Shown: positions 1-30,477 of the stretch, piece after piece | Position numbering within the stretch: position 1 is the first letter of the stretch | Layout of the letters: the number at the start of each line of letters is the position of its first letter | NCBI GenBank assembly: GCA_903930515.1 | Contig: CAIYYW010000094.1 | Coordinates: forward strand, 1-30,477 | DNA: 30,477 nucleotides | From: an uncultured delta proteobacterium | GTDB lineage: Bacteria; RBG-13-61-14; DRUE01 | Reading direction: 5' to 3' | Program-made: the position numbers and the translations under genes | Notes under the pieces: model-generated | The model's database searches: none | Seen by the model: only the letters and a program-made list of their open reading frames with translations | What the model was told of the DNA's origin: nothing

Positions 1-519
1 CCCCCTGGCTTATCACCGTAAATTTATCCATCCTGATCAAGTGCGCCAACCTCCCTTTGATTCATTATGCTTGAAAAGCTAATCATCATCCGCCGCGTTT
101 TTAAGTTGTGTTCGGCAAGCTCCATAAATTCTAATTCGTTAACTTTAAACTAAAGCCCTGACCCCAATTGCTGAGTTCGCCTGCGATAAAGCGCCTCACG
201 CTGGCACTTGCCAACCTTTTCATTTTCCGGCATAATTTTTACCGGCAGTGAATTTAAAAAGCAGTAAATCTAATGCCCCAAAATGGGGCGGGAAAACGGG
301 GAGGAAAAGGAGGAAATCAATGGCGATCAAGGCCCGATCCGCAAGGATTACAAAGGTTGGCTCAGGTCTGGGTCTGCCCCTGATGGCCTTGTGACGACTC
401 AGATTGGGAAAAAAGTCAATGCCCTTAACTTTATTAGACCTGACCCTGCTGGTCCCGCTCGGATGGAGTCGGCCTATGCTGGGTAAAATGCCTGCGAAAT
501 GTCTGCGATGGGAGGCATG
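1..519. other. Leader/intergenic region with no convincing gene
   Basis: I see no recognisable protein family here on either strand. A 24-codon frame at 320-394 (+) has a strong ribosome binding site (AAGGAGG, six bases before the ATG). It begins like a signal peptide (basic start, then GLGLPLMAL) but stops at once, so it may be the broken start of an exported protein. A second small frame at 419-520 ends in TGATG, overlapping the likely start of the next gene. A small hairpin GCCCC-AAAAT-GGGGC lies near 272-287. None of these is strong enough to call a gene. Confidence 0.5.
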
Positions 520-2151
520 ATGAAGAAAAGGGCTTGCGGATGCTGGTTGGCCGCACTGATGGCTCTCTTGCCCTTGCTTGGCTCTGCCGAGGGGAAGGCG
601 CTCTATTTCCGGAGAATAGATGCCAATTTTATCAACTCGCTGATCGGCCTTTACCCGGTTTCGGAAAAGGACGCCCTCAAGGTTAACTGTTATCGCCTGG
701 TCTATAATGACCGGGATCAACTGGTCAAGGTTGAATATCTGAGAGCCGGGAAGCCGCAGACTGACGAGCTTTTGGGCGCGGCGCAAATCGTCATCGAATA
801 CCACGACGGCTACACCCTCAAGTTCTTTTTCAATAACCAGGGCGTTCCGATCAAGAACCGGTTCGGAATCTATGCTGCGAGGGTGGAACTCGATGGTAAG
901 GGCAATCCGGTCGGCTCGATCATTCTGGATCAGAAGGGACGGCCTTGGGTCAACAAGGACGGCGTGGCCAAGGTGGCAATAACCCGGAACGAAAAAGGCT
1001 TTCCGGTCAAGATTGTTTCCTTCAACCTGGACGGCAAGGAGATTATTGACCGGAGCGGGAACGGCGAATGGGTTTTGGAACTGGACGCCCAGGGGTATCC
1101 GGTTTCGATCGCGAATTATGACCGGAACGGCAAACCGCTGAAAGACAAAGAGGGCGTTTTCACCAAAAAGATCAGCTATGATTCCAACCGGGTCGTGGCG
1201 GGCTTGGCCTTTTTAGACGAGAACGGGAAACCCGGTTCCAACCAGGACGGGGTGTCCATCATCCGGAATAAATATGACGACCATGGCAACCTGATCGAGC
1301 AGCGGCTGTTGGACGCGGAAGGCAAGCCGGCGCTCGGGAACGGGAAGGGGTTCGAGATCGCCCGGTTCCGCTATGATGAAAAAGGGAACCGGATTGAAGT
1401 CCGCTATCTGGATGCGGATGAGGAATTGACCGAGCCCAAATATGAAGAATACGCCATGCTCCAAAACCGCTATGACGAGAATGGTTTCGTGGTAGAGTCG
1501 AGATATTACGATTCGGACGGGCAATTGCGGGGGGATGAATTTCAGACTCCGCCGGGCGAGCCGGTGAAATCCCGTTTCATCAGCCAGGCCCCGATCATGC
1601 AATATTCATACGACGCGGCCGGGAACCCGCTGGAAGAGCGGTTTTATGACGAGCAGGGGAAATTGACCGAGGTGGCGAATCCGGGCGCCGCAGTGGTTTT
1701 GAGGAAATACGACCCGGAGGGGAATGTGCTTGAGATCCGGTATCTGGGGGCGGATGAAAAGCCGAAGGCTGGGTTCGGATACGCCATGGCCCGCTATCAA
1801 TATGACGACCACGGGAACCAGATTGAGGAGAGCTATTATGATGTGAACGGGGATTTGGTGGGAGCCCTGCAAGGCGCTTCCGGAATCGCCATTTCCCGGA
1901 TGAAATATGACAAGCACGGCAACCTCGTTGAAACCAGCTATTACGGCAAGGACGGAAAACTCAAAGGCGAGGGTGATTTTGGGGTGGCGGTCCAGCGGTC
2001 CGAATACGATGAAAACTACAAGGAGATCCGGTCGGTGGCATTGAACAAGGACCTCAAGGAACTATATAGGGATGACCAGGACAAACACCATGAAAGCGTG
2101 GAATATAAACTCCGCATGCGCAAGGCCAGTAAGAAAGCCGAAAATGAATAA
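520..2151 (+). CDS. Exported protein built of about twelve YD-like tandem repeats
   Basis: The function is not known. From the ATG at 520 the protein (543 aa) starts with MKKRACGCWLAALMALL..LGSAEG, a clear Sec signal peptide. GGAGG at 511-515 sits four bases before this ATG but only one base before the ATG at 517, so I prefer 520 over 499 or 517. The rest is about twelve units of 31-36 residues with the pattern YDxxGNxxExxYYDxxGKL, clearest from residue ~245 onward and more diverged towards the N-terminus. This resembles RHS/YD-type repeats, which form beta-hairpins in sequence; an extended beta-structure on the cell surface or in the periplasm is inferred. There is no RHS core domain, toxin domain or anchor. 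The last 8 bp overlap the next gene, so the two are probably co-translated. Confidence 0.8.
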   Translation: MKKRACGCWLAALMALLPLLGSAEGKALYFRRIDANFINSLIGLYPVSEKDALKVNCYRLVYNDRDQLVKVEYLRAGKPQTDELLGAAQIVIEYHDGYTLKFFFNNQGVPIKNRFGIYAARVELDGKGNPVGSIILDQKGRPWVNKDGVAKVAITRNEKGFPVKIVSFNLDGKEIIDRSGNGEWVLELDAQGYPVSIANYDRNGKPLKDKEGVFTKKISYDSNRVVAGLAFLDENGKPGSNQDGVSIIRNKYDDHGNLIEQRLLDAEGKPALGNGKGFEIARFRYDEKGNRIEVRYLDADEELTEPKYEEYAMLQNRYDENGFVVESRYYDSDGQLRGDEFQTPPGEPVKSRFISQAPIMQYSYDAAGNPLEERFYDEQGKLTEVANPGAAVVLRKYDPEGNVLEIRYLGADEKPKAGFGYAMARYQYDDHGNQIEESYYDVNGDLVGALQGASGIAISRMKYDKHGNLVETSYYGKDGKLKGEGDFGVAVQRSEYDENYKEIRSVALNKDLKELYRDDQDKHHESVEYKLRMRKASKKAENE

Positions 2152-3532
2152 GGACAATGGTTTTGCCAAGAAACCGGCCAAACTGAAAAAGGCAAGGATT
2201 TGCCGGTATCTGATCCTGTTTCTGGCTGCGCCGATCTTCATCTCGGCCGCGGCGGCCAAGGACTCCTGGGCCATCTTCTTCAAGAAAAGCCTGCGCCCGG
2301 AAATATCCATCATTGATACCGCGCCGGAAAACGGAATGCAGGTTGCGCTGACTTATTTTCCGTCCAAAGATCCGGACTCGAAACAATCCTCCCGCATCCT
2401 CAAGCTCGGCCCAGACAAAATCGAGCGGGAAATTGATGCCTCTTTTGCCGGCAGGATTCATGTCATCATTGCGCGAACCAACGGGGGATATTTTCTGGCC
2501 GGCACCGGGAGCGCGGGCAAGGAAAACACGGAAATCCTGGTCGTTCGGACGGATGAGGACGGCAAGACGGTGTGGGAGAAACCGATTGAATACCGGCTGT
2601 TCAAGGATAGTTACAAAATTCCGCGGGTGGCGGCCGCGGCCGCGGACGATGGGGGCGTGCTGGTGCTTTTTGAGAACTGGGTCAAGAACCAGGAATACGA
2701 CAGTCTCCGCGCGGTCCGGCTGGATGAAAAAGGGGAACCGCTCTGGGACAAAATTTACAAATTGAAGGAGCCGCGCGTACCCAAATGGAAATATTCATCC
2801 GTTTCTCCGGTCAAGGCCGTTGCGGCCGGGAACGGAACTTTCCTGATCGCGGGCAGCCGCTATACCGGCCGGCCCTGGGCGCTCAAGCTGGACCAGGATG
2901 GAAACCAGGTCTGGATCAATAATTTCAGCGAGTATTCTTACGGCGCGATCCAGGATCTGGCTTTGACCCGCGAGGGCGGCTGCGTCCTGATCGGCCGGAT
3001 GAGCAAATTATTTGAAGACGATGATAAGGACGGGAACTCGGATTCCTATGACTGGCTCTGGATAGCCGCGCTGGACCCGGACGGAAAGATCCGGACCGAG
3101 CGCAGAGATAATAGCCTTGGCGGCGGCCGCGGGGGATCTGCCAAGGCGGTGGCCTCAGCCTCTGATGGTGGCTTCATTTTAGCCGGAAGCGTCAATCCGG
3201 ATCCAAGGAGACTCGAAAACCCCAAGTATTTCCTGATGAAGCTCAATGGCAGGCTCGAGCAGGAATGGCTGAAAGAGACCATGCTGGATGGACAGGTTTC
3301 CGCCACCGATGTGGTCCAGACCCCGGACCGCGGATTCCTGATTACCGGCATGCTCGGAAGCCCGAGCTGGAAAGACGGAGGCCGCGCCCTGTGGATTTTC
3401 AAAACTAATCCCGCGGGCGAGATGAAAGACCCGGAATTCTATCTGGTGCAATTGCTTGAATCCTATCATATCATCCTCACCCCCATCCAAACCACTATCA
3501 TCACCATCATGATGCTGATCTACGGAGATTGA
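2144..3532 (+). CDS. Exported beta-propeller-like repeat protein
   Basis: 462 aa from the ATG at 2144, which overlaps the upstream stop codon region by 8 bp. The open frame extends upstream to 2072, but 2144 gives a good signal peptide (KKARICRYLILFLAAPIFISAAAA) and the extra N-terminal part does not. No clear Shine-Dalgarno is visible, which fits translational coupling to the upstream gene. About six repeats follow the pattern DGGFxLAG...WxxKLDxxGxxxWxK (for example ASDGGFILAGSVN, QTPDRGFLITGML), typical of predicted six- or seven-bladed propellers in secreted proteins of uncultured bacteria. The C-terminus ends with a hydrophobic stretch (IILTPIQTTIITIMMLIYG). No catalytic motif is recognised. 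Co-production with the YD-repeat protein suggests a common surface or envelope role; this is inference. Confidence 0.75.
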   Translation: MNKDNGFAKKPAKLKKARICRYLILFLAAPIFISAAAAKDSWAIFFKKSLRPEISIIDTAPENGMQVALTYFPSKDPDSKQSSRILKLGPDKIEREIDASFAGRIHVIIARTNGGYFLAGTGSAGKENTEILVVRTDEDGKTVWEKPIEYRLFKDSYKIPRVAAAAADDGGVLVLFENWVKNQEYDSLRAVRLDEKGEPLWDKIYKLKEPRVPKWKYSSVSPVKAVAAGNGTFLIAGSRYTGRPWALKLDQDGNQVWINNFSEYSYGAIQDLALTREGGCVLIGRMSKLFEDDDKDGNSDSYDWLWIAALDPDGKIRTERRDNSLGGGRGGSAKAVASASDGGFILAGSVNPDPRRLENPKYFLMKLNGRLEQEWLKETMLDGQVSATDVVQTPDRGFLITGMLGSPSWKDGGRALWIFKTNPAGEMKDPEFYLVQLLESYHIILTPIQTTIITIMMLIYGD

Positions 3533-3575
3533 ACCCCGCGACCCTGTGGTGAAGATTGATTTAAAGGGCTTTCCA

Positions 3576-3649
3576 TCCTGCTTCGCTCCTCGGCGTTTCG
3601 TCCCGCCGCAGAGCGGGATCAATGCAGGCAAGCTCGGAGCTACGCAGGA
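3576..3649. repeat. Nested inverted-repeat (REP-like) element
   Basis: Outer arms at 3576-3589 and 3636-3649 pair at 12 of 14 positions. Inside them TCCCGC (3601-3606) and GCGGGA (3613-3618) form a second stem with a six-base loop. It lies in the 288-bp gap between the propeller gene and the DUF362 gene, has no T-run, and so is more like an intergenic REP than a Rho-independent terminator. Confidence 0.5.
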
Positions 3650-3705
3650 CAGGCCGGAAAGATCTTATACTGCGCCCCTACGAAGAATCTCGGCAAGCCA
3701 AAAGT

Positions 3706-3800
3706 TTGACAAAGCGCAATAGTTGGTGATAGCTATAAGAGATGGGCGGCACCGGGAAATTCGGGGCTAAAGTCCCTCGCATCCCGCGAGATACGCGGGA
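3706..3800 (+). promoter_or_regulatory. Possible promoter and two leader hairpins before the DUF362 gene
   Basis: A perfect -35 hexamer TTGACA (3706-3711) is followed by only weak -10 candidates (GATAGC at 3728, or TATAAG at 3734 with a 22-base spacer). Downstream are two hairpins: GGGGCT-AA-AGTCCC (3763-3776), which shares its CTAAAG core with the REP-like hairpins elsewhere in the window, and TCCCGCG-AGATA-CGCGGGA (3782-3800), a perfect 7-bp stem just ahead of the AAGGAG ribosome binding site (3810-3815). The hairpin could affect translation, but it may simply be another repeat. Confidence 0.35.
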
Positions 3801-3820
3801 CGCACCACGAAGGAGAAACG

Positions 3821-5218
3821 ATGGATCAAGACAATAGAGTAATGGTGGTTGAGTGCCAGGACTATGATGTCGGCCGGATCAGGGAAATTGTCGCCAAGGG
3901 TATGGAGCGGCTCGGCTATCAGCCGAAGGGGAAGATCGCGCTCAAGCCGAATGTGGTATGCGCGTTTCCCCCCCAGGTCTGGGAGCCGACTTCTATCACC
4001 TCGCTGGATATAGTTGAAGGCGTGGTTCGCGCCCTGGCCGATCAAGGAGAAGTGTCGCGCATCTCGGTCACGGAAACTTCCGCAATCGGCAACCCGACCC
4101 GGTACAGTTTCCATTGGTCCGGATACCGCGCCCGGATCAACAAACTCAAGTCCCAGGTGTCCAAGCCGCTGGAATTGAAGGGGATGGACGAGGACAAGCG
4201 GGTGTCAAAGTTCATCGGCGGCAAGGTCCATGATCGGGTAAGATTGGGAAGGACCTTTGCCGAGGCTGACAGCCGGATATATCTTCCCAAGCTCAAGTGC
4301 CATTGCGTGAGCCGGATGACCGGCGCGGTCAAGCTTAATGTCGGAATTATCAATTTTGATGAGCGGGCCATCCGGCACGACTTTTTGCTGGATCAGAAAA
4401 TCGGAGACCTTTACGCGGTGGGCCGGCCCGACTTTGTGGTAATGGACGCGATCACGGTCGGGGTCGGGAACGAGGCGATCCCGCTTCCGAGGAAACTGGG
4501 TTTGATCCTGATGGGCAGGAACGCGCTCGCGGTTGACTTGGCGGCCGCGAGACTTTTGGGACTGAGCGGGGAAAAGGATGTGCCATATTTGGCCGAGATC
4601 ATCAGCCGGGGATATCAGCCGGGGAAGCTGGAACAGATTGAGCTGATGGGGGCCGCTAAAAACATTTCCGATTTGGACAAATTCGCCGAGCGGATCAAAC
4701 CCTATAACGAGGAATTTTACCGCTGGCAGGATGTGAACACGGAATTTGAAAGGATGAAGTCGCCGCTCCGGCTCTTGCACGGGCCGTATTCGGACGCTTC
4801 CCCGGCGAAATGCGGGACTGGATGCATAATGGGGATCAAGATGTATCTGGCGTTTCTGGAAAAATACGCCGGGGCGGACGCCTTTGCCAAGGCCAAGTCG
4901 AGCCTGTTCATCATCGGCAAGATCAAGGAACCGGTGGACGCGACCGGCAAGAATGTTTATATCATCGGCAACTGCACCCGGGTGGAGTTGAAAAATCCCA
5001 ACCGGGTGGTGAGCATGAGAAATTGTTTTGTCACGGCCTCGGATATGTTTCTGGCGATCGGCAACAGCACCGGGATCAAGTCGCCCTTCTTTGACCCCAA
5101 GTTCCTGGTTCCATATCTTTCCGGGATGCTCCAAGGCATGGCGGTCAAGTCTTTCAACGGCCGCTACTTGCAGGACATAAGCTACTATCTCCAGAACCAG
5201 CTTTTCCGGAAGCTCTGA
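3821..5218 (+). CDS. DUF362 domain-containing protein
   Basis: 465 aa with a strong AAGGAG six bases before the ATG. The DUF362 pattern is clear: KIALKPNVV (residues ~38-46), a central [19 protein letters not shown] segment (~165-183), [10 protein letters not shown], then [26 protein letters not shown]362 proteins are often found next to or fused with ferredoxin-like 4Fe-4S domains, but this one has no such cluster; only paired cysteines CGTGC (~327-331) and two later single Cys occur in the C-terminal part. There is no signal peptide, so it is probably cytoplasmic. The biochemical role of the family is not settled, and the neighbours (an exported propeller protein upstream, a GH43-like gene downstream) do not give a clear clue. 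Confidence 0.85.
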
Positions 5219-5232
5219 GGCCGGCCAGGATA

Positions 5233-5340
5233 CCCGCCCCAGATCACGAAGTTCCAGGATGCGCCGTGCCATAAGCCGCCCAGGAGCATAGTGAGAAACA
5301 GGTTAAGGTAGGCGCGGAAAATTCCCTTGCGGGTCGGGTT
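5233..5340 (-). pseudogene. Remnant of an AlgI-like MBOAT O-acyltransferase
   Basis: Translating the minus strand from 5340 down gives 36 codons that read like the most conserved part of AlgI/DltB-type membrane-bound O-acyltransferases: [15 protein letters not shown], then [19 protein letters not shown]. It includes the WHGA histidine regarded as catalytic in this family. The frame is closed by a TAA codon just upstream (near 5346) and runs into the antisense of the DUF362 gene downstream, where homology stops. A full MBOAT protein is about 450-500 aa, so this is a tiny fossil and not an active gene. It implies that an alginate- or polysaccharide-acetylation gene once lay here. Confidence 0.8.
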
Positions 5341-5390
5341 TATTTATCGGGTCTTTGTGCTGGAAAAAGGGCAGGGGAGGAAAATTAAAA

Positions 5391-6347
5391 ATGAGTCACG
5401 GGGGCAAAGCGCTGTTGACGGTCCTGGCTTTCGCGGCGATTTTTGGTCTGCGGCCGGAAGCCAAGACAGGAACCGGCGACGATTCGGAAAGCGGGTATCT
5501 GTTCGCGTATTTCCAGCAAGGCCGGGCGTCAATGGGCGACGGCCTGCACCTGGCCTGGAGCAAGGACGGGCTGGATTGGAAAAAGCTCAATCGCGGCAGA
5601 ATTTATTTCAAGCCGGGTCAGGGGATGTTCCGCGATCCGTTCATCCTGCAAGGCCCGGACGGAACTTTTCATCTGACCTGGACCAGTTCGCGGAAATCCA
5701 TTGGATACGCCAATTCCCGCGATTTGAAAAATTGGACCGGGGAAAAATATCTCCCGGTAATGGAACCAGAACCAGGCGCGCTTAACTGCTGGGCGCCGGA
5801 AATGTTTTATGACGCAGATAAAAAAATATTTCTGATCTTCTGGTCAACCACCATCCCGGGCCGATTCCCGGCAACCGACTCCGCCGGGGATTCTAAATAC
5901 AACCACCGGATCTACTATACGGCCACCACTGACTTTGAAACCTTCAGCCCGGCCAAATTGTTTTTTGACCCTGGTTTTAATTGCATAGACGCCACCCTGA
6001 TCAAGGCCGGGGAAGAATATTTCCTGTTCCTTAAAAACGAGACGCTCAAGCCGGCGAGAAAATATATTGTTTCCGCCCAAGCCCAAAACCCGGAGGGTCC
6101 ATTCGGCCCGGTCTCAGGCCCGATCACGCCGGGCTGGTCGGAAGGTCCGTCCCTGATCAGGATCGGCGAGCAATGGTTTTTATATTACGACCTCTATGCC
6201 AAGAAGAATTATGGACTGTCGGTTTCGCGCGACTTGAAGCAATGGCAGGACCTGAGCGGGAAACTTAAAATGCCCAGGGGCGCCCGGCATGGATGTGTTT
6301 TTAAGGTTCCCCGCCGGATTTTATTGGACCTGAGCCATGCCCAATGA
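5391..6347 (+). CDS. Secreted GH43-like glycoside hydrolase
   Basis: 318 aa from the ATG at 5391, ten bases after GGGGAGG; an in-frame start at 5355 precedes that site and is unlikely. A signal peptide is present (KALLTVLAFAAIFGLRPEA). The protein has the five-bladed propeller pattern of GH43 (arabinanases, xylosidases, galactosidases): blade motifs such as LAWSKDGLDW, IGYANSRDLKNW and LSVSRDLKQW. The three acidic positions of the family can be assigned: Asp82 in RDPF (base), Asp200 in CIDAT (pKa modulator) and Glu251 in SEGPSL (acid). The exact substrate cannot be told from sequence. It is convergent with glnB, with only 27 bp between the stop codons. Confidence 0.75.
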   Translation: MSHGGKALLTVLAFAAIFGLRPEAKTGTGDDSESGYLFAYFQQGRASMGDGLHLAWSKDGLDWKKLNRGRIYFKPGQGMFRDPFILQGPDGTFHLTWTSSRKSIGYANSRDLKNWTGEKYLPVMEPEPGALNCWAPEMFYDADKKIFLIFWSTTIPGRFPATDSAGDSKYNHRIYYTATTDFETFSPAKLFFDPGFNCIDATLIKAGEEYFLFLKNETLKPARKYIVSAQAQNPEGPFGPVSGPITPGWSEGPSLIRIGEQWFLYYDLYAKKNYGLSVSRDLKQWQDLSGKLKMPRGARHGCVFKVPRRILLDLSHAQ

Positions 6348-6374
6348 ACATCGCAAGCCGCGGGGAATGCCGAA

Positions 6375-6713
<339 letters not shown>

Positions 6714-6814
6714 CTATCCCTCCCTCGCGATTTCGGGCCGCAGCCACTCCTGCCTGCGGCATCAGGAAGACACCGGGGGCTGCCCGGCTTTCCGCGTTTC
6801 TCGTTCCTCCTGGA

Positions 6815-7543
6815 TCAAGTCCTTGCCAAGGCCAGTGCGCAGACCTTTTCCGCGCCGGCCTTTCTCAAGGTTTTCGCGGCCTCATTGATCGTGGTCCCGG
6901 TGGTGATCACATCGTCAATCAACAAGATATTTTTTCCCTTAATCCGCTTCGCGCTTTTCACCCGGAAACTGTTCTTGAGATTTTCCTTGCGCTTGGCCGC
7001 GCTCAGGCCGGCCTGCGGTTCAGTATTTCTGGTTCGGATCAAGGCCCCGGGCGCAATCGGGATTCCGAGCTTCCCGCTCAAGGGCCGGGCCAGGATCAAG
7101 GCCTGGTTGTATCCCCGTTTCAAAACCCGGACCCAATGCAGCGGGATCGGAATAATCAAATCAAAACGCTCCGCATTGAATTCCCGCTCATACACCCGGA
7201 CCAAACTGTCAGCCATCCAGTCCAAAAAATAAAAGCCCCGGCTATATTTAAAGCGATGAATAATGCTCTTCATCGGATCCTGATACTTGGCAAAAGCGCG
7301 CGCCTGAGCAAAGGCCGGCTGATGCCTTATGCAATCGCCGCACCGCCGGTCCGGAACTCCTCCGTCTAATTTCTTTCCGCAAACCGCGCACCGGCTGGTG
7401 CCGATCCGCTCAATCTGGTCCAGACATTCCGAACAAAGCGGCAGGGATTCCTGCGCGACCCCATCGCAGAGATAACAAAATCCCGGAAAAACCAGCTCCA
7501 GGGCCAGGCCGGCCAATCTATTACCGCCCACCTCAGGCCCCAA
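6815..7543 (-). CDS. comF: ComF family phosphoribosyltransferase-like protein
   Basis: Up to 242 aa. The N-terminal part has four Cys pairs (about residues 23/26, 37/40, 52/55, 68/71) for zinc binding, followed by a type I phosphoribosyltransferase fold with the PRPP loop NILLIDDVITTGTT (~205-218) and the typical FKYSRGF, PIPLHW and RGYNQA segments. ComF acts in DNA uptake in competent bacteria; its precise reaction is not established. The start is uncertain: the longest frame begins with TTG at 7543, 11 bp inside the apgM gene, with GGAG just upstream; a GTG at 7531 is another choice. The overlap with apgM indicates co-transcription. Confidence 0.9.
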   Translation of the reverse strand: MGPEVGGNRLAGLALELVFPGFCYLCDGVAQESLPLCSECLDQIERIGTSRCAVCGKKLDGGVPDRRCGDCIRHQPAFAQARAFAKYQDPMKSIIHRFKYSRGFYFLDWMADSLVRVYEREFNAERFDLIIPIPLHWVRVLKRGYNQALILARPLSGKLGIPIAPGALIRTRNTEPQAGLSAAKRKENLKNSFRVKSAKRIKGKNILLIDDVITTGTTINEAAKTLRKAGAEKVCALALART

Positions 7544-8741
7544 ATTTCTCCAGCTTGAGCGCGTTGGCCATTGCCAGTCCCATCAGGTATTTCATCTTGA
7601 ACCTGCCCAACCCGCCCTGGCTGCAAGATCGCTCCCCGAATTCCCGGGCCAAATCCGGCCGGATATTTTTGCTCCAGAGCAGCACCGGCACCGGATGCCA
7701 GGAATGAGCCTTGAGCCGCGAGGGTGTGGAATGATCCCCGGTAATGACCAGAACCTCCGGCTTGAGCTTGACCGCCTTCGGGATCTGCTTGTCAACCGCC
7801 TGGATCACTTCAACCTTGCGTGCCCAATCCCCGTCCTCCCCGGCGCTGTCCGTCTTCTTGATGTGCACGAAAAAGAAATTGTATTTGGACCAATTCTCTT
7901 TCAGCACCGAAAATAAATCGTCCATCTCCGCCCCCACTTCCAAGACCTCCATCCCCACCAGCCGGGCCAACCCGCGATACATCGGATACTGGGCAATCGC
8001 GCAGGCTTTCAACTTGTAAATATCGTTGAACTGCGGATATTCCTGGAAAGCGGCGAAGCCCCGGAACAAAATCATATTCGCCGGCTTCTCCTCTTTCAAA
8101 ATCGGTTTCGCCTGAGCCAGAAATTCGTCCACTAACCTCACCGTCTTCCGGCTTGCCTCATCCTCCCCGACCATCAAAAGCGGCTCCTTGCCCACAACCT
8201 GCGGATCGCTGTCCGCGATCTTGTCGCCCAGCCCCTTGGCCCGGAACACCAGCGCGGCGCGGTGCTCCCGGACCGGCTCCAGGAAATATTCCGCTCCGGA
8301 TATTTTTACCCTGGCCTTGATCTTCTCGCAGAGTTTGGCGTTAAGCTCGGTCGAGATCCTGCCCGCCCTCCGGTCCGTGACCAACCCCTGGCCGTCCACC
8401 GTGCAGAGATTCAGCCGGATCGCAACATCGCCGATCTTGAGCGGAAAGTCTATGCCCAAGGCCTCCAATACCCCACGGCCGATCAGGAATTTAATCGGGT
8501 CATACCCGAACAATCCCAGATGCCCCGGACCCGATCCCGGAGTGATCCCTCTCGCGACCGGATCCGCCAGACCCAGCGCCCCCTCCATGGCCAGCTTGTC
8601 CATATTCGGCTTCTTCGCCATCTCAAGCTCGGTCTTGAACTGGGGACCGACCGGCAACCCGCCCAACCCGTCCATCACCAATAGCACGATCTTGGAATCG
8701 GTCTCAATCGCCTGCTTCTTAATCAGTTCCTGTATCTCCAT
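7533..8741 (-). CDS. apgM: 2,3-bisphosphoglycerate-independent phosphoglycerate mutase, archaeal type
   Basis: 402 aa from the ATG at 8741, which has GAGGA five bases upstream; an upstream in-frame codon at 8768 lacks such a site. It belongs to the alkaline phosphatase superfamily: VLLVMDGLGG (Asp24, metal), GITPGSGPGHLGLFGYDP with the predicted phosphoserine Ser70, and the C-terminal metal site ITGDHSTPS. ApgM interconverts 3- and 2-phosphoglycerate in glycolysis and gluconeogenesis in the cytoplasm. Length and motifs match the archaeal-type family and not the larger GpmI. It is the first gene of the probable apgM-comF-glnB group. Confidence 0.93.
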   Translation of the reverse strand: MEIQELIKKQAIETDSKIVLLVMDGLGGLPVGPQFKTELEMAKKPNMDKLAMEGALGLADPVARGITPGSGPGHLGLFGYDPIKFLIGRGVLEALGIDFPLKIGDVAIRLNLCTVDGQGLVTDRRAGRISTELNAKLCEKIKARVKISGAEYFLEPVREHRAALVFRAKGLGDKIADSDPQVVGKEPLLMVGEDEASRKTVRLVDEFLAQAKPILKEEKPANMILFRGFAAFQEYPQFNDIYKLKACAIAQYPMYRGLARLVGMEVLEVGAEMDDLFSVLKENWSKYNFFFVHIKKTDSAGEDGDWARKVEVIQAVDKQIPKAVKLKPEVLVITGDHSTPSRLKAHSWHPVPVLLWSKNIRPDLAREFGERSCSQGGLGRFKMKYLMGLAMANALKLEKFGA

Positions 8742-8856
8742 CCCCGTCCTCCTATTACCTTGTCCCATCGGCCGGAATTCAACGCTTCAAATTAGCATTT
8801 CCCTCCCCGAAAGGCAAGAATTCACCCCGCTTCAAGCCGCGATACCTTTCTGTGCG

Positions 8857-8952
8857 GGCGACTTTAGTCGCCATTTGCTTCTTGAATGTGCGAGCGCCTT
8901 TCTTGTCCGCCGTAGCCACTTCTTGCTCGGACAATCTGTAGGCGAAGGCGGA
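8857..8952. repeat. REP-like hairpins in the apgM upstream region
   Basis: GGCGACT-TT-AGTCGCC (8857-8872) is a perfect 7-bp stem with a two-base loop, preceded by GTGCG. Close by, TTGTCCG (8903-8909) pairs with CGGACAA (8928-8934) and TCCGCC (8906-8911) with GGCGGA (8947-8952), alternative nested stems. The first hairpin recurs at 29758-29771. The elements fill the 250-bp gap between the nucleoside hydrolase and apgM genes; no promoter is clear in this gap. Confidence 0.55.
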
Positions 8953-8991
8953 AGGCGCGATAGCTCTGAATACTCCTTCCCCGTCAATGGC

Positions 8992-9906
8992 CTAAACGCG
9001 CTGAAAAAAGATCTTCCAGAATTTGCCGCGGTCCATCTCCAGCGGGGCATTGATGGATGTGCCCTTGCCGGTTTCGATCTTGATGCCGACGGTCTTGCGG
9101 TTCTTTACCTTGATTTGGATCGGGTTCACGGTGAAGACGGTTGGATCAAGCAGATAAATCACCGCGAGGGTGTCCCAGGGAAAGAAGCCGCGGCCCTGGT
9201 CGGTATGGAAGAAGAGTTCGTTGAAATGCAGCCAGGGCTTGACCTGTTTGGAAAGGTAGGGGGCGAGGAACGGCGCGGATTGGAGCTGTTGGAATTTCTC
9301 GCGGGTGAACACCACTTCCATGCACAGGTCGGTGCTGATCATCACGAACTTGGGAACGGAGGCGATGACCAGCCGGGTGGAGTCCGGGTCCGCGCCCCAG
9401 TTGAGATCGAACGCTCCGGGAGGAAGACCAAGAAGGCGGGCCTCCAAGGCCCCGCCCATGGAGATCACTTGTTTGATGGAGGGACCAACCTTGGGATCGG
9501 ACTTGATCGCGCCGGCAAGATTGGTGAGCGGACCTATGGCAATGATGGTAATTTCCCCGGGATTGGCGAGCACGCTCTCGCGAATAAATTTACTTGCCGC
9601 AGTCTCGGAATAATCTCCTGCCTTTTCCGCGCCCCGAAATACCGCCTTTTCGCTCTTCGCCTCCTTCAACAGCTCCTGCGCCTTTTTATAAGTCTTGTCC
9701 TGAGTATGATTCCCGTAAATAGTCGTGATCCCGACGATCTCCAGTTCCGGCGAATTCAATCCAATCGCCATCGCCAGCCCATCGTCCACATCCCGCAGCG
9801 GATAGCCGATCGCAGGGTCGGTATCTATGATTACTTTTTCGCGGGCCTGCAACGCGGGAGAAATGAGCAGGATCAAGAGTGTCAGAGACTGGAGTTTTCT
9901 GATCAT
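8992..9906 (-). CDS. Secreted inosine-uridine type nucleoside hydrolase
   Basis: 304 aa. GGAGG is one base from the ATG at 9909 and four bases from that at 9906; I prefer 9906. A signal peptide (LQSLTLLILLISPALQA) sends it out of the cytoplasm, unusual for this family. The N-terminus carries the aspartate cluster as IDTDPAIGYPLRDVDDGLA, longer than the common DTDPGxDDA, and ITIIAIGPLTNLA and DLNWGADPDS match family segments. The C-terminal HD pair common in the family, whose His donates a proton to the leaving base, is read here as WD (FFPWDTLAVIYLLDP), so the substrate may differ. Nucleoside hydrolases split the N-ribosyl bond of nucleosides. It lies 119 bp downstream of the outer-membrane protein gene. 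Confidence 0.87.
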   Translation of the reverse strand: MIRKLQSLTLLILLISPALQAREKVIIDTDPAIGYPLRDVDDGLAMAIGLNSPELEIVGITTIYGNHTQDKTYKKAQELLKEAKSEKAVFRGAEKAGDYSETAASKFIRESVLANPGEITIIAIGPLTNLAGAIKSDPKVGPSIKQVISMGGALEARLLGLPPGAFDLNWGADPDSTRLVIASVPKFVMISTDLCMEVVFTREKFQQLQSAPFLAPYLSKQVKPWLHFNELFFHTDQGRGFFPWDTLAVIYLLDPTVFTVNPIQIKVKNRKTVGIKIETGKGTSINAPLEMDRGKFWKIFFQRV

Positions 9907-9987
9907 CATGCCTCCTTACTACTGTTCCGATTTTGCCCTACCTACCAGTCTTTGCGGGCTTTGCAGTGAAGATTTATTTGTTCGCAG

Positions 9988-10007
9988 ATCCCGCTTTAAG
10001 GCGGGAT
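9988..10007. repeat. Hairpin ATCCCGC/GCGGGAT
   Basis: A perfect 7-bp stem with a TTTAAG loop between the outer-membrane protein gene and the nucleoside hydrolase gene. It has no T-run on the minus strand, so it is not a classic terminator. The same TCCCGC..GCGGGA core, also followed by TGCAGG, occurs at 3601-3618, which suggests one repeat family. Confidence 0.5.
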
Positions 10008-10028
10008 GCAGGAAATGTAATAGGTTAA

Positions 10029-10937
10029 TTATATTTCCTGACTCCATTCAATATTGATCATAAATACGCTGTTATCTGGTTCCAGGTCCCAATGGTCGTT
10101 GACGATGTCTCGGAGTTCGGGGTCAATCAGGGAGGAGAAGGAGTAAGAGGGGGTGATGGCGAATCCGTAGGGGAGGCTGATGGGGACGGCTACTCCGAGG
10201 GCCCAATCGTGCCAGGAGTCATCCATTTCATTGCGATGTCCGTAATAGGTTTTGCAGAATTCCTGGGTGGAATATCCGAGATGCGCGGAGGGGTCAATGG
10301 TAATGGAGATGTCTCCCTGCTCGTAAACGCTGAAGGAATGGCTGAGGTCCAGGGCGATGTATGCCGCGGGCGAGGTATAGTTCCCGTCCACATCCATATT
10401 ATAGGTCAGGGTGGGCTGAGAGGGCACATCCAGATTCAGTCCCAGGAAGGCTTCGGTGGAGCTATTAAGATGGAGATTGGGAAAGGTGTAGGTTACAAAC
10501 CCTCCGAAAACGGTGAGCTTGTCAAAGCTGTGCTCATAGGAGGCGGTGTAGTCAATTTCAGTGAGGTTCCCGGCCTGGTCTCCGTAACCGGCCTCTTTGC
10601 CGAAATCGGTGAGATCAATGTTTCCCCAGATGTCCAAAGAAAATCCGCCTTTGGAGATGCCGAGATCGGGCTGGAGCACCGGCTCATCGTTGACCGGCAT
10701 CCCGCGCCAGATGTAAGAACCGGCAAAAGCGGCGCTCGCATAAAATTCCAGTTTTTCCTCTTCCGGCTCGGCCGGCTGCTCCGATCCGGGCTGAGCGGGT
10801 TGATCCTGCTCCGGCTGGGCGGATTGATCCTGCTCAGCGGGAGCCGATTGGTCCGGTTCCGGTTGAGCCCGGACTGCGGCGGAAAGAGCAAACATCAAAC
10901 AGATGACAATGGAACTGATGGCCAACTTTAATTTCAT
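10029..10937 (-). CDS. Outer-membrane protein, TorF/Gcw_chp-like
   Basis: 302 aa with a good GGAGG five to ten bases before the ATG. It has a signal peptide ending VRAQ, then a low-complexity stretch (residues ~26-60) of tandem PEQDQ/PAQPG-type units, then a barrel-like domain with alternating hydrophobic residues. The segment SYIWRGMPVNDEPVLQPDLGI followed by GFSLDIWGNIDLTD is characteristic of the TorF (Gcw_chp) family of predicted outer-membrane proteins, and the last residue pattern (VFMINIEWSQEI) fits a final beta-strand. The function of the family is unknown. It has its own promoter candidate at 11075-11103 and a leader of about 130 bases. Confidence 0.8.
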   Translation of the reverse strand: MKLKLAISSIVICLMFALSAAVRAQPEPDQSAPAEQDQSAQPEQDQPAQPGSEQPAEPEEEKLEFYASAAFAGSYIWRGMPVNDEPVLQPDLGISKGGFSLDIWGNIDLTDFGKEAGYGDQAGNLTEIDYTASYEHSFDKLTVFGGFVTYTFPNLHLNSSTEAFLGLNLDVPSQPTLTYNMDVDGNYTSPAAYIALDLSHSFSVYEQGDISITIDPSAHLGYSTQEFCKTYYGHRNEMDDSWHDWALGVAVPISLPYGFAITPSYSFSSLIDPELRDIVNDHWDLEPDNSVFMINIEWSQEI

Positions 10938-10959
10938 CTCCGACCTCCCTGCGATTTAT

Positions 10960-10989
10960 TCAGACTTCATCCAGCAATTTTTTAGCCAT
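10960..10989 (-). other. Possible nine-codon leader ORF
   Basis: Within the leader of the outer-membrane protein gene the minus strand holds AAGGAGG (rc of 11001-11007) and, 11 bases later, ATG followed by eight codons and TGA (MAKKLLDEV). The spacing is longer than ideal. It may be chance or a small regulatory peptide. Confidence 0.2.
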
Positions 10990-11074
10990 TGCCCGGATTT
11001 CCTCCTTATTCCGGACTTAACCGGCGGCCCTTTGAGCCTGGTTGCTAAATCTCCTGATCAAAAATATGGGCAAA

Positions 11075-11103
11075 ATTTTCCGATATTTAAACCATCCTGT
11101 CAA
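11075..11103 (-). promoter_or_regulatory. Promoter for the TorF/Gcw_chp gene
   Basis: On the minus strand TTGACA (rc of 11098-11103) is a perfect -35, followed after 17 bases by GAAAAT (rc of 11075-11080, 4/6 to TATAAT). It lies just after the stop codon of the ADP-ribosylglycohydrolase gene and would give the outer-membrane protein gene independent transcription. Confidence 0.5.
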
Positions 11104-11109
11104 ACCGGG

Positions 11110-12348
11110 TTAGTTGCCGGGGTGGAAAAGTTTCTCGTTCAGCGATTTTGGAACCGGGAGGGTTTCAGGATCCGCGGCCAAAGGCCATTGCTCAAGCGGG
11201 AGTTGGAGCGGGGGTTGAGCAGGGATCAGCCAGACTTGATCCTTTTCCCGGCCGCCCTGCTGAAGCAGGACTTTTCCGGCCTGTGCTTCCATCGCCGCAA
11301 GCGCGGTTTTCCAGGTGTAATTGGTATATGAGAATTTTTTATCCCGGATTTTCTCCAGGCCGGTTTTAAATTCAGCGGGCAATTTATCAAATCCGATCAT
11401 TGTTCCCAGGATGCCCATTGCCGAGGCCGGGTTGCAATCGGAGTCGCGGCCGCACATAGTGGCGATCCGGATGGTTTGCATCGGGCCGCCCTGGCCGTAA
11501 AGCAGACCGATCACCACATAGGCTCCGTTCACATTCGCGCCGATCCCGAGCTTGCGCCAGGGATAGAGCGGATGACGGTCCGGGCAATTGGTGAGCTTGC
11601 CCCATTTGTCCTCAATCTTTCTCCAGGCATATTTCCAGTCGGCCGGATTCTCTTGATATGCCGCGAGAACATCCCGGATCGTCTTGGCATAATTGCTCTC
11701 CGCGGGGATCGCTTCGAGCCCGGCCTCGACCACCTTGACCCGGTCGCTCTCGAAGAAGGCGGCCGCATACATCGCGCCGATAAAAATTCCTCCGTAAACC
11801 CCGTCGCCATAATTCATAATATGCCCGAACTTCCAGCCCAATTCCTGCGCCGCCCCCGGCATCCCCGGAGAAATCAATCCGAAAATGTCCGCTTCAATCT
11901 GGAAATCTATATCGTCCGCGTGCGGGTTGTATTTCGGATGGCCGGAAAGCGGGGGCATAATCCCCTTGCGGATATTGTCCCTTCCGAATTTGTTCGCGTG
12001 CCAGAGCGGATATTTTGACTGAGCAAAATCTTTTCCGACCTGCTCCTGCGAAACTTCAAGGCCGTATTCCTCGAGCGTCTCCAGGAAAGTCAACTCCACA
12101 TATATATCATCCTGGATCAGCGCGCCCTCAATCATCCCCGGACTCCACTTCGGAAGCAAACCCTCCGGAAGCGTAAACCCATCCGCCCTAAACTCGGTCG
12201 GCGCCCCAAAAGTCACCCCCGCCATCTGGCCGACAAATCCGCCCTGGAGCTTGTCTCGGTAGGTTGCGAGATCAATCTGTCGTTCAGTGGCATTTAGTCG
12301 GCCGGAAAGGGAAACAATCAATCCGATTTCAAAAAATATTTTCTTCAT
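11110..12348 (-). CDS. Secreted ADP-ribosylglycohydrolase-family protein
   Basis: 412 aa from the ATG at 12348, one base after the TAG of the upstream GH29-like gene (TAGAATG), so the two are co-translated. The start has a hydrophobic leader (KKIFFEIGLIVSLSGRLNA). Family signatures are RDKLQGGFVGQMAGVTFGAPTE, the magnesium motif read as QDDIY (commonly xDDT) and the C-terminal GRDSDCNPASAMGIL matching GGDTDTxAA. Conserved Asp residues of both metal sites are present. Classic members remove ADP-ribose from proteins in the cytoplasm; exported relatives are common in some uncultured phyla and their substrate is unknown. Being paired with a glycosidase suggests a sugar glycoside or N-riboside as substrate; this is inference. 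Confidence 0.87.
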   Translation of the reverse strand: MKKIFFEIGLIVSLSGRLNATERQIDLATYRDKLQGGFVGQMAGVTFGAPTEFRADGFTLPEGLLPKWSPGMIEGALIQDDIYVELTFLETLEEYGLEVSQEQVGKDFAQSKYPLWHANKFGRDNIRKGIMPPLSGHPKYNPHADDIDFQIEADIFGLISPGMPGAAQELGWKFGHIMNYGDGVYGGIFIGAMYAAAFFESDRVKVVEAGLEAIPAESNYAKTIRDVLAAYQENPADWKYAWRKIEDKWGKLTNCPDRHPLYPWRKLGIGANVNGAYVVIGLLYGQGGPMQTIRIATMCGRDSDCNPASAMGILGTMIGFDKLPAEFKTGLEKIRDKKFSYTNYTWKTALAAMEAQAGKVLLQQGGREKDQVWLIPAQPPLQLPLEQWPLAADPETLPVPKSLNEKLFHPGN

Positions 12349-12349
12349 T

Positions 12350-13675
12350 CTATTTTTCAAACCTCACGATGGTATCAATCGGATCAACCTGCTCCCGGCT
12401 CAGGGCGATCTGCGAGTTTTGGAAGGAGAGTTGCCGGTGTGAGGGCTCCAGATAAACCTTTTTCGCGCCTTGCCAAAACTCGCCCGAGAATTTGAGGGTG
12501 ATGGGAGTTTGGGCGCCGGTGAAGTTGATGAGATGTAGGAGCGGGTCATTGCCGAGTTTTGCGGCAACCGCTCCGAAGTCTTTGGAATATCCGCTGACTC
12601 CGGGCGGGCGGTCGTCTTGGTATTTGAGAGACTCTGCTTCGGTGAAGAGATTTTTTCTCGGCTGATACCATTCGCCGATGAGTTCCACCTGCTTTTGATG
12701 GTCCGGCATCACCTGGCCGGAAAGCTCGGTCGCGACCCCGATCAGGCTCTTGCCCCCATTGGCCATCACCACCGCGCTCATCCGCGCCAGCGTGTTCAGG
12801 TCGGGCCGGAGCGCAATGATCTGCCAGTTCTGTCCGGCGGGCGAGATCAGCTCCCAGGGCTGGTCGAAATTTCTCCGGTTGTCATTCGCCAGTTTCCAGG
12901 CGTTGCCGGACAGGCTGGTCACGAACTCGGTCAGGCTCTTGAAGTTGAGCTTGACCTGGTTCAGGCCGTGCGCCTCGCTGGAGGTGTAGTCAAGTTTTTT
13001 GTAGGAATCGGGGAAGGTGTTGGAGGAGTTAAAGGTGATGACCGCGTTCGGGTAATGCTGGCGCAGGTATTTGATGGTGAACCAGGTGCTCTTGTCCGGG
13101 GTGTACCAATCCAGCCAGAGCCCATCCGGATGATACTGGTCCATAATCTCCTGGAACTGCCCGGCAAGATAATCGGTGTAAACATTGCCCGGGACCGTCC
13201 CGATCAAGGAAACCGTGCTCCGGCGGTTGGGTTGGATGGAATCAAATTGCGGATTGTGGTCGAAGATAGTCGAGTAGTAATACATAAACGGGATCCCGGC
13301 CTCTTTGCTCAGCTTTGCGAACTCGCCGCCGTAATCCTCCGCAGTCTTCCAGTCGGTCAGCTTGGTGTTGAAATAGCAGATCCCGTCGTGCCACTTGAGT
13401 TCCATCAAATGATAGTCCGCCCCGACCTTTTGGCTCAGCGCTACAAACTGCGATACCTTGGCGAAAGGCCCATCAAATTTGAGCTTGCCCTTCTCGTCCG
13501 ACATGGCTTGGTTATATTTCACAAAGTCCCGGTTCCAAGCCCAGCCCGGCCGTTGCTCAATCTGGTACTGAATTCCCAGACCCGGTTTCTGCCACCAGGC
13601 CTTGGCAGGGGCGGTTCCGCTCGCGCCTGCGGCCAGGGTGGGCAACATCAGCAGGAACAAAATTTTTTTCAGCAT
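12350..13675 (-). CDS. Secreted GH29-like (alpha-L-fucosidase superfamily) hydrolase
   Basis: 441 aa with AAAGGAGG nine bases before the ATG and a signal peptide (KKILFLLMLPTLAAGASG). The TIM-barrel strands match GH29 in order: YHLMELKWHDGICYFNTK (compare LTAKHHDGFCLWxSK), PFMYYYST, and YHPDGLWLDWYTPD, where Asp189 is in the position of the GH29 nucleophile. The C-terminal ~100 residues look like a beta-sandwich. It is divergent from the clear fucosidase at 26683, so the substrate may not be fucose. It forms a two-gene unit with the ADP-ribosylglycohydrolase gene and has a good promoter at 13705-13733. Confidence 0.72.
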   Translation of the reverse strand: MLKKILFLLMLPTLAAGASGTAPAKAWWQKPGLGIQYQIEQRPGWAWNRDFVKYNQAMSDEKGKLKFDGPFAKVSQFVALSQKVGADYHLMELKWHDGICYFNTKLTDWKTAEDYGGEFAKLSKEAGIPFMYYYSTIFDHNPQFDSIQPNRRSTVSLIGTVPGNVYTDYLAGQFQEIMDQYHPDGLWLDWYTPDKSTWFTIKYLRQHYPNAVITFNSSNTFPDSYKKLDYTSSEAHGLNQVKLNFKSLTEFVTSLSGNAWKLANDNRRNFDQPWELISPAGQNWQIIALRPDLNTLARMSAVVMANGGKSLIGVATELSGQVMPDHQKQVELIGEWYQPRKNLFTEAESLKYQDDRPPGVSGYSKDFGAVAAKLGNDPLLHLINFTGAQTPITLKFSGEFWQGAKKVYLEPSHRQLSFQNSQIALSREQVDPIDTIVRFEK

Positions 13676-13704
13676 AACAATTTTCCTCCTTTGAGCTTGC
13701 GCCC

Positions 13705-13733
13705 ATTTTATCAGCGGGTGCGGTAAATTTCAA
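13705..13733 (-). promoter_or_regulatory. Promoter for the GH29-like/ADP-ribosylglycohydrolase pair
   Basis: Minus strand: TTGAAA (rc of 13728-13733, 5/6), 17-base spacer, TAAAAT (rc of 13705-13710, 5/6). The start point would be about 23-25 bases before the ATG, leaving room for the AAAGGAGG site. The -35 box touches the end of the transposon repeat at 13734. Confidence 0.6.
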
Positions 13734-13756
13734 ATTAGGGACAGCCACCTATTTAT
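13734..13756. repeat. Left inverted repeat of the RAYT element
   Basis: Perfect reverse complement of 14536-14558. It lies downstream of the transposase stop codon and immediately upstream of the -35 box of the GH29-like gene promoter. Confidence 0.8.
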
Positions 13757-13801
13757 GATACAGTTAAGGAAAAGCACAAAAGCAATTATACCGTTATTAA
13801 A

Positions 13802-14506
13802 TCAGGAGGGGCGGACCGATGATTGGGATGTTTTCGAGCTGCTTTTTCCGGGTCTGCCGACGGGCAAAGGCCGCAAGCGTTTTCCCAGCGAGATCTCGAT
13901 TTTGCTGAGAAAAGCGTCATTGCCGAGCGGTCGGCCGCGGCGGGTGTGGGAACGCAATGCGGTGATTTTGCCTGATTCTTCATTCCTTGACAGAAAGGCC
14001 TTCCATTCCGAGGGCGATAAAATTTCTTGCCATTGCTTCAGTTCCAAAAGACCGAGTGGATCTTTGCCGCTGATGTGCGCACGGGCGCTGGACCATTTAT
14101 ATTGCCAGGCCGGACTTGCCATTTTTGCGCGCATCGGGTTGCGCTCGATATATGCCATGGCCGCGAGCAGATGTTTTTCATCCAGGGCGCACGAATAGAA
14201 ACGGCTCTGCCAAAGGTGGCCGGTCCGGCCGTGGAGCCGGTTGATGTACTGGGTATAAACCCAGTTCGCCCGGCCAACTGCATTGGCCAGCGAATGCGGC
14301 TCGGCAGGAACCGCGATGAGATGGACATGGTTCCTCATCAGACAATAGCCGAGAATTTGCAGACCGTTTTTGCGCGACAGGTAATTCAGAATGGCCAGGT
14401 ACCGTGCGTAGTCGTCATCAACGAAGAAAACATCCTGCCGGTTGTTTCCGCGCTGGACGATATGATGCGCGCATCCGGGAATGACAATTCTCGCTACCCG
14501 AGGCAT
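13802..14506 (-). CDS. REP-associated tyrosine transposase (Y1_Tnp, IS200-like)
   Basis: 234 aa. The Y1 single-strand transposase signature is intact: PGCAHHIVQRGNNRQDVFF at the start, LGYCLMRNHVHLIAVP with the metal-binding HVH at residues 60-62, and VYTQYINRLHGRTGHLWQSRF with the candidate catalytic Tyr84 or Tyr87, followed by AYIERNPMRA. These enzymes nick and join single-stranded DNA at REP hairpins as a HUH nuclease. A minus-strand TATAAT lies at 14518-14513, only six bases from the ATG, and no Shine-Dalgarno is evident, so expression may be leaderless or weak. The C-terminus is rich in Arg, Lys and Ser. Confidence 0.92.
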   Translation of the reverse strand: MPRVARIVIPGCAHHIVQRGNNRQDVFFVDDDYARYLAILNYLSRKNGLQILGYCLMRNHVHLIAVPAEPHSLANAVGRANWVYTQYINRLHGRTGHLWQSRFYSCALDEKHLLAAMAYIERNPMRAKMASPAWQYKWSSARAHISGKDPLGLLELKQWQEILSPSEWKAFLSRNEESGKITALRSHTRRGRPLGNDAFLSKIEISLGKRLRPLPVGRPGKSSSKTSQSSVRPS

Positions 14507-14530
14507 GTTCCGATTATACTATAATTTGCC

Positions 14531-14583
14531 AAATAATAAATAGGTGGCTGTCCCTAATGGGGACAGCCACCTATTTATTATTT
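14531..14583. repeat. REP-like hairpin with perfect 24-bp arms
   Basis: Arms 14531-14554 and 14560-14583 are exact reverse complements with loop TAATG. Each arm contains the GGTGGCTGTCCC / GGGACAGCCACC core. It sits directly upstream of the transposase gene and is the likely substrate of the encoded enzyme. Confidence 0.85.
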
Positions 14584-14679
14584 TTCAATTCAATCAGGCA
14601 GAGGAATTAGAAGGTGGAGGGGTTTTGGTTTTGATATTGTCGCGCCGGTTTTTTTGGCGCGGGTAATCAAAGCGGGGAT

Positions 14680-14707
14680 TTGAATTTGGTGGAGCGGCGG
14701 GTATGAT
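14680..14707 (+). promoter_or_regulatory. Promoter for the EEP-fold lipoprotein gene
   Basis: TTGAAT (14680-14685, 4/6), 16-base spacer, TATGAT (14702-14707, 5/6). Transcription would start about 20 bases before the ATG, just ahead of the GGGGGAGG site at 14718-14725. A hairpin CGCGCC/GGCGCG with a T-rich loop (14641-14661) lies upstream. Confidence 0.5.
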
Positions 14708-14732
14708 TTAATCAAGCGGGGGAGGTTCAAAG

Positions 14733-15659
14733 ATGGGTAAATATTTTGGGATTCTGGTTGTGATGGTTCTGCTGGTTTCGGGATGCGCGACCCGGAAGCC
14801 GATTCCGGGGATTGAGCAATTGAATCAGCCGGTGGTGGAGAGCTACGCGGCGCAGAAGGCGGCGCCCTTTGGCGGCCAATTCCAGGTGATTGCCTATAAT
14901 ATTGAGCGCGGTATTTATTGGAAGGATGTCGCAAACTATTTGGCGGATCAGCAAGCCCGGATGCCCGCGAGCATCATCCTTCTCTCCGAGACCGACCGGA
15001 TGCACAGCCGGAGCGGGGATGTTTTCGTGGCGGACGAGCTGGCGCGAGCGCTCAAGATGAATCTGGTGTTCGCGACCGAGTTCATTGAATACAACGACCA
15101 GACCAAAGACACCCCGGGCGATCACGGCAACGCCATCCTCTCTCCGTTCCCGCTCAAGGAGATCACGGTGATCCGGCAGAAGGATTTATTTTCCTGGACC
15201 AAGTGGGGAGGGCTGTTGGGAGAGCCGAGAAAGGGAGAGCGGGTCGCGATCGGGGCGATTGCGCTTTTGCCGGACGGGAGAGAGGTCCGGGTTTATACGG
15301 TCCACTTGGAAAGCAATGCCGCCAGCCCGCAAAGGGTGGTTCAGATGGAGGAAGTTTTGGACGACGCGAAGAAATATAATGTGCCTGCGGTGATCGGCGG
15401 GGACTATAACGAGCTTCCGGCTGGAATGATTTTTCAGGCGATCAAGGATTACGGTTTTGAGAACAGTTTTGCCGGAAACCATCAGAACACCGGGTCCTGC
15501 GGGATCAATAAAGGAAAAGTAGAATGCGCGGTCAAGATAGACTGGATCGTGCACCGCGGCTTGAAGGTTGTTGACAAAATCGTTGACTATCCGATGACTT
15601 CCCAGGGCGGTGTGATCTCCGACCATTCTCCGGTGCGGGCGATCTTTCTTATGCCCTAA
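14733..15659 (+). CDS. Endonuclease/exonuclease/phosphatase-fold lipoprotein
   Basis: 308 aa. The start MGKYFGILVVMVLLVSGC has a lipobox with Cys18, so the mature protein is lipid-anchored in the envelope. The EEP fold is shown by IAYNIERG, LLSETDRMHSRSGD (metal Glu), HGNAILSPFPL, VYTVHLES, VIGGDYNELP (Asp and Asn), KIDWIVHRG and the final SDHSPVRAIF (Asp-His). All the usual catalytic positions are present. The family includes nucleases, sphingomyelinases and inositol phosphatases; the sequence does not tell which. The nearby inositol locus is a possible but weak hint towards phosphoinositide or phosphodiester cleavage. A strong GGGGGAGG ribosome binding site precedes it. Confidence 0.85.
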   Translation: MGKYFGILVVMVLLVSGCATRKPIPGIEQLNQPVVESYAAQKAAPFGGQFQVIAYNIERGIYWKDVANYLADQQARMPASIILLSETDRMHSRSGDVFVADELARALKMNLVFATEFIEYNDQTKDTPGDHGNAILSPFPLKEITVIRQKDLFSWTKWGGLLGEPRKGERVAIGAIALLPDGREVRVYTVHLESNAASPQRVVQMEEVLDDAKKYNVPAVIGGDYNELPAGMIFQAIKDYGFENSFAGNHQNTGSCGINKGKVECAVKIDWIVHRGLKVVDKIVDYPMTSQGGVISDHSPVRAIFLMP

Positions 15660-15763
15660 CGGTCAGGGCTTGAACGCCATTCTCGCGCTCCGGCCCCGGC
15701 TTTCTTATCACGGGATATGGCTGTAGAATTATTACAGTCTTTACAAATACAAAGGAGAAGCCG

Positions 15764-17359
15764 ATGAAAAAGCCTGAAAGATCACGGCGGCATTTTGATT
15801 GGATGATAGCCGGGAGCCTCTTGTTGCTGTTAGTCGCAATTTCCGGGGTCGCGCTGGGCGGGACGGATGAAGCGCGGGGCGTTTTCTTTGCAAAGAAAAC
15901 CTATATTGACAAGCCCATCCCGGTTTTTGCGGACTCTAAAAAATTGTTGCCGTCCCCGGTGCTGGACGGCAGCCCGGAGCTGGTCAAGCTCTATTGGGCG
16001 ACCTGGGAGATGGCTTTCAAGCATATCAAGAAACCTTTGCCCGCGAGCGGCTTTGTCTCAAATTATCTGGATGAGAGCTTCAGCCCCAACATCTTCCAGT
16101 GGGACACCATCTTCATGGTTATGTTCGCGCGTTACGGGTACCAGGTCTTCCCCGCGATTGATTCGCTGGACAACTTTTACGCCCACCAGCACGCCGACGG
16201 GTTCATCTGCCGCGAGGTCCGGGAGAGCAACGGCGCCGACTACCACCAGGAAAAAGAGTCCGAGTCGGTCAATCCCCCTCTGTTCAGCTGGGCGGAGATG
16301 GAGAACTACCGGGTCACGGGCGATAAGGCGCGGCTGGAGTTGGTGCTTCCGGCGCTGGAACACTACACCGCCTGGCTGGAAACCGCGCGCAAGCGCAAGG
16401 ACACCGCCCATAATTTGTATTGGAACAACGGCTTGGGATCGGGTATGGACAACACCCCGCGCAAGGGCTCGGGCTGGGTGGATATGTCCAGCCAGATGGT
16501 CATGCAGTATAACGACCTGGCGGACATTAGCGCCGAGTTGGGCAGACCGGACCAGGCCGCGCAATATCGCGCCCGGGCCGAGGAAATCGGGGAGCGCATA
16601 AACAAGTGGATGTGGAATGAGGCGGACGGTCTTTACTACGATGTTGACGACCAGGGCAATCAGGTAAAATGGAAAACCGCCGCATGTTTCTGGCCCATGC
16701 CGGCGGGCATCACCAGCCCCGCCCAAGAGGAGCGGCTGATCGCCAACCTTAAAAACCCCGATACCTTCTGGCGCAAAAATGTATTCCCCACCCTGGCGGC
16801 CGACCAGAAACATTACGACCCCACCGGCGGGTACTGGAAGGGCGGAGTCTGGGCGCCCACCAACTACGCCATCATCCGGGGATTGAGCCTGCGTGGTTAT
16901 AATGATTTCGCGGGGGAGGCCGCGGAGAGATATTTGGGGCGGATTTACCAGGTTTACCGGCAGACCGGAACGGTCTGGGAGCTTTACGCCCCGGACCGGG
17001 ACGCCCCGGGCAGCGGCACGCTGGGCGAAAAGGGACCGTACCAGGCGCGTCCGGATTTTGTCGGCTGGACCGGCTTGGGCCCCATTGCCATGCTGATTGA
17101 AAATATAATCGGACTAAGGGCGGATGCCCCTCACAACCGACTGGTCTGGCGCCTTGACCGGACGGACAGGTTTGGCATGGAGAATTTCGGGTTCAGCCAG
17201 GTGACCGCAACCCTGATTTGTGAAAAACGCGACTCGGCAAAGTCCCCGGCCAGAATTATGGTTAAGACCGACAAACCCTTTGAACTGGTCGTGATCAAGA
17301 ACGGGTCTGAAAAAAAGTTCAAGATCTTGCCCGGCCAGTCCAATCTGGCGGTTGAATAA
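15764..17359 (+). CDS. Exported GH63/trehalase-like glycoside hydrolase
   Basis: 531 aa with AAGGAG before the ATG and an N-terminal hydrophobic segment (WMIAGSLLLLLVAISGVALGG) that is a signal peptide or anchor. It has the (alpha/alpha)6 features of the GH63/GH37 group: NIFQWDTIFMV (residues ~110-120), GLGSGMDNTPR (~224-233) with the likely catalytic Asp, WNEADGLYYDVD, GGYWKGGVWAPTNYAIIRGL and TVWELYAPD (~403-411) with a candidate catalytic Glu. Related enzymes remove alpha-glucosyl or mannosylglycerate-type units; the substrate here is open. It is followed after 71 bp by a BNR_4 gene with its own promoter. Confidence 0.83.
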   Translation: MKKPERSRRHFDWMIAGSLLLLLVAISGVALGGTDEARGVFFAKKTYIDKPIPVFADSKKLLPSPVLDGSPELVKLYWATWEMAFKHIKKPLPASGFVSNYLDESFSPNIFQWDTIFMVMFARYGYQVFPAIDSLDNFYAHQHADGFICREVRESNGADYHQEKESESVNPPLFSWAEMENYRVTGDKARLELVLPALEHYTAWLETARKRKDTAHNLYWNNGLGSGMDNTPRKGSGWVDMSSQMVMQYNDLADISAELGRPDQAAQYRARAEEIGERINKWMWNEADGLYYDVDDQGNQVKWKTAACFWPMPAGITSPAQEERLIANLKNPDTFWRKNVFPTLAADQKHYDPTGGYWKGGVWAPTNYAIIRGLSLRGYNDFAGEAAERYLGRIYQVYRQTGTVWELYAPDRDAPGSGTLGEKGPYQARPDFVGWTGLGPIAMLIENIIGLRADAPHNRLVWRLDRTDRFGMENFGFSQVTATLICEKRDSAKSPARIMVKTDKPFELVVIKNGSEKKFKILPGQSNLAVE

Positions 17360-17381
17360 TTAAGTTTGGCGTTACGCCGTC

Positions 17382-17409
17382 TTGACAGCCTGCGGGATGG
17401 CCCAATAAT
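17382..17409 (+). promoter_or_regulatory. Promoter for the BNR_4 gene
   Basis: Perfect TTGACA (17382-17387), 16-base spacer, AATAAT (17404-17409, 5/6). Initiation near 17416 supports the ATG at 17431 as the start. A small stem GGCG-TTA-CGCC (17367-17377) lies just upstream. Confidence 0.55.
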
Positions 17410-17430
17410 GGGTTTATGGCAGGACCTTTC

Positions 17431-18756
17431 ATGAAAAATGGCATGAGCCGCGGCATTTGTCGCTGGTTTTTCCTTTTGAGCTTGCTTGCGCTGGTTTCGG
17501 CAACTCCGGTAATCATCAACGACGACGCGGGCTGGAGTTGGTTTGAGGACGAGCGCGCGGTTTTTGCCGGCAACCGGCTGGTGGCGGGAAGCGTTGCCAA
17601 TGGTTCGCGCGACCCTTCCCGGCGGGGCTCGATTGAGGTCAGCAGCCTTGACCTGGGGAGCGGCGCGGTGGAGCGGTTTGTGCTCCACCCGGGTCTGGAA
17701 GCGGACGACCACGATTCTCCGGCGCTCCTGCTCCTGCCCGACGGCCGCATGCTCGCGCTCTATTCCCGGCACGGCAAGGACCGCCTGATCCGCCAGCAAG
17801 TCAGCCGGGAACCGGGCTCCATCAGCGCCTGGTCCGGGGAGCGGACCTTTGCCATCCGGTCCCTGTTTGACATGGTGAGCTATTCCAACCTCCACCGGCT
17901 GGAGCAGGAAGGCGGCCGGATCTATGATTTCTACCGCGGACAGGGTTTTGACCCCAATGTGCTGGTCTCGGACGACAACGGGGAGAGCTGGCGCTATGCG
18001 GGCAGGCTGATCGCGGGCCCGGGCCGGCCCTATGTCCGCTATGCCTCCAATCACCGCGACACCATTGCCTTCATTGCCACCGAACAGCACCCGCGCGATT
18101 TTGATAACAGCCTCTACCACGGATATGTGCGCGCCGGCCTGATTTACGATTCCTTTGGCCGTGAGGCCGGCCGGCTCGGGACCAAACCCGCCAGTTTTGA
18201 AGGGCTCACCCGCTTTTTTGCCGGAGACGCCGACAATGTGGCCTGGGCCGCGGACCTGGCGCTGGACGGAGCGGGCAACCCTTACGCAGTCTATTCGGTT
18301 CAGAAGGACGGCGCGGGCAAGCCCCAGGGCCGGGGCGGGCAGGATCTCCGCTACCGTTACGCCCGTTTTGACGGGGCGTCCTGGCATGACTACGAAGTGG
18401 GTTTTGCCGGCTCCCGGCTCTATGCCGGGGAGGATGACTACACCGGCTTGATCTGCCTGCACCCGCAGAAACTGGACACGGTTTATTTCTCGGCCAATGT
18501 GGACCCGCAATTGGGACGGCCGCTGATCAGCAACGCGGACGGCCGGCAGCATTATGAACTCTTCAAGGGGGTGACCCCTGACCGGGGCTTGAGCTGGAGC
18601 TTCACCTCCATTACCCGGGACTCCAGCGTGGATAATATCCGGCCCAACTTGCCTGAGGGCGGCCCTCCCGACTCGGCCCTGATCTGGCTGCGCGGCCGGT
18701 TCCGGAGCTATCTCAACTATGATTTGGAAATGGTCGCCTTGATCCCCGCGCCGTGA
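17431..18756 (+). CDS. Secreted BNR_4 repeat protein (sialidase-like propeller)
   Basis: 441 aa from the ATG at 17431, which has AGGA six bases upstream; an ATG at 17416 lies at the predicted transcription start and is less likely. A signal peptide (ICRWFFLLSLLALVSA) is followed by the BNR_4 hallmark DDAGWSWFEDERAVFAGNRLVAGS, then propeller repeats such as DDHDSPALLLLPDGRMLALYSRHG, NVLVSDDNGESWRYAG and PDRGLSWSFTSI, with Asp-box-like sequences. Members of this family occur with polysaccharide lyases and hydrolases in carbohydrate-degrading bacteria, but a reaction is not assigned for most. Located directly behind the GH63-like gene, so a shared glycan target is likely. Confidence 0.8.
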   Translation: MKNGMSRGICRWFFLLSLLALVSATPVIINDDAGWSWFEDERAVFAGNRLVAGSVANGSRDPSRRGSIEVSSLDLGSGAVERFVLHPGLEADDHDSPALLLLPDGRMLALYSRHGKDRLIRQQVSREPGSISAWSGERTFAIRSLFDMVSYSNLHRLEQEGGRIYDFYRGQGFDPNVLVSDDNGESWRYAGRLIAGPGRPYVRYASNHRDTIAFIATEQHPRDFDNSLYHGYVRAGLIYDSFGREAGRLGTKPASFEGLTRFFAGDADNVAWAADLALDGAGNPYAVYSVQKDGAGKPQGRGGQDLRYRYARFDGASWHDYEVGFAGSRLYAGEDDYTGLICLHPQKLDTVYFSANVDPQLGRPLISNADGRQHYELFKGVTPDRGLSWSFTSITRDSSVDNIRPNLPEGGPPDSALIWLRGRFRSYLNYDLEMVALIPAP

Positions 18757-18863
18757 ACCTCGGATCAAAAGCGGTCAAGGGCTGCGCCCTTGTCGCGCCC
18801 AAGTGCGGAGACTTTAGCAGGGTGTTGAACAATTCCCCGTTACCTCCGCGACCAGGGTGCGGT

Positions 18864-18916
18864 CTTTCCGGCGGAAAGCCCCCGGACTTGATAACCTTCT
18901 TGAATTCCGACATAAT
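18864..18916 (+). promoter_or_regulatory. Promoter with upstream palindrome for the inositol-type transporter operon
   Basis: TTGATA (18888-18893, 5/6), exactly 17 bases, CATAAT (18911-18916, 5/6), followed by AGGAGG and the ATG at 18942. Nine bases upstream of the -35 is the palindrome CTTTCCGGCGGAAAG (18864-18878), with two more paired bases on each side beyond one mismatch. Its size and symmetry fit an operator for a LacI-type or similar dimeric regulator. It could also be a hairpin ending the previous transcript, but there is no T-run. Confidence 0.55.
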
Positions 18917-18941
18917 TTTGAACATTAGCAGGAGGTTGAAG

Positions 18942-19877
18942 ATGAAAAGATTTCTCCTGGTCGCGCTCATGGTTATGATCGCGTTCTCCGGGGCAACCGC
19001 GCCGGCCAGGAAGGTCAAGATCGGTGTGAGCATGGCCCTCTTTGATGATGCGTGGCTCACCTATGTGCGAGAGGACATAGTGGAATGGGGGACCGCGCAC
19101 AAGGATGTTGAGCTTACGATCGTTGACGCCAAGAACGACCCGGCGAACCAGACCGGACAGGTTGAGAATTTTCTTGCGCAGCGGATGGACGCACTCGTGA
19201 TCATGCCCCCCGACGCGTCTGCCGTAGATCCGATCACTAAGATGGTCACCGCGGCGAAGGTTCCCCTGGTTTACTTAAACCGCCAGGTCGAAAACCTTCC
19301 CCCGGGCGTGATTTATGTCGGATCAAGGTCTATTGATGCGGGCATTTTTGAAATGACCGAGCTCGGCAGGCTTATGGGCGGCAAGGGAAATATCGTCATT
19401 ATGATGGGCGAGCTCGCCCACGAAGCAGCGCGCAACCGAACCGCCGGAATCAAGCAAGTCATCAAGGAGAATTACCCCAACATTAAAATCAGCGCGGAGC
19501 AGTCCGCCGACTGGAAGCGCGAGGAGGGCAGGACGCTTATGGAGAACTGGCTCGCTTCCGGCAAGCAGATTGACGGCGTCGCCTCCAATAACGACGAAAT
19601 GGCGCTCGGCGCCCTTTTGGCGATTAAGGCGGCCGGAAAGCTCGGCAAGATCCGCGTCTGCGGAGTTGATGGCAGCGACGATGCCCTGGCCTCGATGGAC
19701 CGGGGCGAGCTAGATTGCACCGTCTTCCAGGATCCGAAAGGGCAGGCAGAGGAAGGGATGAACGCCGCATACCTGATGGCCCTCGGGAAGCCGAATCCCA
19801 AGGCCAAGAACAACATCATTTGGGTTCCTTACCAGCTGGTCACCAAGGCGAACTACAAGGGCTTCATTAAGAAGTAG
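18942..19877 (+). CDS. Periplasmic sugar/cyclitol-binding protein (MocB/IbpA-like)
   Basis: 311 aa from the ATG at 18942, seven bases after AGGAGG; longer in-frame readings run through the promoter. A signal peptide ([19 protein letters not shown]) precedes a type I periplasmic binding fold: [97 protein letters not shown] and [14 protein letters not shown]. The SMALFDD start and overall pattern resemble rhizopine- and inositol-binding proteins more than ribose-binding ones, and the downstream mocC- and iolG-like genes support an inositol-type ligand. The ligand itself is inferred. Confidence 0.87.
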
Positions 19878-19893
19878 CCGGGGGAGGAACAGA

Positions 19894-21396
19894 ATGGCGG
19901 ATGAATTCCTGCTGAGCATGACCAATATCAGCAAACAGTTCCCGGGTGTCCGCGCCCTGGATAATGTCCATCTCAAAGTTAGAAAAGGGACCGTTCACGG
20001 CCTCATGGGCGAGAACGGCGCCGGGAAGTCCACCCTTATGAAATGCCTGATCGGGATCTATACCCCCGATTCCGGCACAATCATTTTCAAAGACGAGAAA
20101 ATAAGCGTCCCCAACACCCATTACGCGCTTTCCAAGGGCATTTCCATGATTCATCAGGAATTGAACCCGATTCCTCATATGACCATAGCGGAAAATATCT
20201 TTTTGGGGCGGGAAACTAGGACTTGGTATGGTCTGGTTGATATGAAGAAAATGAACCAGAGGACGAAAGGGTTGCTCGATCGTCTCGCGATCAAACTTGA
20301 TCCCAATACGAAGATGGTAGACCTCAGCATCGCCAATACTCAACTGATCGAGATCGCCAAGTCGGTATCATACGATTCCGATTTGATCGTTATGGATGAA
20401 CCCACCTCCGCAATTACGGAAGCGGAAGTCAGGGTGCTGTTCAAGACTATCCGTTCCCTGAAAGAACAGGGCCGATCAATTATCTATATCACGCACAAGA
20501 TGGATGAGGTATTTGAGATCACCGATGAGATCACGGTGTTCCGGGATGGAAAGTATATCAGCACGGACCGGACCAATACGCTGACGCGGAACCTGCTCAT
20601 CCAAAAAATGGTTGGGCGAGAGCTTAGCGATATGTTCCATAAAGAACCGGCGAATATCGGCGAAACCGTTCTTGAGGCGAGGGGCCTCACGGGCCGCAAG
20701 TTCAAGAATGTCAGTTTTGATGTCAAACGGGGAGAAATATTCGGAGTTGCCGGGCTGATGGGGGCGGGGCGGACCGAACTGCTTGAGGCCGTATTCGGAG
20801 TAACCAGACTGGATTCCGGGGAAGTATTCATTGACGGGAAGAAAGTAGAGATCCGGTCGCCCGCAGACGCGATCCGCCTGGGATTGGCTCTCCTGACTGA
20901 AGACCGGAAACTCACCGGACTTTATATAAACGCGATGGTCAGGGACAATATGATAATCGCGAATATGAAATCGTATATGCGGGGTATTTTTATAGATTTC
21001 CGCAAAATAACATCCGATTGCGGGAAAATGCGCGATCAATTGCGAATAAAGACCCCGAGCCTGAAGCAAATAATAAAGTACCTTTCGGGCGGCAATCAGC
21101 AAAAAGTTCTTATTTCGCGCTGGCTGCTGACCGAACCGAGCATTTTAATCCTGGACGAACCAACGCGCGGTATTGATGTCGGAGCCAAGGCCGAAGTCCA
21201 CCGACTTATGACGGAGCTCACGCGTCAAGGCAAGACCATAATAATGATCTCTTCCGAGCTGCCTGAGATCCTGGGAATGAGCGATCGGATCATGGTTATG
21301 CATGAAGGAGATAAAATCGGCGAGCTAAGCAGGGCGGAAGCGACCCAGGAGAAGATCCTGCACTTGGCTACCGGAATGAGCCTGGCTGCGGCATGA
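19894..21396 (+). CDS. Sugar ABC transporter ATPase (RbsA/MglA type)
   Basis: 500 aa with two fused nucleotide-binding domains. The first has Walker [10 protein letters not shown] (~46-54), the degenerate signature [15 protein letters not shown] and Walker [10 protein letters not shown]; the second has a degenerate Walker A (GLMGAGRTE), the signature LSGGNQQK and Walker [17 protein letters not shown]. This is the usual plan of CUT2-family importers, where one ATP site is active. It starts 16 bp after the binding-protein gene with GGGGGAGG upstream and works with the permease that follows. Substrate specificity lies in the binding protein and permease. Confidence 0.95.
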
Positions 21397-21415
21397 AAGA
21401 GTAAAGGGGGCCAAA

Positions 21416-22450
21416 GTGGACAGGGGCATAGTGGAAACGACAAAAGAAAGCAAGACCAGCCGGCATTTATCCCGGGCATTCATCAATAATATATTGCGGA
21501 AATATGGGATATTCCTTATTTTCATGGGGATGTGCATCATCGCTTCATTATTGTCACCCGCTTTCCTCACCAAGATTAACCTGATCAATATTGTGCGGCA
21601 GATTTCCATAATCGGCCTGATCGCCTTGGGGGTCACCGGCGTCATCGTCACTGCAGGCATTGATCTCTCGTCAGGGTCCGTCCTCGGACTCGCCTGCGTC
21701 GTGGCGGCCTCATTCTCGCAAATGCCGACCGGCTCCCGGGTCCTCTATCCGGCTCTCGCCGGGAATCCGGTTTATGTCTCAATTGTCGCCGGCTGCCTCG
21801 TGGGGATGCTTGCCGGAGCTATCAATGGCTTCCTCATCGCCAAGACCAAGATCCCGCCCTTTATCGCGACCCTGGGAATGTTCTCCGCGGCCCGAGGCGC
21901 GGCAATGCTGTTCACGGGAGGGCGGCCAATTTCAAACCTTGGGGATGATTACAATTTCATCGGTCAGGGCGACCTCTACGGTCTGCCGATTCCGATTTTG
22001 ATCCTGGTGGTTATGGCGATCGTAACGCATATTCTGTATTCGCGGACGAAGTTCGGCAAATATATATACGCCATCGGCGGGAATGAGCAAGCCGCGCATG
22101 TCTCGGGGATCAATGTCACGAAGTATAAATTATTGATCTATGTGTATGCCGGCTTCCTGGCGGCCCTGGGTGGAATAGTGGTGTCATCCCGGATCGGATC
22201 GGGACAGCCGGGACTAGGCGTCGGGTACGAATTTGACGCCATTACCGCGGCGGTCATCGGCGGCGCCTCGCTGTCCGCGGGCGGGATCGGGACTATCCCG
22301 GGAACGATCATAGGCGCGCTCATCATCGGCGTGCTCAATAACACCCTTGATCTCACCAATGTATCCGCGTACTGGCAGCAGATCATTAAGGGCGCAATCA
22401 TCGTTGGCGCGGTTATTCTGGACCAGCAGAAGAACAAGGGCAGTAAATAG
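21416..22450 (+). CDS. Sugar ABC transporter permease (RbsC type)
   Basis: 344 aa, GTG start at 21416 with AAGGGGG five bases upstream (a second GTG at 21431 is possible). After a ~30-residue cytoplasmic start there are about eight to ten membrane segments ([34 protein letters not shown] and others). The CUT2 permease signatures [25 protein letters not shown] and [20 protein letters not shown] are present. It forms the channel with the ATPase and binding protein. The gene is 19 bp from the ATPase gene. Confidence 0.94.
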
Positions 22451-22462
22451 TCCGGCCTCTAA

Positions 22463-22501
22463 CGACGGAGAGTATGTCTGATCTTGGCAAGAGGTCCGTC
22501 G
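22463..22501 (+). other. Intercistronic hairpin
   Basis: CGACGGA (22463-22469) pairs with TCCGTCG (22495-22501) between the permease and the mocC-like gene. No T-run follows, so it may protect or separate the two mRNA parts and not end transcription. Confidence 0.4.
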
Positions 22502-22551
22502 CTGGATTGAGCAGGAGTTCTTATGAGAAGTAGTAAAGGGGGATGACCATT

Positions 22552-23388
22552 ATGATTGACAAGCGGCGTTTTGGCCTGAACCGGATCATCGCGCCTTCAT
22601 TGGGACTTGAAGGTTTCTTTGAATTCGCGGACTCCGTGGGCATCCGAAAGGTGGAGCTCCGCAACGACATTGGAAGCCGCAATGCCGTGGACGACCTTCA
22701 GCCCGCCGCCGCAGCGAAAATGGCCGCGGATATGGGCATTGAAATCATCTCTATCAATGCCCTGCAAAAATTCAACCTCTATTCGGTCCGGGAAAAGGCT
22801 ATGTCGGAGCTCTCGGCCCTGCTTGAACTGGCAAAGGCAATCGGCTGCCACGCCGTGGTCCTTTGCCCGAACAACGATCCCACCGATGCGCGCACCCCGG
22901 CACAGCGCGCCGCCGAGACCACCGATGCGCTTTCGGCGTTCGGCCCTCTTTTCACCAAAGCCGGCATCCTTGGGCTGATTGAGCCGCTCGGGTTCGCTAT
23001 CTCATCGCTCGCCTCGCTGGTCACGACCCAGGAATCCATACGCAAGTCTGGTTTCGCCTGTTATCGGATCGTGCACGATACCTTCCACCACTACATCGGG
23101 CCGGACGACCCAGCCGTTCTCGGCGGCGCTTACGATGTTTCCAATACCGGCCTGGTCCACATTTCAGGCGTTGAAAGCGACCTCCCCACCGCCGACTACC
23201 GTGACCAACACCGCGTCCTGGTCGGCCCGGCCGATCATATGAACAGCAAAGAGCAAATATTGCGTCTGGACCGGCTAGGCTTTGCAGGCGATTTCTCTTT
23301 TGAACCCTTCTCGCCCGCAATCCAGAAGCTGAGCCGGGACAAACTCGCGGACGCGCTCCGGCAAAGTATTGACTTCATCCGGTCGTGA
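22552..23388 (+). CDS. MocC/IolE-like TIM-barrel isomerase or dehydratase
   Basis: 278 aa from the ATG at 22552, nine bases after AAAGGGGG; the ATG at 22543 is too close to that site. The AP_endonuc_2 (xylose isomerase-like) barrel is clear: FGLNRIIAP, GIRKVELRNDIGSRN, ADMGIEIISINALQKFN, GCHAVVLCPNND, GLIEPLGFAISSL, RIVHDTFHHYIG, LVHISGV and DFSFEPFS. This matches MocC of the rhizobial rhizopine locus and related inosose-processing enzymes; metal ligands Glu (IEPLGF), Asp-His (VHDTFHH) and the final Glu (FEPF) are present. In context it probably acts on the keto-inositol made by the IolG-like enzyme; the exact reaction is inferred. Its 3' end is partly repeated twice downstream. Confidence 0.87.
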   Translation: MIDKRRFGLNRIIAPSLGLEGFFEFADSVGIRKVELRNDIGSRNAVDDLQPAAAAKMAADMGIEIISINALQKFNLYSVREKAMSELSALLELAKAIGCHAVVLCPNNDPTDARTPAQRAAETTDALSAFGPLFTKAGILGLIEPLGFAISSLASLVTTQESIRKSGFACYRIVHDTFHHYIGPDDPAVLGGAYDVSNTGLVHISGVESDLPTADYRDQHRVLVGPADHMNSKEQILRLDRLGFAGDFSFEPFSPAIQKLSRDKLADALRQSIDFIRS

Positions 23389-23395
23389 GGCGGCA
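23338..23395 (+). repeat. 58-bp direct repeat, first copy (3' end of mocC-like gene)
   Basis: This covers the last codons and stop of the mocC-like gene plus seven bases after it. It matches 23894-23951 at 54 of 58 positions. The hicB-hicA unit lies exactly between the two copies. Confidence 0.85.
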
Positions 23396-23409
23396 GCGAA
23401 AAAGTCGGG

Positions 23410-23437
23410 TTGACTTATTCAAGGGGTCGGCTATCCT
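23410..23437 (+). promoter_or_regulatory. Promoter of hicBA
   Basis: TTGACT (23410-23415, 5/6), 16-base spacer, TATCCT (23432-23437, 4/6), followed by AAAAGGA seven bases before the hicB ATG. It starts only 15 bp after the end of the direct repeat, so the promoter belongs to the inserted unit. Confidence 0.5.
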
Positions 23438-23458
23438 TATTTTTAAAAGGAATCGCGC

Positions 23459-23665
23459 ATGAAATATGATGTCTTCATAACCAAAGAGGGTGATTGGTTT
23501 ATCGCAGATGTGCCAGCTCTGCCCGGCTGCATGTCCCAGGGACGGACCGAAAAGGAGGTTCTGGCCAACATCCGAGATGCCATCCAGGGATACCTCGATG
23601 TCCTCAAGGAACAAAACCGCGAAGCGCCCAAGACCAAGCACCTAAAAGTAGCCGCGGGTGGATGA
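23459..23665 (+). CDS. hicB: HicB-like antitoxin
   Basis: 68 aa. The HicB fold is evident: MKYDVFITKEGDWFIADVPALPGCMSQGRTEKEVLANIRDAIQGYLDV, the partially degraded RNase H-like core of HicB antitoxins. No DNA-binding domain follows (only ~20 further residues), so this is the short form. It binds HicA and blocks its RNase activity. Antitoxin-first order, ATGA overlap with hicA and a private promoter show a complete two-gene module. It interrupts the region between the mocC-like and iolG-like genes. Confidence 0.9.
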   Translation: MKYDVFITKEGDWFIADVPALPGCMSQGRTEKEVLANIRDAIQGYLDVLKEQNREAPKTKHLKVAAGG

Positions 23666-23880
23666 AGCGGCTCGCTAATATCTCCGGCCATAAAGCTGTC
23701 AAGATCTTCTGCAAATTCGGTTATCAGGTCGCCCGCCGGACGGGAAGTCATATCATCCTCAAGCACCCCGAAAAGCCGCCCTTGGTCATCCCAGACCATA
23801 AAGAAGTCGCCCCGTCCCTGCTCCGAACCCAAATCCTCCGCGCCGGCCTCACCATCAAGGAATTCGTGGAACATAAATAA
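23662..23880 (+). CDS. hicA: HicA-like mRNA interferase toxin
   Basis: 72 aa starting at the ATG that overlaps the hicB stop (ATGA). It has the double-stranded RNA-binding-like HicA fold: NISGHKAVKIFCKFGYQVARRTGSHIILKHP with the catalytic histidine in GSH, then LVIPDHKEVAPSLLRTQILRAGLTIKEF. HicA cleaves mRNA to stop translation when not bound by HicB. The length is normal and no key residue is missing, so the toxin is probably active. Only 13 bp separate its stop codon from the second 58-bp repeat. Confidence 0.9.
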   Translation: MKRLANISGHKAVKIFCKFGYQVARRTGSHIILKHPEKPPLVIPDHKEVAPSLLRTQILRAGLTIKEFVEHK

Positions 23881-23893
23881 TCCCATACCCCGC

Positions 23894-23951
23894 GACAAAC
23901 TCGCGGACGCGGTCCGGCAAAGTATTGAATTCATCCTGGCGTGAGGCGGCA
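23894..23951 (+). repeat. 58-bp direct repeat, second copy
   Basis: A second copy of the mocC-like 3' end, with four substitutions, an intact stop codon (in the mocC frame it would end SIEFILA) and the same bases after the stop. It has no start codon and is not a gene by itself. Confidence 0.85.
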
Positions 23952-24000
23952 TCCCTAAGCCCGCTATTTCTTCAGCTTCAGATTCTATAGTTCCAAACAA

Positions 24001-24048
24001 ATTGCAGCAAGTATCTTAGTATCTTGATACTAAGATACTTGCTGCAAT
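24001..24048. repeat. Perfect 23-bp inverted repeat with a two-base loop
   Basis: Arms 24001-24023 and 24026-24048 are exact reverse complements around TT. Each arm also holds a direct repeat of AGTATCTT. No terminator-type T-run follows. It lies between the two mocC fragments and has no gene beside it. Confidence 0.9.
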
Positions 24049-24104
24049 CGGTCAGGACCAAAAGGATTTGAGCGGAAGGGTTTAGCGAGAGCGAGGCGCC
24101 GGGC

Positions 24105-24227
24105 CCTGGTCGGCCCGGCCGATCGTATGAACAGCAAAGAGCAAATCCTGCGTCTGGACCGGCTAGGGTTTGCGGGAGATTTCTCTTTTGAACCCTTCTC
24201 GCCCGCGATCCAAAAGCTGACCCGGGA
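24105..24227 (+). pseudogene. Second mocC-like fragment
   Basis: About 123 bp matching 23217-23339 with some nine substitutions (about 93% identity). It keeps the reading frame of MNSKEQILRLDRLGF..DFSFEPFSPAIQKL but lacks the upstream three quarters of the gene and the last ~16 codons. At CCGGGA it runs directly into a transposase remnant. Confidence 0.88.
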
Positions 24228-24413
24228 AAGAATTCCATTGGAGCGATCATCCGGGGCTTTAAGGGAGCCTGCACGAAACGGATCAATCAGATTTGGGGCA
24301 CGCGGGCAAAGGCGGTGTGGCACCGAAATTATTATGAGCGCGTTGTGAGGACGGAAGAGCTGGAGCGGATTCAAAGATATATCAAAGAAAATCCAAGGAA
24401 ATGGAATAAATAA
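24225..24413 (+). pseudogene. C-terminal remnant of a second RAYT-type transposase
   Basis: In a frame different from the mocC fragment, 62 codons read GKNSIGAIIRGFKGACTKRI, then NQIWGTRAKAVWHRNYYERV and EELERIQRYIKENPRKWNK before TAA. This is the typical C-terminus of REP-associated Y1 transposases (pattern WQRNYYEHxIRxEEELxRIxxYIxxNP). The N-terminal HUH domain is missing, so it cannot be active. It belongs to a subgroup different from the intact gene at 13802-14506, and a REP-like cluster follows it. Confidence 0.85.
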
Positions 24414-24423
24414 TTTTATGGGA

Positions 24424-24465
24424 GGATTACCAATCCGCCCGTACGGGCGCATTGGTCATGCGCCC
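24424..24465. repeat. REP-like palindrome cluster
   Basis: Three stems in a row: GGATT-ACC-AATCC (24424-24436), the perfect palindrome CGCCCGTACGGGCG (24436-24449) and GGGCGCA-TTGGTCA-TGCGCCC (24445-24465). It directly follows the RAYT remnant, as expected for the end of such an element. Confidence 0.75.
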
Positions 24466-24474
24466 ATTCCTTTG

Positions 24475-24503
24475 TTGCAAAAGCATGATTCTGCGCTAGA
24501 ATC
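24475..24503 (+). promoter_or_regulatory. Promoter for the iolG-like gene, with overlapping inverted repeat
   Basis: TTGCAA (24475-24480, 4/6), 16-base spacer, TAGAAT (24497-24502, 5/6). GATTCT-GCGCT-AGAATC (24487-24503) overlaps the -10 box and may be an operator. It would restore transcription of iolG after the disruption of the operon upstream. Confidence 0.45.
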
Positions 24504-24553
24504 GCTGGCGGGAAAGAGGAGAAGAGCAGTCTAAGACTGTGAGGAGGTTTCTA

Positions 24554-25579
24554 ATGAAAGCGCCGGTTAACATTGGCATCATCGGGGTTGGCAGGATCGG
24601 CAAGATCCATGCGGAAAATATAGTTTCTTCAATTTCCCAGGGCCGACTCAAAGCGGTCGCCGACCTTAATTTGACGCCGGAAATAGAAGGTTGGGCGAAG
24701 AACCTTGGCGTTGCAACCATCGTGAAGGAGCCGGCTACTCTCCTCGCGGACAAGGATATTCAGGCTGTTCTCATTTGCTCTTCCACAGACACCCACGCGG
24801 ACTTGGTGGTTGCGGCGGCCAAGGCCGGCAAGCATATTTTCTGCGAAAAGCCTGTGGACCTCACGGTGGCCAAGGTGGCCGCGGCCCTGGATGCTGTGAA
24901 GAAGGCAGGGGTCAAGCTGCAGGTGGGATTCAATCGGCGCTTTGACCATAACTTCCGGCGCGTGCGCGAACTGGTAGAGTCCGGCGCGGTCGGCACTCCC
25001 CATCTGATCAAGATCAGTTCACGCGACCCCGCGCCGCCGCCCGCCAAGTACAGCGCGGTCTCAGGCGGGATCTTCCTTGATATGACCATCCACGATTTTG
25101 ATATGGCCCGTTTCCAGGCCGGGAGCGAGGTTGTTGAAGTCTATGCCGCGGGCGCCGTTCTCATTGATGAAGCGATCGGGAAGGCCGGTGATGTGGACAC
25201 GGCAATTGTTACTCTGCGTTTCTTGAATGGCGCCCTGGGCGTGATTGACAACTCGCGCAAGGCGGCATACGGCTACGACCAGCGCGTGGAAGTATTCGGA
25301 TCCAAGGGCGCGGCCGCGGCTGAGAACGACGCGCCCAGCACGGTCAAGCTCTCCAACGAGTCCGGGGTGATCGGCGACAAGCCCCTCTACTTCTTCCTTG
25401 AGCGATACCAGGGGTCCTTTATCTATGAAATGCGCGCGTTCCTGGATGCGGTCATTGCAGGAAAGCCGACCCTGGTCACCGGCGAGGATGGGCTTCAGGA
25501 CCTCCGCGTCGGCCTGGCCGCGAAGCTGTCCCTCGCCGAACGGCGCCCGGTCAAGCTCTCGGAGATTCCTCTCAAGTAA
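24554..25579 (+). CDS. iolG: Inositol 2-dehydrogenase-like oxidoreductase (Gfo/Idh/MocA)
   Basis: 341 aa from the ATG at 24554, with GGAGG six bases upstream. The N-terminal Rossmann fold reads NIGIIGVGRIGKIHAENI, followed by FCEKPVDL with the catalytic Lys, GFNRRFDHNF, and the MocA-fold segment GGIFLDMTIHDFDMARF with the Asp/His pair. IDNSRKAAYGYDQRVEVFGSKG is typical of IolG. The enzyme oxidises myo-inositol to scyllo-inosose with NAD. Substrate range in this family varies (scyllo-inositol, chiro-inositol), so the exact cyclitol is inferred. It follows the broken region 23396-24480 and is read in the same direction as the transporter genes. Confidence 0.9.
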   Translation: MKAPVNIGIIGVGRIGKIHAENIVSSISQGRLKAVADLNLTPEIEGWAKNLGVATIVKEPATLLADKDIQAVLICSSTDTHADLVVAAAKAGKHIFCEKPVDLTVAKVAAALDAVKKAGVKLQVGFNRRFDHNFRRVRELVESGAVGTPHLIKISSRDPAPPPAKYSAVSGGIFLDMTIHDFDMARFQAGSEVVEVYAAGAVLIDEAIGKAGDVDTAIVTLRFLNGALGVIDNSRKAAYGYDQRVEVFGSKGAAAAENDAPSTVKLSNESGVIGDKPLYFFLERYQGSFIYEMRAFLDAVIAGKPTLVTGEDGLQDLRVGLAAKLSLAERRPVKLSEIPLK

Positions 25580-25596
25580 TGCCATGATCATCAAAC

Positions 25597-25638
25597 AAGC
25601 GGGACCCGCGCCCGGGTCTGGAAAATGATCCCGCTTTT
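25597..25638 (+). terminator. Possible terminator after iolG
   Basis: AAGCGGGA (25597-25604) pairs with TCCCGCTT (25629-25636), followed by TT; inside it GACCCG-CGCC-CGGGTC forms a strong second stem. The T-run is short, so termination is likely but not certain. The remaining gap up to 25760 holds no gene that I can recognise. Confidence 0.45.
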
Positions 25639-25760
25639 GCCCTGGACCACGGCCCGGCTCTTTCTCCAGGCCCGGAGAAGGGGAATGCTGGCAAGGGTCG
25701 GACTGCCGTTCTAATAACAGGAATTCCTTTGCGACCTTCGCGTCTTTGCGGCGAAAAATT

Positions 25761-26531
25761 TCATGGATTCGTTTCAGCCGGCTTGAAGTATTCAAAGTCA
25801 CGGAGGAAGGTGAGGTCCGGCGAAGGGATCGGTCCGGAGAAGAATTTCTGGGTGGCGTGCTCGTACCAGGCCAGTTTTTTCATTTTTTTATAGGGCCGGA
25901 TGTCAACCTTGATCGTGGCCGCGGTGCAACCGGTCTTATTCAGGGCCTTGAGCAGCGGGCAATATTCCTTGGGCATGGCCGCGTAATAGAGCTTCTGCGC
26001 GGAGCTATTGGGAAAGGCGTCGGTCACCGCTTTGGAAAGGGTGATATGGTCCATATGCCCGGTCATCCCGTCCGGTCCGTAAGTGATCACAATTTCCGCG
26101 CCGGTCCGGTCAATGATCTCGCGGACCTTTTTCCGCAGTTCCTCCGGCGGGACCTTGGGCAGGCCCTGGTCGTGGTATTGGAGCTGGATCAGGGAATCCA
26201 CCCCGATCACAGTCGCGGCCGCTTCCATCTCCTTGGTCCGGATCTTGCCTTGGAACTCCGGCGTGAGGTTCAGGGTTTCCTTGGCGCCGGAAAGCTCGCC
26301 CAGTGTGAAGCAGACGATATGCGCGCGCACGGCCGGGTTTTCCTTTTTCAGCTTCATAAATGTCCCGGCCGCGTTCAACTCGTCATCCTGGTGCGGGAAC
26401 ATCGTGACAATATCAATCTTTCCGTCCGGCCCGGGCTTCACGCCCTCAAGCAGGCTGCCTTCCGGGACCGCGGCCGAGGCTTTGACCGCGAGGACCAAAA
26501 AGATGATGATTCCAGGAATTATTCTCTTCAT
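25761..26531 (-). CDS. Secreted PIG-L family deacetylase
   Basis: 256 aa with a signal peptide (KRIIPGIIIFLVLAVKASA). The PIG-L/LmbE zinc motif is present as MFPHQDDELNAAG (residues ~45-56, usually PHPDDE) and the second metal site as GMTGHMDH (~155-162). Further family segments are HIVCFTLGE and RTKEMEAAATVIGV. Such enzymes remove N-acetyl groups from GlcNAc-type sugars. Here it is exported, so the substrate is probably an extracellular or periplasmic aminosugar. It is transcribed divergently from the fucosidase gene, with about 150 bp between them. Confidence 0.9.
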   Translation of the reverse strand: MKRIIPGIIIFLVLAVKASAAVPEGSLLEGVKPGPDGKIDIVTMFPHQDDELNAAGTFMKLKKENPAVRAHIVCFTLGELSGAKETLNLTPEFQGKIRTKEMEAAATVIGVDSLIQLQYHDQGLPKVPPEELRKKVREIIDRTGAEIVITYGPDGMTGHMDHITLSKAVTDAFPNSSAQKLYYAAMPKEYCPLLKALNKTGCTAATIKVDIRPYKKMKKLAWYEHATQKFFSGPIPSPDLTFLRDFEYFKPAETNP

Positions 26532-26682
26532 TTTTACCCCCTGATTTTCTCTCTCAAGATTTTATTTAAATCCCAAATCAAGGGCGATGCAAATGAAAAG
26601 ACGGGAATTGGATTTTACGGGAGGATGTGGTAAATAATAATGACGCGGTTATTTCCAGATCAAAACCAAGCGAGGTGGGATG

Positions 26683-28038
26683 ATGAAAACAGAAGCAAAG
26701 ATATTTCTTTTCGCGGTTTGTTTGGGCTTTGCCGGGCTTTTGGGCGGCGCCGAGAAAAGATATGAACCCAACTGGTCTTCGCTGGACACCCGGGCCATCC
26801 CGGGCTGGTATGATGAGGCCAAGTTCGGCATTTTCATTCACTGGGGGGTTTATTCGGTGCCGGCTTGGGGTAAAAGGCATACCTATGCCGAGTGGTATTG
26901 GTTTCATCTGAACCGTCCCTTCAGCGCGACCAGCCGGCATCACGACAAAACCTACGGCAAGGATTTTAAATACGAGCAGTTCGCGCCGAGGTTCCAGGCC
27001 GAGAATTTTCAGCCCGAGCAATGGGCGGAGCTGTTCCGGAATTCCGGGGCGAAATATGTCGTGCTCACCAGCAAGCATCACGAGGGCTATTGCCTATACC
27101 CGACCCAATACAGCCCGGGCTGGAACAGTATGGAAGTGGGGGCGCATCGGGACCTGCTCGGGGATTTGTCCAAGGCGGTTCGCGCTCAAGGCCTGAAAAT
27201 GGGTTATTACTACTCTCTCTATGAATGGTATAACCCGCTCTACCGGAGCGATGTCAACAAATATGTGGACACGCACATGCTTCCGCAGATAAAGGAATTG
27301 GTGACCAACTATCAACCGGCGCTGATCTTCGCGGACGGAGAATGGGACCATCCGAGCGGGGTGTGGCGGAGCGCGGAGTTCCTGGCCTGGCTTTACAACG
27401 ATTCCGCGGTCAAGGACGAGGTGGTGGTTGACGACCGCTGGGGGATGGAAACCCGGGGCAGGCACGGCGATTATTATACCTCCGAGTACGGGAAAACCAC
27501 TGCCGGAAAAAAGGTCAAGATGGACCGCAAATGGGAAGAGAACCAGGGGATCGGTTGGTCGTTCGGATATAACGCGAACGAGCCGGACCAGGATTACAAG
27601 ACCGCGGAGCAATTGATCAAAATGCTGGTGGAGATCGTGAGCAAGGGCGGTAATTTATTGTTGGATGTAGGCCCGACCGCGGACGGAAGAATCCCGCAGA
27701 TTATGCAGGACCGATTGCTGGCAATGGGGGAATGGCTCGGGGTGAACGGAGAGGCGATTTACGGGACCAGCCCCTGGCGGGTGAGCGAAGAGGGGAATGT
27801 CCGCTACACCCAAAAAGGAAACGCGGTTTACGCGATCGCCCTTTCCTGGCCCGGCAAGGAATTAAGCCTGATCGCGCCGGTCGCCGGCGAGGACACCGCG
27901 GTCTCAATGCTGGGCTATAAGGAAAACCTGAAATTCCGTTCCGAACCCGGCAAGCTGATCATAGAGACCCCCAAGGTTTCGCTTGACCAGTTCCCGGCCA
28001 AGTATGCCTATGTCTTCAAGCTCAGCAAGGTGAAATAA
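26683..28038 (+). CDS. Secreted GH29 alpha-L-fucosidase
   Basis: 451 aa from the second of two adjacent ATGs (26683), six bases after GAGGT. A signal peptide (AKIFLFAVCLGFAGLLGGA) is followed by a textbook GH29 barrel: WYDEAKFGIFIHWGVYSVPAW, EWYWF, KYVVLTSKHHEGYCLYPTQY, GYYYSLYEWYNP, PALIFADGEWD with the nucleophile Asp at about 217, and GGNLLLDVGPTADGRIP. The last ~90 residues form the usual beta-sandwich. It releases terminal L-fucose from glycans outside the cytoplasm. No downstream fucose catabolic genes are in the window. Confidence 0.95.
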   Translation: MKTEAKIFLFAVCLGFAGLLGGAEKRYEPNWSSLDTRAIPGWYDEAKFGIFIHWGVYSVPAWGKRHTYAEWYWFHLNRPFSATSRHHDKTYGKDFKYEQFAPRFQAENFQPEQWAELFRNSGAKYVVLTSKHHEGYCLYPTQYSPGWNSMEVGAHRDLLGDLSKAVRAQGLKMGYYYSLYEWYNPLYRSDVNKYVDTHMLPQIKELVTNYQPALIFADGEWDHPSGVWRSAEFLAWLYNDSAVKDEVVVDDRWGMETRGRHGDYYTSEYGKTTAGKKVKMDRKWEENQGIGWSFGYNANEPDQDYKTAEQLIKMLVEIVSKGGNLLLDVGPTADGRIPQIMQDRLLAMGEWLGVNGEAIYGTSPWRVSEEGNVRYTQKGNAVYAIALSWPGKELSLIAPVAGEDTAVSMLGYKENLKFRSEPGKLIIETPKVSLDQFPAKYAYVFKLSKVK

Positions 28039-28053
28039 ATTTACCGCGACGGT

Positions 28054-28081
28054 TTGACAGGGGCGGCTTTCAGGGATACTG
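28054..28081 (+). promoter_or_regulatory. Promoter for the ABC_sub_bind-like gene
   Basis: Perfect TTGACA (28054-28059), 16-base spacer, GATACT (28076-28081, 4/6). It would start transcription about 40 bases before the ATG at 28132, which speaks against a longer gene beginning at 28054. Confidence 0.5.
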
Positions 28082-28131
28082 TTTCAGCGGATTCAGCGTA
28101 TTTTTTGAGGGGATTTTCTGAAAGCGCGGTA

Positions 28132-28668
28132 ATGAAAAAATTGGTTTTAAAGCGATGCCTGATCGTCCTGTCAATGTGCTCCATCTTGGTCGCGGCCGGG
28201 GGAAGCGCGGCTCCTCCTCCCGGTGACAAAACCCTGGAAAGCTATCTGAAGGTTTTTCCGGGGGTGAGAAGCATCGGGGTGATCTATTCCCAGACTTCTC
28301 TGGAGCCGACGATCCGTCAGCTGGAATCCGGGGCCAAGACGAAGAATATCAAAGTGGTCAAAGTGCTAAGCCCGACCGTTAAGGAGTTTCCGGCCGCGGT
28401 CACGGCGCTCAAGAACCAGGTTGATACCCTCTGGGTCCTGGATGACCCGCTCTATTCGGTGCAGGATGTCTGGGCTTTTTTTCTTTTTTTCACCATCAGG
28501 AACCAGATCAAGACCATCGTGTCCACGGAGAAGGCCTTGAAGGAAGGCGGTTTTTTTTATTTTTCGGAGGGCAGGGAGGTTATCCTGAATAAAAGGATGT
28601 TGGATATTCTCGGGATCAAGGTATCAAGTCTGGCGGGAGCGGTGAAATTTTATGAGCCGGGATCATAG
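28132..28668 (+). CDS. Small exported ABC_sub_bind-like protein
   Basis: 178 aa from the ATG at 28132. A signal peptide (LVLKRCLIVLSMCSILVAAGGSA) is followed by a domain like that of ABC_sub_bind (PF04392) proteins: FPGVRSIGVIYSQTSLEPTI, IKVVKVLSPTVKEFPAAVTALKNQVDTLWVLDDPLYS. Full family members have ~300 aa and two lobes; this one is about half that size and lacks one lobe or has it reduced. No permease or ATPase gene is close, so a role in transport is doubtful and a sensor or accessory role is possible. It ends 9 bp before the START-like lipoprotein gene and is probably co-transcribed with it. Confidence 0.72.
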   Translation: MKKLVLKRCLIVLSMCSILVAAGGSAAPPPGDKTLESYLKVFPGVRSIGVIYSQTSLEPTIRQLESGAKTKNIKVVKVLSPTVKEFPAAVTALKNQVDTLWVLDDPLYSVQDVWAFFLFFTIRNQIKTIVSTEKALKEGGFFYFSEGREVILNKRMLDILGIKVSSLAGAVKFYEPGS

Positions 28669-28677
28669 AGGGATATT

Positions 28678-29733
28678 ATGAGCAGGGCGATTCCAAGAAT
28701 CTTGGCGGGAGCGGCATTGGTCTTTCTGCTGATGGGGTGCGCGGCCATGCGGGTCCGAAACCTGGAGAAGAAAAAGGATACCGTGAGTGTGCTCACCTAT
28801 AATCTCACTACCACCATCAACCGTCCAAGCAAGGAGGTGTTTGATCTGGTCAAACTCTGGAACACTTACACGGTGGGATACGCGCAATATTCGGAAGTCT
28901 CCGGCCGCGGCCTGACCGGGATCGGCAACCATTCCAGGGGCGAGGCCGATTTGGGCGGCCGGAAGGTAAACTGGGACGAGACGGTGGTTGAGTGGGAGGA
29001 TGACCGGACGATCCGGTTTGTTTACAGCGGAGATGCGAGGGGATCGGTGAAAATATCCCTGGAGCCCCTGGGCGACAAAACCCGGTACCGCTTTACGGTT
29101 CATCTTTTTTTCCTGCCCGACAGCACCCTGGCCCGCGCCTTGAACGCGCTCCTGGAGCAGGGCATCCTGGGGGATTACCTGGACCAGACCATTACCGAAT
29201 GGCTGGTCAAAGACATTGCCAAGCTGGAGAACAAAAAACCCGAGCAGGTGATCCTGGACCAGAAGCCGGTTCAATCGGTTTTTTCCGACGCCTACCTTAC
29301 CGCCACGGAAACTTTTTCAATGTCTCCGGAAAAATTGTTCAAGCTGCTGAATTCCCGCGAGGGATTGCAGGCGGTCCTTCCGGTTGACCGGATCGAGCCG
29401 GCGGAAAATTCTCCGAGGGAATTTCAAGGGTTGGGAAACCATTACCTGGCGACCGCTTCGGAGGGACTGGCAACTCCCCTGGTCTATCACCTGGTGATCG
29501 TGCAAGATGATCCCCGGGAAGCCCGATATTATTTATACGCATATGGCGTGGCGATGGAGATTGATCTGATCGTCCTCCCGGCCGGAACCGGAAGCAAGGC
29601 CCTGATGCTCTTCATCCTGGACCTGCCCGACTCGGTCCAGGACCGCAGCCTGGATGTACTCTCTCATATCAGCAATATTGACCAACAAGCCCAGAAAAAT
29701 CTCACGAACCTGAAAAACGATCAATTCAAATAA
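28678..29733 (+). CDS. Lipoprotein with two START/SRPBCC-like domains
   Basis: 351 aa. The start has a lipobox (LVFLLMGCAAM, Cys21), so the protein is membrane-anchored. Two similar segments follow: TYNLTTTINRPSKEVFDLVKLWNTY..GRGLTGIGNHSRG (residues ~40-90) and TATETFSMSPEKLFKLLNSREGL..FQGLGNHYLA (~205-265), each with the start of an SRPBCC (START-like) fold that makes a deep hydrophobic pocket. The function is unknown; binding of a lipid or another hydrophobic ligand at the membrane is inferred. GAGGG precedes the ATG. It follows the small exported binding-domain protein by 9 bp. Confidence 0.65.
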   Translation: MSRAIPRILAGAALVFLLMGCAAMRVRNLEKKKDTVSVLTYNLTTTINRPSKEVFDLVKLWNTYTVGYAQYSEVSGRGLTGIGNHSRGEADLGGRKVNWDETVVEWEDDRTIRFVYSGDARGSVKISLEPLGDKTRYRFTVHLFFLPDSTLARALNALLEQGILGDYLDQTITEWLVKDIAKLENKKPEQVILDQKPVQSVFSDAYLTATETFSMSPEKLFKLLNSREGLQAVLPVDRIEPAENSPREFQGLGNHYLATASEGLATPLVYHLVIVQDDPREARYYLYAYGVAMEIDLIVLPAGTGSKALMLFILDLPDSVQDRSLDVLSHISNIDQQAQKNLTNLKNDQFK

Positions 29734-29757
29734 TTATCAAACTGCCGATTCGTGCGA

Positions 29758-29800
29758 GCGACTTTAGTCGCGATCAGGGGCGCAGATACTCTGGTCTGCG
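29758..29800. repeat. REP-like hairpins between convergent genes
   Basis: GCGACT-TT-AGTCGC (29758-29771), preceded by GTGCGA, is a second copy of the hairpin at 8857-8872. Next to it CGCAGA (29781-29786) pairs with TCTGCG (29795-29800). They lie between two convergent genes and may also serve to end both transcripts. Confidence 0.6.
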
Positions 29801-29815
29801 ATCATCCGCTCCGAA

Positions 29816-30448
29816 TCAGATCCACCTTAAAATCCCGACAAACAAAATGATCGCGGCGAGGTCCACGCCGAAAATGACAGCCACTGCGGCGATCTGGTTG
29901 CTGATTTTTTTCAGATCATAGACCCAGAAGCTCACCACCATAAAGGTGAGATACCCGAAAACGATGATCAGCCAGATATTGGGCCAGTTCCAGAACCGGT
30001 ATTCCCAGACCAAGGCATTGGCCCGGTTCAGGATCACTTCAATCCCGACGCAGAGGACGGAGTTGAGGACCGCGAAGAACCAGCGGTTGGGAATCCCGAA
30101 CACCCTGGCGTTTTTATCTTTCGGGAGCATCTTGATCAGAACGATTCCGAGGATCGCGAACATCAGGCTGATTTCAAGATTGAGGCCGACAAAGATTACA
30201 AAGGAGCTCTTGCCCGGTGTGGTCCATAAAGCCGAGTGCCGGGTAAAATGTAAAACCAACCCGTTCCAGATTTCGTTGAACCAGTCCATCCCCCAGAACG
30301 CGAGTCCGGCCAGGACCAAACTCCAGTTCCGCTTCTCCACTTCCACCGCGTAGATGTAAACCACGATCACGAAAATAGGGACCAGATACCATTGGAACTG
30401 CCCGGGATCGCGCAGGATCGCGAGCGCTGATTTGGACGCCTCGGTCAT
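29816..30448 (-). CDS. Uncharacterised multi-spanning membrane protein
   Basis: 210 aa from the ATG at 30448, three bases after GGAGGTGG; the open frame runs upstream to 30475 but without such a site. About six membrane segments are visible: YLVPIFVIVVYIYAV, LVLAGLAFWGMDWF, FVIFVGLNLEISLMFAILGIVLI, FFAVLNSVLCVGIEVI, IWLIIVFGYLTFMVVSFWV and IAAVAVIFGVDLAAIILFVGI. Aromatic- and Asn-rich motifs such as WGMDWFNEIWNGL and YRFWNWPNIW stand out. I do not recognise a family. Nothing upstream is visible beyond 29 bases, so its operon context is unknown. Confidence 0.75.
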   Translation of the reverse strand: MTEASKSALAILRDPGQFQWYLVPIFVIVVYIYAVEVEKRNWSLVLAGLAFWGMDWFNEIWNGLVLHFTRHSALWTTPGKSSFVIFVGLNLEISLMFAILGIVLIKMLPKDKNARVFGIPNRWFFAVLNSVLCVGIEVILNRANALVWEYRFWNWPNIWLIIVFGYLTFMVVSFWVYDLKKISNQIAAVAVIFGVDLAAIILFVGILRWI

Positions 30449-30477
30449 TTTCCACCTCCTGATTGAAAATGTCACCG

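Follow-up and report, generated by a model that had tools for sequence, protein, structure and literature searches.

A hicBA toxin–antitoxin pair between copies of a mocC-like gene end, and gene-end copies beside hicBA at unrelated genes

The window, the whole analysed stretch of 30,477 nucleotides, carries a mocC-like sugar isomerase gene that looks like a member of an inositol operon, with a sugar ABC transporter upstream and inositol 2-dehydrogenase downstream. Behind it lie two small genes, hicB and hicA, preceded by a promoter-like element (Table 1). The product of hicB matches HicB_lk_antitox (PF15919) with 33.8 bits at a cut-off of 27, and that of hicA matches HicA_toxin (PF07927) with 51.6 bits, above the curated cut-off of 27. 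The two genes are adjacent and overlap in an ATGA at 23662-23665. The predicted HicA contains a GSHIIL motif including the conserved histidine and yields a weak PDB match to HicA 4c26. By its Pfam domains and gene overlap, the pair (23459-23880) is a predicted HicBA type II toxin–antitoxin (TA) system. Promoter and two genes make up a minimal unit of ~490 bp. The initial annotation had described a cassette devoid of a recombinase gene; in agreement with this, neither a tyrosine nor a serine recombinase was found among the larger window ORFs scanned, and such an enzyme could act in trans.

Table 1. Features of the mocC region in the window, and surveyed loci with gene copies beside hicBA.
Feature	Position or locus	Strand	Evidence or remark
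mocC-like sugar isomerase gene, intact	22543..23388	+	ORF; Pfam PF01261 (AP_endonuc_2 TIM barrel) 5.2e-21
Repeat A, first copy: part of mocC 3' region	23211..23339	+	91% vs 24099-24227
Repeat B (first copy): 3' end of mocC through 7 bp past its stop codon	23334..23395	+	92% vs 23890-23951
Promoter-like TTGACT-16-TATCCT	23410..23437	+	sequence; similar element ahead of congener's homologous hicBA (L013)
hicB antitoxin, 68 aa, short form	23459..23665	+	ORF; Pfam PF15919 4.2e-8
hicA mRNA interferase toxin, 72 aa	23662..23880	+	Pfam PF07927 1e-13; overlaps hicB stop
Repeat B' (second copy): mocC end again, stop codon included	23890..23951	+	9 bp past hicA
Spacer Y with 46-nt-arm palindrome (23978-24071)	23952..24098	.	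~89% vs DNA directly upstream of congener iolG
Repeat A', displaced piece of second mocC end	24099..24227	+	91% vs repeat A
C-terminal remnant of IS200-like (RAYT-type) transposase, fused to A'	24228..24413	+	Y1_Tnp 2.9e-4
Imperfect palindrome adjoining transposase remnant, probably REP-like	24418..24467	.	sequence
Inositol 2-dehydrogenase (iolG), next operon gene, right-hand landmark	24554..25579	+	TIGR04380 469.6 bits
Urocanase (hutU) hicBA array	L291 (G005:C15:48000-66000), ~5409-8484
Urocanase (hutU) hicBA array	L292 (G292:C107), ~820-2160	minus
Urocanase, gene-end copy beside hicBA	L188
pckA, gene-end copy beside hicBA	L117
hypD, copy beside hicBA	L151	opposite strand
nuoG start, copy beside hicBA within nuoF–nuoG operon	L129
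Acetyltransferase gene start, copy beside hicBA	L027
Large gene start, copy beside hicBA	L161
5S rRNA behind 23S, copy beside hicBA	L152		intact copy 93 bits, second copy 54 bits

The 3' end of the mocC-like gene (22543-23388), the proposed target of the insertion, is present twice as the direct repeat B/B', which spans 62 bp with 57 identical positions (92%). Among 200,000 random ungapped 62-mer pairs drawn from the window, the best reached 39/62 and none reached 57, ruling out a chance origin of the repeat. Repeats of 58 bp with 54/58 identity had been noted before, each with the mocC stop codon. These values are exact for 23338-23395 versus 23894-23951 (4 mismatches), as part of the full 62-bp repeat, and the stop codon is present in both B and B'. 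It likewise follows from the sequence, as had been pointed out, that recombination between the repeats would drop the toxin pair and leave mocC complete. The earlier description of the cassette as exactly bounded by the repeats holds apart from two short gaps: 14 bp (23396-23409) separate B from the promoter, and 9 bp (23881-23889) separate hicA from B'.

A larger repeat, A/A', which the initial annotation did not include, spans 129 bp with 91% identity, A being the part of mocC directly upstream of B. The second mocC end consists of two pieces in swapped order, A' ending and B' beginning at one and the same mocC position (~23334-23339). A plain tandem duplication of the mocC end alone fails to give the order A B hicBA B' Y A'. 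At 24228, A' is joined to the transposase remnant, whose Y1_Tnp match of 21.4 bits lies below the cut-off of 23. We rejected the transposase as the carrier of hicBA: the remnant is truncated at its N-terminus exactly at the end of A' and has little identity to the intact transposase of the window, which marks it as debris and not as a mover. The window contains one intact IS200-like (RAYT-type) transposase gene (13802-14506) and, 10 kb off, the remnant of a different one beside its palindrome (24228-24467); remnant (24228-24413) and intact transposase share 28% identity over 43 aa. Elsewhere in the window, a gene with RHS (YD) repeats occupies 499-2151.

The same-genus comparison comprises one genome, a lake sediment bin (G001, record CAIUDS01). 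The transporter is present in it at 92% identity, and its inositol dehydrogenase is preceded by the spacer palindrome; both A' and the transposase remnant are absent there. Its contigs break on both sides of mocC, and the mocC counterpart of the order-mate has 44% identity only. Because the congener's mocC lies in an assembly gap, where no empty site is readable, we infer the direction and timing of the event at mocC. A hicBA homologue of the congener (82% DNA identity) stands behind a different gene without such repeats, and its similarity to the window is limited to 23410-23880, that is, promoter and two genes. The spacer palindrome was dismissed as a cassette part: in the congener it lies upstream of the same iolG without an adjacent hicBA and is a member of a repeat family. 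The palindrome with AAGTATCTTAGTATC arms (window 23978-24071) is single-copy in the window's genome, and in G001 the family (contigs C15, C184, C565, C759) is often paired. A mir-1743 Rfam match in the spacer scored far under its cut-off and was discarded. The transporter part of the operon (window 19894-21651 versus G001:C241) is 92% identical between the two species, versus 74% for recG and 82% for DAHP synthase; judged by these identities, the inositol operon may have been exchanged recently between them.

A search of the hicA genes in G000, G001 and the order-mate G002 found further pairs with a copy of the neighbouring gene end behind hicA, and the survey below extends this anatomy to many unrelated genes. 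In G000, a copy of the recG end follows hicA (50 bp, 98%, 7 bp past the stop). In G001, a second end of DAHP synthase, LLRELKPLVKLSGRKL and stop, lies beside the intact LMRELKPLVKIEGKSL and stop, 5 bp past the hicA stop. The AmmeMemoRadiSam B gene of G002 has a gene-end copy of 36-40 bp, 12 bp past the hicA stop. For DAHP synthase an empty site is available, the gap between the two neighbours measuring 97 bp in G000 versus 675 bp with hicBA in G001. At recG, the insertion is common to G000 and G001 (hicB at the same place); the copy in G000 is near-identical to the G000 gene over its 50 bp and less like the G001 gene. By this comparison the recG copy looks younger than the hicBA insertion, or homogenised, and the case is the clearest evidence against one simple story.

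Searching 386 genomes for hicA matches gave 80 loci with up to 12 kb each and ~30 shorter ones, 104 of which were usable. A locus was scored when a direct repeat of at least 25 bp and at least 80% identity straddled hicA within 1200 bp. Such repeats straddle 18/104 hicA loci. At random positions of these loci the count was 27/3467 (p 5e-17), for small genes it was 4/142 (p 9e-5) and for cold-shock genes 0/29 (p 0.008); ParE toxins gave 4/29. A second sample gave 8/30 hicA loci versus 34/957 random positions (p 2e-5), and in none of these eight loci is the repeat clearly a gene end. Gene ends or starts make up only part of the repeats straddling hicA, and many of the repeats are dispersed and intergenic. 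The hicAB pair of E. coli K-12 has no such flanking repeats and was dropped as a model case. Among the gene-end cases, the length of the copy varies between insertions from 36 to 196 bp. At L129 (reverse strand, 1391-2077), hicAB sits in the nuoF–nuoG operon with the first 87 bp of nuoG doubled and nuoG intact. At L152 (5661-6382), hicAB follows the 23S–5S part of an rRNA operon and is itself followed by a second, degenerate 5S rRNA copy.

Several modules stand in a row behind urocanase. In G005, a 215-aa gene comes after the urocanase end, and next come four different hicBA modules with urocanase-end copies of 36-89 bp between them. In the sister genome G292, hicBA types IV and I follow urocanase in another order than in G005, and the copies there are longer and begin elsewhere in the gene. 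The same module thus precedes different copy starts in two species, which means that the copy does not belong to the module as a fixed component. Throughout these arrays, the distance between the hicA stop codon and the start of the copy is 0-3 bp. Altogether, 16 of 18 gene-end junctions have the copy starting at -16 to +12 bp from the last TA stop codon, the last gene being hicA or hicB, with pckA (118) and L161 (181) as the exceptions. The module alone, up to its own stop codon, looks like the unit.

We propose that the minimal hicBA unit was probably inserted directly behind the mocC stop with a long, variable target duplication, by which mocC was kept intact. The proposal draws on the anatomy at mocC and its recurrence elsewhere, more often than in the controls, as well as on the tight junction with the TA stop and on the one empty site, at DAHP synthase. 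The ~490-bp unit would land behind the stop codon, and the event would leave a second gene end on the far side. The joining step, whether duplication or import, is argued from anatomy and comparison; we infer that it was illegitimate, by template switching or by homology-assisted illegitimate recombination in which the incoming DNA brought along a gene-end allele of its own, because the differences between copies lie between those of a dead duplicate and those of a functional allele. Once formed, the repeat–TA–repeat unit could pass between relatives via ordinary homologous recombination at the gene end, and the addiction function may retain it, because recombination between the repeats would delete the antitoxin. 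The swapped order of A' and B' is not accounted for by a single insertion; a later or linked rearrangement would have split the second mocC end at one point and fused one piece to the transposase remnant. Together, the data suggest that such TA pairs move as minimal units, sparing the target gene by duplicating its end. More tentatively, with the chances somewhat against it, type II TA modules in general might be autonomous minimal movers: a unit closed by the stop codon of its last gene would enter at gene ends, duplicate or import a variable stretch of the gene end and so restore the gene. Repeated insertions would then build recombinase-free, cassette-like arrays, as behind urocanase with hicBA-I, -II, -III and -IV, each with a urocanase-end copy after it, and addiction would block the collapse of their direct repeats.

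It could well be, if somewhat short of an even chance, that the mocC end and hicBA of a related species recombined at mocC in a Campbell-type or homology-assisted integration, so that the copies are donor and native alleles and no duplication occurred at insertion. Consistent with such an origin, the counts of synonymous and nonsynonymous changes are 7 and 2 between A and A' and 6 and 2 between the nuoG copies; between B and B', on the other hand, they are 0 and 4. The pooled synonymous fraction, computed with L070 left out, is 0.53, compared with an expected 0.37-0.42 for a dead copy and 0.73-0.78 if both copies are functional. It lies above what a dead copy would give, with p from 0 to 0.025 according to the transition bias assumed, which favours donor alleles, but also below the both-functional one, which does not, and so falls outside both models apart from the edge of the dead-copy model. 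The copies are likely a mixture, some having begun as diverged alleles from donor DNA and then decayed. Furthermore, a crossover in long homologous DNA leaves the start of the copy at the TA stop unexplained. The same junctions weigh against an ordinary tandem duplication of gene end plus hicBA with later loss of the second hicBA, the TA merely guarding the repeat from collapse. Such a course explains why direct repeats persist around a TA and fits recG, where the copy is apparently younger than the insertion; it leaves unexplained both the 16 of 18 copy starts near the last stop and the mirror arrangement at gene starts (nuoG, acetyltransferase), and we regard it as unlikely.

The initial annotation had seen in hicBA a small insertion that regenerates its target gene's end, in the manner of integrative elements at tRNA genes. 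The insertion itself is supported by the recurrent anatomy and the DAHP synthase empty site; the likeness to tRNA-gene elements is not. A site-specific element that uses the gene end as its attachment site, with a recombinase in trans as at tRNA genes or integron cassettes, would explain the restored gene end and the cassette-like urocanase-end arrays, in which module order differs between two sister species. However, the targets are unrelated (protein genes, gene starts, 5S rRNA), the copies range over 36-196 bp with no shared core by eye, the same module stands before different copy starts in the two sister species, and the larger window ORFs scanned contain no recombinase domain. We therefore consider such an element improbable. 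An assembly artefact of the metagenome bin comes to mind, as the window is from a draft genome of 401 contigs. It is highly improbable: the junction identities of 3-6 bp are too short for a k-mer join, and the same anatomy is found in a single-contig genome (L161) and in independent bins.

The nearest process on record is insertion with long, variable target duplication, of the order of 100 bp, which has been deduced for restriction–modification (R-M) systems (PMC3874152; PMC3031569), and R-M insertion with long target duplication is attributed to Nobusato et al. 2000 (as cited in PMC2654758, PMC3874152) and Furuta et al. 2010 (as cited in PMC3874152). Like R-M systems, hicBA is an addiction-type gene pair with no known mobile element and with long, variable direct repeats of the target. 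In contrast to them, the unit here is a type II TA of ~490 bp whose repeats, often gene ends, begin at the TA stop, and modules can stack into arrays. In Microcystis aeruginosa PCC 7806, a ParDE-like TA by the MaOC1 gene is fenced by two identical 152-bp repeats (PMC7935541). There, too, a small TA follows a gene and lies between direct repeats. The Microcystis repeats, however, are located between genes and include an inverted repeat; they duplicate no gene end, and the copy begins 120 bp past the toxin stop (PMC7935541). The precedents are thus the R-M literature and this Microcystis TA; searches of the open-access literature turned up neither gene-end copies at hicBA nor urocanase-end arrays, which does not prove that none has been described. 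An insertion of the R-M type with long, variable target duplication fits hicBA better than a fixed attachment site. Integron gene cassettes with TA modules form arrays of small modules, each followed by a 60-100 bp repeat, in an order that varies between relatives. The hicBA repeat differs in being the host gene's own end with a variable start; no integrase was found among the window ORFs scanned, and by eye neither strand of the 62-bp mocC copy contains a GTTRRRY-type site (attC RYYYAAC/GTTRRRY). Integrative elements at tRNA or gene 3' ends regenerate the end of their target gene; unlike them, hicBA shows no fixed core by eye and no recombinase among the larger window ORFs scanned, and the element is the TA only.

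The long-standing question of how small chromosomal TA pairs spread in the absence of a carrier becomes testable by genome comparison through the reproducible footprint described here, a gene-end copy that starts from the TA stop: it marks insertion sites and predicts the empty site. It also suggests how a selfish pair can enter core operons (nuoF–nuoG, rRNA operon) harmlessly. Natural arrays of two to four modules are on offer for such work. In the same survey loci, other repeat pairs flank VapBC-like, second hicBA and DUF5615/DUF433-like pairs, named from their sequences. At L073 (G002:C82, 1639-2288), a RelBE-like pair lies between 37-bp repeats (92%), adjoining a hicAB pair.

Follow-up and report, generated by a model that had tools for sequence, protein, structure and literature searches.

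Organization of the mocC locus

The window analysed here is a stretch of 30,477 nucleotides (contig CAIYYW010000094.1) from an uncultured delta proteobacterium. It contains an intact gene for a mocC-like sugar phosphate isomerase/epimerase, whose nearest homologues, at no more than 66% amino acid identity, are found in metagenome-assembled genomes of spirochaetes. Between this gene and a Gfo/Idh/MocA oxidoreductase gene, which serves as a syntenic anchor with a sister species of the same genus, lie two displaced pieces of mocC (B' and A'), a hairpin-bearing flank, a REP-associated tyrosine transposase (RAYT) gene reduced to its 3' half, and a palindrome (Table 1). Also present, between mocC and B', is a hicB-hicA toxin-antitoxin (TA) pair (23459-23880), which had been missed in an earlier reading of the sequence alone, as had a perfect 23-bp inverted repeat (24001-24048) located between the two displaced pieces.

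Table 1. Features of the mocC locus, in window coordinates
Feature	Position	Strand	Evidence
mocC-like sugar phosphate isomerase/epimerase (AP_endonuc_2), intact	22543..23388	+	PF01261, E 5e-21
Segment A, within mocC, source of A'	23217..23339	+	Direct-repeat match
Segment B, mocC 3' end including the stop codon plus 7 nt, upstream repeat of the bracket	23334..23395	+	Direct-repeat match
hicB antitoxin	23459..23665	+	HicB_lk_antitox, PF15919, E 4e-8
hicA toxin	23662..23880	+	PF07927, E 1e-13
Segment B', mocC 3' end copied to a displaced position immediately ahead of the native flank	23890..23951	+	Direct-repeat match
Native flank	23955..24057	+	Common with sister species (89% over 23955-24043)
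Perfect 23-bp inverted repeat, 2-nt loop, inside the native flank between B' and A'	24001-24048		
Segment A', copy of mocC 23217-23339	24105..24227	+	Direct-repeat match
3' half of RAYT gene	24228..24413	+	PF01797, NF047646
Imperfect 50-nt palindrome, REP-like, end of inserted block	24418..24467	.	
Gfo/Idh/MocA oxidoreductase, syntenic anchor	24539..25579	+	Sister species (86%)

Both displaced pieces of mocC described in the sequence-only reading are real, each being recovered independently as a direct repeat. A' matches A over 129 nt (23211-23339 and 24099-24227; 91.5% identity, E 6e-47) and B' matches B over 62 nt (23334-23395 and 23890-23951; 91.9% identity, E 1e-18). As the first 6 nt of the 129-nt repeat are marginal, we set the start of A' at about 24105. 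No other direct repeat nearly as long is present in the rest of the 30 kb window, and neither the window's genome nor the sister species yielded a further piece of mocC. The swapped order, with B' first, A' second and both in the direction of mocC, is likewise borne out. In mocC coordinates the two pieces meet in a six-base overlap, CCGGGA (23334-23339), which reads CCGCGA in B', and they do have a common break site. Two such ends would lie no more than 5 nt apart by chance in about 1% of cases if both were free to fall anywhere in mocC, and in about 8% if they were confined to a 130-nt stretch near its end. We hence regard the common breakpoint as suggestive but not strong; it is probably either a coincidence or an unexplained weak spot.

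A hicBA pair bracketed by two copies of the mocC end

The hicB and hicA genes are adjacent, overlap by 4 nt and have Pfam matches above the cut-off, and thus display the gene arrangement of a type II hicBA system. B' starts 9 nt past the hicA stop codon, and B and B' together constitute a 62-nt direct repeat that brackets the TA pair. A homologous hicBA pair (82%) occurs in the sister species in another context, with the match confined to 23410-23880; on account of both this different location and the limited extent of the homology we term hicBA a cassette.

Recurrence of gene-end copies around TA pairs

We checked all HicA and ParE/RelE loci of three genomes, namely the window's genome (G000), the sister species (G001) and an order-level relative (G002), for a direct repeat bracketing the toxin gene. 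In the window's genome a 50-nt copy of the recG 3' end (98% identity) lies 7 nt past the toxin stop codon of a hicBA pair, and an 80-nt copy of the 3' end of an Fe-S protein gene (2 mismatches) lies a few nucleotides past that of a relBE pair. The sister species has a copy of the 3' part of DAHP synthase behind the toxin of a hicBA pair, while in the order-level relative both a Memo gene and a membrane-protein gene are followed by hicBA and a copy of their own 3' parts. In the clear cases the copied 3' part of the upstream gene begins 6-32 nt past the toxin stop codon, and across cases the bracketing repeats measure 25-154 nt.

Bracketing repeats with a score of at least 20 were found at 10 of 37 TA loci, as compared with 3 of 136 control positions drawn from the same genomes (Fisher p 1.2e-5), in a gene-free test that was designed after the pattern had been seen, that includes the window as one of its 37 loci, and whose cases include one locus touching a contig end (L136) and one dispersed repeat (L116). 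No such repeat occurs at any of 30 response-regulator loci. Among 116 genomes from many families, a bracketing repeat was present at 16 of 67 HicA loci versus 2 of 436 positions in other bacterial DNA, with a control that is not matched by genome, two of the loci lying in one array and several of the repeats being dispersed sequences rather than gene ends. Bracketing is not universal among TA loci, since the hicAB locus of E. coli K-12 has no bracketing repeat.

An empty site is available for the DAHP synthase case. In the window's genome the gene has only one 3' end and leads, without hicBA, to the same regulator gene, whereas its counterpart in the sister species is followed by hicBA, a second DAHP synthase end and then the regulator gene. 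At recG, the copied gene end may be younger than the hicB gene it accompanies, since hicB already stands behind recG in the sister species.

Several further observations concern individual TA loci. Behind recG in the sister species (L292, contig C240) hicB is retained and hicA is replaced by a gene that by eye resembles a DUF262-type protein. Loci L116 and L058, from the two sister species compared here, have a common gene end (...PTLRIPEI(I/T)VGGEL) ahead of hicBA pairs that differ, which suggests a preferred site there. One hicBA operon of the window's genome (L124, contig C206), which is the same hicBA as that behind DAHP synthase in the sister species, contains an internal tandem duplication of 239 nt (98%) that covers the 3' part of hicB and the 5' part of hicA. 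Lastly, a 119-nt exact direct repeat surrounds hicBA at the start of contig C101 of the window's genome (L136/L259), and may be either biological or an effect of assembly.

An array of different hicBA pairs behind a urocanase gene

In a distant genome (G005, contig 15, L270 2000-5050), the 3' end of a urocanase gene recurs five times downstream of the gene, with the copies separated by four different hicBA pairs and one unrelated gene. Pairwise identities among the four HicA proteins are only 19-43%. That unlike cassettes share one spacer argues for repeated entry at one gene end, as opposed to tandem amplification. This organization is reminiscent of integron cassette arrays, in which different small gene cassettes also stand in a row with a repeated sequence between them, but the spacer here is the 3' end of a host gene rather than an attC site. 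In the 9 kb examined at this array, none of the open reading frames stood out as an integrase.

We tentatively suggest, at somewhat less than even odds, that in many bacteria TA pairs travel as cassettes without an integrase, which enter host genes at the 3' end, re-create that end and leave a copy of it behind each cassette. Repeated entry at one gene might then build arrays resembling those of integrons, with the gene end as the spacer between different TA pairs.

The A' block and its flanks

Strong homology to the sister species stops near 24057 and returns near 24470, which gives approximate borders for a block containing A', the RAYT piece and the palindrome (24418-24467). None of these three is present in the sister species, where the hairpin flank is immediately followed by the same Gfo/Idh gene. 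On the basis of this adjacency we take the hairpin to be the native flank of the Gfo/Idh gene and A' with the RAYT piece to have been added behind it. Similar hairpins are dispersed in the sister species (contigs C759, C15 and C565).

The junction of A' with a RAYT remnant, as first described from the sequence, holds: a Y1 transposase fragment starts at 24228, right after A'. This piece matches only positions 62-121 of the 121 of PF01797 (E 5.5e-5) and 71-133 of NF047646 (E 1e-6), and thus corresponds to the C-terminal half alone rather than to a complete Y1 HUH transposase domain. Among the Y1 loci taken from the compared genomes its nearest relatives are only 26-34% identical to it.

We also considered cutting at CCGGGA by a RAYT-type enzyme, for which a check had been proposed in the sequence-only reading, and found no support for it: the RAYT gene is a fragment with distant relatives, the + strand of the window contains the hexamer 33 times, and the other TA-bracketing copies begin at other sequences.

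Divergence of the copies

Over their 123 positions A and A' show 9 differences, 7 of which are synonymous (p 0.001 against the neutral expectation). Between B and B' there are 5 differences in 55 coding positions, 4 of them being non-synonymous. When estimated separately, the identities of A' and B' to mocC are alike (91 and 92%), with too few differences to tell two ages apart. As the A/A' differences are mostly synonymous, A' seems to be derived from a once functional, diverged mocC allele.

Across eight bracketed pairs there are 28 synonymous and 24 non-synonymous differences, where neutrality would make roughly a fifth to a quarter of them synonymous. The excess hints at a functional allelic state of some of the paired ends before they met, and fits a cassette arriving on the DNA of a related strain accompanied by a gene end of its own. 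The copies at recG and at the Fe-S protein gene, the two youngest cases, are nearly identical, as a true duplication would give. Both routes may occur.

Two insertions as the likely origin of the locus

We favour, at a probability of about 0.6, an origin of the displaced pieces in two events rather than as one permuted copy, with B' being the gene-end copy that brackets an inserted hicBA pair and A' belonging to a separate insertion with a broken transposase. In the first event a hicBA cassette, without transposase or integrase, would have inserted at the 3' end of mocC, leaving two mocC ends, namely B on the intact gene and B' behind hicA, before the native downstream flank. Homology may have anchored the incoming DNA at one end, the other end being joined with little or none. 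Once in place, the presumably addictive toxin would disfavour RecA-dependent deletion between the direct repeats B and B'. In a second and presumably independent event, A', the RAYT 3' half and the palindrome would have been placed about 150 nt further on, between the hairpin flank and the promoter of the Gfo/Idh gene. The swapped order would then follow from the positions of the two insertions, with B' before the native hairpin and A' with the RAYT piece behind it, and the odd permutation at mocC would be replaced by two insertions.

Several observations weigh against this reconstruction. First, the empty state of the mocC site is not seen: a search among relatives gave only one other genome of the same genus, the assembly of which lacks mocC; B' is absent there from the 58 nt upstream of the hairpin flank, where the contig ends. 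Second, the breakpoint common to both pieces fits two independent events only as a coincidence of the 1-8% order given above. Third, simple duplication followed by neutral decay does not predict the synonymous excess between A and A'. The possibly younger age of the recG copy relative to its hicB, the unbracketed hicAB of E. coli K-12 and the after-the-fact design of the enrichment test also count against it.

This synonymous excess is better accommodated by the foremost alternative, which we judge to be distinctly less probable. A functional second mocC allele or paralogue could have stood downstream, hicBA entering one copy and a RAYT element along with deletions destroying the other; tandem copies would also give A' and B' equal ages. 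Nevertheless, a single downstream copy would leave A' before B', so that the observed order needs two extra copies or unequal exchange, and there is the lack of any other mocC piece in the window's genome and the sister species.

The sequence-only reading had offered either a circularly permuted copy or two partial copies cut at one hotspot. For the former, a unit of A', B' and hairpin would have undergone either tandem duplication or circular excision, followed by a single opening at CCGGGA to give B'-hairpin-A', which would account for both the common breakpoint and the similar divergence of the two pieces. We consider this unlikely. Comparison with the sister species, where the hairpin stands natively beside the Gfo/Idh gene without A' or the RAYT piece, indicates that the hairpin was not captured; a captured B'-hairpin-A' unit would be foreign to the flank and would not sit in native order, and a single permuted unit is rejected on this synteny. 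Moreover, B' is accounted for by the recurrent bracketing of TA pairs, whereas hicBA and the RAYT piece would still need a separate explanation. Of the latter proposal, the part concerning separate copies fits better, given the same hairpin-Gfo/Idh adjacency and the association of B' with hicBA, while its hotspot is neither favoured nor contradicted by two ends that both use CCGGGA at the chance level stated.

Slightly less likely still is a single replication-based event with template switches, running from A through B and hicBA, back to B, through the hairpin, back to A and into the RAYT piece. It accounts for all junctions and for the use of CCGGGA twice, but requires five switches, does not predict the synonymous bias between A and A', and sits poorly with the bracketing of hicBA elsewhere, which comes without A'-like pieces. 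An assembly artefact from mixed strains in the metagenome is very improbable: although the window is one entire contig of a draft in 401 contigs, there is no long shared stretch for an assembler to join at the hicA/B', hairpin/A' and A'/RAYT junctions, and the same architecture recurs in other genomes.

Relation to known modes of insertion

To our knowledge, the movement of small TA pairs between chromosomal sites without a transposase is poorly known. The closest parallel is insertion with long target duplication, which has been described for restriction-modification genes (summarised in PMC3874152, PMC3031569 and PMC1643837). In both situations an addiction-type module without a transposase of its own is bracketed by direct repeats of target sequence of variable length, typically of tens to about 100 bp, a range that includes the 62-nt, 92% identical bracket of B and B'; in both, an empty single-copy site is found in a relative, as seen here for DAHP synthase. 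The original papers on this mode of insertion are Nobusato 2000 and Furuta 2010. The present cases differ in that the module is a hicBA or relBE toxin-antitoxin pair, in that the clearest of them have the 3' end of the upstream gene copied closely behind the toxin, and in that repeated insertion yields arrays. As the module at mocC is HicB and HicA by Pfam, and not a restriction-modification system, we state that this locus works like an insertion with long target duplication, not that it is one of them. In the literature searched, which comprised the three summarising papers but neither Nobusato 2000 and Furuta 2010 nor Ramisetty and Santhosh 2016 (on the horizontal transfer of chromosomal TA systems), we found long target duplication stated for restriction-modification genes only and not for TA pairs. 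The recurrent scar, i.e. the end of the neighbouring gene copied directly behind the toxin, provides a readable footprint of TA insertion that can be surveyed in closed genomes. It also links TA pairs to a mode proposed for restriction-modification genes, and it is this extension to TA pairs that is of interest.

A comparable route may be offered by homology-facilitated illegitimate recombination, in which homology on one side alone can suffice for foreign DNA to be added and for sequence of the recipient to become duplicated. Merodiploidy made by transformation can have the same outcome (PMC3784515). Both processes resemble the route that we infer for the hicBA insertion.

The A' block shows a likeness to RAYT/REP elements, in that A' runs into a RAYT-type Y1 transposase gene reduced to its C-terminal half, with a palindrome behind it. 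It differs from them in that half of the gene is missing and there is no sign of hairpin or site recognition, or of mocC cutting, by the enzyme. The window also contains a second, longer RAYT-like gene (13802-14506), which gave no match to the RAYT piece in a protein search. This gene is followed by a 53-nt near-perfect palindrome (14531-14583), and a matching inverted half of it lies at 13734-13759, the whole arrangement spanning 13734-14583.
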